From positions 1 through 44,923 of the forward strand of contig CAMJKD010000010.1 of NCBI GenBank assembly GCA_946406315.1: a stretch of 44,923 nucleotides of DNA, written 5' to 3'. A program made the position numbers and the translations under genes. This document shows positions 1 through 44,923 of this stretch, one piece after another. Within the stretch, counting starts at the first letter, position 1. Each line of letters opens with the position of its first letter. The stretch is from an uncultured Candidatus Saccharibacteria bacterium (GTDB lineage: Bacteria; Patescibacteriota; Saccharimonadia; Saccharimonadales; Saccharimonadaceae). Below the pieces are notes generated by a model that saw only the letters and a program-made list of their open reading frames with translations, searched no databases and was not told the origin of the DNA.

Positions 1-2
1 CA

Positions 3-134
3 GATAAAGAATCCATTTTAAAAACTCAGCAACGCGTCAGCCGCTATCTTGACTATTACAATACGAAACGCTTACATTTAGGTATACGGCTTAGAACTCC
101 GCTAATGTGTTGCAAAGGTATTGAGAGGAGTTAG
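3..134 (+). CDS. IS481/IS3-type transposase, C-terminal fragment (cut by window edge)
   Basis: The first open frame enters from the left edge and ends at a TAG at 132-134, giving 43 residues. It contains YLDYYNTKRLHLGIRLRTPL, the classic end of the rve integrase catalytic core: an aromatic/Asn block, then R-x-H-x-G and a T/S-P-L/A turn after the last catalytic Glu. The rest of the gene lies outside the window, so family (IS481 or IS3) and intactness cannot be decided. The stop sits within 4 bases of the stop of the convergent gene at 131-1045, which suggests the element border lies at or just inside that gene's 3' end. Confidence 0.7.
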   Translation, partial: DKESILKTQQRVSRYLDYYNTKRLHLGIRLRTPLMCCKGIERS

Positions 135-1045
135 TAGCCGCGTAGGGCGCGTGCCAAAAGACGGTCCCGTTTTGCGACTTCATCGCTAAAAGCAATTGCG
201 TAATATTCTTCTACTACGTCACGATCGTAACGCATTCGCTTCGAGACAGCTGGAGTTTGATCCTTCTTTTCGCTAGTCCAAAATTGCCTTGGCGTGAATG
301 GTGTCGTCTCGTATTTACGTGCTAAATCATTCAGTTTATTTAATTGTTTAATTGCATTGTTATGCGCGAAAGTACGGTCTTGATCGTATTCGTGATAATC
401 TTTGCCGTAATCCAAACGAATATCTTCTGGTGTCATATATTTGTAGTCGAGATGTCGACTGACCGCTGCAAAGAAGCCGTACAAGACGTCCTCATCTTCC
501 TTTTTATGCGGATCATCGCTCGCTCTGATTGCTTCGCGTAGCGCTCTAGCACGGTCGCGATAATATGCGCCCGCTTGCGCCTCAATCGTTTCATGCAACG
601 TTGCCTCATCCTTCGTGAAGAACATGGCACTTTCAACATCCGCTTCGTCTTCCATTGAATACAGTTCGCCGTCGCGCAAATGTCCTTGTAGGCGCTTCCA
701 ACTTTCTGAATAATCTCGTTCCCAAACTAGGAACTCCTTCTCGCTCATTTCGCCACCTTCTGCCTTGATGACTTGGCGACGTTCAATGAATTGCTTATCA
801 AGAACCTTAATGCTGTCCGCCTCTTGCTCGGCGTAGCCTGGCGCTTCGGCTTTATTTTGCTCCCAAAAGCGTTCTAGGAATTTGTGTACCCACTCTGGCG
901 ATGCTATTTCTTCGCCATCTTTAACACTACTTTCGATGTCGACCTGCTCAGCCGTATCGACTGATAATTCTGCAGGACTAGGCCCCTCTGCAAGTTCTTC
1001 CCATTTTGCTTTTTGTTTTTCAGAATGATTCGGTTCGCGTTCCAT
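131..1045 (-). CDS. hypothetical charged protein (304 aa)
   Basis: I do not recognise a family. The product is hydrophilic, rich in Glu, Lys and Arg, mostly helical in appearance, with no signal peptide or membrane segment, so it is probably cytoplasmic. The N-terminal 60 residues look disordered; residues 60-300 carry many aromatics (WERDYSESWKRL, RYDRDVVEEYYA) that suggest a folded helical domain. The start ATG at 1045 lies 6 bases after a TATACT -10 box, so the mRNA is expected to be leaderless. It is divergent from truB, with 39 bases between the two starts. Its 3' end overlaps the transposase fragment, so its native C-terminus may have been altered by the insertion. Confidence 0.75.
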   Translation of the reverse strand: MEREPNHSEKQKAKWEELAEGPSPAELSVDTAEQVDIESSVKDGEEIASPEWVHKFLERFWEQNKAEAPGYAEQEADSIKVLDKQFIERRQVIKAEGGEMSEKEFLVWERDYSESWKRLQGHLRDGELYSMEDEADVESAMFFTKDEATLHETIEAQAGAYYRDRARALREAIRASDDPHKKEDEDVLYGFFAAVSRHLDYKYMTPEDIRLDYGKDYHEYDQDRTFAHNNAIKQLNKLNDLARKYETTPFTPRQFWTSEKKDQTPAVSKRMRYDRDVVEEYYAIAFSDEVAKRDRLLARALRGY

Positions 1046-1051
1046 ATTTTA

Positions 1052-1057
1052 AGTATA
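1052..1057 (-). promoter_or_regulatory. -10 box of the 131-1045 gene, leaderless
   Basis: TATACT on the minus strand ends 6 bases before the ATG at 1045. It is back to back with the truB -10 box at 1073-1078, so both divergent promoters fit in a 39-base gap. Confidence 0.6.
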
Positions 1058-1072
1058 ACAGATATCCACTGA

Positions 1073-1078
1073 TATAAT
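1073..1078 (+). promoter_or_regulatory. -10 box of truB, leaderless
   Basis: TATAAT ends 6 bases before the truB ATG at 1085. Transcription normally starts about 7 bases after the -10 box, so it should start at or next to the A of the ATG. Confidence 0.65.
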
Positions 1079-1084
1079 GTAAGC

Positions 1085-1735
1085 ATGGAGCAAATCATTT
1101 TTGTTGATAAACCGACCGGCATGAGTAGCTTCGGCGCCGTTGCTCGTGTGCGCCGAATTTTGTCCGAACAAGTTGGGCATAAAGTTAAAGTTGGCCACAC
1201 CGGCACGCTTGATCCTTTTGCGACTGGATTATTAATATTATTAGCTGGTAAAGCTACGAAAAAAGCACCAGAGCTCACGAAGCTTGATAAAGTTTACGAA
1301 GCTACAATCCGGCTCGGCGCTACTTCAAGTACGGGTGATCCAGAGGGGGATATTACGATTGCGCAAGAAAAACCAAATATTTCACGGGCGCAAATTGAGG
1401 CTGTGCTATCGGAATTTGTTGGTGAAATCGAGCAGCGTCCGCCCGCATTTTCGGCGATAAAAGTAAATGGTCAACGCGCCTATAAGCTCGCACGCGCCGG
1501 TAAAATTGTAGAAATGCCAACTCGCAAAGTGCAAATATATTCAATTAACATTATTAGTTATGAAACACCACTTCTCAAAATTCGCGCCCATGTTGGTAGC
1601 GGTACTTATATTCGCACTTTGGCAGAAGACATTGGTCGAAAACTTGGTTGCGGCGCTTATACGACCGAACTGCGTCGTACAAAAATTGCCGATTATGACA
1701 TTACTAAACTGCCACTTTTTGAGTTACCCAAATGA
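1085..1735 (+). CDS. truB: tRNA pseudouridine-55 synthase TruB (short form)
   Basis: TruB isomerises U55 in the T-loop of tRNAs. The N-terminal DKPTGMSSF block (residues 8-16) and the GHTGTLDPFATGLL block (37-50) carry the active site, with Asp43 as the expected catalytic nucleophile. The later GTYIRTLAEDIG block completes the TruB core. At 216 residues it stops after the catalytic domain and lacks the C-terminal PUA-like RNA-binding domain of the roughly 300-residue bacterial enzymes. The start at 1085 is fixed by the -10 box 6 bases upstream. The stop overlaps the next ATG as ATGA, so the following gene is translationally coupled. Confidence 0.95.
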   Translation: MEQIIFVDKPTGMSSFGAVARVRRILSEQVGHKVKVGHTGTLDPFATGLLILLAGKATKKAPELTKLDKVYEATIRLGATSSTGDPEGDITIAQEKPNISRAQIEAVLSEFVGEIEQRPPAFSAIKVNGQRAYKLARAGKIVEMPTRKVQIYSINIISYETPLLKIRAHVGSGTYIRTLAEDIGRKLGCGAYTTELRRTKIADYDITKLPLFELPK

Positions 1736-2091
1736 ATCGTAAGCAGGTTGAGCAATATGTCCGTGAAGAATATGGCGTAATGCCAGAATATCTTTGGGAA
1801 GGCGATAGGATAACTGCCGTTTTACGCCACTCCAATACAAAGAAATGGTTTGGTATTATTATGCGCATATCGAGTCGAAAGCTTGGTCGCAACAATGATG
1901 AGCTGATAGACATTGTCAATGTGAAACTCGACCCAGATTTTATTCAATTGCTACTTCAAGATAGGCGAGGTCAACTTTATCCGGCTTATCATATGAATAA
2001 AAAGCATTGGATTACGATTTTATTAAACAACCATGCGGACGTAAATCTGATAAAATCTTTAATCAACGAAAGCTACGGTCTTACGCTATAA
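1732..2091 (+). CDS. MmcQ/YjbR family protein
   Basis: A 119-residue protein of the MmcQ/YjbR fold. Recognisable features are the N-terminal helix ending in GVMPEYLWEGD, the central Lys-Trp-Phe strand (NTKKWFGIIMRIS) and the PAYHMNKKHWITILL segment that is highly typical of the family. Members have a double-wing fold and are often described as putative DNA-binding proteins, but their cellular role is not established. It overlaps truB by 4 bases (ATGA) and ends inside the -10 box of prfB, so it is the second gene of a truB operon. No membrane segment is visible. Confidence 0.85.
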   Translation: MNRKQVEQYVREEYGVMPEYLWEGDRITAVLRHSNTKKWFGIIMRISSRKLGRNNDELIDIVNVKLDPDFIQLLLQDRRGQLYPAYHMNKKHWITILLNNHADVNLIKSLINESYGLTL

Positions 2092-2092
2092 T
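2087..2092 (+). promoter_or_regulatory. -10 box of prfB, leaderless
   Basis: TATAAT overlaps the stop codon of the MmcQ gene and ends 7 bases before ATG 2100. This chooses 2100 over the in-frame ATGs at 2091 and further upstream. Confidence 0.6.
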
Positions 2093-2099
2093 GATAGAT

Positions 2100-3170
2100 A
2101 TGTTCAACCTACAGAAACGGCTTAATGTCTTGAAGTCTGATTTTGATGCGACTTGGCAAAAACTTAATATTGATCAAAAACTTGCCGATATGCAAGCGCT
2201 TGAAGAAGAAGTTGCCGTTCCGGAAATCTGGAATAACCCCGATGATGCCCGCGCGAAAACTACTCAACTTGCAAATTTACACGACGAACTTGACCCTTGG
2301 CAATTATTAAAGACGCAAATCAAGGATATTTCTGAATTAATGGAACTCGGCGATGACTCTCTTGCGGATGAGTTTTCAGACCAACTCGATGCGATGGAGA
2401 ATAATCTTGCCGAATTACGCCAGGCTTTACGTTTTACGGGAAAATATGACCATAATGATGCGATTTTGCGCATTACGGCCGGCACTGGCGGCACTGAAGC
2501 AATGGATTGGTCTAGTATGCTTGAACGCATGTATTTGCGCTGGGCGGAGCGTAATAAAGTTAAAGTACAAATCTTAGACCGTGTCGTGGGGGAGGAGGCG
2601 GGTATTAAAACTTGCGTGATGGAAATGTCTGGACCGAATATGTATGGTAAACTCAAATCCGAGCATGGCGCACATCGCCTCGTGCGTCTTAGTCCATTTA
2701 ATGCTGACCATCTTCGACAGACATCGTTCGCGCTCGTAGAAGTTTTACCTGTTATACGCGATGATTCAGAAGTGCAAATTGATCCAAAAGATTTACGTAT
2801 TGATGTCTATCACTCTGGCGGACATGGTGGCCAGTCGGTAAATACGACAAATTCCGCCGTGCGCATTACGCATATTCCAACCAATACTGTTGTCGCTATT
2901 CAAAATGAGCGTAGCCAGTTGCAAAACAAAGAGAAGGCCATGGAAATTCTTCGCGGCAAATTGCAGCAAATGATGCAGGATCAGAATGCTGAATCGGTCG
3001 ATAAGCTTCGCGCTGGCGAATCGGCAAGTTGGGGGCAGCAAATCCGCAATTATGTCTTACACCCGTATAAGCTCGTAAAAGATACGCGCACTAAATATGA
3101 AGAGACTGACGCTGACGCAGTTCTAGATGGTAAAATTGATAATTTCATAGAGTCATTCTTGGACAATTAA
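2100..3170 (+). CDS. prfB: peptide chain release factor 2
   Basis: RF2 ends translation at UGA and UAA. The product is 356 residues from ATG 2100. The SPF stop-codon recognition tripeptide is at about residues 198-200 (LVRLSPFNADH) and the GGQ catalytic motif at about 243-245 (HSGGHGGQSVN). The SPF identifies RF2 rather than RF1 (PxT). The reading frame is continuous from the start, so the programmed +1 frameshift that regulates many bacterial prfB genes is absent. RF2 agrees with TGA being a stop here (truB and others end in TGA). The start is set by the -10 box 7 bases upstream; a longer in-frame extension to 2007 would overlap the previous gene. Confidence 0.97.
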   Translation: MFNLQKRLNVLKSDFDATWQKLNIDQKLADMQALEEEVAVPEIWNNPDDARAKTTQLANLHDELDPWQLLKTQIKDISELMELGDDSLADEFSDQLDAMENNLAELRQALRFTGKYDHNDAILRITAGTGGTEAMDWSSMLERMYLRWAERNKVKVQILDRVVGEEAGIKTCVMEMSGPNMYGKLKSEHGAHRLVRLSPFNADHLRQTSFALVEVLPVIRDDSEVQIDPKDLRIDVYHSGGHGGQSVNTTNSAVRITHIPTNTVVAIQNERSQLQNKEKAMEILRGKLQQMMQDQNAESVDKLRAGESASWGQQIRNYVLHPYKLVKDTRTKYEETDADAVLDGKIDNFIESFLDN

Positions 3171-3182
3171 TAGCGCTTATGT

Positions 3183-3188
3183 TACGAT
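3183..3188 (+). promoter_or_regulatory. -10 box of ftsE, leaderless
   Basis: TACGAT ends 6 bases before the ftsE ATG at 3195. A TTGGAC at 3159-3164 with an 18-base spacer is a plausible -35. Confidence 0.55.
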
Positions 3189-3194
3189 AGAACC

Positions 3195-4061
3195 ATGATA
3201 TTGCTCGATGATGTCGTCAAGTTGTATCCCGGCGATAAAGTACCTGCGCTTGATCATGTTTCTTTGTCTGTTAAGCCAAAGGAATTCGTATTTTTAGTCG
3301 GTCGTTCTGGCGCCGGTAAGTCGACTTTAATTAAGATGCTAACTCGCGAAGAAAAGCCTACGTCTGGCAAAATTATGGTTGGCGGTATCGATTATGATTA
3401 TCTCAAGAAGCGCCACATCCCGCATCTTCGTCGCCGTATTGGTGTTGTTTTTCAGGATTTTAAGCTTTTACCAAATCGTACTGTCTACGAAAATGTTGCA
3501 TTTGCACTTGAAATTGTTGGTGTCTCAAATGCTGAGATTAAGCGTACCGTACCAAAGGTTCTTGAACTGGTTGGTTTAGCGGATAAAGGTCATAAGTTCC
3601 CATCTGAACTGTCTGGCGGTGAGCGCCAACGCGTAGCGATTGCGCGTTCAATGGCGCGCCAGCCGAAAATTCTTATTGCCGACGAGCCTACTGGTAACCT
3701 TGACCCAGAAACGTCTTGGGGGATCGTCCGTTTACTTGAAGAAATTAATAATTTCGGTACGACTATTTTGATTACTACTCATGATGAGCAAATCGTAAAT
3801 CAATTGCGCAAGCGCGTCATTACGATTCGCAACGGCAAGATGATTGGCGACCAAAAGAATGATGGTCATTATGACCTTGACGCTGTGCGTACGCGTATCG
3901 TCAAACGCCCACTCGCTACCACGCAGCGTACGGCGCCGACTGCCGAGGAAATTCGTCGCGCCACCAATACTCGACCAGTTCCGCAAAGTACTGCGCAGAC
4001 ACAACCTGTCGTACCGCAGCAACCACAAGCAAAACCAGCACCTAGAAGGAGAGTGATATAA
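3195..4061 (+). CDS. ftsE: cell division ATP-binding protein FtsE
   Basis: FtsE is the ABC ATPase of the FtsEX complex, which couples ATP hydrolysis at the divisome to activation of peptidoglycan hydrolases outside the membrane. Visible motifs are Walker A GRSGAGKST (36-44), the Q-loop VVFQDFKLLP, the signature LSGGERQR, Walker B ILIADEPTGNLD and the switch His in TTHDEQ. Homologues are about 220-230 residues. This one has 288 because of a Pro/Gln/Thr-rich low-complexity tail over roughly the last 55 residues, ending in a basic PAPRRRVI. It is followed after one base by ftsX. Confidence 0.96.
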   Translation: MILLDDVVKLYPGDKVPALDHVSLSVKPKEFVFLVGRSGAGKSTLIKMLTREEKPTSGKIMVGGIDYDYLKKRHIPHLRRRIGVVFQDFKLLPNRTVYENVAFALEIVGVSNAEIKRTVPKVLELVGLADKGHKFPSELSGGERQRVAIARSMARQPKILIADEPTGNLDPETSWGIVRLLEEINNFGTTILITTHDEQIVNQLRKRVITIRNGKMIGDQKNDGHYDLDAVRTRIVKRPLATTQRTAPTAEEIRRATNTRPVPQSTAQTQPVVPQQPQAKPAPRRRVI

Positions 4062-4062
4062 T

Positions 4063-5097
4063 ATGACCGCCGTTAGAAAAACTCCACAAGAGAAGGCGGA
4101 AGCTAAAAAGACCGCCGCAATCAGTAAGGAGCGCCTCAAACGTATTGCTAAAACTCGCCGTCATCATTTGCGCAACGGTCATCGCGTTATTAAATATGGC
4201 GCCAAGAGCTTTGTTCGCAATACTTGGCTTAGTGTAGCTGCTATCGCAATTATGGTGGTAACACTCGTTGTGCTTTCCGCGACCTTAATTGCCGCAAAAG
4301 CAATGGATTCGGCAATCTCACAAATACGCAATCAGGTTGATATCTCCATCTACTTAAAGCAGGGCGCCACCAACGCTCAGGTTGTCGATACTGCAATGAA
4401 GATTAAAAATCTCGAAGGCGTTTCCGAGGTTACCATTCTATCGCCAGAAGAAGCTAACAAGAAGATTAACGACAAAATTATTAGCGAATTCAATATTACC
4501 GATGAAGATTTAATTAAGACCATGCACGAGGCTCCAAATAAGATTGCCTGGACGCTTAATGTGAAAATGAATGACCTCAATGAGACCGATGCGCTTGAAA
4601 AATTCGTGAATGAAACCGAATCTATTCAAGAATTACTAGACGAAACGAAGAAGCCTACCTATGCCTCCAGCCATCGCCAAACGATTAAAAATATTGCTGA
4701 CATTATGAATAAAGTCCAAATTGTAGGCTTATCGGCAGCGGCAGTATTTGCTGTAATTGCAATTTTAGTAGTCCTCAATACTATTCGCATGGCTATCTTT
4801 AACCGCAAGGAAGAAATCTATATGATGCGCCTCGTTGGTGCTAGTCGCTGGTTTATAGTTGGTCCATTCGTCGTTGAAGCTAGTATTTATGGTATCGTGG
4901 CAGCTATCGTCGCATCAATCGCAATCTACGCTACGGTTTATGGCATTCGCGGCCAGTTTGATGGTATGCTAGACTCAACCTATGACTTAATGGTACGATA
5001 TTGGTACTGTATTGTGGCGGCATTAATAGTAGTAGGCACTGTCATCGGTATCGTTTCTGCACTACTGGCGACCAAGAAATATCTGAAACAGAAATAA
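4063..5097 (+). CDS. ftsX: cell division permease-like protein FtsX
   Basis: FtsX is the membrane partner of FtsE. The 344 residues show a basic cytoplasmic N-terminus of about 50 residues, a first membrane helix (residues about 54-78, WLSVAAIAIMVVTLVVLSA), a large outside loop (the hydrolase-binding ECD) and three C-terminal helices (about 222-245, 265-290, 312-338). The segment MRLVGASRWFI is typical of FtsX. A good ribosome binding site (AAGGAGAG) precedes the ATG, unlike the leaderless ftsE. The order ftsE-ftsX-CHAP hydrolase matches the FtsEX/PcsB logic of Gram-positive bacteria. Confidence 0.95.
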   Translation: MTAVRKTPQEKAEAKKTAAISKERLKRIAKTRRHHLRNGHRVIKYGAKSFVRNTWLSVAAIAIMVVTLVVLSATLIAAKAMDSAISQIRNQVDISIYLKQGATNAQVVDTAMKIKNLEGVSEVTILSPEEANKKINDKIISEFNITDEDLIKTMHEAPNKIAWTLNVKMNDLNETDALEKFVNETESIQELLDETKKPTYASSHRQTIKNIADIMNKVQIVGLSAAAVFAVIAILVVLNTIRMAIFNRKEEIYMMRLVGASRWFIVGPFVVEASIYGIVAAIVASIAIYATVYGIRGQFDGMLDSTYDLMVRYWYCIVAALIVVGTVIGIVSALLATKKYLKQK

Positions 5098-5114
5098 ACA
5101 AGATGAAAACTAAG

Positions 5115-5140
5115 GACTTGGCTACTTGCCAAGTCTTTTT
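5115..5140 (+). terminator. rho-independent terminator after ftsX
   Basis: A 7-bp stem GACTTGG / CCAAGTC with a 7-base loop is followed directly by TTTTT. It ends only 8 bases before the -10 box of the next gene, so terminator and promoter share the 64-base intergenic gap. Confidence 0.8.
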
Positions 5141-5148
5141 GCTTATGC

Positions 5149-5154
5149 TATAGT
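5149..5154 (+). promoter_or_regulatory. -10 box of the PcsB-like gene, leaderless
   Basis: TATAGT ends 7 bases before ATG 5162. This selects 5162 over an upstream in-frame ATG at 5126 that lies inside the terminator loop. Confidence 0.6.
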
Positions 5155-5161
5155 ACCAATT

Positions 5162-6328
5162 ATGAAAATCTGGCGCAACATATCCTACTTGACAGTCGCT
5201 GCGGCGATTCTCCTTACTAGTTTTACCTCAATTCCAGCTTTAGCAATCGATGCAGGTAAGCTTAAAAATGATCTCAATTCCGTTAATTCGAAAATTACCG
5301 AATTAACCGATCAGATTAATGCATACGAAAAAGAGGCTAACGAACTTGCGAGGCAAGCCGACTCGATATCTAAGCAGATTGCTATTCTACAAAATCAGCA
5401 AGACAAATTAAAAAAGCAGATCGAACTAAAACAGGCCGAGCATGATCAAATTGTCTTAGAAATTGAGGCAGTTCAAAAACGCATTAATGATAACTATGAA
5501 ATAATTGGATACGTTATTGCGCAGTACTATTACAATGACGGCGTTTCCACTATTGAACGTATCGCATCGTCGGAAAGCTTCTCGTCTTTTGTAAACGAGG
5601 AAGCACAACTTAGTAGTATTTCGGACACTCTTGGCGAGATCGTTGAGGAGAATAAAGCACTGAAAGAAAGTTTGATTCAGAAAAAGAAACGTGCCGAGCA
5701 AATCTTGGCTGACCTTGATGCGCAAAAGCAACAACTTGCTGCTACGGAAAAGCAACAGCAAGAATTACTAGCCGAAACACGCAATAATGAAAGTAAATAC
5801 AACAGCTTAAAGAGCAGTGCCTCGAAAGAGCGTAAGGAACTTGAAGCGCAGCAGCAAGCTATCTTGCAAGAGTTAGCTAAACAATATAGTGCATCCGGTG
5901 AAACGTCTGGCGATCCGAGCAAAGGCAGCTATCCGTATAGCGGTCAGTGCCCAGCTGCAAGTCTGAATGGTACACAGTATGCCGATCAATGGGGTATGTA
6001 TATTTGCGAGTGTGTGAGTTATGCTGCCTGGAAAGTATTTCAGACTTATGGCTATATGCCATATTGGGGCGGCCGCGGCAATGCTTCTCAATGGCCGGCA
6101 AATGCTCGTGCTGCTGGCTACACGGTCAGTAGTGTCCCGCGCGCTAAATCGGTTGGCATTTCTCAAAGTGGTCCTTATGGGCACGCCGTCTGGGTAGAAG
6201 CAGTTAGCGGCAATCGTGTTTATATCTCGCAATATAACGCCGCCAATGAAGCTACGAACTGGGTGATGGGTCAATACTCCGAACAATGGGTTGATCAAGG
6301 CGCCTACGTCTATATCTACTTCAAGTAG
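5162..6328 (+). CDS. secreted coiled-coil CHAP peptidoglycan hydrolase (PcsB-like)
   Basis: Probable FtsEX-activated cell wall hydrolase. The 388 residues begin with a signal peptide (basic MKIWR, hydrophobic 8-25, cleavage likely after ALA near residue 28). A long coiled coil covers about 32-245, the part that in PcsB and CwlO/RipC-type proteins contacts the FtsX outer loop. The C-terminal CHAP domain runs from about 262 to 388. The candidate catalytic Cys is C284 in YICECVSYAAW (C282 is an alternative) and the His is H341 in GPYGHAVWVEAV. Position directly after ftsEX supports the assignment. It has its own leaderless promoter, so it can be expressed separately from ftsEX. Confidence 0.88.
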   Translation: MKIWRNISYLTVAAAILLTSFTSIPALAIDAGKLKNDLNSVNSKITELTDQINAYEKEANELARQADSISKQIAILQNQQDKLKKQIELKQAEHDQIVLEIEAVQKRINDNYEIIGYVIAQYYYNDGVSTIERIASSESFSSFVNEEAQLSSISDTLGEIVEENKALKESLIQKKKRAEQILADLDAQKQQLAATEKQQQELLAETRNNESKYNSLKSSASKERKELEAQQQAILQELAKQYSASGETSGDPSKGSYPYSGQCPAASLNGTQYADQWGMYICECVSYAAWKVFQTYGYMPYWGGRGNASQWPANARAAGYTVSSVPRAKSVGISQSGPYGHAVWVEAVSGNRVYISQYNAANEATNWVMGQYSEQWVDQGAYVYIYFK

Positions 6329-6338
6329 TATATTGTGC

Positions 6339-6344
6339 TAAAAT
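6339..6344 (+). promoter_or_regulatory. -10 box of the S41 protease gene, leaderless
   Basis: TAAAAT ends 6 bases before ATG 6351. Confidence 0.6.
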
Positions 6345-6350
6345 ATTCTT

Positions 6351-7589
6351 ATGGCTAATAAAACTGCGAATCAATCCAACCCTACGCGCTCTCTTTATGA
6401 TGCGGCGCCAATGGCAGAGAAAAAAGTAAATCTATCCACTATGATTATCGTCGCGTTTATTACGATGGCGATTGGCGTAATTGTCGGGGCGAACTTTAAC
6501 CGAATTAGTAATTCTGTCAACGTAGCGCTTGGCAGCAAAACTGCTCAAGAAATCGATTTCAGCTCATTAAACGATCTCTATAAAGAGCTATCGGTTAATT
6601 TTAATGGTAATCTTGATAAGAAGAAAATTCTCGAAGAAGCCAAGCGCGGTCTCGTAAATGGTGCTAATGATAAATACACTTATTATTTAACTAAAGAAGA
6701 AACCGAGGAATTTGACAAAGAACTCGAGGGTGACGTTGGTGCCGGTATTGGTGTTGAAATTGGCGAACGCGATGGTGTAGTAAAAGTATTGCGTACTACG
6801 CCAGACAATCCTGCGCGCAAAGCTGGCGTACTCGCGGGCGATATTATATACAAAGCCGACGATCAAGATATTAGTATGCTTAAAGTTGAGGATATTGCTA
6901 AAAAACTTCGCGGCGCTGCCGGTACGAAAGTAAAACTTACGGTCGTCCGTAATAATGAGGAAAAATCCTTTGAACTTACGCGCGAAACAATTAATAACGT
7001 TAGCGTCTATTCGGACTATAAGGATGATACGGCTATCATTACCATTACTCGCTTCGATAGTGATACCGGAAAACTTGCACGCGAAAAAGCTCAAGAAGCC
7101 GTCGATAAAAAAGTTAAAAAAGTTATTATCGATTTACGTGGTAATGGCGGTGGTTATGTTTCGGCTGCTAAGGAGGTCGCATCGCTTTGGGTTGATGGTG
7201 GCAAATTAATTGTTGAGCAAAAATCACAAAATAATCTTTATAACGAAAAAATTAATGCTCAAACCGGCAAAACAATATTAAAAGATATGAAAACCATTGT
7301 TTTAATCAATGGCTCTACCGCATCGGCATCTGAAATTGTAGCTGGCGCCCTCAGAGATTATGGTTTAGCTAAACTTGTTGGAGAGAAGACTTACGGCAAA
7401 GGAAGCGTGCAGGCGCTCGAGAAAATCGGTGGCGGCGAAACATTACGCGTCACGGTTGCGAAATGGTACACACCAAAAGGCAAGAATATTGACGGCGAAG
7501 GCATTAAGCCGGATAAAGAAGTTGAACGTACTTTTGACCAAATTAACAAGGAAATCGATCCACAACTCGAAGCAGCACTCAAAGAATAA
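6351..7589 (+). CDS. S41 family C-terminal processing protease
   Basis: Serine protease of the CtpA/Prc family, anchored in the membrane and acting outside it. The 412 residues show an N-terminal membrane helix (about 30-48), a PDZ domain at about 122-205 and a C-terminal S41 catalytic domain. The likely Ser/Lys dyad is S325 in GSTASASEIV and K350 in GEKTYGKGSVQ; their 25-residue spacing equals that of the E. coli Prc dyad. In other bacteria such proteases trim secreted proteins and peptidoglycan hydrolases, so its place next to the PcsB-like hydrolase suggests, without proving, that hydrolase as a substrate. Confidence 0.93.
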   Translation: MANKTANQSNPTRSLYDAAPMAEKKVNLSTMIIVAFITMAIGVIVGANFNRISNSVNVALGSKTAQEIDFSSLNDLYKELSVNFNGNLDKKKILEEAKRGLVNGANDKYTYYLTKEETEEFDKELEGDVGAGIGVEIGERDGVVKVLRTTPDNPARKAGVLAGDIIYKADDQDISMLKVEDIAKKLRGAAGTKVKLTVVRNNEEKSFELTRETINNVSVYSDYKDDTAIITITRFDSDTGKLAREKAQEAVDKKVKKVIIDLRGNGGGYVSAAKEVASLWVDGGKLIVEQKSQNNLYNEKINAQTGKTILKDMKTIVLINGSTASASEIVAGALRDYGLAKLVGEKTYGKGSVQALEKIGGGETLRVTVAKWYTPKGKNIDGEGIKPDKEVERTFDQINKEIDPQLEAALKE

Positions 7590-7594
7590 TTTGT

Positions 7595-7600
7595 TATACT
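7595..7600 (+). promoter_or_regulatory. -10 box before the KwaB-like/TatD operon
   Basis: TATACT lies 21 bases before ATG 7622, and an AAGGAGG ribosome binding site sits between them. Unlike its neighbours, this unit has a short 5' leader. Confidence 0.55.
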
Positions 7601-7621
7601 AGGTAAGTAAAAGGAGGCAAA

Positions 7622-8596
7622 ATGGAACAACCAGAATTTGACGTATTTCAGTGGGCAAACTCCGTCGATGAAGTAAAAAATAACATTTCGGTAGAATTAT
7701 TCTTATTTAATAAAAACTATACCCCATACAAGGTGCGCTATAGCGATGTTTTGATGCAGACAATTCGCTCCATGTTTATGTTGGAAGCGGTCGAATATGT
7801 CATTAAAGAGGCCGATAAAGGCCTTGAATGTCGCGAATACGAACTATCCGACGGTGAAGATAAGGTTATTTATCGCATTAATCTAGATAAGGTCGGTCGC
7901 GCCGAGACGCTCATTCATCTCATTGAAAATGAATATAAAGACATTGCTTTCTTTACTGATAACGAATATGAGTTTAAGCGTATTAAAGGTATTGTTGCCA
8001 AGTTTACTTACCCTGGCGATGAAGGTCAAAAGACTTTCTATATTGCCAAAGGTCTAGCCGCCAGCTCTGCGCTCAAGGGTAAATTAAGTTGGGAGCTCAA
8101 TGGTGAAAGTTTTGAGCCACTTACTGCCGATGTTGCCATCAAGGTTCCAGAAGGCAACGAAACAGCTATCATTGACGGTAATATTGTTATCTTTAATCAG
8201 TCTAAATTTGAAAAATTGTTCCAGTATGACTATAAGCAGCAAGTCATTTCTGAGCAAAAAGCAAAGGAATTGCAGGACGCTTATAGTCTTAGCTTTCCAG
8301 AGGGGTTGACACTCAACGCTTTGCTCGAAGACAAGAAGCCATTAGTAAAGAAACTGCAAGCGGTTGAAATTGGCGAGATGAAACAAGATCAACTTCTTGA
8401 TTACGCGGACGAAATGCAGCTCGAACTTATGACTGACGATCAGGGTAAGATTATTATCATGGACGACAAAGATCTGAATATGTTCGTAAATTTGCTCAGT
8501 GAAGATTACTTTGTTTCCCCAGTAAATGGTCGCCGCTATGAGATTAAGAGCAAAAAACTCCTTGACGACCCAGAGGGAGAGCCACCGCGCGGCTAA
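7622..8596 (+). CDS. DUF4868 (KwaB-like) protein
   Basis: The 324 residues match the layout I know for DUF4868, the family that includes KwaB of the Kiwa phage defence system. There is a variable N-terminal alpha/beta part, then a core with AKFTYPGDEGQKTFYIAKGL, a strand-turn segment with IIDGNIVIFNQSKFEKLFQY, a helical linker, and a C-terminal block LLSEDYFVSPVNGRRYEIKSK that resembles the SD-V-T-G-x-x-Y ending of the family. No membrane segment. A full Kiwa system also needs the membrane sensor KwaA, and none is nearby. It has a strong AAGGAGG site and heads a four-gene operon with TatD. The assignment is from remembered patterns and needs a profile search. Confidence 0.6.
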   Translation: MEQPEFDVFQWANSVDEVKNNISVELFLFNKNYTPYKVRYSDVLMQTIRSMFMLEAVEYVIKEADKGLECREYELSDGEDKVIYRINLDKVGRAETLIHLIENEYKDIAFFTDNEYEFKRIKGIVAKFTYPGDEGQKTFYIAKGLAASSALKGKLSWELNGESFEPLTADVAIKVPEGNETAIIDGNIVIFNQSKFEKLFQYDYKQQVISEQKAKELQDAYSLSFPEGLTLNALLEDKKPLVKKLQAVEIGEMKQDQLLDYADEMQLELMTDDQGKIIIMDDKDLNMFVNLLSEDYFVSPVNGRRYEIKSKKLLDDPEGEPPRG

Positions 8597-8601
8597 TTAA
8601 A

Positions 8602-9354
8602 ATGCTAGTCGATTCGCACTGTCATATCCACAATAAAGGATATTTCGAGCTCGCGCCAGATGAGATTCTCCAACACGCGCATAAAAATGGAGTGGATAAA
8701 TGTATTGTCATTGGTACTGATCCGAAAGATTCCGAAGTTGCCTGCAAATTTGCCCTCCAGCATAAAGAGGTTTGGTGGACTTATGGCTATCATCCGAACG
8801 ATTATGATGGCAATAAAGCAAAACTTGAATCGGACCTCAAAAAAGCCAAAAATAACGTTCTAAAGAGCGAAAAACTGGTAGCCATCGGCGAAATTGGGCT
8901 CGATTATCATTTTGACGGTTATAATCGCGATTGGCAGGCATATTTATTAGAAAATATGTTACAAATTGCGCAAGATATGCAATTACCGGTTAGTTTTCAT
9001 ATTCGAGACGCTTTTGATGATTTTTGGCCAATTTTTGATAATTTTCACCTTCCTACCTCTGTTTTGCACTCATATTCAGATAGCGAAGAAAACCTCGAAA
9101 AAGGCATAGCCAAGGGCTTTTTCTTCGGCGTAAATGGGCTTTCGACCTTTGCGCAGATTCCGCACCCACCTCTGGAAAGGATAATCTTAGAAACTGATGC
9201 CCCCTTCTTGACACCAAAGCCATTTCGTGGTACAATTAATAAACCGGGCTATGTAAAAAACATAGCTGACTGGGCAGCAGAATATTATCAAGTAGCCTTC
9301 GATCAAGTTGCCGCAATTACTACGGCGAATGTCGAAAAGCTATTTAAAATCTAA
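8602..9354 (+). CDS. tatD: TatD family metal-dependent hydrolase
   Basis: TatD proteins are TIM-barrel, divalent-metal-dependent nucleases. The 250 residues contain the metal ligands in order: DSHCHIH at the N-terminus, the Glu of GEIGLDYH, a His in SFHIRDA, a His in VLHSYSD, and the Asp of LETDAPFL. The segment between the last two motifs is shorter than usual, and most of the strand and helix before LETDAP is missing. There is no clear ribosome binding site. The start is 5 bases after the previous stop, so translation is probably coupled to the KwaB-like gene. Confidence 0.9.
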   Translation: MLVDSHCHIHNKGYFELAPDEILQHAHKNGVDKCIVIGTDPKDSEVACKFALQHKEVWWTYGYHPNDYDGNKAKLESDLKKAKNNVLKSEKLVAIGEIGLDYHFDGYNRDWQAYLLENMLQIAQDMQLPVSFHIRDAFDDFWPIFDNFHLPTSVLHSYSDSEENLEKGIAKGFFFGVNGLSTFAQIPHPPLERIILETDAPFLTPKPFRGTINKPGYVKNIADWAAEYYQVAFDQVAAITTANVEKLFKI

Positions 9355-9365
9355 GGAGGCTGATT

Positions 9366-9686
9366 ATGTACGAAAACACAAATGTCGATTCCGCATTTCA
9401 TATTCCTGTTTCGAGCGCAATAAAGGCTGCCGTCGAAGAGGCAGAACAAAAGAAGCAGCAAGTCGTAGCGCCTGTCGCTAATCCGACATCCGCCAATCCT
9501 ATTCCTTCGCCGGCTGTTTCTGCAGCACAAACTACGCCAGTTCAGGCCGTTGAAGCTTCGTCTTTTGTGCCCATACAATACTCCGCAAAAGCCTCTTATG
9601 ATGATAAGATGCTCTATAAAGAACTAAGTGCTGTATCTGATGAGGTACTCGAATGTCGAAACAAAATCTTAAACAACGTCTATTAA
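9366..9686 (+). CDS. hypothetical Ala/Pro/Val-rich protein
   Basis: Unrecognised, 106 residues. Residues 1-30 form a possible amphipathic helix, 30-70 are a low-complexity Ala/Pro/Thr/Val linker, and 75-106 a charged helix (MLYKELSAVSDEVLECRNKI). The start has a strong ribosome binding site (AAGGAGGC). It follows tatD by 11 bases and its last 34 bases overlap the next gene in another frame, which supports joint translation. The shape (helix, linker, helix) suggests a scaffold or partner-binding protein; no enzyme motif is visible. Confidence 0.7.
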   Translation: MYENTNVDSAFHIPVSSAIKAAVEEAEQKKQQVVAPVANPTSANPIPSPAVSAAQTTPVQAVEASSFVPIQYSAKASYDDKMLYKELSAVSDEVLECRNKILNNVY

Positions 9687-10021
9687 AATCAATTCGATCA
9701 ACCACTGCGCGCCCAAACGAAGAAGCGCGTCGCAAATCGGTTGAACGTGATTTAATTAACGCCGAATCCGCACTTGGGCGTACGCTTTTTGGTGAGGTAA
9801 AACGTGGTCATGCGCGCGAATTCTTTTGCTTGAAGAAAAATGTTTGGCTTTGGTATGAAGACGGTTTAATGATTCGCTATGAAGTACGCGAAAACGGCGT
9901 GTATAAACAGGTCGGCAAGAATGATAGTTATCACAAGGTCACTGGGGAAGAGCTAGAAAATTTCCGCAACGCTACTAAAGCTTATCTAAGGCTAATCAAG
10001 ACTCGTATTTATAATAACTAA
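9653..10021 (+). CDS. hypothetical basic protein (122 aa)
   Basis: Unrecognised. It is rich in Arg and Lys, with a helical N-terminus (LKQRLLKSIRS) and a compact aromatic C-terminal half (FFCLKKNVWLWYEDGLMIRYEVRENG) that looks like a small beta sheet, then a final helix. It overlaps the previous gene by 34 bases and is last in the operon that begins with the KwaB-like gene. The basic character would allow nucleic-acid contact, but nothing proves it. No terminator follows; the next promoter begins about 50 bases later. Confidence 0.75.
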   Translation: MSKQNLKQRLLKSIRSTTARPNEEARRKSVERDLINAESALGRTLFGEVKRGHAREFFCLKKNVWLWYEDGLMIRYEVRENGVYKQVGKNDSYHKVTGEELENFRNATKAYLRLIKTRIYNN

Positions 10022-10073
10022 ACCTTATGTCTGTTACCTACTTGACTTTTCCCTCGGAAATGTGGCGTCGTGA

Positions 10074-10079
10074 TAAAAT
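10074..10079 (+). promoter_or_regulatory. -10 box of the cysteine desulfurase gene, leaderless
   Basis: TAAAAT ends 6 bases before ATG 10086. A TTGACT at 10042 is too far upstream (26-base spacer) to be a normal -35. Confidence 0.55.
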
Positions 10080-10085
10080 AAAGGC

Positions 10086-11240
10086 ATGATCTATCTAGAC
10101 TACGCCGCAGCAACTCCGCTTTCCGAGAAAGCGTTAAAGGCTATGTTGCCATATTTTAGCGAAGAATTTTTCAATCCTTCCGCCGCCTATTTGCCGGCCG
10201 TACATGTGCGACGCGCTTATGAAAAAGCGAAGGACGATATCGCGCACGTAATAGGCGCGAAGGGGGCGGATTTGGTCATAACTTCCGGCGCGACGGAGTC
10301 TATCAACCTGGCTTTTTCTATTATTTCTACTAATTCCGATGCCGAAGTTCTGATTTCTGCCACTGAACATCCTGCCGTTCTAGAAAATGCCAAAAGAGCA
10401 GGGAATTATCAAGTTATCGAAGTCAATCAATATGGTCGTGTGGATCTTGAAGATTTTAAAGCTAAACTAACGCCTAAGACACAATTTGTATCAATTTGCC
10501 TTGTATCGTCCGAACTTGGCACAATTCAGCCAATATCAGATTTAGCTCGCATTATAAATGAAGAACGTCAGCGCCGAGCTTTTGCTGGCGAAACGATGCC
10601 GCTTTATTTTCATACTGACGCTTCTCAAGGTCTCGGTCTAATAGAGGTGAAGCTAAATCGCCTTGGCGTAGATTTGCTGACACTTAATGCGGCAAAAGTC
10701 TACGGACCTAAAGGAATTGGCGCCCTCTATGTCGGGCGCAATGTTAAACTTCGACCACTTGCAGTCGGCGGCGGACAAGAAATGGGTTTACGGAGCGGTA
10801 CGGAAAACGTCCCCGCCACTATCGCCTTTGCTACGGCGATTACGGAGGCTGAGAAACATTTGAATAGTGAGCGCAAACGACTTCAGGAACTGAAGTGTAA
10901 ATTTCGTAATAGTCTTTCGGATTTACCAAATATCCGTTTCTTAGGCAAAGAAAAAGTCCAGCTAGCTAGCTTTCTGCCAATTTCCTTGCCAGGCCTTGAT
11001 GCTGAGCGCCTAATTTATGCATTGGAGGATAAAGAAGTTTATCTATCAACGGGCGCTGCCTGTGCGGCGAGTAAAGGAATTAAATCCCCAACCCTAGTTG
11101 CAATCGGTCTTTCCGATTCTGAAATTTCTGGTTCACTACGCATTACGATGGGGGAGGGTACTGATGAAGCAGCTATCGAGGCGGCAAATCAAGCGATTCA
11201 CGAAGTCGTAGAGGCTGAATTATCCCGTTTAGCTAAATAG
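10086..11240 (+). CDS. cysteine desulfurase (NifS/IscS family)
   Basis: PLP enzyme that moves sulfur from cysteine to a catalytic Cys persulfide. The 384 residues show the N-terminal YLDYAAATP block, H94 in ATEHPAV, D178 and Q181 in HTDASQG, the PLP lysine K204 in LNAAKVYGPKG, the RSGTEN block, and the catalytic Cys C326 in STGAACAASKG. The residue before the PLP lysine is Ala where most IscS/NifS proteins have His. No IscU or SUF scaffold is in the window. MnmA, encoded 6 kb away, needs a sulfur donor, so feeding tRNA thiolation is a reasonable role. Confidence 0.92.
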   Translation: MIYLDYAAATPLSEKALKAMLPYFSEEFFNPSAAYLPAVHVRRAYEKAKDDIAHVIGAKGADLVITSGATESINLAFSIISTNSDAEVLISATEHPAVLENAKRAGNYQVIEVNQYGRVDLEDFKAKLTPKTQFVSICLVSSELGTIQPISDLARIINEERQRRAFAGETMPLYFHTDASQGLGLIEVKLNRLGVDLLTLNAAKVYGPKGIGALYVGRNVKLRPLAVGGGQEMGLRSGTENVPATIAFATAITEAEKHLNSERKRLQELKCKFRNSLSDLPNIRFLGKEKVQLASFLPISLPGLDAERLIYALEDKEVYLSTGAACAASKGIKSPTLVAIGLSDSEISGSLRITMGEGTDEAAIEAANQAIHEVVEAELSRLAK

Positions 11241-11245
11241 TCTTA

Positions 11246-11989
11246 CTACCAACACTTATCGCCATTGCTTGACCAACACAAAGTGTACGGATTTACGCTA
11301 GTCCTGTCGTGTATTTCCCCAGGATTCATTACCCCCTTGTTTATTTTTTTCAAATCGTCATCGCTAATCTGTTTCTTTTCGGGAGTATCGTCATAGTCTT
11401 CGTCGGCGTCTTTATTGTTATTCATTTTGTCAGTAGCGTCACTGCGCTTATCATTAATACGCTCTTTCGCTGCTTCCGCCTTACTGTCTTTGCCGTTCGA
11501 ATTCGACCCCTTAGCTGCGCAGCCGTTGCTATATAATACGCTCTCCGCCCTATTGTATGCTTCGAGCGCTTTATTATAATCACTTCCTTGCAAAGCCGTA
11601 TCGCCTTGAAGCTCGATACTCAACGATAGATTGACGTAAATCTTACATAGTTTTGCTTGAGGTGGTGATTTTTGTAAGCTCTCCGTAAAGCTACTTTCGG
11701 CTCTTGTATATTCGCCCATCATTAATCTTGCTGTGCCTTGGTTGTAGTCGGCAATATAGGGCTCTAGAACATTCATGACAAAACGAGTTTCTGTAAAACC
11801 TTCTGCTATTGGGTAATTTTTATTACTATAAACAATGAAATAGACAAGGTTATATAGCCAAGCCGAAAGGAAGAAGAAAGAAATAATCATTAATAATAGA
11901 ATCGGCAGAGAATAACGCTTCAAGAGTGCCTTACGCTTTTCTTTTCGGATTTTGTCTTGATCTAATAGTGCTGGGTCTAAATTAATCAT
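11246..11989 (-). CDS. membrane-anchored TPR-like protein of the MoxR/VWA operon (BatC-like)
   Basis: A 247-residue protein with a basic N-terminus, one membrane helix at about 29-54, then an outside part. Residues about 76-160 contain two or three TPR-like helix pairs (DYNQGTARLMMGEYTRAESS, DYNKALEAYNRAESVL). The C-terminal 80 residues are charged, Asn/Asp/Lys-rich and probably disordered, ending with a Cys-containing tail. The start overlaps the upstream VWA gene as ATGA. TPR proteins after two VWA proteins are typical of Bat operons. It converges on the cysteine desulfurase gene with a 5-base gap and no visible terminator. Confidence 0.75.
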   Translation of the reverse strand: MINLDPALLDQDKIRKEKRKALLKRYSLPILLLMIISFFFLSAWLYNLVYFIVYSNKNYPIAEGFTETRFVMNVLEPYIADYNQGTARLMMGEYTRAESSFTESLQKSPPQAKLCKIYVNLSLSIELQGDTALQGSDYNKALEAYNRAESVLYSNGCAAKGSNSNGKDSKAEAAKERINDKRSDATDKMNNNKDADEDYDDTPEKKQISDDDLKKINKGVMNPGEIHDRTSVNPYTLCWSSNGDKCW

Positions 11990-12978
11990 TTTTTGTCCAC
12001 CTCATATTCCGATAAAACTGCGCCAAAGCAACTATAGAATTCCCATAGTAATAATGCTAATACAAACAATGCGAATATCCAATACAATTCGATATATGAT
12101 TTGATTTTTTTCGAATAGTTTATGTCAACTTTTGTGCTTACAGCTTTCTTTAGTTCTTCGGCTAATGAAGAATCGATTTCTCCATCACTGCGCATATATT
12201 CAAAATTATTTTTTTCCGCAACTTGCTTCAAATAGTCTTCGTTTATTTTTGATGTACAATAACTACCGCCTGGACAAGTTAAGTATGACTCCTCTCCGTT
12301 TTCGGTAGTACTATTACTAACCCACGGTATTTTTTCACCCGCGCTTGTTCCGTAACCGATTACGATACCCGTGCTGGCATCTTTAAACAAGCCATCGTCA
12401 GCCACTGCTTTTTCATTTTTAGTATTCTCCCCGTCAGACATAAAAATCACTATATTCCGTGAGTCTGAATGAGATTTAGCATATTTGCTAATTCCCGCGT
12501 CTGCATAGGCTAGCAAATCATTCAAATCGGTCGGTGAAGCATATGAAGTGTTTTTAGTCCTCAAAGACCGAATGCTAGATACAACAGCATTTGTATCCGT
12601 TGTCACCGGCGTAAGATTATAAGTTACACCGTCCTGTACGTAAACGGAATAATGGGCGCCAGGAAAAGTCGTAATTATCTTTTCGGCATCCGCCTTTAAT
12701 GCGTTTAGGCGTGTCTGTTTAGACGCATCTTTGACTGCCATGCTATTTGTATTATCTATTATAAAGAATAGAGTTGCATTCACGCTTGCCTGCTCGGACT
12801 CGCCGCCAATTAGCGACGGGCGTAAAAGCGTTAATAATAAAAACACGATTAGTAAAATCCTGCGCAAACTCGCAAGGTTGCGATACTTTTTCCTGATGAC
12901 GCACATTATTCCGACTACTAGAGTAAATATAGCTAAAGGAATCAGCACATATAATGGCAAAATTGGTTTTATTATCAT
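11986..12978 (-). CDS. VWA domain membrane protein (BatB-like)
   Basis: The 330 residues start at ATG 12978, which overlaps the stop of the previous gene as ATGA and has GGAG upstream; an in-frame ATG at 13023 would overlap much further. Two N-terminal membrane helices (about 5-30 and 40-58) precede a von Willebrand A domain and a C-terminal helix near 290-315. The MIDAS-type metal motif reads DNTNSM, with Thr where DxSxS has the first Ser. Bat/VWA proteins are thought to form surface-facing complexes with MoxR ATPases that help mature other proteins. Confidence 0.85.
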   Translation of the reverse strand: MIIKPILPLYVLIPLAIFTLVVGIMCVIRKKYRNLASLRRILLIVFLLLTLLRPSLIGGESEQASVNATLFFIIDNTNSMAVKDASKQTRLNALKADAEKIITTFPGAHYSVYVQDGVTYNLTPVTTDTNAVVSSIRSLRTKNTSYASPTDLNDLLAYADAGISKYAKSHSDSRNIVIFMSDGENTKNEKAVADDGLFKDASTGIVIGYGTSAGEKIPWVSNSTTENGEESYLTCPGGSYCTSKINEDYLKQVAEKNNFEYMRSDGEIDSSLAEELKKAVSTKVDINYSKKIKSYIELYWIFALFVLALLLWEFYSCFGAVLSEYEVDKK

Positions 12979-13955
12979 AGCTTCAATCTCCATACAATAA
13001 ATAACATTACGACAATAGAGCATAGTGCTACCACGGTAGAAATCCTTGGGGAATCCATTTGTACGAATTGAGCTACACCGTCATGTTTTGCGGCTTCTTG
13101 CTTCATAATGTCGCTTGCTGCCTGTGTGCCATTAATTCCTTGAGCTGGCAAATTATAATATAAACCTCCAGTCGCCTTTACGGCTTGGCGAAAATCAACA
13201 ATGCGTTCATTTCTAGTTGCCGCATAATCCTGCTCTTTGACCGTATCGATACCATAAAGCACTATGCCGTACTTAGCTAGATAGTTGCCGGCTTGTTTTA
13301 TAGTGGCTACTCCGTCATTTTGATAGTTATCGGTCGCCACAATAATTGACTGCGCACGACCATCTTCGGTTAACTTGTCGAAGGCGGAAGCGCAATTGAT
13401 AATGCCATCACCGATTGCTGATGAGCCTCCAACATCAAGCTTGAAAGGGTTGTAAGGTGTGGATGCGTATGTACTTAAGACATCTTTAAAAACCAATTCA
13501 AGCGCGTCATAGTCGTTAGTTAACGGTGAAACAATTGCAGCTTTACTCGCAAAAACGCCAATCCCTATGCGCTGACCTTGTAACTTCGATAATGTATTAC
13601 TAAAATAAGAAAGCACATCTAACATTGCCGCCGATTGTGAGCCGCTCACATCGATACAGAGCATAATATCTCGCGTTTCGTAGTCCGGCTCGATGACGTT
13701 TACTGAAATTGGCCGCGATGCAGAAATCGTAATCGAAACCATAGACACGACGAAACAGATGGCGACCAAGACCAATAAGAAGCGGTATTTCCTTCTTGCT
13801 TTTTCATATTCCGGTAAAGCTTTTATACGTTTGCTATGCGCTATCATTACGGCTTTTTTAGTTTTACGCTGTTTAGTGCGAAAACGAAAAATCGAATAGG
13901 TAATGATTGCTACTAATGCGAAAAGTGGTAGGATGAATAACCAAGCGTATTTCAT
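12975..13955 (-). CDS. VWA domain membrane protein (BatA-like)
   Basis: The 326 residues have an N-terminal membrane helix (about 4-24), a basic loop, a second helix (about 60-82), a VWA domain with a canonical MIDAS start DVSGSQS, and a final helix just before the C-terminus (about 302-322). This is the usual architecture of Aerotolerance-type BatA proteins. It overlaps both neighbours by 4 bases (ATGA), indicating tight translational coupling. The two consecutive VWA proteins probably work as a pair at the membrane under control of the MoxR ATPase encoded upstream. Confidence 0.88.
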   Translation of the reverse strand: MKYAWLFILPLFALVAIITYSIFRFRTKQRKTKKAVMIAHSKRIKALPEYEKARRKYRFLLVLVAICFVVSMVSITISASRPISVNVIEPDYETRDIMLCIDVSGSQSAAMLDVLSYFSNTLSKLQGQRIGIGVFASKAAIVSPLTNDYDALELVFKDVLSTYASTPYNPFKLDVGGSSAIGDGIINCASAFDKLTEDGRAQSIIVATDNYQNDGVATIKQAGNYLAKYGIVLYGIDTVKEQDYAATRNERIVDFRQAVKATGGLYYNLPAQGINGTQAASDIMKQEAAKHDGVAQFVQMDSPRISTVVALCSIVVMLFIVWRLKL

Positions 13956-14437
13956 GCGTGCTGCTCCTTAATTAGCTCACGTGCCATATTGGCGGAATTG
14001 GCTACCGAGCCTTTTTCAAGTCCGTCAAACTCGTCTGGATAATATCGCTCAATTACTTGAGTTAAATGTTCGTAGCGCGATTTTTTTAAATCATTTAATG
14101 TCAATACGTCAGCATGGAAGCCGAGCGCTTCGTAATAGAAAAGACGCACGATTAAGCTCAATTGCTGATGCGCGACGGAGGCTTTCGTTTTGCGTGTGTT
14201 AAATTGCTCCTCAACCTCATCAACCATAGCTAGATATTTCGCTTTCAATGCTTCGATGTCAATTGTTTTTGGCGCCTGTGGCTTTAAATTAGCAATCGTC
14301 TTAATTTCTTTTTTGCGAGTTAAATGAAAAATTAATGCTATAACCGCTACTGCCAGTAGCAAGAAGAGAATGCCCACAAAAAGCCAAGCAAGACTGTAAT
14401 AAAATGGACCATACATATATTCACTTACGTCGCGCAT
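13952..14437 (-). CDS. membrane protein of the MoxR/VWA operon
   Basis: A 161-residue protein with one membrane helix (about 13-40) and a helical cytoplasmic part. The start at 14437 is chosen because a GGAGGAG ribosome binding site lies 7 bases upstream; a longer frame to 14464 would place that site inside the gene. In other MoxR-DUF58-VWA operons a DUF4381-type single-pass protein occupies this slot, and this gene may be its counterpart, but I cannot confirm the family. It overlaps the 3' end of the DUF58 gene by 17 bases and the BatA-like start by 4. Confidence 0.75.
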   Translation of the reverse strand: MRDVSEYMYGPFYYSLAWLFVGILFLLLAVAVIALIFHLTRKKEIKTIANLKPQAPKTIDIEALKAKYLAMVDEVEEQFNTRKTKASVAHQQLSLIVRLFYYEALGFHADVLTLNDLKKSRYEHLTQVIERYYPDEFDGLEKGSVANSANMARELIKEQHA

Positions 14438-15311
14438 GTTTTTGCTCCTCCAACATTTTAACAATCGCAGAAATGGCGTGATCGGAACTGTCTATAAAAG
14501 TACTGGCAATACGGAAATGGCGCAATGCTTTCTTGATTTTCACCTTTTGTGCTTCACGATAATTCTTTTCAGCCTTTGCGAGTTTCTTGTCTTTACGATA
14601 AAACTGTGGCAGGCGCACTTTTCCTTCAACGTCGCGCACATCTTTATCGCGTAATATCTCGTTCGTCATCGGCGAATCTTCGACCATTATGAACATTTGC
14701 TCGTGGCGCGCATTAAGCTTGCGAATTATTTCGCTATCGATGGTTTCTGCGCTATCCGGATCGGTAATTACGACAATAAAGAGACGTTCGCGGTAACCTT
14801 TCATGATGTAGGTAAGTAGAGAATTAATATCACTACCTGGACTGTCTAACTTAATTGAATGTGCGTAGCGACCAAGAAAAATCTCTAAATATGCCGTATC
14901 TTCCTTCATGGCATAACGCGTATTTCCGCCATGATTACCATAAACCATCCCGACTAAATCGCCATGATGTTGGGCAATATAAGCCATGACGCCAGCGCAA
15001 AAAGTTGCCACTTCACCTTTCGGTTCGCCACTCGGAGCGAGTGCCGCCATCGAATTGCCATTATCTGCCACAATTAAAATATTATGTTTGCGCACGGCAA
15101 TGTAGCGACGAATCATGACACTACGTGAGCGAGCGGTTGCTTTCCAGTCGATATCTTTTATATCGTCACCGTAGCTATATTCGCGCAAATCATCAAAATC
15201 CATACTACGACCTTTAAATACGGAACCGTAGTTGCCAGTCAGGACGTTGCGTACACGATGCATGGAATGGATATCCATCTTCTTGCGCACTTTAACTAGA
15301 TAACTTGCCAT
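14421..15311 (-). CDS. DUF58 domain protein
   Basis: The 296 residues contain the DUF58 signature: a Gly-rich approach, then DFDDLREYSYGDDIKDIDWK and the following TARS. A VWA-like fold follows (HNILIVADNGNSM, with D-x-x-N-S as a degenerate metal site). DUF58 proteins nearly always sit between moxR and VWA genes, as here, and probably bridge the ATPase to its membrane partners. There is no clear membrane helix. The ribosome binding site (AAAGGA) is weak and distant. The C-terminal 60 residues are basic and helical. Confidence 0.9.
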   Translation of the reverse strand: MASYLVKVRKKMDIHSMHRVRNVLTGNYGSVFKGRSMDFDDLREYSYGDDIKDIDWKATARSRSVMIRRYIAVRKHNILIVADNGNSMAALAPSGEPKGEVATFCAGVMAYIAQHHGDLVGMVYGNHGGNTRYAMKEDTAYLEIFLGRYAHSIKLDSPGSDINSLLTYIMKGYRERLFIVVITDPDSAETIDSEIIRKLNARHEQMFIMVEDSPMTNEILRDKDVRDVEGKVRLPQFYRKDKKLAKAEKNYREAQKVKIKKALRHFRIASTFIDSSDHAISAIVKMLEEQKHARRK

Positions 15312-15351
15312 TTTAGATTTTGAATGATTCCTTTATTGTTTTGTTTACTAA

Positions 15352-16359
15352 TTATGGGGTTTGAATTTTTGCAAAGATTGCGTCAATAATCGCTTCCGGG
15401 TGAACCTCATCGGCGGCTGCCTCGAAGTTTAAGATAATACGATGGCGTAGCGCTGCGTAGCGAAGCCTCTTTATGTCGTCTGGGGTAACGTAACCGCGAC
15501 CTTCGATAATTGCCAACGCCTGGGCAATTTTCATGAGGGCAATGCCGCCGCGTGGACTAACGCCATACTCAACATAGCGGGCCAGACTTGCGTCAATTAA
15601 CTCGCGTGGGTTACGGGTTGCAGTAATGACATTGATGATGTAATTCTTAATTGAATCATCGACTACTACGCGTTCCGCATATTTTTGCAGTTTTTGTATG
15701 CTAGTCACATCGACTTTTTCCGCATCTGTAAGCGGAGCAGATATTACGCCACTAAGAGTGGAGTTTAGGATTTGTAATTCTTCGTCACGGCTTGGATAAC
15801 TTACGATTTCCTTGAGCAAGAAACGGTCGAGCTGAGCTTCTGGCAGCTCGTAGGTGCCTTCCTGTTCAATTGGGTTTTGGGTTGCTAAGACGATAAATGG
15901 GTCTGGCATCTTGTACATCACCCCGCCGACAGATACTTGACGCTCTTGCATCGCCTCGAGCATAGCGGACTGAGTTTTTGCGCTTGAACGGTTAATTTCA
16001 TCAAGCAAGATGAAGTTCGCGTGAACCGGACCAACTTTAGTTTCAAACGAACCAGTATTGTAGTTGTAAATCTGGGTGCCAATAATATCGCTCGGAAGAA
16101 GGTCTGGCGTGCACTGAATGCGACTGAAGCTACCGTTAGCGGCTTCGGCAATCGTTTTTGCAGCGAGTGTCTTAGCGAGACCTGGTACAGATTCTAGCAA
16201 GACGTGGCCATTTGCAATTAATGCTACTAACATTGAAAGACGTAATTCGTCCTGGCCTACAACTTTTTTCTGGTAGGCACTCGTAATCCGTTCGATTGTA
16301 TTTTTTGCATCGACGAGCTCATTGTCGGCAAGTATGTTTTGGTTGTTTTGTTGGTCCAT
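15352..16359 (-). CDS. MoxR family AAA+ ATPase
   Basis: A 335-residue AAA+ ATPase of the MoxR subfamily. Motifs are Walker A ESVPGLAKT (56-64), Walker B FILLDEINRSSAKTQ, the conserved LEAMQERQVS, sensor 1 in FIVLATQNPIEQEG, the Arg-finger region LPEAQLDRFL, and sensor 2 SPRGGIALM in the lid. MoxR proteins act as chaperone-like unfoldases for VWA partners, which follow in this operon. The start has a good AAGGAGA site. It is 11 bases downstream of a degenerate phosphoribosyltransferase gene, apparently the first gene of the operon. Confidence 0.95.
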   Translation of the reverse strand: MDQQNNQNILADNELVDAKNTIERITSAYQKKVVGQDELRLSMLVALIANGHVLLESVPGLAKTLAAKTIAEAANGSFSRIQCTPDLLPSDIIGTQIYNYNTGSFETKVGPVHANFILLDEINRSSAKTQSAMLEAMQERQVSVGGVMYKMPDPFIVLATQNPIEQEGTYELPEAQLDRFLLKEIVSYPSRDEELQILNSTLSGVISAPLTDAEKVDVTSIQKLQKYAERVVVDDSIKNYIINVITATRNPRELIDASLARYVEYGVSPRGGIALMKIAQALAIIEGRGYVTPDDIKRLRYAALRHRIILNFEAAADEVHPEAIIDAIFAKIQTP

Positions 16360-16370
16360 TTGGTCTCCTT

Positions 16371-17030
16371 TTATGCCCAGTATAGGCTAATATTATTTGC
16401 CATTTTAATTTTATCTTCTTCGCTGAGAGTGTCCGGTTGATCGAAATAGTGATCGTCTTCAAAAGATGTGTTCGGTAAAATATCCATATATGTTACGCCG
16501 TCGGTCTCGATGGTGAATTTATCGGAAATATCTGTCGTAATATTGCCGCAAACGCCTGTAATAAGTGCTGGTTTATATGATTTTAAAATATTCAATGCAA
16601 CCTGAATCTGGAATTGCGTAGAAAGAATATCGGCGAATAGCAGCACGTTGCGGTTATTAAACGCATTCATATCAAAAGACGGATTTGGGTCCGGTTGTGC
16701 ATTGAGGGCAGAGAAAGCATCACGCTTGCGTTCCTCGATTACACTCATGAAGTCCATGGCGATATACTCGTATTCGCCTCGGGAAATTTCTGGATTCAAG
16801 ACAAAATCCCCCTTCTGGGTCACGGCGCCTAACACGCGCGTAATATCAAACGGATCTTGAATTTCGGCATACTGCATAATGTAGATATAGGCATGTAGAT
16901 TGGCAGCCAACTCAATGCACGAAAGAAGGGAACTTTTTTTCAAGCAAAAAACGATTGAATCGGTGTCTTTAAATTGTGTTAGTTTTTCCGCAAGCTGGTC
17001 TCCCAAGACTTGCCTGTTCGGATAGAACAC
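16371..17030 (-). CDS. degenerate phosphoribosyltransferase-like protein
   Basis: The 219 residues have a type I PRTase outline. The start FYPNRQVLGDQLAEKL resembles the F-x-D-R-x-x-A-x-x-L-A opening of predicted PRTases, and a predicted PRPP-loop region lies at VLLFADILSTQFQIQVAL. That loop should read like VDDGIATGAT, so the acidic pair and the TG are lost and PRPP binding is doubtful. The start is GTG at 17030, chosen because GGAGG lies just upstream. It sits first in the moxR operon. It could be a regulator or binding protein that kept the fold but lost catalysis. Confidence 0.6.
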   Translation of the reverse strand: MFYPNRQVLGDQLAEKLTQFKDTDSIVFCLKKSSLLSCIELAANLHAYIYIMQYAEIQDPFDITRVLGAVTQKGDFVLNPEISRGEYEYIAMDFMSVIEERKRDAFSALNAQPDPNPSFDMNAFNNRNVLLFADILSTQFQIQVALNILKSYKPALITGVCGNITTDISDKFTIETDGVTYMDILPNTSFEDDHYFDQPDTLSEEDKIKMANNISLYWA

Positions 17031-17061
17031 GCCACCTCCAATTAAAAACTGTCTTACTAAA

Positions 17062-17067
17062 ATTTTA
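17062..17067 (-). promoter_or_regulatory. -10 box of the moxR/VWA operon
   Basis: TAAAAT on the minus strand lies 31 bases before the GTG start at 17030, with a GGAGG ribosome binding site in the leader. It is divergent from the mnmA promoter in a 97-base gap. Confidence 0.5.
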
Positions 17068-17114
17068 CCATAAACGCATCGATTGTGACGAGATGACTTT
17101 TTTAGATTTGATGA

Positions 17115-17120
17115 TATAAT
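17115..17120 (+). promoter_or_regulatory. -10 box of mnmA, leaderless
   Basis: TATAAT ends 7 bases before ATG 17128; no ribosome binding site fits in between. Confidence 0.6.
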
Positions 17121-17127
17121 ATAGATA

Positions 17128-18150
17128 ATGAAAGTCTTCTTAGGTATGTCTGGCGGGGTTGATTCCGCCGTGTCGGCTTATCTTTTGCGCGAGCAGGGAT
17201 ATGAAGTTACCGGTGTTTATATGAAAAACTGGAGTAAGAATCTTCCCGGCATGAAATGCCCTTGGGCGGAAGACCTAGCTGACGCTAAGCGTGTCGCAGT
17301 TAAACTTGGTCTTGATTTTCGCGTATTTGATTTTGAATCCGAATACAAGCAAAAAGTCGTCGATTATATGTTAGCCGAATATCGGCGGGGCAACACGCCT
17401 AATCCAGATATTACGTGCAATCAAGAGATTAAGTTTAAACTGTTCGCCGATACTGCCTTTGGGCAAGGCGCCGATATGATTGCGACGGGACACTATGCAC
17501 GCACAGATGGCTCAGCTCTATTGAAGGCGGTCGACGAAAATAAAGACCAAACTTACTTTCTCTATCGTATTACCGAAGAAGCTATTGCAAAAACCATTTT
17601 CCCAGTCGGTGGCATGAAAAAACCAGAGGTTAAAGCTCTGGCGGAAAAAATCGGACTCAGCGTAGCGCATAAGGCTGAATCAATGGGTGTTTGTTTTGTC
17701 GGAGAGGCAAACATGAAGGATTTTTTGGCAGAATTTGTCGAGACTAAACCGGGCAAAATCCTCGATTACGACACCGGTGCTGAGCTGGGTATACATGACG
17801 GCGCTATCTTCTATACGCTTGGTCAACGTCATGGCTTAAACGTCAAGGCTGGCTTGCCTTATTATGTGGTCAAAAAAGATATGGAGAATAATATTATTTA
17901 CGCTTCTCGGAATCTTAATTCGCTCAGGCTCTGGGCGAAAGATGTTAAACTCAAAGATGTTATCTTGCGTCACGGCGATGATGGGCGCCATATACAAGCC
18001 CGTATTCGTCATCGCGCACCGCTCGTAGATGCGGACTACATGGATGGTAAATTGACTTTTTCTGAAGAACAAAAATCACTCACGCCAGGGCAATCCGTTG
18101 TATTTTATCGTGACAACATTTGTCTTGGTGGCGGCATTATTGAAGCATAA
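17128..18150 (+). CDS. mnmA: tRNA-specific 2-thiouridylase MnmA
   Basis: MnmA uses ATP and a persulfide sulfur donor to make 2-thiouridine at U34 of tRNA-Lys, -Glu and -Gln. The 340 residues include the PP-loop GMSGGVDSA (6-14), the first catalytic Cys C97 in NPDITCNQEIKF and the second, C189, in SMGVCFVG. The TLGQRHGL segment and the C-terminal beta barrel (RIRHRAPL, then GGGIIEA) are complete. The length is normal to slightly short. The upstream cysteine desulfurase in this window is a plausible sulfur source. No terminator is visible after it, only a 126-base AT-rich gap. Confidence 0.97.
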   Translation: MKVFLGMSGGVDSAVSAYLLREQGYEVTGVYMKNWSKNLPGMKCPWAEDLADAKRVAVKLGLDFRVFDFESEYKQKVVDYMLAEYRRGNTPNPDITCNQEIKFKLFADTAFGQGADMIATGHYARTDGSALLKAVDENKDQTYFLYRITEEAIAKTIFPVGGMKKPEVKALAEKIGLSVAHKAESMGVCFVGEANMKDFLAEFVETKPGKILDYDTGAELGIHDGAIFYTLGQRHGLNVKAGLPYYVVKKDMENNIIYASRNLNSLRLWAKDVKLKDVILRHGDDGRHIQARIRHRAPLVDADYMDGKLTFSEEQKSLTPGQSVVFYRDNICLGGGIIEA

Positions 18151-18264
18151 AATATTTTTAGTATCTTCAGAGATGAATACTACGTATATAACTATAATTA
18201 TAGCATAACCATAATAAATAGTCAATAGTTTCAAATAGAAATGCAGATTTTTGTCAAGTTATTG

Positions 18265-18270
18265 TATAAT
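18265..18270 (+). promoter_or_regulatory. -10 box of alaS, leaderless
   Basis: TATAAT ends 6 bases before ATG 18277. This chooses 18277 over an in-frame ATG at 18241 that lies upstream of the box. Confidence 0.65.
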
Positions 18271-18276
18271 TACAAG

Positions 18277-20151
18277 ATGAATGCAAGTGAAGTACGCCAA
18301 AAATATCTTGATTTTATGAAATCTAAAGGGCATGTTATAATTCAGCCCGCACCTCTCGTTCTCGAGAACGACCCTACCACCCTTTTTACTGGCTCTGGCA
18401 TGCAGCCCCTGCTACCATTTCTACTCGGTCAACCGCATAAGGATGGCAAACGCTTAACTGATTCGCAGCCATGTTTGCGACTTCAGGATATAGACGACGT
18501 CGGCGATCCTCGCCATACTACTGTTTTTGAGATGTTGGGCAACTGGTCGCTTGGTGATTATTTCAAAGAGGAGCAAATTCGCAACTTCTTTACTTTTCTT
18601 ACTAAAGACATTGGTCTTGACCCGAAGAAAATCTACGTCACTTGCTTTATTGGTAATAAAGAATATGGTATTCCGCGCGATGACGAAGCGGCTGCCATCT
18701 GGCAAAAAGTCTTCGCCGAATCTGGCATTAAAGCCGATATTGCTGAAATTGATACCGCTGAAAATGGCGACAAACGCGGGATTAAGGGCGACGAGCGTAT
18801 TTTCTTCTATAACGACAAAGAAAACTGGTGGTCTCGTGGTGGCGGCATTCAAACTACCCCTATTGGGGATCCGTGCGGTCCAGATTCAGAGGTCTTCTAT
18901 GATTTTGGTGAAGAACACCAAGATGAGGCCAAATATGGCAAGGCTCATCCAGCCTCTGACGGCGCCCGCTTTATGGAAATTGGCAATCAAGTTTTTATGC
19001 AATATCGCCGCCTCGAAGATGGTAGTTTTGAGGAGCTAAAAGATAAAAACGTTGACTTTGGTGCTGGTCTTGAGCGCATTACGGCTGCTTCGCTTAACTC
19101 TTATGATGTCTTCCAGATTTCACTTTTGAAGCCAATTATTGATAAGCTTGTTGATCTTTCCGGCAAAAAATATGAATCTAATACGGCCGATATGCGCGTT
19201 ATTGCCGATCACCTCCGCGGCGCCTACCTCTTAACCGCACAAGGATTAAAGCCCTCCAATAAGCAGCAAGGCTACGCATTGCGTCGTTTGATTCGTCGCG
19301 CCGTTTTAAAGGCACTCAATCTCGGTATCGAACAAGAATTCCTCGCCGAAGTATTGCCACTAATTGAGGAAAATTACAAAGATCTTCCAGATAGTATTCT
19401 TACTACTCGCGAACAGGTTCTCGATGTGCTTAGTCATGAAGAACAAGCTTTCCGCCGCACCCTGCGCCGCGGCATGAAAGAACTCGCTCGCTTCAAGAAA
19501 GATGGTCTTACTGGCAAAGAGCTCTTCATGCTTCAAGATACCTACGGTTTTCCGATGGAGTTATCTGTTGAAGAGGCTTATCGTCAAGATATTGAGCTGA
19601 GTAAGGATTGGCGCAAAGAGTTTGATGTCGCCCTCGAAGAGCAACGCGAGCGTTCCAAGACTGCTAGCAAGGGGATGTTTAAGGGGGGTCTCGAAGACCA
19701 TGGTGAGCAAACTACAAAGTATCATACTGCTACTCACCTCTTATTAGCGGCCCTACAGAAGCTAATTGATCCGAATATTGGTCAGCAAGGTTCAAATATT
19801 ACCGCCGAGCGCTTGCGCTTCGACTTTAATCTCGACCGTAAACTTACACCAGAGGAAAAACAAAAAGTTGAAGATCAGGTTAATGAATGGATTAAAGAAG
19901 ACCTCAAAGTCGTCTTCGACGAATATGACAAGACTTATGCTCGCGACACCCTTAAGGCGCATGGTCAATTTTGGGATAAATATCCAGAAAAACTCAAAGT
20001 TTACACTATCGGTGATTTTGACAAGCCAGTCTCGCGCGAAGTTTGCGGCGGACCACACGTCGAACATACTGGCGTCATTGGTCATTTCAGGATTAAAAAA
20101 GAGGAATCTAGTTCCGCTGGCGTCCGTCGCATAAAAGCTGTTATTGAGTAA
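18277..20151 (+). CDS. alaS: alanyl-tRNA synthetase, minimal form
   Basis: AlaRS charges tRNA-Ala. The product is 624 residues against about 870 in most bacteria. The class II aminoacylation core is complete (motif 2 around DDVGDPRHTTVFEMLGNWS; motif 3 around GAGLERI). The editing zinc site is present: H483 and H487 in HTATH, C590 and H594 in CGGPH. Two parts are missing. The chain ends about 20 residues after the editing site, so the C-Ala oligomerisation domain is absent. The segment between MFKGGL and YHTATH is only about 13 residues, so most of the beta-barrel domain before the editing core is also missing. Confidence 0.95.
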   Translation: MNASEVRQKYLDFMKSKGHVIIQPAPLVLENDPTTLFTGSGMQPLLPFLLGQPHKDGKRLTDSQPCLRLQDIDDVGDPRHTTVFEMLGNWSLGDYFKEEQIRNFFTFLTKDIGLDPKKIYVTCFIGNKEYGIPRDDEAAAIWQKVFAESGIKADIAEIDTAENGDKRGIKGDERIFFYNDKENWWSRGGGIQTTPIGDPCGPDSEVFYDFGEEHQDEAKYGKAHPASDGARFMEIGNQVFMQYRRLEDGSFEELKDKNVDFGAGLERITAASLNSYDVFQISLLKPIIDKLVDLSGKKYESNTADMRVIADHLRGAYLLTAQGLKPSNKQQGYALRRLIRRAVLKALNLGIEQEFLAEVLPLIEENYKDLPDSILTTREQVLDVLSHEEQAFRRTLRRGMKELARFKKDGLTGKELFMLQDTYGFPMELSVEEAYRQDIELSKDWRKEFDVALEEQRERSKTASKGMFKGGLEDHGEQTTKYHTATHLLLAALQKLIDPNIGQQGSNITAERLRFDFNLDRKLTPEEKQKVEDQVNEWIKEDLKVVFDEYDKTYARDTLKAHGQFWDKYPEKLKVYTIGDFDKPVSREVCGGPHVEHTGVIGHFRIKKEESSSAGVRRIKAVIE

Positions 20152-20333
20152 AAAAGAAAGGCAGTCCTCGGAGAGACTGCCTTTTGTGTTTTGACCCCCC
20201 AGCTAAGTCGGAAGGAACGATTAGCGATAGCTCTGTTCGCATCGGACAAGTTGCGCTCGTTTTCGTATAAGATATCAAGCAGATAATCTGCAGCATCGCT
20301 GATGCTATCGAAATGCTTTTTAATATCGGTCAT
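20082..20333 (-). CDS. small ORF with strong promoter, terminator inside the frame
   Basis: An 83-residue frame starting MTDIKKHFDSISDAADYLL with an excellent GGAGGTGG ribosome binding site and a TTGACA/CATAAT promoter with a 17-base spacer. The first 45 residues look like a real helical peptide. The rest runs through the bidirectional terminator at 20160-20185 and then antisense to the last 70 bases of alaS. A terminated transcript would lack a stop codon. Either the true 3' part is altered, the terminator leaks in this direction, or the transcript makes a nonstop peptide. Confidence 0.45.
   Translation of the reverse strand: MTDIKKHFDSISDAADYLLDILYENERNLSDANRAIANRSFRLSWGVKTQKAVSPRTAFLFYSITAFMRRTPAELDSSFLILK
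20160..20186. terminator. bidirectional terminator after alaS
   Basis: A 7-bp stem GGCAGTC / GACTGCC with an 8-base loop. TTTT follows on the plus strand and TTTCTTTTTT on the minus strand, so it can stop transcription from both sides. Confidence 0.85.
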
Positions 20334-20377
20334 ATAGACTCCACCTCCGTCTATCTCTAAACCAATAATACAATTAT

Positions 20378-20406
20378 ATAATTATGGCACAAAAAACATA
20401 AAATGT
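20378..20406 (-). promoter_or_regulatory. sigma70-type promoter of the small ORF at 20082-20333
   Basis: On the minus strand a consensus TTGACA is followed by 17 bases and CATAAT. A GGAGGTGG ribosome binding site lies in the roughly 40-base leader. This is one of the few full consensus promoters in the window. Confidence 0.65.
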
Positions 20407-20438
20407 CAAAAATACAACTATTTTTTAGTTAAAGATGC

Positions 20439-20444
20439 TACAAT
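20439..20444 (+). promoter_or_regulatory. -10 box of the ftsA-like gene, leaderless
   Basis: TACAAT ends 6 bases before ATG 20451. Confidence 0.55.
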
Positions 20445-20450
20445 ATAACT

Positions 20451-21728
20451 ATGAGCATCTTATCTCATAAAAAAACTGATTACAAAAAGACTAAGCGTCC
20501 GAAAAATCCAGACAATTATCTCCTTGCACTTGATATTGGTACTGAATTCGTAAAAGCTCTCATTGCAAAAAAAGGCAAAAATGATATTCATATCGTTGGT
20601 GTCGGCAAAGCGCATGAGGCGCCGACTAATATCTTTTCTGGGGCCATTGCGGATATTCCAGGGGTGGCCAAAACCTGCGAAGAGGCTCTTTATAAAGCCG
20701 AAAAAATGGCCGGCGTACGCGCCAATGAAGTCGTAGTCGGCATTGCGGGCGATCTGATTAAAGGCAACACCGCCTCAATTAAATACCGCCGTTCTGAAGC
20801 GACGAAGCCGATTACTGAAGACGAGATGAATCATATCATTAAGAAAGTACAGCAAAAAGCCGGCGAGCGCGCTCGGCGTGAAGTTGCAATTGAAACAAAT
20901 AATCCCGACGTCGAAGTGCGTTTAATTAATTCCGCACTCGTATCTTTGCGGATTGATGGCTACAAAGTGGCTAATCCGATTGGCTTTAAAGGAAAAGAAG
21001 TCGTTGTTCAAATCTATACGGCCTTTGCGCCACTCGTACACATCTCGGCTATCGAGCGCGTTTGTGATGAGTTGCAGCTTGATTTAGTTACCGTAGCGGT
21101 TGAACCATTTGCGGTCTGTCGCGCTTGTTTGGGTGACGACTTAGATTCTTCTTTCTCTGGCATCGTAATGGATGTCGGTGGCGGCACAACGGATATTGCC
21201 ATTGTTGATGACGGCGGCGTCGAAGGTACGAAGATGTTTTCGATTGGTGGCCGTTCTTTTACGAATCAAATCGCCAACAAGCTTGGATTGAGTTTTGACG
21301 ACGCCGAGAAGTTGAAACTGCTAGCGGACAGTCCGAATATGAAACCAGAAATTCGTCACAAATTCGATCTAGCCATCGCGCGCAATCTCGAAGTTTGGCA
21401 ATCCGGCGTTGAACTAGCATTAGAGGAGTTTGATCAAGTCGAAACTATGCCGGGTCAAGTGCTGCTTTGTGGTGGCGGTGCAAGCCTCGCTGAAATACCA
21501 GAGATCCTGGCTACCGGCGATTGGTATAAAGGTTTACCATTCTCTCGCCGTCCAATTGTGTCTTTAATTGACCCGAATGAAGTTCCAGGTATTATCAATG
21601 ATACGGATCGCGAGCTCGACCACACTTTTGTTACCGCCATGGGGCTTTTACGTGTCGGAATTGATACTCTAATTGGCACGGATAGCAACAGCTTTCGCGC
21701 CAAGCTGGCACGCTTACTTCGAAACTAA
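20451..21728 (+). CDS. ftsA: FtsA/PilM-like actin-fold protein
   Basis: A 425-residue actin-like ATPase with an SHS2 (1C) subdomain. Phosphate 1 motif: LALDIGTEFVKALIA (about 25-39). SHS2 region: about 90-195. Phosphate 2: VMDVGGGTTDIAIV. Adenosine loop: LLCGGGASLAEIPEI. The last residues FRAKLARLLRN can form a short amphipathic helix like the FtsA membrane-targeting sequence. The N-terminal 20 residues are basic and unusual. FtsA tethers FtsZ to the membrane; no ftsZ is in this window, and a pilus-type PilM role is the alternative. Its stop overlaps the stop of the convergent gene by 4 bases. Confidence 0.82.
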   Translation: MSILSHKKTDYKKTKRPKNPDNYLLALDIGTEFVKALIAKKGKNDIHIVGVGKAHEAPTNIFSGAIADIPGVAKTCEEALYKAEKMAGVRANEVVVGIAGDLIKGNTASIKYRRSEATKPITEDEMNHIIKKVQQKAGERARREVAIETNNPDVEVRLINSALVSLRIDGYKVANPIGFKGKEVVVQIYTAFAPLVHISAIERVCDELQLDLVTVAVEPFAVCRACLGDDLDSSFSGIVMDVGGGTTDIAIVDDGGVEGTKMFSIGGRSFTNQIANKLGLSFDDAEKLKLLADSPNMKPEIRHKFDLAIARNLEVWQSGVELALEEFDQVETMPGQVLLCGGGASLAEIPEILATGDWYKGLPFSRRPIVSLIDPNEVPGIINDTDRELDHTFVTAMGLLRVGIDTLIGTDSNSFRAKLARLLRN

Positions 21729-22405
21729 ATAACCTTCTTCGTCTTTTCCCATTTTCCTGGTTCAAGACCAGAAAGAGTGTAATTATCGAATTGATAACGG
21801 TGCAGGGCAACTACTTTGTATCCGAGCGCCTCAAACGTTCGGCGAATTTGTCGGTTGCGTCCTTCATGCAAGGTTATATCCCAACGTAAACGTTCCTCGT
21901 CTAGACGCACTAATACCATCTTACTTAAGCCGTCGGTCAAATTAATACCAAAATCCGCAATCATTTGTTGATGTAGTGGTTCTAATTCTCGATCCAGCAT
22001 GACGGTGTATTTTTTTGTCTTATAGAATTTAGGATGTGTCATCTGGAACGCGAAATCGCCATCGTTTGTCAATAGAATTAAGCCGGACGAATCTTTATCT
22101 AGGCGTCCGACACTTTTTAGTTGGCGTAGATCTTCTGGTAATAGCTCGTAAATTGTCGGCGTGTCACCTTGACGTTTTCGACTGCAGATATAGCCAACTG
22201 GCTTGTTTAAGATTATATAAACTAATGCCCGTTGATTAACTTCTTTTCCGTCTAAGGTAACTCTATCGCCGTCAAAAACCCGTTCACCAATCTCAGCCTT
22301 CCGATTATTAATCTCGACGCTGCCTTTTTGTATCAAAATATCCGCTTCGCGTCGTGAAACGCCAAAATTAGTTGCTAAGTATTTATTTAATCTCTGTGAA
22401 TCCAT
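21725..22405 (-). CDS. RsuA/RluB/E/F family pseudouridine synthase
   Basis: A 226-residue rRNA-type pseudouridine synthase with an N-terminal S4 RNA-binding domain (RLNKYLATNFGVSRREADILI, 5-25) and the catalytic block SVGRLDKDSSGLILLTNDG, where the Asp of GRLDKDSSG is the nucleophile. The C-terminal part (LHEGRNRQIRRTFEALGYKV) is typical of the RsuA/RluB branch. Which rRNA position it modifies cannot be read from sequence. It follows the response regulator gene without a gap (TAG then ATG), so it belongs to the two-component operon. Confidence 0.93.
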   Translation of the reverse strand: MDSQRLNKYLATNFGVSRREADILIQKGSVEINNRKAEIGERVFDGDRVTLDGKEVNQRALVYIILNKPVGYICSRKRQGDTPTIYELLPEDLRQLKSVGRLDKDSSGLILLTNDGDFAFQMTHPKFYKTKKYTVMLDRELEPLHQQMIADFGINLTDGLSKMVLVRLDEERLRWDITLHEGRNRQIRRTFEALGYKVVALHRYQFDNYTLSGLEPGKWEKTKKVI

Positions 22406-23773
22406 CTAATGTGGAATATTACCACTTACTTCGGTCGAAGTCGAGCTCATTGCCTGTTCTGGCGTAAGCGTCTGTGGGGCCAATCCTTGAATCGGCTGCG
22501 GCGATGCTTCGGCTGGAGCCTCTGAGGTCGCCGCCTCTAGCTGATTACGTACTAAATCTTGTTGGCTAGATGTATCTGGCGGCAATGTGACGCCTTTCGC
22601 CTGCTCGACTGGATTCTGTTCAATCTCTGGCGGTAATCCTGCGCCAGGAACTCGTGCAGCCTCCCGCATCGTCATCGGTGTAGGGGCAACTGGCTGCGTT
22701 TGGGTGGCTTCGTGTTGGGCTGTCCTTGTATTAATTGCCTGCGGACCACTTGTGTTCGCATCGTCTCCAAGAATTTCCGCCATTCGTTGCTGCATTTCGT
22801 TACGCATGCTATCTGTGCGCGGATCATGAATTGGCTGAATTACGCGCTCTCCGCCATTAGGTTTTTGATTTTCAGCCTGACTAGCCTCTTCTCGCGCATG
22901 CTCAGCAGTTTCGGCTGCTTGAATTGCGGCCGATAACTGCGCATTTGGCAAAACTCGATTGGTCGTCTGTAGTACCGTATCGCTTACTGGTGCTGGCGGC
23001 GTTGGCGGTAAGACGGGCGCAGTAGGCACATTTGGCGGCATTTGTTGCGTTGATGGTGTTGCCATATTTGTTCCGTCTGTCCACTGAGCTATCGGCGCTG
23101 TGGGTGCCCCTGCCGCAGTATATCCTATCGGTTGTGCCGTAGGAACCGTACCTGACATTGCGACAGGGGCTTGATTAAAATTTGGTGGCATTGCTCCGTT
23201 TTGATTAGTTGGAATTTGTCCTCCAGGAACTGGTCCAGCCGCCGGATTGGTTGGCTGAATTGTTGTTGTCGCTGTCGTTTGCACGCCCTCGAGTGAAGCA
23301 GATGCAACTGAATCCGGTGCTGGCGGAACTTCGTTTATGGTATTTTCCTGCCGCTTAGGTACATTTGAGAGTGTGTCAATGTTTGCTTTGGCGCCATCAT
23401 TCGGTCTATCGCCTAATACCTCATGTACTGCATTTATAACATCTTCGATGCCAACCTGCGATTTGACTAAGTAGCGCTCCGCTCCTAGCGCTTCACCGCG
23501 CTGACGCTGATCGTCGCTCGACAGTGCTGTCATCATAATTACTTTAATATTCTGAGTTTCCGGCTGCGAACGGAGAATATCTAGCATATCGAAACCAGAT
23601 ATTTTTGGCATCATCACATCCGCAATGATGAGATCTGGCTTTTCCTGCACAGCCTTGGCGAGTGCTTCCTCGCCGTCGTCCGCACGGGCGATTTCGTAGC
23701 CTTCCGCAACTAACCGAATACTGTATATTTCTTGTAAGGACCGGTCGTCCTCGACTAACATTATTTTGGCCAT
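22406..23773 (-). CDS. response regulator with a long Pro/Thr/Gln-rich tail
   Basis: The 455 residues begin with a receiver domain (1-122): acidic pair in LVEDD, phospho-acceptor D52 in IIADVMMP, Thr in MMTALSS and K104 in YLVKSQ. No DNA-binding or enzymatic output domain follows. Residues about 135-455 are low complexity, rich in Pro, Ala, Thr, Gln, with short Glu-rich helices (AAETAEHAREEASQAENQ). The output is therefore probably protein-protein interaction. It is preceded by the kinase gene (28-base gap) and has both a TATAAT and a GAGG site before its ATG. Confidence 0.88.
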   Translation of the reverse strand: MAKIMLVEDDRSLQEIYSIRLVAEGYEIARADDGEEALAKAVQEKPDLIIADVMMPKISGFDMLDILRSQPETQNIKVIMMTALSSDDQRQRGEALGAERYLVKSQVGIEDVINAVHEVLGDRPNDGAKANIDTLSNVPKRQENTINEVPPAPDSVASASLEGVQTTATTTIQPTNPAAGPVPGGQIPTNQNGAMPPNFNQAPVAMSGTVPTAQPIGYTAAGAPTAPIAQWTDGTNMATPSTQQMPPNVPTAPVLPPTPPAPVSDTVLQTTNRVLPNAQLSAAIQAAETAEHAREEASQAENQKPNGGERVIQPIHDPRTDSMRNEMQQRMAEILGDDANTSGPQAINTRTAQHEATQTQPVAPTPMTMREAARVPGAGLPPEIEQNPVEQAKGVTLPPDTSSQQDLVRNQLEAATSEAPAEASPQPIQGLAPQTLTPEQAMSSTSTEVSGNIPH

Positions 23774-23801
23774 ATTACCTCTTATTATATGCTACTTATG
23801 T

Positions 23802-25034
23802 TTAAAAATCTATACTTTCCCGACCCTGGGCTTGCTGATTATCAATCAAGAATTTCTGCTGTCTATAAGTTTCATCTGAAATGCGCGGAAATAGTACGAT
23901 AAAGCGTGTACCTTTTCCAACTTCACTTTCAGCCCAAATACGCCCATTCATTGCTTCAACGCGTTGCTTGGTAAGGTATAGACCCAAACCGGTACCGCCG
24001 ATTTCGCGCGTATCGCGGTTATCGACACGATAAAACTTTTGAAAAATATGCGTTAACTCCTCGCGAGCCACACCAATACCGGTGTCCTCAACGATAATTT
24101 GGACATTATAGTTATCCGCACGCACATTCACGGTCACCCATCCGGCTGGCGTATATTTAATCGCATTTTCAATTAAGTTATTTATCACCTCGGTCAAAAA
24201 ATCTTTATCTATACTGGCGTAAATTAACTGATTGATGCGCTTACCGCCGCTCAGCTGCTGGTCAACCGAACCGCTACCAAATTGATAGCCCAACCCTTTT
24301 GCGGTGATATTTGGAATTTGTCCATCCGCAATCGCTTTTACTTCTGCAACAATATCAACCGGCTCGAAATGTGGCTGAATTTGTCTATCGTCAAGCTTAG
24401 TTGTATCGAGTAAATCGCGGAACAGGCGACCTAGATGCTGCGAAGCTTCGTGGGCTTTCTTAAGATACTCCATACCACGCCCATCAACAGTCGCCGTTGA
24501 TGGGTTCATAGCGAGACCGATGTAACCTTCGATACTCGCCACTGGCGTACGCATCTCATGGCTGGCGGTAGAGATAAATTCACTCCGCTCGCGCTCATCT
24601 TTCAACTCTTGATCGATATCGCGGAAAGTTATAATTAAATTTGGATTTTCCTCACTGGTCGGCGTAATAATAATCGATACTGGCGTACTTTTGTTGCTAT
24701 CTGCCGCCACAATATCAAGATCGCGCACTTCACCATATTCCTTAGTCTTTAGGGCGACATTAATGGGGTTGCGACCTTCGGATACTCTATTACCGGTCTT
24801 ATCAAATAAATTAATTACAGAATCGTAATACACGTGATCGAGCTCTGACTGGCTGCGTCCAGTTAACTCGCAGGCTGCTGGATTGGCTAGGCGAATATTT
24901 CCGTCTGGCCCCACAATGATGACGCCTTCATGAATCGACTGCAAGACTAGCTCATTCAGGTTTCGGCGAGAATCGTCCGTATCGCGCTCCAACTCAGGCG
25001 TATCTGCCTTTTTCTTTCTCTTCCAGAGACTCAT
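23802..25034 (-). CDS. soluble PAS-domain histidine kinase
   Basis: A 410-residue kinase with no membrane helix. A basic N-terminus (SLWKRKKK) is followed by a PAS domain (about 27-140), the HisKA phospho-acceptor H159 in STASHEMRTPVAS, and a HATPase domain: N box EVINNLIENAIKYTP, G1 VEDTGIGV, F box, G2 GGTGLGLYL. There is an insert of about 25 residues (GQIPNITAKGLGYQFGSGSV) before the N box. The signal is probably cytoplasmic, sensed by PAS. It pairs with the adjacent response regulator. The -10 box lies 9 bases before the ATG, so the message is nearly leaderless. Confidence 0.93.
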   Translation of the reverse strand: MSLWKRKKKADTPELERDTDDSRRNLNELVLQSIHEGVIIVGPDGNIRLANPAACELTGRSQSELDHVYYDSVINLFDKTGNRVSEGRNPINVALKTKEYGEVRDLDIVAADSNKSTPVSIIITPTSEENPNLIITFRDIDQELKDERERSEFISTASHEMRTPVASIEGYIGLAMNPSTATVDGRGMEYLKKAHEASQHLGRLFRDLLDTTKLDDRQIQPHFEPVDIVAEVKAIADGQIPNITAKGLGYQFGSGSVDQQLSGGKRINQLIYASIDKDFLTEVINNLIENAIKYTPAGWVTVNVRADNYNVQIIVEDTGIGVAREELTHIFQKFYRVDNRDTREIGGTGLGLYLTKQRVEAMNGRIWAESEVGKGTRFIVLFPRISDETYRQQKFLIDNQQAQGRESIDF

Positions 25035-25043
25035 ATTATCTAC

Positions 25044-25049
25044 ATTTTA
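25044..25049 (-). promoter_or_regulatory. -10 box of the histidine kinase operon
   Basis: TAAAAT on the minus strand ends 9 bases before ATG 25034. It is divergent from the -10 box at 25093-25098. Confidence 0.5.
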
Positions 25050-25092
25050 GCATAAACATCTTCGTAATTTGCGCTATTTTTTAGTCATGAGA

Positions 25093-25098
25093 TATAAT
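25093..25098 (+). promoter_or_regulatory. -10 box of the 25106 operon, leaderless
   Basis: TATAAT ends 7 bases before ATG 25106. Confidence 0.6.
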
Positions 25099-25105
25099 AT
25101 AGCTT

Positions 25106-26902
25106 ATGAATAAAGACGTCATCTATATCGAGCCAGAAGACGACATTACCGATATTCTGGCAAATATTAAAAGCGCAAAGAATAAAATCGTTGCGCTTGT
25201 GCCGCCAAAAAAGGCCGGCGTATTGCGCAGTGCAGTAAACTTCAAACTGATCGCAAAGGCAGCCCGTCAATCAGGTAAAATTGTTGTATTAATTACAACA
25301 GATGAGTCGCTGCTTAAGTTAGCTGAAAACGTTAAAATGCCGACCGCACGCTCATTGCAGAGTAAGCCAAAACTACCAGCCGACCTTGACGCTTCGGAGT
25401 TTGGCATCGATGGTGACGACGATGATGAAGAAGATGAAAATCTCGAAGACGAAGAAAGTAATTCGGAAGACGACGATGTAATCGAAGAAGAGCCGAAGAA
25501 GGGCGATGTCAAGAAGGAGGAAGGTGGCGCAAAGAGTGACGTCAAAAAAGCCGCCGCTTCTCGTCGCGAACCAGACATGGAACTTAATGATGACGACTTA
25601 GATGACGAAGAAAACAAGAAACCAGCCAAGAAAAAGAAATCGACTAAGAGTATTCCAGACTTCAAGAAGGTGCGTCTACCGATTATTCTTGCCGTAGTAG
25701 CTTTTACTCTTATTGTTGGCTTCATTTTCTGGGCACTTAATATTGCGCCAGCCGCTAAGATTAGCGTTAAGGTCAGTACGTCTTCGCAGAACTTTTCCGA
25801 AAATGTTTCATTTGTTACGGACGAAAAGAAGGCTAAGCCAGAAGAAGGTATTTTCTACCTCGAACAAAAGAGCATCACGAAGACCGCCGAGGCTGAGTTC
25901 TCTGCAACTGGCGAAGTCGATAAAGGAACTAAGGCAACTGGATCAATCACTTTGAAAGCCACATCTCCCGTTCTAGTAGGATTAGATATGTCGAAAACTA
26001 TTAATATTCCTGTCGGTACTACGTTTACCTATAACGACATGTCATACACGACTTCTACAGCGGCAACAATCAATATTACGAAGAGCAATTTCGACGATTT
26101 GAATAATTGCGATATCGTCTCAGGTTCTCTAAAATGCGATTTAGCTTCAGACGCTACAGCTACGGTTAATGTTGTAGCTACTTCTAATGGAGATAAATAT
26201 AATATCTCTGCAGCTGATTCTGGATGGAGCTCAAACGTAGCCGGTGCAGTCGTTTCGTCTAGCTCGGCTATGACCGGCGGCACTAGCAAAAAAATCAAGG
26301 TAGTCTCTCAGAAAGATGTCGAGACGGCTGAGGCTAGTCTTGAAGGTGAAGGGGAGGAGTCTAACGCACGCAAAGCACGCAAAAAACTCACTAGCGAATT
26401 TGGCGATACTTACCTCCTAATCGAAAACAGCTTCTCGGCTTCTAGCGGCAAAATCAGTTCTTCGCCGGCTATTAATGAAGAAGTTAAAGATGGTGTAAAA
26501 CCAAAAGTAGTGAAGGAAATTAAATACTCTTTCTTCGCTGTTGAGCGCGAGGCAATTAATAAATTCATTAAAGCTAAAACTAATGTAGGCGATGACACTC
26601 AAACCATTTACTCTACTGGCGTCGCAGATAAAGTCTCCGATGACGACAAAGGTCGCATTGAATCATTCAAGAAAGAAAATGACCAATATACTGGCAAGCT
26701 TAAGACTGTCGTCAAGACTGGTCCGGAGGTTACGGAGACGATGATTTCTGAGAAATCACTTGGCAAAAAGATTGGCGAAGTGCAATCACAGCTCAAATCA
26801 ATTAAAGGGGTAAGCGATGTTGAGGTCGATACTTCGTTCTTCTGGGTAACGTCCGTTCCTAGCGACCCAAACAAAGTTAGCTTCGAAATCACAGTAGAAT
26901 AA
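25106..26902 (+). CDS. membrane protein with acidic linker and large outside domain
   Basis: A 598-residue protein of unknown function. The N-terminal 90 residues look like a small alpha/beta domain (EPEDDITDILANIKSAKNKI, then IVVLITTDESLLKLAENV). A long acidic low-complexity linker with Asp/Glu runs follows (about 98-178), then a basic stretch, one membrane helix (about 193-213, LPIILAVVAFTLIVGFIFWAL) and an outside part of about 380 residues rich in Ser, Thr, Lys and beta strands. This looks like a cytoplasmic sensor tethered to a surface domain. The stop overlaps the ruvX start (TAATG), so it heads the ruvX-mltG operon. Confidence 0.8.
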   Translation: MNKDVIYIEPEDDITDILANIKSAKNKIVALVPPKKAGVLRSAVNFKLIAKAARQSGKIVVLITTDESLLKLAENVKMPTARSLQSKPKLPADLDASEFGIDGDDDDEEDENLEDEESNSEDDDVIEEEPKKGDVKKEEGGAKSDVKKAAASRREPDMELNDDDLDDEENKKPAKKKKSTKSIPDFKKVRLPIILAVVAFTLIVGFIFWALNIAPAAKISVKVSTSSQNFSENVSFVTDEKKAKPEEGIFYLEQKSITKTAEAEFSATGEVDKGTKATGSITLKATSPVLVGLDMSKTINIPVGTTFTYNDMSYTTSTAATINITKSNFDDLNNCDIVSGSLKCDLASDATATVNVVATSNGDKYNISAADSGWSSNVAGAVVSSSSAMTGGTSKKIKVVSQKDVETAEASLEGEGEESNARKARKKLTSEFGDTYLLIENSFSASSGKISSSPAINEEVKDGVKPKVVKEIKYSFFAVEREAINKFIKAKTNVGDDTQTIYSTGVADKVSDDDKGRIESFKKENDQYTGKLKTVVKTGPEVTETMISEKSLGKKIGEVQSQLKSIKGVSDVEVDTSFFWVTSVPSDPNKVSFEITVE

Positions 26903-27369
26903 TGCGCATTTTAGCTTTAGATATCGGTACCAAACGCATCGGTGTAGCATTCGCGGACACTACCGTCCGCATTGCTATTCCGCGCGGTATGATTCCGGTC
27001 GATGGTAATGAAATGGCGACAATTGCCAAGCAATATCGACTCGAAAAAGCAGATCTGATTGTATCTGGTCTACCACGCAATAATCAAGGCGAAGAAACGG
27101 CGCAAACTAAAATTGTCCAAGATTTTATTGCTAAACTAAAAGCATATTTTGCGGAGCGTGACGGAAGCGAACCAATCGTAAAATATCAAGACGAATCACT
27201 TACCTCCGTGGCAGCGGAAACACATTTTAAACATGACGTGAGTCGTGCCGAACGGGAAGCTGGCAAGGTTGACGCCGAAGCGGCGGCGATTATTTTGCAA
27301 GATTTTATTGAAACCGCGAATTTAGATCAATTAGAGGAGGAGATAGATGGATCGAAGCGATATCGTTAA
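26902..27369 (+). CDS. ruvX: putative pre-16S rRNA nuclease / Holliday junction resolvase RuvX
   Basis: A 155-residue YqgF family RNase H-fold protein. The first metal site is LALDIGTKRIGVAFAD; the middle block is LIVSGLPRNNQGEE, matching the family G-x-P-x-x-x-x-G pattern; YQDESLTSVAAE carries the conserved Asp-Glu-x-x-(S/T) motif; and VDAEAAAIILQDF is the last acidic site. The C-terminal 15 residues are an acidic and basic extension that overlaps mltG. The start overlaps the previous stop by 1 base (TAATG). Confidence 0.93.
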   Translation: MRILALDIGTKRIGVAFADTTVRIAIPRGMIPVDGNEMATIAKQYRLEKADLIVSGLPRNNQGEETAQTKIVQDFIAKLKAYFAERDGSEPIVKYQDESLTSVAAETHFKHDVSRAEREAGKVDAEAAAIILQDFIETANLDQLEEEIDGSKRYR

Positions 27370-28459
27370 TAAGAAAAAACATCGCGGGCTGAAGATTTTC
27401 GGCGTTATTATTCTGATTATTTTAATGCTAGTTATAGCGTCTGCCGTCGCAGGTGCTCTGTGGTATAAAAACTCACTTACCGCCATCAATCCCGAAAAAT
27501 GTACTAATGAAAAATGCGAAATAATTCATTTTGTAGTCAAAGATGGCGATTCGACGGCTAGTATTGCCCGGCAGTTAGAAGAAAAAGGCTTAATCAAGTC
27601 CTCTCTTGCTTTTCGCGCTTATATGATGCTCGAGGCGAAAGATACCACTATTAAATCTGGTGCTTACGATTTTACGAAAGATATGAGCGTTCAGGAAATC
27701 ATTAAATCATTCAACGAAGGCGCTAAAGCTAAAACCTTCCAAATCATGTTCTTACCTGGTGGCACTTTGGCGAATATTAGCAAGCGTCTGCAAGATGCCG
27801 GCTATAAAGAGGAAGAAATTAACAATGCCTTCAAGAAACAATATGACCACCCGCTTCTTAAGAGTAAACCAGCCAGTGCTTCCTTGGAAGGCTATGTATA
27901 TGCGGATACTTATGAATTCTATACTACAGCAACGGTTGAAGAAATTCTGACGCGCACTTTTGATGAAATGTATCAAGTCATTAAAGAAAATGACCTCGAG
28001 GCTAAATATCGAGCGAAAGGTTTTAATTTGCATCAAGGTATCACTTTAGCTTCTATCGTACAGAGCGAGGCAGGCATTATGGATGAACAGGATCAGAGAG
28101 CCGTTGCTCAGGTCTTCCTTACGCGTCTAAAAAATGGTTCAGTTTTAGGCTCCGATGCTATCATTGCCTACCGAGCCGACCAATTAAATCCAAATCGCGA
28201 CAAAACTGATATGTCTTATCTTGATACTGTTACTTGCCCGTGGAATTCGCGCAAATGCGCGGGTCTACCGACGACGCCAATTTCGAGCCCTGGTAAAACG
28301 GCGCTTTTAGCAATAGCTAACCCAAGTAATACCGATTACTACTACTTTATTTCCGGATATGATAGCGAGGGAAAACTTAAGATGTTTTACGCTCGCACCG
28401 AGGCAGAGCACAACGAAAATATTAAGAATCATTGCGGTAACCTTTGTGAAAAGCTATAG
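27347..28459 (+). CDS. mltG: endolytic transglycosylase MltG
   Basis: MltG cleaves nascent glycan strands at the membrane and sets their length. The 370 residues show a basic N-terminus, one membrane helix (about 17-40), a LysM-like subdomain (about 58-125, VVKDGDSTASIARQLEEKGL) and the YceG catalytic domain. The catalytic Glu is E241 in LASIVQSEAG; LEGYVYADTYEF and GLPTTPISSPGKTALLAIANP are the other signature blocks. The start at 27347 has a GGAGGAG ribosome binding site and overlaps ruvX by 23 bases. Together with the following LysM-CHAP gene it gives a wall-remodelling cluster. Confidence 0.95.
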   Translation: MDRSDIVNKKKHRGLKIFGVIILIILMLVIASAVAGALWYKNSLTAINPEKCTNEKCEIIHFVVKDGDSTASIARQLEEKGLIKSSLAFRAYMMLEAKDTTIKSGAYDFTKDMSVQEIIKSFNEGAKAKTFQIMFLPGGTLANISKRLQDAGYKEEEINNAFKKQYDHPLLKSKPASASLEGYVYADTYEFYTTATVEEILTRTFDEMYQVIKENDLEAKYRAKGFNLHQGITLASIVQSEAGIMDEQDQRAVAQVFLTRLKNGSVLGSDAIIAYRADQLNPNRDKTDMSYLDTVTCPWNSRKCAGLPTTPISSPGKTALLAIANPSNTDYYYFISGYDSEGKLKMFYARTEAEHNENIKNHCGNLCEKL

Positions 28460-28468
28460 CCAATATGC

Positions 28469-28474
28469 TATAAT
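28469..28474 (+). promoter_or_regulatory. -10 box of the LysM-CHAP gene
   Basis: TATAAT gives a predicted start near 28481 and so a leader of about 69 bases, exceptional in this window. Confidence 0.55.
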
Positions 28475-28480
28475 ATAAAA

Positions 28481-28549
28481 GGCTTTACTGAGATGCAATA
28501 ATCATGCCCCAGAAGGCTACGCTATTGGTGGGTAACAGCGCATTTACTT
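28481..28549 (+). promoter_or_regulatory. structured 5' leader of the LysM-CHAP gene, possible riboswitch
   Basis: This leader has no ribosome binding site. It contains ATGCCCC (28504-28510), a variable loop, GTGGG (28528-28532) and TAACAGCG (28533-28540). A CCCCAG / TTGGTGGG stem with one bulged base is possible, closed by GATGC / GCATT. The same ordered blocks occur at 31110-31139 in an independent RNA. I do not recognise a known riboswitch class. Confidence 0.45.
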
Positions 28550-29743
28550 ATGAAACGATTTGAATTAATTATCAAAAAACTAATCCCATATTTAGCAGCC
28601 TTTGCTTTAATTTTTGCATTAATGTACTTTGGCTCGCGTCCAACTGGCGAGACTGTCCGCACGCCAATTGTCGCTAATTTTGGCGATGCAGATTTTAAAA
28701 TTACATCTGACCAGGTTTCCGAAACCTATACTGTTGCAAATATTGCGAGCTCTGTCTCTCTACCCTCGACTACGACCATTAATGAAAACTATGTTACTGT
28801 TAATACTCTCTACGAAACAACTGGTACTACTGATACTTCGAGTAGCCAGATTATTGATAAGCCAAGTATTATTGACACCTCAGGCTATACTCGCGGCGTT
28901 ATTAAACATACAGTAGAGAAGGATGAGACAATCGCTTCAATTATCGCTAAGTATGGACTCTCTAATGTTACGAAGACTCAGGTGCGTTGGAGTAATGGCC
29001 TAAAAACAGAATCGATTGATGTTGGCTCTACATTGTATTTGCCGAGCGTACCGGGCATCGTCTATAAGGTCAAAAATGGCGATTCTATTGACGGCATTGT
29101 CGAAAAATACAAAGCTAATCGTGAGGAAATGATTTCACGCAACGATCTTGAAGATTCCGAGTTAAAAGTTGACTCGTTAATCGTTTTGCCTGGCGGTTCT
29201 TTGCCGGAAAAAGAACGCCCAGAATATGTCGCGCCGCAACCGCAACCGCAAACAACAACCCCAACTTATAGTTATACTGCGCCATCCTATAATTACTCTT
29301 ACTCGGGCGACTCTGGCGATCGTCATAATATGATTGAGATTGGCAGTTATGGTTACTGGAGTAGCGTTTATAGTAAGACGGCCTGGCAGGGTAACCCTGG
29401 CGCCTTCGGTAACTGTACTTGGTTTGCTTGGTACTGGCGTCGCAATAATATGCCTTCTAACTATTGGCTCCCGAAGGGTGCAATTGGCAATGCTTCTAGC
29501 TGGATGTATACACTTGGTGGCTCATATAATACTGGTCGTATACCGAAATACGGCGCCGTCATTCAGTCTATGGGTGGCTATTGGGGGCACGTCGGCGTGG
29601 TTGTTGGTGTCAATAGCGGCAATTCTATTACAATTCAGGAAATGAACTACTCTGGTCCAAACGGTATGTTTAATCACGTCTATCAATCTACTCTCAACTG
29701 GTCTGACGCTTTAAAGTATAACTATATTTACGAGCACAAATAA
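28550..29743 (+). CDS. membrane-anchored LysM-CHAP peptidoglycan hydrolase
   Basis: The 397 residues start with a membrane anchor or uncleaved signal (about 8-27), then a Thr/Ser-rich stretch, two LysM peptidoglycan-binding modules (about 118-165, HTVEKDETIASIIAKYGL; about 170-214, YKVKNGDSIDGIVEKYK), a Pro/Gln/Tyr linker and a C-terminal CHAP domain (about 275-397). The candidate catalytic pair is C289 in FGNCTWFAWYW and H347 in YWGHVGVVVGV. It probably cleaves peptide or amide bonds in the wall. The structured leader upstream suggests post-transcriptional control. This is the second CHAP enzyme in the window. Confidence 0.92.
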   Translation: MKRFELIIKKLIPYLAAFALIFALMYFGSRPTGETVRTPIVANFGDADFKITSDQVSETYTVANIASSVSLPSTTTINENYVTVNTLYETTGTTDTSSSQIIDKPSIIDTSGYTRGVIKHTVEKDETIASIIAKYGLSNVTKTQVRWSNGLKTESIDVGSTLYLPSVPGIVYKVKNGDSIDGIVEKYKANREEMISRNDLEDSELKVDSLIVLPGGSLPEKERPEYVAPQPQPQTTTPTYSYTAPSYNYSYSGDSGDRHNMIEIGSYGYWSSVYSKTAWQGNPGAFGNCTWFAWYWRRNNMPSNYWLPKGAIGNASSWMYTLGGSYNTGRIPKYGAVIQSMGGYWGHVGVVVGVNSGNSITIQEMNYSGPNGMFNHVYQSTLNWSDALKYNYIYEHK

Positions 29744-29778
29744 AAGTTGTCTCATTTTACTGAGTGCTAAAAATATGT

Positions 29779-29784
29779 TAAAAT
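29779..29784 (+). promoter_or_regulatory. -10 box of obgE, leaderless
   Basis: TAAAAT ends 6 bases before ATG 29791. Confidence 0.6.
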
Positions 29785-29790
29785 ATCAAT

Positions 29791-30957
29791 ATGTTTGTTG
29801 ATACTGCGAAGGTATATATTAAGGCCGGCAAAGGTGGAAACGGCGCAATTTCCTTTCGTCACGAAATCTATATTCCAAAGGGCGGACCAGACGGGGGTGA
29901 TGGCGGCAAAGGTGGCGATGTGGTTTTTGTTGCCAGCAAAGATTGCGACACTTTAATTGATTTTCGCTATCAACCAAAATTAATCGCCGAAGATGGTAAA
30001 GCTGGTTCTGGTCAAAAATCATCTGGTAAATCCGGCAAAGATTTGATTGTAGAAGTTCCGATTGGCACTATCGTTAAGCGCGACGGTGAAATTGTTGCTG
30101 ATTTGACTCATGATGAGGAGCGCGCTATTGTGGCGCATGGCGGTGATGGCGGCTACGGTAACTGGCATTTCCGCTCCAGCACGCGTCAGGTGCCGAAAAT
30201 CGCTGAGCTCGGTAATCCAGGCGAGGCTTATGAAGCAGAGCTAGAGTTGAAGTTATTGGCCGATGTCGGCCTAGTTGGTTTCCCGAATGCTGGCAAATCA
30301 ACATTCTTATCTGTCGTAAGTAATGCTACTCCAGAAATTGCCGATTATCCATTTACGACTATTACGCCAAACCTTGGCGTGGCAAAAGTAGATAATCATA
30401 GTATTTTAATTGCGGATATTCCAGGCTTAATCGAAGGCGCCTCGGAAGGTAAAGGTCTTGGCGACCGTTTCTTACGTCACGTTGAACGTACAAAAGTCCT
30501 CTTGCATTTAATTGATGTTTATAATGACGACGCCGGCAAAGCCTACAAGGATATTCGCTCGGAGCTTACTAATTATTCCGAGGAACTCGCAAGCCGCCCA
30601 GAGCTAGTTGTTTTAACTAAAACCGAAGGTGTAGATGACGAGATTATTGCCATGCAAACGAAGGCAATTCTTGATCAAAATCCTGACGCAAAGATTATGA
30701 AAATATCCGCCTCGGCACATCGAGGTCTTACGGAGGTGTTGCGCGAATTATGGCAAATAATTGATGCAACAAAAGAGGAGAATCTAGTTTCTGAAACTGA
30801 AGAAACTGCAGAAGAAATCCCAGTCATTACCTTGAAACAGACCGAAAAGAAACATCGTCCGCATCATGAGCGTTATCAGAAGGGCGACCGCAATACGATT
30901 ATCATGCTTGACTCTTTAGCTGACGCCGAAGGCGAGTATAGTGATATAGGAGAGTAA
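29791..30957 (+). CDS. obgE: GTPase ObgE
   Basis: Obg binds the 50S subunit and links ribosome assembly to growth state. The 388 residues have the glycine-rich Obg fold (1-155, with GGPDGGDGGKGGDV), then a G domain: G1 GFPNAGKST (163-171), the TTITPNLG switch, G3 DIPGLIEGA, G4 LTKTEG. The tail after about 330 is only some 58 residues, with an acidic stretch and then KKHRPHHERYQKGD, so a normal OCT domain is not obvious. It is the last gene before a standalone ncRNA, with no terminator between. Confidence 0.96.
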   Translation: MFVDTAKVYIKAGKGGNGAISFRHEIYIPKGGPDGGDGGKGGDVVFVASKDCDTLIDFRYQPKLIAEDGKAGSGQKSSGKSGKDLIVEVPIGTIVKRDGEIVADLTHDEERAIVAHGGDGGYGNWHFRSSTRQVPKIAELGNPGEAYEAELELKLLADVGLVGFPNAGKSTFLSVVSNATPEIADYPFTTITPNLGVAKVDNHSILIADIPGLIEGASEGKGLGDRFLRHVERTKVLLHLIDVYNDDAGKAYKDIRSELTNYSEELASRPELVVLTKTEGVDDEIIAMQTKAILDQNPDAKIMKISASAHRGLTEVLRELWQIIDATKEENLVSETEETAEEIPVITLKQTEKKHRPHHERYQKGDRNTIIMLDSLADAEGEYSDIGE

Positions 30958-30986
30958 AAAACACAACATTTTTTGCGCCATATCTC

Positions 30987-31016
30987 TTGACGCTTACGCT
31001 TTTATCTGCTTAAATA
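30987..31016 (+). promoter_or_regulatory. promoter of the ncRNA at 31022
   Basis: TTGACG (30987-30992), a 17-base spacer and TTAAAT (31010-31015), or TAAATA with 18. Predicted start about 31022. Confidence 0.6.
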
Positions 31017-31021
31017 GTAAC

Positions 31022-31166
31022 AAGCTGGTACGCTTCACGGGGTTCCACTGAAAAATGTGGAAAGTGTGGAGACTAGATACAAAAATAAACAGCGGATTAA
31101 AACAAAACAATGTGCCCCTAGGGTGGGCGCGTAACAGCGATAAAAAACCGGAGCAATCCGGTTTTC
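31022..31166 (+). ncRNA. putative standalone structured RNA, about 145 nt
   Basis: This gap between convergent genes holds a promoter, a compact structured segment and a strong terminator, but no credible ORF. Possible hairpins are TTCCAC / GTGGAA with an 8-base loop at the 5' part, and GTGCCC / GGGCGC (about 31113-31130) with loop CTAGGGT. The TAACAGCG block (31132-31139) runs straight into the terminator. The blocks ATG-CCCC, GTGGG and TAACAGCG recur in the LysM-CHAP leader at 28504-28540. It does not match tmRNA, SRP, RNase P or 6S RNA as far as I can see. Confidence 0.5.
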
Positions 31167-31172
31167 TTATCG
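31138..31172. terminator. bidirectional terminator between the ncRNA and tsaC
   Basis: Stem AAAACCGG / CCGGTTTT with loop AGCAAT, extended by CGATAA / TTATCG around a single bulged C. It ends transcription of the ncRNA on the plus strand and of tsaC, which ends at 31177, on the minus strand. Confidence 0.85.
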
Positions 31173-31176
31173 CAAA

Positions 31177-31767
31177 TTATGAATATCTAACAATTAGAAG
31201 TCCACCCTGACGTACGGACACTGGCTTATCGCCGGTCCAATCGATTATGGTGGAAGGCAAGTTGCCGCCAGATTCGCCCTCAACTACGGTATCAATTTTT
31301 GGTAATCGGGATGCAACCTCCTTACTCGTGCGGCACGGGGCTTCGCCGCGCGAATTTGCGCTAGTCACTAATAGTGGACCAGATGTATGAATTAAATCGA
31401 GCAGATACTTATGGTTTGGAATTCTAATGCCAATCTTCTCAAAGTGGTCAAAATAAGGATGTTTAAAGTTAGGCCGCTTAGGTAGAATTAAGGTTAATTC
31501 GCCAGGGAAATAATGACGTGCCAAGTTTAGCGTTTTGCGGTTAACGAGCGCATATGTCTTAATATCGTCAACATTATCAACCATCATAGTTAAAACTTTA
31601 CCGCTACCGATTTGGCGATTTTTAAAGTCTAACAGTTTTCGTATTGCCGCAATATTGTCTAATTTAACGGCAAGACCGTAGACGGTCTCAGTCGGAACCG
31701 CCAAAATATCACCCCTATCTAGGGCTTTTTTGGCGTCTTCTAGATAATTCTGCGACACATACCTCAT
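31177..31767 (-). CDS. tsaC: L-threonylcarbamoyladenylate synthase (TsaC/Sua5 family)
   Basis: Makes the threonylcarbamoyl-AMP used for t6A37 in ANN-decoding tRNAs. The 196 residues carry the YrdC fold: GDILAVPTETVYGLAV (19-34), a K/R-rich nucleotide-binding region with KVLTMMV, PGELTLILPK, IGIRIPNH, and LLVTSANSRGEAPCRT near the C-terminus. The length is that of TsaC, without the extra Sua5 domain. The promoter is good (TTGACG, 17 bases, TATAAT), with 8 bases between the -10 box and the ATG. It is divergent from gpmI. Confidence 0.94.
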   Translation of the reverse strand: MRYVSQNYLEDAKKALDRGDILAVPTETVYGLAVKLDNIAAIRKLLDFKNRQIGSGKVLTMMVDNVDDIKTYALVNRKTLNLARHYFPGELTLILPKRPNFKHPYFDHFEKIGIRIPNHKYLLDLIHTSGPLLVTSANSRGEAPCRTSKEVASRLPKIDTVVEGESGGNLPSTIIDWTGDKPVSVRQGGLLIVRYS

Positions 31768-31775
31768 ATAACTAT

Positions 31776-31804
31776 ATTATAGCACAAAACAATAATCACG
31801 TCAA
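31776..31804 (-). promoter_or_regulatory. promoter of tsaC
   Basis: On the minus strand TTGACG (31804-31799), exactly 17 bases, then TATAAT (31781-31776), ending 8 bases before ATG 31767. Near-leaderless. Confidence 0.7.
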
Positions 31805-31900
31805 TTATGACATACAGGTTTAAGACTTATGTAAAGGCATAAATAATTGAACCGCCTAAGCGAAAAGAAGGATGTTTGTAGGGGGCGCTTTTGATGATGA

Positions 31901-31906
31901 TATACT
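31901..31906 (+). promoter_or_regulatory. -10 box of gpmI, leaderless
   Basis: TATACT ends 6 bases before ATG 31913. A second hexamer TATAAT at 31906-31911 touches the start and is probably not used. Confidence 0.55.
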
Positions 31907-31912
31907 ATAATC

Positions 31913-33490
31913 ATGAGCAAGTTGAATTATAGAGGTCCAGTAGTCCTGGTTGTTATGGATGGTGTTGGATTACGCGACCAAACCGATGGCAATGCCGTCA
32001 AGCAGGCACATCTTGAGACGTTACGTACATTGATGGAAAAGTATCCTACCGCCAAATTAGGCGCAGCGGGCGAATACGTTGGCGTACCAAAAGATGATAT
32101 GGGAAATTCCGAAGTCGGACATAATGCGATGGGAGCCGGCAAGATTGTTTTACAACGTTCGGCGGCAGTCGAAAAAAATGTTAATTCGGGGGAAATCTTC
32201 AACACTAATACCTGGTTAGATATTATTGAACGAATTCATAATAATGATTCAACTTTGCATTTTATGGGCATCTTCAGTGACGGCAATGTTCACTCCAATA
32301 TTGCCCATCTTGAAAAAATGATGGAACAGGCTCAGAAAGACGGCATCGAACACATTCGCGTTCATGCTTTAATTGACGGTCGCGATGTTCCGCCACAAAG
32401 TGAGCCGAAATATATTCAACGGTTTGAGAATTTTGTCCATCAATTAGGCGACCCAGATTATAAGATTGCATCTGGCGGTGGTCGTATGGTAATTACTTGC
32501 GATCGCTATGAAAATGACTGGTCAATGGTCGAAAGAGGTTGGCATACACACGTGTTAGGTGAGGGGCGTCAGTTTTCTAATGCAACCGAAGCGATCGAGA
32601 CTTATCGTCAAGAGAATAAAAACCTGCAAGATCAGTATATGCCAGCTTTTGTTATCGCAAAGGATGGCGAACCAATTGGGAAAATTAAGGACGGTGACGC
32701 CGTCATCTATATCGATTTTCGTGCAGACCGTGCTATCGAAATGGCGCAGGCTTTTATCTATGATGACTTCACGCACTTTGATCGCATTAAACGCCCAGAT
32801 GTTTATTTCGCTGGGATGACCGAGTATAATGAAGATCTACACGTGCCGCAACATGTCTTAGTGGGCTCGCCTATATTTGAGAATACTTTGACGGAGTATT
32901 TGTCTACTAAGGGCGTTAGACAATATGCTATTTCCGAAACTGTTAAATTTGGTCACATTACTTATTATTTCAACGGTAATAGCTATCATATTCCAGAGGG
33001 GGAGACCGACGAGCAAGTTCTCTCTTATACAGAGCCTTTCAATACGCGCCCATGGATGAAGTGTGCTGAAATTACCGATAAACTAGTCGAAGCTATCGAA
33101 TCCGAACAGTATGACTTCCTGCGCATTAATTATCCGGGGGGAGATATGGTTGGACACTTTGGTGAGCTTGAGCCAACTATTGCTGCCATGGAGGCAATTG
33201 ACCTTTCCATCAAGCGCATCATAGAAGCTGTAGATAAGCTTGGTGGCATTACGGTCATTACGGCCGACCATGGCAACGCTGAAGAATTGCTCAATGAAGA
33301 CGGTACGCCTAAAACAGCTCACACTACTAATCGTGTGCCATGCATTTTTGTAGATAATACTGAAAATGCTGATTTATATAGACTTAGCGCCGAAGACTGC
33401 GGTCTTGCCAATATCGCCACCACTATTGCAACTCTACTTGGGCAGGAGCCGCACGAAACTTGGTTGCCGGGCATCATCGAGGAAAAATAG
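31913..33490 (+). CDS. gpmI: 2,3-bisphosphoglycerate-independent phosphoglycerate mutase
   Basis: Interconverts 3- and 2-phosphoglycerate in lower glycolysis using two Mn ions and a phosphoserine. The 525 residues are full length. D16 in VVMDGVG and the nucleophile S66 in MGNSEVGH start the phosphatase domain. The inserted transferase domain holds HALIDGRDVPP, GGRMVITCDRY and YIDFRADRAIE. The C-terminal metal sites are YPGGDMVGHFGE and VITADHGNAEE. It stands alone, with its own leaderless promoter, and is the only clear glycolytic enzyme in the window. Confidence 0.97.
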   Translation: MSKLNYRGPVVLVVMDGVGLRDQTDGNAVKQAHLETLRTLMEKYPTAKLGAAGEYVGVPKDDMGNSEVGHNAMGAGKIVLQRSAAVEKNVNSGEIFNTNTWLDIIERIHNNDSTLHFMGIFSDGNVHSNIAHLEKMMEQAQKDGIEHIRVHALIDGRDVPPQSEPKYIQRFENFVHQLGDPDYKIASGGGRMVITCDRYENDWSMVERGWHTHVLGEGRQFSNATEAIETYRQENKNLQDQYMPAFVIAKDGEPIGKIKDGDAVIYIDFRADRAIEMAQAFIYDDFTHFDRIKRPDVYFAGMTEYNEDLHVPQHVLVGSPIFENTLTEYLSTKGVRQYAISETVKFGHITYYFNGNSYHIPEGETDEQVLSYTEPFNTRPWMKCAEITDKLVEAIESEQYDFLRINYPGGDMVGHFGELEPTIAAMEAIDLSIKRIIEAVDKLGGITVITADHGNAEELLNEDGTPKTAHTTNRVPCIFVDNTENADLYRLSAEDCGLANIATTIATLLGQEPHETWLPGIIEEK

Positions 33491-33500
33491 CCCATATTGC

Positions 33501-33530
33501 TTGAAAGAATTACCCTTAAAATGTTAAAAT
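33501..33530 (+). promoter_or_regulatory. promoter of galU
   Basis: TTGAAA (33501-33506), an 18-base spacer and TAAAAT (33525-33530). The leader is about 22 bases and contains a CGGAG ribosome binding site before ATG 33559. Confidence 0.5.
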
Positions 33531-33558
33531 AGCGCAAAATATAACGGAGAAAAACCTC

Positions 33559-34395
33559 ATGCAGATCAATAAAGCTATTATTCCTGTAGCCGGCTGGGGT
33601 ACGCGTCGTTTACCAATTACTAAAGTTATCGAAAAAGCTATGTTGCCAATTGGCAACCGTCCGCTTGTAGACTATGTGGTAGAAGATTGCGCTAAAGCTG
33701 GAATTAAGGAAGCTTATATTGTTATCGATGAAAAACCTTTTTCGCAAGTCAAAGCCTATTACGAAGAAAATGCGAAGCTCAAAGATTATCTAATTGCGCG
33801 CGGCAAAGGCGACAAAGTTGCACTTACTGATACGAGTCGCGAAGGTTTGACGCTTCATTTTTATGCTCAAAAAGATGTTGACCGGCGCTATGGCAGTGCT
33901 GTACCGGTCGCTCAAGTTGTTGAAGAATATAATATTAACGAACCCTGCGTAGTCTTGATGGGTGACGATTTTGTCTATAACAAAGATGGCTCATCTGATC
34001 TCGCTCGTTTGATGGAATTAGTTAAAGACGAAGATGAATCTGCTATGCTCGCTTCCGAAATTCCAATGGAAGACGTTGAACGTTATGGCGTATTGAAAGT
34101 CGACAATGGCATTCTTTCTGGCATTTACGAAAAACCAAAGAAAGAAGATGCGCCAAGTAACCTCATTAACATTAGTAAATACATTATGTCAAATGAGCTT
34201 CTTCAACGCATCGTTAAGTACTGTAAGGAGAACGATTTTGGTCCACAAGATCAAGAATATCTTATTACGGATCCGATTATTGAACATATTAAGGCTGGCA
34301 AGAAAATTCACGTTATGCCAATTACTGGCGAGTATCTCGATGGCGGTTCACAGGAGGGGTGGCTCCATGCGAATAACGTAGTTTGCGGAGAGTGA
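33559..34395 (+). CDS. galU: UTP-glucose-1-phosphate uridylyltransferase
   Basis: Makes UDP-glucose for cell-surface polysaccharides. The 278 residues begin with the nucleotidyltransferase signature IPVAGWGTRRLPITKVIEKAMLP (GxGTR-x-LP-x-(T/S)K). VVLMGDDFVY holds the metal Asp pair and ISKYIMSNELL, then DGGSQEGWLHAN, complete the family pattern. It starts with a GGAG-type ribosome binding site rather than leaderless. The next gene begins 1 base after its stop, so it is cotranscribed with the YggU gene. Confidence 0.94.
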   Translation: MQINKAIIPVAGWGTRRLPITKVIEKAMLPIGNRPLVDYVVEDCAKAGIKEAYIVIDEKPFSQVKAYYEENAKLKDYLIARGKGDKVALTDTSREGLTLHFYAQKDVDRRYGSAVPVAQVVEEYNINEPCVVLMGDDFVYNKDGSSDLARLMELVKDEDESAMLASEIPMEDVERYGVLKVDNGILSGIYEKPKKEDAPSNLINISKYIMSNELLQRIVKYCKENDFGPQDQEYLITDPIIEHIKAGKKIHVMPITGEYLDGGSQEGWLHANNVVCGE

Positions 34396-34396
34396 A

Positions 34397-34615
34397 ATGC
34401 GAATTTCCGTTCGCGTCAAACCTGGCACTAAAGGGGTAACGCGTCTTGAAAAACAAGGAGACGGCAGCTATGTCGCCTTTTTGCACGCTCGCGCACACGA
34501 CGGCGAAGCAAATAAAGCTCTGCTGGAGCTAATTTCTGATGAATTCCATATTGCCAAAACGCAAATCTCAATCGTCTCTGGCGCAAAATCGCGTCAAAAA
34601 ACTATAGAATTTTAG
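34397..34615 (+). CDS. DUF167 / YggU family protein
   Basis: A 72-residue protein with the DUF167 pattern: ISVRVKPGTKGV at the N-terminus, RAHDGEANKALLELISDEF in the middle and [15 protein letters not shown] at the C-terminus. The fold is known for YggU but the function is not established. It begins one base after the galU stop with GGAGAG upstream. Its last 14 bases overlap the 3' end of the convergent rarA gene. Confidence 0.92.
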   Translation: MRISVRVKPGTKGVTRLEKQGDGSYVAFLHARAHDGEANKALLELISDEFHIAKTQISIVSGAKSRQKTIEF

Positions 34616-35801
34616 CATCTTTTATTTCGTCTGGAAGATAGTTTTTGTCTAATTTGAAGCCAGCTTCCCATTTTTGCCCCTTACCGAAACCAAGATCTTT
34701 CATGAGTTTAGTTGGAGCATTGCGTAGCCAAATTGGTACTGGCAGATTCGATGATTTGCGTGCTAAATCCTGTGCCGCATACCAGGCATCGGTGGTCTGG
34801 CGCGATTTCTTTGATTTTGCCAAAGCTACTACGACGTGCGCCAAAATTAGACCGCTTTCTGGCATTCCAATCCGCTCTACTGCCATAAAGGCATTCAGAG
34901 CCAATCCAAGCGCGCCATTACCAGCTAAGCCAATATCTTCAGAGGCGAAAATTACCATCCGACGGGCGATAAATTTTGGATCCTCACCCGCTTGCACCAT
35001 TCGGGCAAGATAATAGAGCGCCGCATCTGCATCGCCGCCGCGCATTGACTTAATGAAAGCAGAAATATTGTCGTAATGGTTGTCTCCTTTTTTATCGTAA
35101 CCTGGTACTTTGCGTCCAGCTGCTTCTTTCACTTCGTCTACGCCGACTTTGTTAGATAGGTTCAGGGCTAATTCTAGGTCGCCTAAGGCGCTTCTGGCGT
35201 CTCCGCCCGATAATTCCGCTAAATAATCAATTGCGGCTCTAGAAACGCGTTTGGTGGCTTTTTCGGCCTTAATGGCGCGTCTGAGGACTTCTTCGATATC
35301 CTTTTTTGATAAATGCTTTATGATTACAACTCGACTACGTGACAAAAGCGGGGAAATCACCTCGAAGCTTGGATTTTCAGTTGTGGCGCCAATCAGGGTA
35401 ATTAGACCGCTTTCGACGTGCGGCAAAAAGGCATCTTGCTGTGCTTTATTGAAACGATGAATTTCGTCTACGAATAATACCGTACGGGTTTTTAGGTTCC
35501 AGTTTTGACGAGCGCGCTCGACGACCTTTTCGACATCCTTTTTGCCACTTGTTACGGCTGAAATTTCAATAAAATCCGCCTTAAATTCCTTCGCAATGAT
35601 GCGCGCCAAGGTAGTTTTACCAGTACCAGGTGGTCCCCAAAAAATAATATTTACCGGTTCTTGCTTGCGCACGATTTCTGTCAAAATTTTGCCATCACCA
35701 ATAATATCGTCCTGTCCTAGGACTTCTTCAAGTTTCTGTGGGCGCATACGCTCAGCTAAAGGCTTACGCGTGTCGCTCTCTTTCAAATTCTTGCTTGGCA
35801 T
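34602..35801 (-). CDS. rarA: replication-associated recombination protein RarA (MgsA)
   Basis: A clamp-loader-like AAA+ ATPase acting at stalled replication forks. The 399 residues show Walker [13 protein letters not shown] (about 55-66), Walker [10 protein letters not shown], sensor 1 [10 protein letters not shown], the Arg-finger region LSRSRVV, the sensor 2 block [12 protein letters not shown], and the C-terminal tetramerisation part ([17 protein letters not shown], then [11 protein letters not shown]). It is full length. The start at 35801 lies 38 bases inside the upstream Nudix gene, so it is coupled to it. It is the last gene of a PPDK-like/Nudix/RarA operon. Confidence 0.96.
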
Positions 35802-36765
35802 ATTTTAGTGTATCAATCTCTCTTCTTGTAAAAAAGTATGCACCATAAAAACCAATTTCATCAAGCTTAACCGCTTCTAGAGCGGCGATGGCTTCATCGA
35901 AAGAATTAAACCATTCCAAGGTGTCGCCATCTTCAATTTCGTCTGGCATCTGTTCTTTTTTAACAAATTTATCAGCGTGGCAGGTATATAGATAGGCTTT
36001 GCCAATCATTTGCCACTGGCTACGGATATTTATACCGATACCGAGCGGTTTAACGTCCTTAATCTTATAGCCAGTTTCCTCGAGCACTTCACGTTCCAAA
36101 TTTTCGTAAATCAACTCATCTTTCTCGCGACCGCCGCCCGGAAGCTTATACCAACCACGATTAATAGAGTGAATTAGTGCTACCTGACCTTTTTTATTTA
36201 CTAGAACAGCTCGAGCGCCTTCTTTAATAATAAAATTGGCTGGATCTTCGCCTGTATTTTCTAGACCAACCGTTTCGTCGGTAATACGCGAAATGCACTT
36301 TGTTGGGAGTTTTTTTACCCAAAAATCGGTAAATTCATTCTTCTTATTGTAATGAAACCAGGCTTCGATTTTCTTTCCGCGCAAAACTTCTGGTAGCCAA
36401 TGCTCATTGTCGCCCCACATTTTTTCATATGGCAGGTCGGAAATCTTTACCCACTCTGGCTTTATCTCGTCCGACTCCTGCGGCTCTCCCTTCCATTCTG
36501 TCGCAACGAAAACGTGCATCATATCGCGTTCTGGCTCGCCATTGTAATGAAGATTATCGAATACAACATCTGCCATATGCTCCATCTTGGTTACTTTAAT
36601 ACCGATCTCCTCAAAAGTCTCACGAATGGCGGCTTCATCGATAGTCTCGTCTTTTTCTTGCTTACCACCAATGCTGGTTAGTTTTCCTATACCAAAGCCA
36701 CGCTTTTTGAAGCCCAACAAAACTTTGCCATCTTTTTTTAGTAACACTACTGCTGTGTGTAGCAT
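35764..36765 (-). CDS. tandem Nudix hydrolase with MTH1-like first domain
   Basis: The 333 residues contain two complete Nudix boxes. Domain 1 (1-150) has GGKQEKDETIDEAAIRETFE followed by EIG, and its later part (EWKGEPQESDEIKPEWVKIS, MWGDNEHWLPEVLRGKKIEA) resembles animal MTH1/NUDT1, which hydrolyses oxidised purine dNTPs. Domain 2 (about 175-333) has GGGREKDELIYENLEREVLE followed by ETG in a more generic Nudix fold. Operon partners are a PPDK-type ATP-grasp protein upstream (1-base TAATG overlap) and rarA downstream. Nucleotide pool cleaning is the likely role for domain 1; the substrate of domain 2 is unknown. Confidence 0.9.
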   Translation of the reverse strand: MLHTAVVLLKKDGKVLLGFKKRGFGIGKLTSIGGKQEKDETIDEAAIRETFEEIGIKVTKMEHMADVVFDNLHYNGEPERDMMHVFVATEWKGEPQESDEIKPEWVKISDLPYEKMWGDNEHWLPEVLRGKKIEAWFHYNKKNEFTDFWVKKLPTKCISRITDETVGLENTGEDPANFIIKEGARAVLVNKKGQVALIHSINRGWYKLPGGGREKDELIYENLEREVLEETGYKIKDVKPLGIGINIRSQWQMIGKAYLYTCHADKFVKKEQMPDEIEDGDTLEWFNSFDEAIAALEAVKLDEIGFYGAYFFTRREIDTLKYAKQEFERERHA

Positions 36766-37457
36766 TAAAGAAACCTCTCTATTGTCTTTTCGTCAATTGG
36801 GCGCACATTTAGAGCATAAAGGTGACCGTTATCGAAAGCCCAATCTACACTAACATCACCGCCGAACCTATCTTCAGCCTTGCGAATGAGTGAATGTAAC
36901 TTTAGTAACTGTTTTGGCGACAGGCAAATTTCATTCTGTTCTTCGCTTTCGTTCGTTAATGTGCCGGTGCGCTTATTTAGAATCATTAAATCCGGCTCAG
37001 ATTCGCCGTTCAGGATGGTCTTATTCATCCAGAGATTAGCTTCGACTAAGACCTCTCGGCGGTCGCCCGTAACGGGATTAATTGAGTGTATTGTCCCTGA
37101 CACTTCTGCATTTAAATCGCGCTGAACGATAACCGCTACTAATCGACCGCGTCGCGCATTGTTTTGCTGAATATGGGTAATTGCATCTATTAGACTATTA
37201 CGTCGTATGTTGCGTAGAGTCTCTGTGTCATAATCTTTAGAATCGACGGACGAACGCAAGATGACGCATTCCGAATCGAGCTGATCGAAGGCTGTTAATA
37301 CCTCATTACTCATGCCGTATTCTAATTTCTGGTTAATTGGAATTACGAAGCCATCAACTATCCTAACGCCAATCTTGGCGAGTTTTGCTAGTTGCGCTCC
37401 GAGTTGACCGACGATTTCTGGATTATCCGTATCGTCTAGCATCAAAACTCTACTCAT
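36765..37457 (-). CDS. standalone PPDK/PEP synthase-type ATP-binding domain protein
   Basis: The 230 residues match the N-terminal ATP-grasp part of PEP synthase and pyruvate phosphate dikinase: VILRSSVDSKD (like VRSSATAED), AVIVQRDLNAEVSGTIHSIN (like the Q-x-M-V-x-x-x-x-SGV-x-F strand), and DVSVDWAFDNGHLYALNVRPI (like D-x-EW-x-x-D-x-x-x-x-Q-x-RP). Full enzymes are 750-900 residues; this one lacks the phospho-His swivelling domain and the PEP barrel, so it cannot do the whole reaction. It may phosphorylate another substrate or only bind ATP. The start has a -10 box 7 bases upstream and GAAGGG directly before it. Confidence 0.72.
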   Translation of the reverse strand: MSRVLMLDDTDNPEIVGQLGAQLAKLAKIGVRIVDGFVIPINQKLEYGMSNEVLTAFDQLDSECVILRSSVDSKDYDTETLRNIRRNSLIDAITHIQQNNARRGRLVAVIVQRDLNAEVSGTIHSINPVTGDRREVLVEANLWMNKTILNGESEPDLMILNKRTGTLTNESEEQNEICLSPKQLLKLHSLIRKAEDRFGGDVSVDWAFDNGHLYALNVRPIDEKTIERFL

Positions 37458-37464
37458 CCCTTCA

Positions 37465-37470
37465 ATTTTA
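37465..37470 (-). promoter_or_regulatory. -10 box of the PPDK-like/Nudix/rarA operon, leaderless
   Basis: TAAAAT on the minus strand ends 7 bases before ATG 37457. Confidence 0.5.
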
Positions 37471-37501
37471 GCATAGTCTGCCCAGGCTTAATTTTTTCTG
37501 T

Positions 37502-37507
37502 TAAAAT
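37502..37507 (+). promoter_or_regulatory. -10 box of the stomatin gene
   Basis: TAAAAT lies 26 bases before ATG 37534. An AAAGGAGA ribosome binding site lies in the purine-rich leader. Confidence 0.5.
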
Positions 37508-37533
37508 AAAAATAAGAAAAAAAGGAGAAATAA

Positions 37534-38286
37534 ATGAGTGGTTTAGAAGTATTTATCGGCATCTTTATCATATTATTAATCTTAGTTATCATTCCGGGTT
37601 TACGTGTGGTGCGTCAGTTTGAGCGTGGCGTCATCTTTACGTTCGGTAAGTTTTCTGGCGTTAAAAACCCAGGTTTGCGCGTAATTATCCCATATGTTCA
37701 GACCATGCAACGCGTCGATGTGCGTACTACCCCAATTGACGTACCGAAGCAGGAGGTAATCACTAAGGATAACGTTACGGTCGGCGTAGATGCTATCGTC
37801 TATTTCCGCGTACTCGATCCAAGCAAGGCTTTGCTCGAGACTACTAACTATATTTATGCGACCACCAACTTCGCACAAGCCGCCTTGCGTGATATTACTG
37901 GTAACTTTGAGCTCGACGAGCTCCTTTCTAAGCGTGATGAAATTTCCGCTCAGATTAAAGAAATCGTCGATAAAGAGACCGATAAGTGGGGTATTGATAT
38001 TGAAAACGTTAAGCTTCAGAATATTGAACTTCCGGGCGATATGAAGCGCGCCATGGCAAAACAAGCCGAAGCCGAGCGCGAACGTCGCGCCGCAATTATT
38101 GTAGCCGATGGCGAAAAAGCCTCCGCTAAAGCCGTCGCAGAAGCAGCTCACCTCTTGGCGCACACTCCTGGCGGTATTCAGATTCGTACTCTTCAAACTC
38201 TTGAGAAAATCTCGTCCGATCCGTCACAGAAGACCGTTGTTTTCTTACCGAACGATATTAAGGGTATTATTAGCAAAGTGTCTTAA
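37534..38286 (+). CDS. SPFH/Band 7 (stomatin-like) membrane protein
   Basis: The 250 residues have one N-terminal membrane helix (about 5-24) followed by the SPFH domain: VRQFERGVIFTFGKFSGV, NPGLRVIIPYV, DVPKQEVITKDNVTVGVDAI, LRDITGNFELDELLSKRDEI. A coiled-coil tail (MAKQAEAERERRAAIIVADG) and a final hydrophobic and Gly-rich stretch complete it. Stomatin-type proteins form membrane rings or microdomains. In many bacteria an NfeD partner is adjacent; none is seen here. A strong terminator follows. Confidence 0.94.
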   Translation: MSGLEVFIGIFIILLILVIIPGLRVVRQFERGVIFTFGKFSGVKNPGLRVIIPYVQTMQRVDVRTTPIDVPKQEVITKDNVTVGVDAIVYFRVLDPSKALLETTNYIYATTNFAQAALRDITGNFELDELLSKRDEISAQIKEIVDKETDKWGIDIENVKLQNIELPGDMKRAMAKQAEAERERRAAIIVADGEKASAKAVAEAAHLLAHTPGGIQIRTLQTLEKISSDPSQKTVVFLPNDIKGIISKVS

Positions 38287-38291
38287 TGCAT

Positions 38292-38326
38292 AAAAAATCC
38301 CCCCCTAGTTGGGGGAGATTTTTTAT
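38292..38326 (+). terminator. rho-independent terminator after the stomatin gene
   Basis: AAAAAATCCCCCCC pairs with GGGGGAGATTTTTT around a TAGTT loop, allowing one mismatch or bulge. The T tract is part of the stem, so it can also act on the opposite strand. Confidence 0.85.
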
Positions 38327-38366
38327 AGTATAAAACCGCCGGCTAAATTAACGGGCGAATTTCTAG

Positions 38367-38993
38367 CTATTGGAGATGGACATCTTTAACTGATTCGCTT
38401 TTATAGTCGAAGGTAGCCGTTCCTATCGAAATTCTTTTAGGTTTTACGTCGGCTACTCCTGTTTTGCTACGGTAGCCCACGTCGCAAGCTTCCCTACTAC
38501 CCTTAACGGCGGTAAGCACAATTCCATCTTCGACATCTGTGAAACTTGCACGCGTATATGTTCCGTCCGGATTCCCGAAACTAACTTTAAGATCGGTATG
38601 GTACATATTTCCATTATCATCGTAGAGGCTTTTTGGCAATTCGACGTCGAAATCAAAACCTTTACCTAGTCCAATCTTATCAAAAACTTCTTGCGAACCA
38701 TCATATTGTTTTTTGCGAGGAATAAGATTCAAGATGTCCTCACTAGTCAAGGCTTCTCCCTTCTTTAATTTCTCCTGAATAGCCGTGACGTCTCCATCTA
38801 AATATGACACGCCAGTCTCAACCTGTTCATTTTTGAGACTTGGTCTCGCCATTTGTTCTAAGTTGTATTTTCTCTGCTGCTCTCTTCTCTCTTTTAGGTT
38901 TCTCATGTGCTCTTCGAACGACTCATACTCTGTTGCGTCCGATTGGTCGCCAGATGCTTGTTCGTTGTTCCTGGGCGATTCATATGATTTCAT
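38367..38993 (-). CDS. hypothetical protein (208 aa)
   Basis: Not recognised. The N-terminal half is polar and helical (EEHMRNLKERREQQRKYNLEQ) with Ser/Asn/Gln-rich ends. The C-terminal half (about 105-208) looks like a beta-rich domain (GFDFDVELPKSLYDDNGNMY, RASFTDVEDGIVLTAVKGSR). There is no signal peptide or membrane helix. The start has an AAAGGA site, and the -10 box (TATAGT, 39011-39016) is about 17 bases upstream. It opens the region of poorly conserved genes that fills the right end of the window. Confidence 0.7.
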   Translation of the reverse strand: MKSYESPRNNEQASGDQSDATEYESFEEHMRNLKERREQQRKYNLEQMARPSLKNEQVETGVSYLDGDVTAIQEKLKKGEALTSEDILNLIPRKKQYDGSQEVFDKIGLGKGFDFDVELPKSLYDDNGNMYHTDLKVSFGNPDGTYTRASFTDVEDGIVLTAVKGSREACDVGYRSKTGVADVKPKRISIGTATFDYKSESVKDVHLQ

Positions 38994-39047
38994 ACGTGTC
39001 CTTTCTTTTTACTATAATATATACCAAAAATTGGCACGCATACAATT

Positions 39048-39788
39048 TTATTTCTTACTAGCAATACCGGCATCAAACATTGTTTTAGCATTTTTCCAGT
39101 CATGCTCAACTTCCCAGTTGCCATCAAACCCAGGCGAAACGTAAGAGTTGAATGCGTAGTAGGGAAGACCGCTCTGCACAATTTTTGAAGCCTTTTGGGA
39201 CCATTTTTTTACTGTTGCGCTCGTAGAATCACTCACGACGCATTTAGACAGTTCATTCTCGTCTAAATCTTCAATCTTATCGCCAACTTTAGTGAAATAA
39301 CTAACGTCTAGTTTTGGTACACGCTGTTTGGCGCCAGCACTATCACCAATGCCCTTAGAGAAGTAGTCGTTATCTAATTTTTTAAGGATCCAACCATACC
39401 ATTCCCAGAATTTGTTTTGATCAGCCGCACAGTAGCCGGCCGCAGCAGAGTTGGTACTATTTGCTACCAAACCATCTTCGTCTGGATGATAAGATGCAAG
39501 CAGGTTGGTTAAGCGAAGTTCATAGAAGACCTTTTTCTCCTCAACGTACTCCTTTTTGAAATCCTCAAGATGCGCATCCATCGCTAATGCAAATTTGTCG
39601 CAATATGGGCACATGATATCGGTATAGTCATAGAATATATGCTCAGCCGTCTCGACATCACCCAAGGTCATTGCCTCGTTCCAGACTTTAATGTCAGACT
39701 TGCCCGGGTTCGTATTGTTATAGATTATTAATGCGAACAGAAAGCCTACTATTAGCAATACTGCGATTGCTCTAATTGCCTTTTGCAT
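39048..39788 (-). CDS. DsbA-like thioredoxin-fold protein with CPYC motif
   Basis: The 246 residues start at ATG 39788, which has an AAGGAGA ribosome binding site 9 bases upstream; the frame could extend to 39842, but only inside the previous gene. One membrane anchor (about 5-23) is followed by an outside thioredoxin-fold domain whose active site is C60-P-Y-C63 in YTDIMCPYCDKF. The helical insertion with C in AAAGYCAADQNKFWEWYGWI is typical of DsbA/DsbG-type proteins. It probably makes or isomerises disulfides outside the membrane. It overlaps the membrane-protein gene by 17 bases. Confidence 0.85.
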   Translation of the reverse strand: MQKAIRAIAVLLIVGFLFALIIYNNTNPGKSDIKVWNEAMTLGDVETAEHIFYDYTDIMCPYCDKFALAMDAHLEDFKKEYVEEKKVFYELRLTNLLASYHPDEDGLVANSTNSAAAGYCAADQNKFWEWYGWILKKLDNDYFSKGIGDSAGAKQRVPKLDVSYFTKVGDKIEDLDENELSKCVVSDSTSATVKKWSQKASKIVQSGLPYYAFNSYVSPGFDGNWEVEHDWKNAKTMFDAGIASKK

Positions 39789-40392
39789 ATTTTTTCTCCT
39801 TATATTTATTAGTGCTAATCGTAATAAAGCTAATATATCCAAGTTTAATGACGGTATAAATTAGTAGAACAAAAGCTAAAACAATTAAGACTCGGCTTAT
39901 GTCTTCTGCTGCAGCTATTGCGCCTGTTCCGGCAATTGCGGTTAGTAGCGGTGTGAGTAGGGAAATGCCACAAGTTGGACATCCTAATGCTACAAAGCCA
40001 AAAATTGCTCCAATACTACCAGTACTCGCACCGTCAATCGCGTGTTCTTTTTCGCGATGACTCCAGGTGAAAACGAGCAGCATGATCGTAAGTGCTTGCA
40101 GGATAGATAGGGCAATAATTAGCAGACCGTATAAATCCGTGAAGTTAGCAAACATATCTAGCACTACTTTTCCTAGCAGCTCCATCTTCGCGCCGAACGA
40201 TATTCCCGAGAATAGCAACAAAAAATTACTGCTTCCATTCTTAAAGAAACTCAAAACATATAGGAATAAAAATAGGGAAACAATAAAGCAGGCTAGATAT
40301 TTTGGCTGACGCAATAAATAACCAATACTGACCATTGCGAATTTTGTACGATCAGATAGTGTGGTTAGTAGATATTTGACCTTTTTGGTCAT
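39772..40392 (-). CDS. polytopic membrane protein with CPTC motif
   Basis: The 206 residues start at ATG 40392, overlapping the stop of the superoxide reductase gene (ATGA). Four or five membrane helices are visible (about 32-50, 56-75, 84-108, 127-150, 155-188). One contains GFVALGCPTCGISLLTPLLT with C138 and C141 in the membrane, followed by the Gly/Ala-rich TAIAGTGAIAAAE. The cysteine pair inside a membrane segment next to a DsbA-like protein suggests electron transfer across the membrane, in the manner of DsbB, DsbD or VKOR, but the sequence is not clearly any of those. Confidence 0.75.
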   Translation of the reverse strand: MTKKVKYLLTTLSDRTKFAMVSIGYLLRQPKYLACFIVSLFLFLYVLSFFKNGSSNFLLLFSGISFGAKMELLGKVVLDMFANFTDLYGLLIIALSILQALTIMLLVFTWSHREKEHAIDGASTGSIGAIFGFVALGCPTCGISLLTPLLTAIAGTGAIAAAEDISRVLIVLAFVLLIYTVIKLGYISFITISTNKYKEKKYAKGN

Positions 40393-40778
40393 TTTTCCGA
40401 AGACCATAGACCGTGAATGTTACAGAATGAATAAGCGCGAAGTTTACCCTCGTGTTTCATATTTGAAAATATCGCAACTGGATCCGCCGTTAAATCAAGC
40501 TTCTGGATTTCGACTCGACCGCCATCTGTAAGTGCAATCCATTCAATGCCGTGTTCCGGAGTCATTGGATGCGGCTGAATACCCACTTTGACATGAACGT
40601 CTTTACCGTTTATCTCAATAATTGGAGCATGCTTCTCGACACCTTCATTGATTTTATTCGCCTTTAGAACTTCCATACTCGAACCGCAGCACGTTGGAGT
40701 TACGTTTGGGTCAATCATTGTCAAAAATAGATTGCCACAGGTATTACAACGGTAAAACTTGAGACCTTCTTGTTTCAT
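40389..40778 (-). CDS. dfx: desulfoferrodoxin / superoxide reductase
   Basis: Reduces superoxide to hydrogen peroxide without making oxygen. The 129 residues have an N-terminal desulforedoxin-type Fe(Cys)4 site (C11, C14, C30, C31) and the catalytic SOR centre: E48-K49-H50, H70, H76, C119 and H122, in KHAPIIE, GIQPHPMTPEHGIEW and YSFCNIHGLW. All ligands are present, so this is an active two-iron enzyme. It is first in an operon with the CPTC membrane protein and the CPYC thioredoxin-fold protein. A strong AAGGAGG site and a TAAAAT box lie upstream. Confidence 0.95.
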   Translation of the reverse strand: MKQEGLKFYRCNTCGNLFLTMIDPNVTPTCCGSSMEVLKANKINEGVEKHAPIIEINGKDVHVKVGIQPHPMTPEHGIEWIALTDGGRVEIQKLDLTADPVAIFSNMKHEGKLRAYSFCNIHGLWSSEK

Positions 40779-40803
40779 TTAACCTCCTTAATAGTTGTTC
40801 CTA

Positions 40804-40809
40804 TTTTAG
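40804..40809 (-). promoter_or_regulatory. -10 box of the dfx operon
   Basis: TAAAAT on the minus strand, about 25 bases before ATG 40778, with AAGGAGG in the leader. No convincing -35. Confidence 0.5.
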
Positions 40810-40942
40810 CATATTTTTAAGCAGAGAGCGAAGTTAAGCATAACTATATTTCACAACGTATTTTGAAAAAGTAAATAGTTTTTATAGAACCACCTCTGTT
40901 AAAATCGAAAAAATAATACAATAATAATACAATAAATCAATG

Positions 40943-40970
40943 TTGACACTCAAATTGCTTGCGGTAAAAT
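40943..40970 (+). promoter_or_regulatory. promoter of the small RNA at 40977
   Basis: Consensus TTGACA (40943-40948), a 16-base spacer and TAAAAT (40965-40970). CTCAAATT (40949-40956) in the spacer is the inverted copy of AATTTGAG (40993-41000) in the RNA, which could be an operator or chance. Confidence 0.7.
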
Positions 40971-40976
40971 AGAAAT

Positions 40977-41058
40977 AGAATATGTTCGGACGAATTTGAG
41001 AGATCGCCCGAGCGGTCTGGAGGAAGTGTATAAAATATCCCTTAGCGGGATATTTTTT
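40977..41058 (+). ncRNA. putative small RNA of about 80 nt, tRNA-Ser-like 5' part
   Basis: The RNA lies between a consensus promoter and a strong terminator and has no ORF. Its centre is a perfect 7-bp hairpin AGATCGC / GCGGTCT (one G-U pair) with loop CCGA, then GGAGGAAG, which is accessible and could act as or mimic a ribosome binding site. The segment from 40998 (GAGAGATCGCCCGAGCGG) resembles the acceptor and D arms of a tRNA-Ser; the anticodon, variable and T arms are missing. It could be a relic of a tRNA gene or a new sRNA. Confidence 0.5.
41032..41058 (+). terminator. terminator of the small RNA
   Basis: AAAATATCCC (41032-41041) pairs perfectly with GGGATATTTT (41047-41056) around loop TTAGC, with more T after it. 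It ends just before the -10 box of the next gene. Confidence 0.85.
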
Positions 41059-41066
41059 ATTTCTGT

Positions 41067-41074
41067 TATACTAT
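41067..41074 (+). promoter_or_regulatory. -10 box of the 41082 gene, leaderless
   Basis: TATACT (41067-41072) or the overlapping TACTAT (41069-41074) lies 9 or 7 bases before ATG 41082. The gene therefore does not depend on read-through from the small RNA. Confidence 0.5.
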
Positions 41075-41081
41075 TACCATT

Positions 41082-41720
41082 ATGGGTATTTTGAGAAAAA
41101 AGCGAAAAAGCTTCTTGGAACGTACCGAAGCGGTGATTCTTGAGCACGTTCCAGAAAAATACCAAAAATCACTCGTCGGTGTCTATCGTCTAGGCTTTTT
41201 TTTGAACGCGGTTGGCATTTTTGGCATGATTCTATCATTGTTCTCTATTCTTGGGATATTCGTAGCTAAAGATAATTTTACGACCGACGGCTTAATTACG
41301 TGTATTGTATTGCTGGCAATTATGACCGGACTCGCCATTCTGGGCGGTCTTTATATGAAGATGAAGCTTAATCCGCCACTTGCTTTCGGATGGGCGGTCT
41401 TCATTGGTATTATTTGTCTCATTTTGACTGGGTTCTTTGGCTTTGTTCTAGTTGCAATGTTTGTTAACTCGCTCGAAGAAATCTATGGTCCAGTGATGTT
41501 ATGTATCGTTGGGGTAATCATGTTTCTCCTTACGGTTCTGCCGCTCTTAATACTGCTAAATGCGATTTATTATCTATTCTTCGCTCACAAGGAATATGTT
41601 AAGTGGTACCAGTACTACGCAAAGCGTCACTATCTCGGCGAAGAAGTTAAAGTGGTAAAGAAGACGTCAAAGAAAAACAACCAAAAGTTGCCAGACGAAT
41701 ATGTCGACGATGGTTTATAG
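41082..41720 (+). CDS. four-helix membrane protein of unknown function
   Basis: A 212-residue protein with a basic N-terminus, a short amphipathic segment, and four membrane helices at about 34-60, 70-92, 100-125 and 135-165. The C-terminal 45 residues are polar and basic, with Lys-rich runs (KVVKKTSKKNNQK). No conserved catalytic or transport motif is visible. It stands alone between two terminators and is preceded by the small RNA. Function cannot be inferred. Confidence 0.75.
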   Translation: MGILRKKRKSFLERTEAVILEHVPEKYQKSLVGVYRLGFFLNAVGIFGMILSLFSILGIFVAKDNFTTDGLITCIVLLAIMTGLAILGGLYMKMKLNPPLAFGWAVFIGIICLILTGFFGFVLVAMFVNSLEEIYGPVMLCIVGVIMFLLTVLPLLILLNAIYYLFFAHKEYVKWYQYYAKRHYLGEEVKVVKKTSKKNNQKLPDEYVDDGL

Positions 41721-41733
41721 TTAACAAGGGATT

Positions 41734-41757
41734 AAAAACCACCGGCTAGGCCGGTGG
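41734..41757 (-). terminator. terminator of the 41796-42131 gene
   Basis: An 8-bp perfect stem (CCACCGGC / GCCGGTGG) with a 3-base loop, followed on the minus strand by TTTTT. The plus side lacks a T tract, so it mainly serves the minus-strand gene. Confidence 0.8.
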
Positions 41758-41795
41758 ATACTATTTAGTTTTTCAACGGAAAAGACAAGAGGGCG

Positions 41796-42131
41796 TCATC
41801 GCACGAAAAAACGCAAACAGGTGTCATACAGCTCCTCACAGATATCTGAAGGCAAGCTTCGCAAAGCTTTTTCTGTCTCTTCGGGCGCACCAATTGTAAT
41901 GGCCCAGGCGATGAAAATCTGTTTTTCGTGCGGAGTGAGATACCCTCCAATGTCTTTTAGCCTTTCTCTCATTCCGCCTTGAAATAACTGAGGGTGATTC
42001 TTGCATGATTGCCGTTCTGCCTCCCACGCTCTTTTGTGAATCTCTGCGAGCGCACTAACCACTTGTAAATTGTCAAATTCGTCTACTACTGCCTCGTATG
42101 CTTTTGTTGTCGAATCTGTCTCATATTCCAT
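41796..42131 (-). CDS. hypothetical protein behind a consensus promoter (111 aa)
   Basis: Not recognised. The 111 residues are mostly helical and acidic (AYEAVVDEFDNLQVVSALAEI, PHEKQIFIAWAITIGAPEET), with Cys residues in SCKNHPQ, DICEELYDTC and no membrane segment. A TGGAGG ribosome binding site precedes the ATG. The promoter at 42188-42216 is the only perfect TTGACA-17-TATAAT in the window, so expression is probably high. The leader has a small hairpin (AGGCG / CGCCT, 42153-42170). A clean terminator follows. Confidence 0.7.
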   Translation of the reverse strand: MEYETDSTTKAYEAVVDEFDNLQVVSALAEIHKRAWEAERQSCKNHPQLFQGGMRERLKDIGGYLTPHEKQIFIAWAITIGAPEETEKALRSLPSDICEELYDTCLRFFVR

Positions 42132-42187
42132 ATTTTTTCCTCCAAAAGTGCAAGGCGTTCAATCGCGCCTATACTGAATATATTTAT

Positions 42188-42216
42188 ATTATACTACATA
42201 TTATGATAAATGTCAA
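42188..42216 (-). promoter_or_regulatory. perfect consensus promoter of the 41796-42131 gene
   Basis: On the minus strand TTGACA (42216-42211), exactly 17 bases, TATAAT (42193-42188). The leader is about 50 bases and carries TGGAGG. Confidence 0.8.
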
Positions 42217-42510
42217 TTATGGCGTATCGGTTCACTACCTTTGCGACATAACACTTGGAATAAAAAAGAAAGATTCCTAACTCTAAATAACTACATAAAA
42301 GCGCTACAGGGATACACAGAAGTCGAGATTTAGATCACTGGGTTGTAACGAAGAATAAAGTTATTATCCCGAGCCTCATCGTTTTTTACAAAAACGATGA
42401 TTGCCGAGTTTCTAGGGGGAAAAGATTCGAGTTGAGTCTATTCATTTTTGAATTTATCTAAAATCTTAAACTGGCTGTTGCATAGTTTTATTCTTCGTCG
42501 ATTCTCGATT
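42217..42510. other. gene-free stretch with one strong hairpin
   Basis: No credible coding frame or clear promoter. An 11-bp perfect stem (42376-42386 with 42390-42400, loop TAC) made of TCATCG plus T5/A5 has no T tract after it on either strand, so it is not a normal terminator. A weaker GGG...CCC structure surrounds 42343-42370. It could be an unrecognised RNA or remnant DNA. Confidence 0.35.
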
Positions 42511-42903
42511 TTAACGAATTGCCTTAAAATCCTTAGCACTATAGGTTCGAGAGTATGATAGAAACTGCTGTTTGCGCCCTTCGTGCAAGTCTCTAATACT
42601 TTTAGCTTTATGCATATTTTCACCATCGTAGACGTGAGTCCTTATACGACGGAGGCTATCTTTTAATATAAAATCTATATCTATCGAATTGCAATCGCCA
42701 GGCATATCGTAAGAAGGCTGTTTTTTGTCACCATGTTCTGTGCGATTCAGCTGGTTTTGTACATCTCTAATACCGATAGAGAAAGACTCGAATCCGGGGA
42801 TATTTTGTTCCATCGGTAAGCCACTTTTCGTAGCAGACTTTATATTACGAGTGGCTTCCTCCAATTTACTCTTTATGAAGTCTAGGCGTTTAAGTTGCTC
42901 CAT
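42511..42903 (-). CDS. hypothetical protein (130 aa)
   Basis: Not recognised. The N-terminal 30 residues form a charged helix (LKRLDFIKSKLEEATRNIKS). The rest is polar, with Asn, Asp, Arg and Ser (YDMPGDCNSIDIDFILKDSL, EGRKQQFLSYSRTYSA), and there is no membrane segment. No ribosome binding site or close -10 box is seen; the frame is open about 55 bases further upstream but has no ATG there. It overlaps the short frame at 42882-43016 by 22 bases. It could be a real small gene or the remnant of a longer one. Confidence 0.45.
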   Translation of the reverse strand: MEQLKRLDFIKSKLEEATRNIKSATKSGLPMEQNIPGFESFSIGIRDVQNQLNRTEHGDKKQPSYDMPGDCNSIDIDFILKDSLRRIRTHVYDGENMHKAKSIRDLHEGRKQQFLSYSRTYSAKDFKAIR

Positions 42904-43016
42904 TTGCGAGACTTCGAGACATCTTTTTCTAGTGGAGCCGAGTCTATTTGACGTGGTATATTATCGTTGCGTCCAATACCCTCTAGCGTGCGATAAACGT
43001 ATTTGTATCTTGACAT
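42882..43016 (-). CDS. possible small ORF (44 aa)
   Basis: A short frame beginning MSRYKYVYRTLEGIGRNDN and ending 22 bases inside the next gene in another frame. It has an ATG but no ribosome binding site, and a stop codon in the same frame lies just upstream. The amino-acid composition is natural for this genome. A single frameshift would join it to the 42511-42903 frame, so it may be the N-terminal part of a broken gene. Confidence 0.25.
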   Translation of the reverse strand: MSRYKYVYRTLEGIGRNDNIPRQIDSAPLEKDVSKSRKWSNLNA

Positions 43017-43083
43017 ACTTTAAAGTTCTGCTTTTTCCATCCATTTCTTCGTACGTATCATCTTCGCTTATTGAAGCAAGCAA

Positions 43084-44559
43084 CTATTCACCTCTTTTCT
43101 CTGCTTTTTCTGCATAAACTGACCGCTCAACATTCACTATTGGGATACCGAAATATTTAGCATGACGAAGCGATTCCTTAGTGATTCTTCCATTTTCAAC
43201 AATAATATAGTCTGGTCTTTTTGGCATACCATTTTCAGAATAACGCCTCAAACATACTTCATTGTAGAGTGTTTGTGCTCGGTTCGTCGCAAGCTCCTTT
43301 ATGGCATCCGGACTCGATAACTTCGTCTCATCTCTACCAGCCATATTACTAGTACCACCATCACCCTCGTGGACTGAAATTATAGAATCTGCCTGGACAT
43401 TCTCAAATCCATAAATCAAATCGCCAAATATACGACTATTGATATTCCGCTCAGAATCCCAAAAAGATGTTGATATTGTATCGCCTCTAGCGTCACTATT
43501 AATTGTACCAAAACCAACCGCTTTTTCTGCCTCGTCGCGTCGCTCAGCCCAAACAGACGGGTCTTCTAGAACTTTTCTAGAAGTTTCCATTCCTTTTTCG
43601 TGAGGACCATATCTATATGAACTTCTATGATCTATGGTCGTCGAAAGGAATGAGAAAGGAAGCCCTTTTAAATCATAAATCGGTATATCTACGCCCTCAA
43701 AAGGAACTGAACGTTTTTGAACCTCTGGGTTTTCTGAAAGAACTTCTATTTCCAAATTATCAACTGTCAATAAACGAGAATTTAAATCACGTTCCACCAT
43801 TTCTTGAATTCTTTGTTTCTCAAATCTACTATGTTTATTTTGATTAAACCAGTTTCTAGCATCCGTCATATCCCACGCAAGAGCTTTTTCTTCTCTTTTC
43901 GCCTTCTCCCTTTCTTTCTCGAGCGCTTCGGCTTTTTCTCTTTCTTCTCTTCTCGCCTCCTCCCTTTCTTTCTCGAGCGCTTCGGCTTTTTCTCTTTCTA
44001 TCATGGCCCTTATCTTAGCGTTTTCTTCCTCGAGATACTCGCTTAGGGCAACGTACATAGCTTCTCTCTCGCGCCGTTCCTCACTTCTCTTAGTTTTTAT
44101 TCCCAATTTATCCGCTATTAACCTGACTGTTTTTGTGAAGGTATTTGGTCGAGAGGCAATTTGTTTTCTTTGATATTCTTCAATACTGTTAAGGTTGTCT
44201 ACTAAATTGGATTTTATTCTATCAACTCTAGCTCGTTCGGCGACGTCGTATTTACTTAGTCTTCTTTTTTTTGCTGAAAGCAATTGCTCTTGAGGTAAAA
44301 AATTCTCTCTAGTGGCTTCTTTTTTGGTAGAAGTAGGTTTCTCTGGTGTTGTTTTTTTGTATAGCTCCATTACTCTAGCTCTGGCTTGAGAAATCATTTC
44401 TTGTTTTTTAGGGACGGCTCTTTTTTTGTCGACTGGTTCATCTATGTTTTCTGGAATAAGAGTCCTCTTTTCTCTGCTCAGTTTTTCTAATTCGCCCCAC
44501 TCATTTTCAGATATGCTATCCTCTGCATGGCTGAGGGATTCGTGTTCTTTAATCGTCAT
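43084..44559 (-). CDS. large coiled-coil protein with unknown C-terminal domain
   Basis: A 491-residue protein with no signal peptide or membrane segment. Residues 1-160 are basic and helical. Residues about 160-230 form a highly charged coiled coil containing two copies of an 18-residue repeat (EREKAEALEKER...). From about 240 to 491 there is a globular alpha/beta domain (VPFEGVDIPIYDLKGLPFSF, DSIISVHEGDGGTSNMAG, PDYIIVENGRITKESLRHAK, FGIPIVNVER). The last part, a PDYII...K-x-AK-x-FGIPIV pattern, recalls a C-terminal module seen in other large bacterial proteins, but I cannot name it. A toxin or host-directed effector is possible, not shown. The -10 box is 7 bases before the ATG. Confidence 0.75.
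   Translation of the reverse strand: MTIKEHESLSHAEDSISENEWGELEKLSREKRTLIPENIDEPVDKKRAVPKKQEMISQARARVMELYKKTTPEKPTSTKKEATRENFLPQEQLLSAKKRRLSKYDVAERARVDRIKSNLVDNLNSIEEYQRKQIASRPNTFTKTVRLIADKLGIKTKRSEERREREAMYVALSEYLEEENAKIRAMIEREKAEALEKEREEARREEREKAEALEKEREKAKREEKALAWDMTDARNWFNQNKHSRFEKQRIQEMVERDLNSRLLTVDNLEIEVLSENPEVQKRSVPFEGVDIPIYDLKGLPFSFLSTTIDHRSSYRYGPHEKGMETSRKVLEDPSVWAERRDEAEKAVGFGTINSDARGDTISTSFWDSERNINSRIFGDLIYGFENVQADSIISVHEGDGGTSNMAGRDETKLSSPDAIKELATNRAQTLYNEVCLRRYSENGMPKRPDYIIVENGRITKESLRHAKYFGIPIVNVERSVYAEKAEKRGE
43891..43998 (-). repeat. tandem 54-bp coding repeat, two copies
   Basis: Two adjacent 54-base units encode EREKAEALEKEREEARRE and EREKAEALEKEREKAKRE (residues 188-205 and 206-223). 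The near identity at DNA level points to recent duplication by replication slippage inside the coiled coil. Confidence 0.85.
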
Positions 44560-44566
44560 AATCTCT

Positions 44567-44572
44567 ATTATA
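44567..44572 (-). promoter_or_regulatory. -10 box of the 43084-44559 gene, leaderless
   Basis: TATAAT on the minus strand ends 7 bases before ATG 44559. Confidence 0.6.
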
Positions 44573-44703
44573 GTCTCTTTTATCCTATAGGCGAAGCAAG
44601 CATTTTTTACTAAAAATTAGCATTACAATCGCTTCTCTTTAATTATAGACTTTTAATTCGACGAAAATAAGAAGCTTTTAGCTCGTCTTTCCATAAATAA
44701 ACA

Positions 44704-44728
44704 CAAAAAATAGCGCCAAACGGCGTTT
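44704..44728 (-). terminator. terminator of tRNA-Gly
   Basis: A short GC hairpin (CGCC / GGCG with loop GTTT) is followed by a run of six T on the minus strand, about 10 bases after the tRNA 3' end. Confidence 0.65.
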
Positions 44729-44737
44729 ATTTAGACG

Positions 44738-44813
44738 TGGTGCGGGTTAAGAGACTCTAACTCTCGACCTCTTCCTTGGCAAGGAAGCGCTCTAACAACT
44801 GAGCTAAACCCGC
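44738..44813 (-). tRNA. tRNA-Gly (anticodon GCC), CCA encoded
   Basis: A 76-base cloverleaf on the minus strand. Acceptor stem GCGGGTT / AACCCGC, D arm GCTC / GAGC, anticodon stem CTTCC / GGAAG with loop TTGCCAA, T stem GAGAG / CTCTT, discriminator A and genomic CCA (44740-44738). The D loop AGTTGTTA has U where G19 is expected, and the T loop TTAGAGT has A where C56 is expected. The two changes keep a Watson-Crick U19-A56 tertiary pair. Confidence 0.95.
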
Positions 44814-44824
44814 TCACTCACTAG

Positions 44825-44853
44825 ATTATATGCTAAAAATGCCCAAAACGCAA
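44825..44853 (-). promoter_or_regulatory. promoter of tRNA-Gly
   Basis: On the minus strand TTGCGT (44853-44848), exactly 17 bases, TATAAT (44830-44825). Transcription would start about 5 bases before the tRNA 5' end. Confidence 0.65.
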
Positions 44854-44923
44854 GATTATAGTCGTAATCTTGTTGTTGTTTCGTAATAATGTCATAGTAG
44901 ATTGTTTTATTAAAATGTCACCC

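What the first reader, a model, noticed from the sequence alone, without database searches (positions are those of the whole stretch)
7595..10021. Orphan KwaB-like protein in an operon with TatD and two small unknowns
The first gene fits DUF4868, the family of the Kiwa effector KwaB, but no KwaA membrane sensor is nearby. It is cotranscribed with a TatD nuclease (5-base gap) and two short proteins (11-base gap, then a 34-base overlap). A DNA-interacting KwaB-type protein linked to a nuclease and small partners could be an undescribed minimal defence or DNA-processing unit in a genome too small for standard systems. The unit also has its own leadered promoter among leaderless neighbours.
Basis: inference. 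Interest (0 to 1): 0.6.

Follow-up and report, generated by a model that had tools for sequence, protein, structure and literature searches.

The report
Core KwaB-like gene without its Kiwa partner
Tiny parasitic Saccharibacteria carry, as a slowly evolving chromosomal gene, a relative of KwaB, the DNA-binding effector of the Kiwa anti-phage system; it has no KwaA partner, in most relatives it sits beside a Pif1 DNA helicase, and it looks more like a housekeeping DNA-handling protein than a defence unit with TatD.

Summary
ORF 7622-8596 encodes a true member of the KwaB/DUF4868 family (Pfam above cut-off; predicted fold best matches solved Kiwa KwaB), and the four-gene spacing is as stated. 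No KwaA is found in this genome. The proposed defence unit with TatD is not supported: TatD-orf4, usually with NifS, is an old block that exists without kwaB elsewhere in the family, and kwaB joined it only in this genus. Instead kwaB behaves as a core gene: about 92% of sampled genomes of its family carry it, nearly always once, with dN/dS about 0.03, three to seven times lower than its neighbours. It was not found outside the order in the phylum sample, nor in viral contigs or plasmids. In most other genera it lies upstream of a Pif1-like helicase (63 of 69 listed genomes with both genes, four families), often with RNase HI nearby. Real kwaA-kwaB pairs occur in two Saccharibacteria inside restriction islands; one of those genomes also keeps the core copy beside its helicase. 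Best reading: a KwaB-fold DNA- or fork-binding protein serving genome maintenance, ancestrally alongside Pif1. That function is inferred, not shown.

The parts
7592..7600 (+). extended -10 element TGTTATACT of the kwaB promoter
   Evidence: read directly; a TGnTAxAxT-like element recurs at the same place in most relatives read from genera g1 and g27
7613..7617 (+). Shine-Dalgarno GGAGG, 4 bases before the ATG
   Evidence: conserved in relatives
7622..8596 (+). KwaB/DUF4868-family protein, 324 aa; the central feature
   Evidence: PF16162 2.2e-9, PADLOC KwaB 3e-10, fold match to solved KwaB, core gene, dN/dS 0.031
8564..8593 (+). codons of the conserved C-terminal tail DDPEGEPPRG
   Evidence: near-invariant in most of family f1, absent in the other families
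8602..9354 (+). TatD-family nuclease, general type; genus-level neighbour only
   Evidence: PF01026 3.4e-61; separate from kwaB in the rest of the family
9366..9686 (+). orf3, small poorly conserved protein
   Evidence: no family; dN/dS 0.22, median identity 37%
9653..10021 (+). orf4, small basic protein (pI 10), widespread in the family
   Evidence: 91 of 119 family genomes; lies with TatD and usually NifS, not with kwaB, in the relatives read
3195..7589 (+). upstream housekeeping cluster: ftsE-like, ftsX-like, PcsB/CHAP hydrolase, S41/CtpA protease
   Evidence: FtsE and FtsX named from the sequence by inspection
10086..11240 (+). NifS/IscS-like aminotransferase class V, end of the TatD-orf4-NifS block
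   Evidence: PF00266 1.3e-57

Best explanation
ORF 7622-8596 is a KwaA-less KwaB-family protein that has become, or always was, a core chromosomal gene of Saccharibacteria. Shown: family membership and fold, near-universal single-copy presence in its family, strong purifying selection, absence of a recognisable KwaA in nearly all genomes, a widespread position upstream of a Pif1-like helicase and often near RNase HI, and a meeting with TatD in one genus only. Inferred: it keeps the KwaB ability to bind DNA without cutting it, as a dimer, and uses it on the cell's own DNA (forks, ends, R-loops or DNA taken up by competence), ancestrally in concert with Pif1; genera g1 and g27 lost the helicase and kept the protein. 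TatD, orf3 and orf4 are neighbours, not subunits.
For: Core distribution: 36 of 37 same-genus genomes; 199 of 294 order genomes, about 162 of 176 in the family; none outside the order in the phylum sample. Constraint: dN/dS 0.031 against 0.09-0.22 for six neighbours; identity 82-98% where TatD is 56-82%. Helicase link: downstream on the same strand within 5 kb in 63 of 69 listed genomes with both genes, in 34 of 40 loci read outside g1/g27, four families; PF05970 9e-36. RNase HI upstream in 17 of 40. No KwaA in 292 of 294. Fold. Kiwa KwaB binds DNA and does not cleave it (PMC12904381).
Against: No experiment shows any function or DNA binding. The helicase is missing from this genome and from genus g27, so the partnership is not obligatory, and the helicase is common without kwaB. 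Core, slowly evolving genes can still be defensive. The model is of middling confidence (pLDDT 72.8). The protein is acidic (pI 4.6), though four of five Kiwa KwaBs examined are too. kwaB and helicase distances correlate only moderately (r=0.68), which shared ancestry alone could give.
Confidence: 0.5

Rival explanations
1. A constitutive, KwaA-independent antiviral factor: a domesticated KwaB that binds incoming phage or plasmid DNA in all members of the family, replacing Kiwa.
For: Family and fold are those of an anti-phage effector. CRISPR-Cas is rare in these small-genome bacteria (abstracts listed), leaving room for generic protection. The KwaA-paired KwaB of G542 is closer to the core family than to Emticicia KwaB (133 against 35 bits).
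Against: Nearly universal single copy, dN/dS 0.03, among housekeeping genes, no link to defence islands or mobile elements seen. Kiwa KwaBs from three of the five loci sit on branches 4 to 10 changes long, and the Emticicia pair behind one of 5.7, against 0.05-0.5 within the core. Genuine Kiwa exists in addition in a genome that has the core gene.
Confidence: 0.2
2. A scaffold or regulatory protein that has lost DNA binding and acts in cell envelope or division, as its g1 neighbours ftsEX, PcsB and CtpA suggest.
For: In g1 it follows PcsB and CtpA, and in g29 the CHAP-S41 pair is again upstream (L068). The protein is acidic. A short tail DDPEGEPPRG is near-invariant in most of f1, as a protein-binding motif would be.
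Against: This context is absent in most genera, where the helicase and RNase HI are the recurrent neighbours. Conserved basic positions K119, R120, K122, K238, K239, K244 remain.
Confidence: 0.15
3. One reading: kwaB, TatD, orf3 and orf4 form one defence or DNA-processing unit.
For: Tight co-directional spacing in this genus.
Against: TatD-orf4 stands without kwaB in all eight relatives read at that locus, including one same-genus species; insertions separate kwaB from TatD in several g1 species; TatD scores far below the QatD cut-off; the neighbours evolve 3 to 7 times faster.
Confidence: 0.05

Closest known systems
KwaB of the Kiwa system (PDB 9mrx, 9mtn, 9nyu)
   Same: Pfam family, length, overall fold over residues 4-305, C-terminal region around F-x-x-L-x-x-D-Y-x-x-S-x-x-T-x-x-x-Y in the profile alignment
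   Different: about 14% identity, no KwaA, core and slowly evolving, near Pif1 in most relatives instead of kwaA; far below the NCBIfam KwaB equivalog cut-off (33 against 200 bits)
Genuine Kiwa pairs in Saccharibacteria (G542 L224, G568 L225)
   Same: same family of bacteria, same protein family
   Different: kwaA overlaps kwaB, loci lie beside restriction-modification genes, 2 of 294 genomes
QatD of the Qat system
   Same: TatD-family nuclease near a candidate defence gene
   Different: TatD here is the general type and scores 58 bits against a QatD cut-off of 230
Pif1 / RecD-type SF1B helicases
   Same: the conserved downstream gene in other genera (PF05970, Pif1_2B)
   Different: absent from the window's own genome

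Membership tests
KwaB / DUF4868 protein family (PF16162) | profile match above the curated cut-off | tested here: met
   38 bits against 26.3
KwaB / DUF4868 protein family (PF16162) | KwaB fold | tested here: met
   Foldseek E 2.4e-12 to 9mtn; VIA Z 15.5, rmsd 14.6, 270 residues, next unrelated row Z 3.5
Kiwa anti-phage system | KwaA membrane sensor encoded with kwaB | tested here: not met
   no NF041622 match in the genome; 2 of 294 in the order; the profile does find KwaA in G542 and G568, so it can ring in these bacteria
Kiwa anti-phage system | KwaB equivalog score (NF041623, 200 bits) | tested here: not met
   33.4 bits; but the KwaA-paired KwaB of G542 reaches only 65 bits and that of G568 has no match, so the cut-off is strict and this alone is weak
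Kiwa anti-phage system | patchy occurrence in defence islands or mobile elements | tested here: not met
   about 92% of family genomes, among housekeeping genes; none in viral contigs or plasmids
Kiwa anti-phage system | DNA binding and phage protection | not testable with these tools
   needs experiment
Qat system (QatD) | TatD protein above the QatD cut-off | tested here: not met
   58 bits against 230
Qat system (QatD) | QatA, QatB and QatC encoded beside it | tested here: not met
   immediate neighbours are CHAP, S41, KwaB-like, orf3, orf4 and NifS; PADLOC gives no Qat match for KwaB-like, orf3 or orf4

The most novel reading that the evidence does not exclude
Saccharibacteria possess a previously undescribed housekeeping branch of the KwaB family that works with a Pif1 helicase, and sometimes RNase HI, in replication-fork, R-loop or transformation DNA handling. 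The Kiwa effector would then be a recruited version of a DNA-maintenance protein, or the core gene a domesticated immune effector.
Probability: 0.35. Interest if true: 0.75.

Novelty: new variant of a known kind. Interest (0 to 1): 0.55.

Why it matters
It shows that a protein family known from one immune system can be a constrained core gene in a bacterial lineage, so finding KwaB is not in itself evidence of defence, and tools that flag KwaB alone would miscall these genomes. The conserved kwaB-pif1 neighbourhood gives a concrete handle on what the KwaB fold does to DNA, and on whether immune effectors come from, or turn into, genome-maintenance proteins. Saccharibacteria can be transformed and mutagenised (PMC10633639), so this can be tested.

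Tried and rejected
Close relatives in viral contigs, in plasmids by protein search, and of the G542 KwaB in plasmids and phages: none; no sign of mobility. Sequence search of PDB with the single protein: nothing; the profile gave Kiwa KwaB at E 0.02, so the fold search was needed. The G253, G322 and G365 hits below the Pfam cut-off did not return with the A1 profile. A 2-TM small protein downstream of kwaB, considered as a KwaA substitute, occurs in only about 4 of 37 same-genus loci. Low isoelectric point as an argument against DNA binding was dropped because most Kiwa KwaBs examined are acidic too. The primary Kiwa paper is not held, so its DNA-contact residues could not be mapped.

Full report
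What is there. The window reads truB-like, prfB-like, ftsE-like, ftsX-like, PcsB/CHAP hydrolase, S41/CtpA protease, kwaB-like, tatD, orf3, orf4, nifS, all on the plus strand (the first four named from the sequence by inspection). kwaB has its own extended -10 and Shine-Dalgarno, and this arrangement recurs in most relatives read from genera g1 and g27.

Family. The protein passes the Pfam KwaB cut-off and matches PADLOC KwaB models, but it is far below the NCBIfam KwaB equivalog cut-off. An AlphaFold2 model made from the window protein and GTDB-genome relatives (mean pLDDT 72.8) has six Foldseek matches at E below 0.001, all Kiwa KwaB. VIA gives Z 15.5, rmsd 14.6, 270 aligned residues over 4-305, next unrelated row Z 3.5. 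The high rmsd and modest TM-score fit different domain placement or the moderate model quality. There is no KwaA in this genome and one kwaB only.

Distribution and rate. 36 of 37 genomes of the genus carry it, at 82-98% identity. With a profile of 18 diverse members it is in 199 of 294 order genomes; by my count of that table, 162 of 176 in the family. None was found outside the order in a phylum-wide sample of 380 genomes. A scan of GTDB genomes gave 366 relatives; the 80 returned are nearly all labelled Saccharibacteria, many from ruminant guts. Median dN/dS against same-genus loci is 0.031 for kwaB and 0.09-0.22 for six neighbours, on pairs where dS is not saturated. dS is high (about 2), so the absolute values are rough; the contrast between genes is the point.

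Neighbours. The order CHAP-S41-kwaB-TatD-orf3-orf4-NifS is a feature of genus g1, with inserts between kwaB and TatD in several species. In seven genomes of other genera and in G002 of g1 itself, TatD and orf4 stand together, usually with NifS close by, at a locus without kwaB. So TatD is a housekeeping neighbour and kwaB the newcomer in that block.

The more widespread neighbour. Outside g1 and g27, a Pif1-like helicase (PF05970, Pif1_2B) lies within five ORFs downstream on the same strand in 34 of 40 loci read, in four families. Across, 63 of 69 genomes with both genes listed have it downstream on the same strand within 5 kb, gaps 4 to 4204 bases. Variable genes, often pilin-like, lie in the gap. 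RNase HI is upstream within five ORFs in 17 of 40. The helicase is missing in G000; no g27 genome and few g1 genomes appear among the helicase matches, so kwaB can do without it. The helicase also occurs where kwaB does not.

Natural control. KwaA was found in 2 of 294 genomes. In G542, kwaA (88 bits) overlaps a kwaB at L224 5483-6980, beside a type II methyltransferase, restriction enzyme, helicase and Vsr. In G568, kwaA (28 bits) overlaps a kwaB beside a type I restriction enzyme. G542 also has the core kwaB about 680 kb away on the same contig, followed by its helicase. So genuine Kiwa and the core gene are distinct loci. In a tree the core rows form one side of a branch, weakly (76/65), with short branches, against very long ones for Kiwa KwaBs, whose placement is therefore unsure. 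The G542 KwaA-paired KwaB is closer to the core family than to Emticicia KwaB by BLAST score, so a transition in one direction or the other is plausible.

Mechanism. Kiwa KwaB is a homodimer that binds injected DNA and does not cleave it (review PMC12904381); another review says its DNA-binding domain is inhibited by Gam-like DNA mimics (PMC12649759). By homology the core protein probably binds nucleic acid. Its near-universal presence, constraint and neighbourhood with Pif1 and RNase HI point to the cell's own DNA: forks, ends, R-loops, or DNA taken up by natural competence, which Saccharibacteria have (PMC10633639). These steps are inferred.

Novelty. No paper in the library searched describes DUF4868 in this setting, and none holds Pif1, helicase and Saccharibacteria together. 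The library lacks most subscription papers and preprints, so this is weak evidence of novelty. Group labels f1, g1 and so on are the tool's; the GTDB names were not available.

Noticed in passing
L224:5483-6980; L225:3335-4787: Genuine kwaA-kwaB pairs in two Saccharibacteria genomes, beside type II and type I restriction-modification genes.
   Followed up: yes
L067, L070, L072, L211, L212, L215, L216, between kwaB and the helicase: Variable pilin-like genes (N-terminal GFTIVELLIVIVV), mostly on the opposite strand, sit between kwaB and pif1; the gap looks like an insertion spot.
   Followed up: partly
L088:6990-7292; L111:7769-8137; L114:6998-7366; L122:7025-7456: Small proteins with two apparent membrane stretches directly downstream of kwaB in about four same-genus species; three are clear homologues of each other.
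   Followed up: partly
L104:7058-7750; L111:7012-7698: ORFs on the opposite strand between kwaB and TatD with an HExxH motif (HELFHAKH), a possible metallopeptidase.
   Followed up: no
window 9653-10021: orf4, a basic protein (pI 10) without any family, is in 91 of 119 family genomes and travels with TatD and usually NifS; an unnamed core gene of the family.
   Followed up: partly
window 8564-8593: C-terminal tail DDPEGEPPRG near-invariant in most of family f1 but absent in other families of the order.
   Followed up: no
L104, L112, L114, L121, L122 upstream of kwaB: Some same-genus kwaB genes have an in-frame N-terminal extension rich in Ser, Ala and Glu.
   Followed up: no
L235 (NZ_AP027882.1) and near-identical 4.8-5.3 kb plasmids: Small plasmids of E. 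coli, Salmonella and Dickeya carry a KwaB-like gene; in the one read, kwaA lies just before it, beside the replication gene.
   Followed up: no
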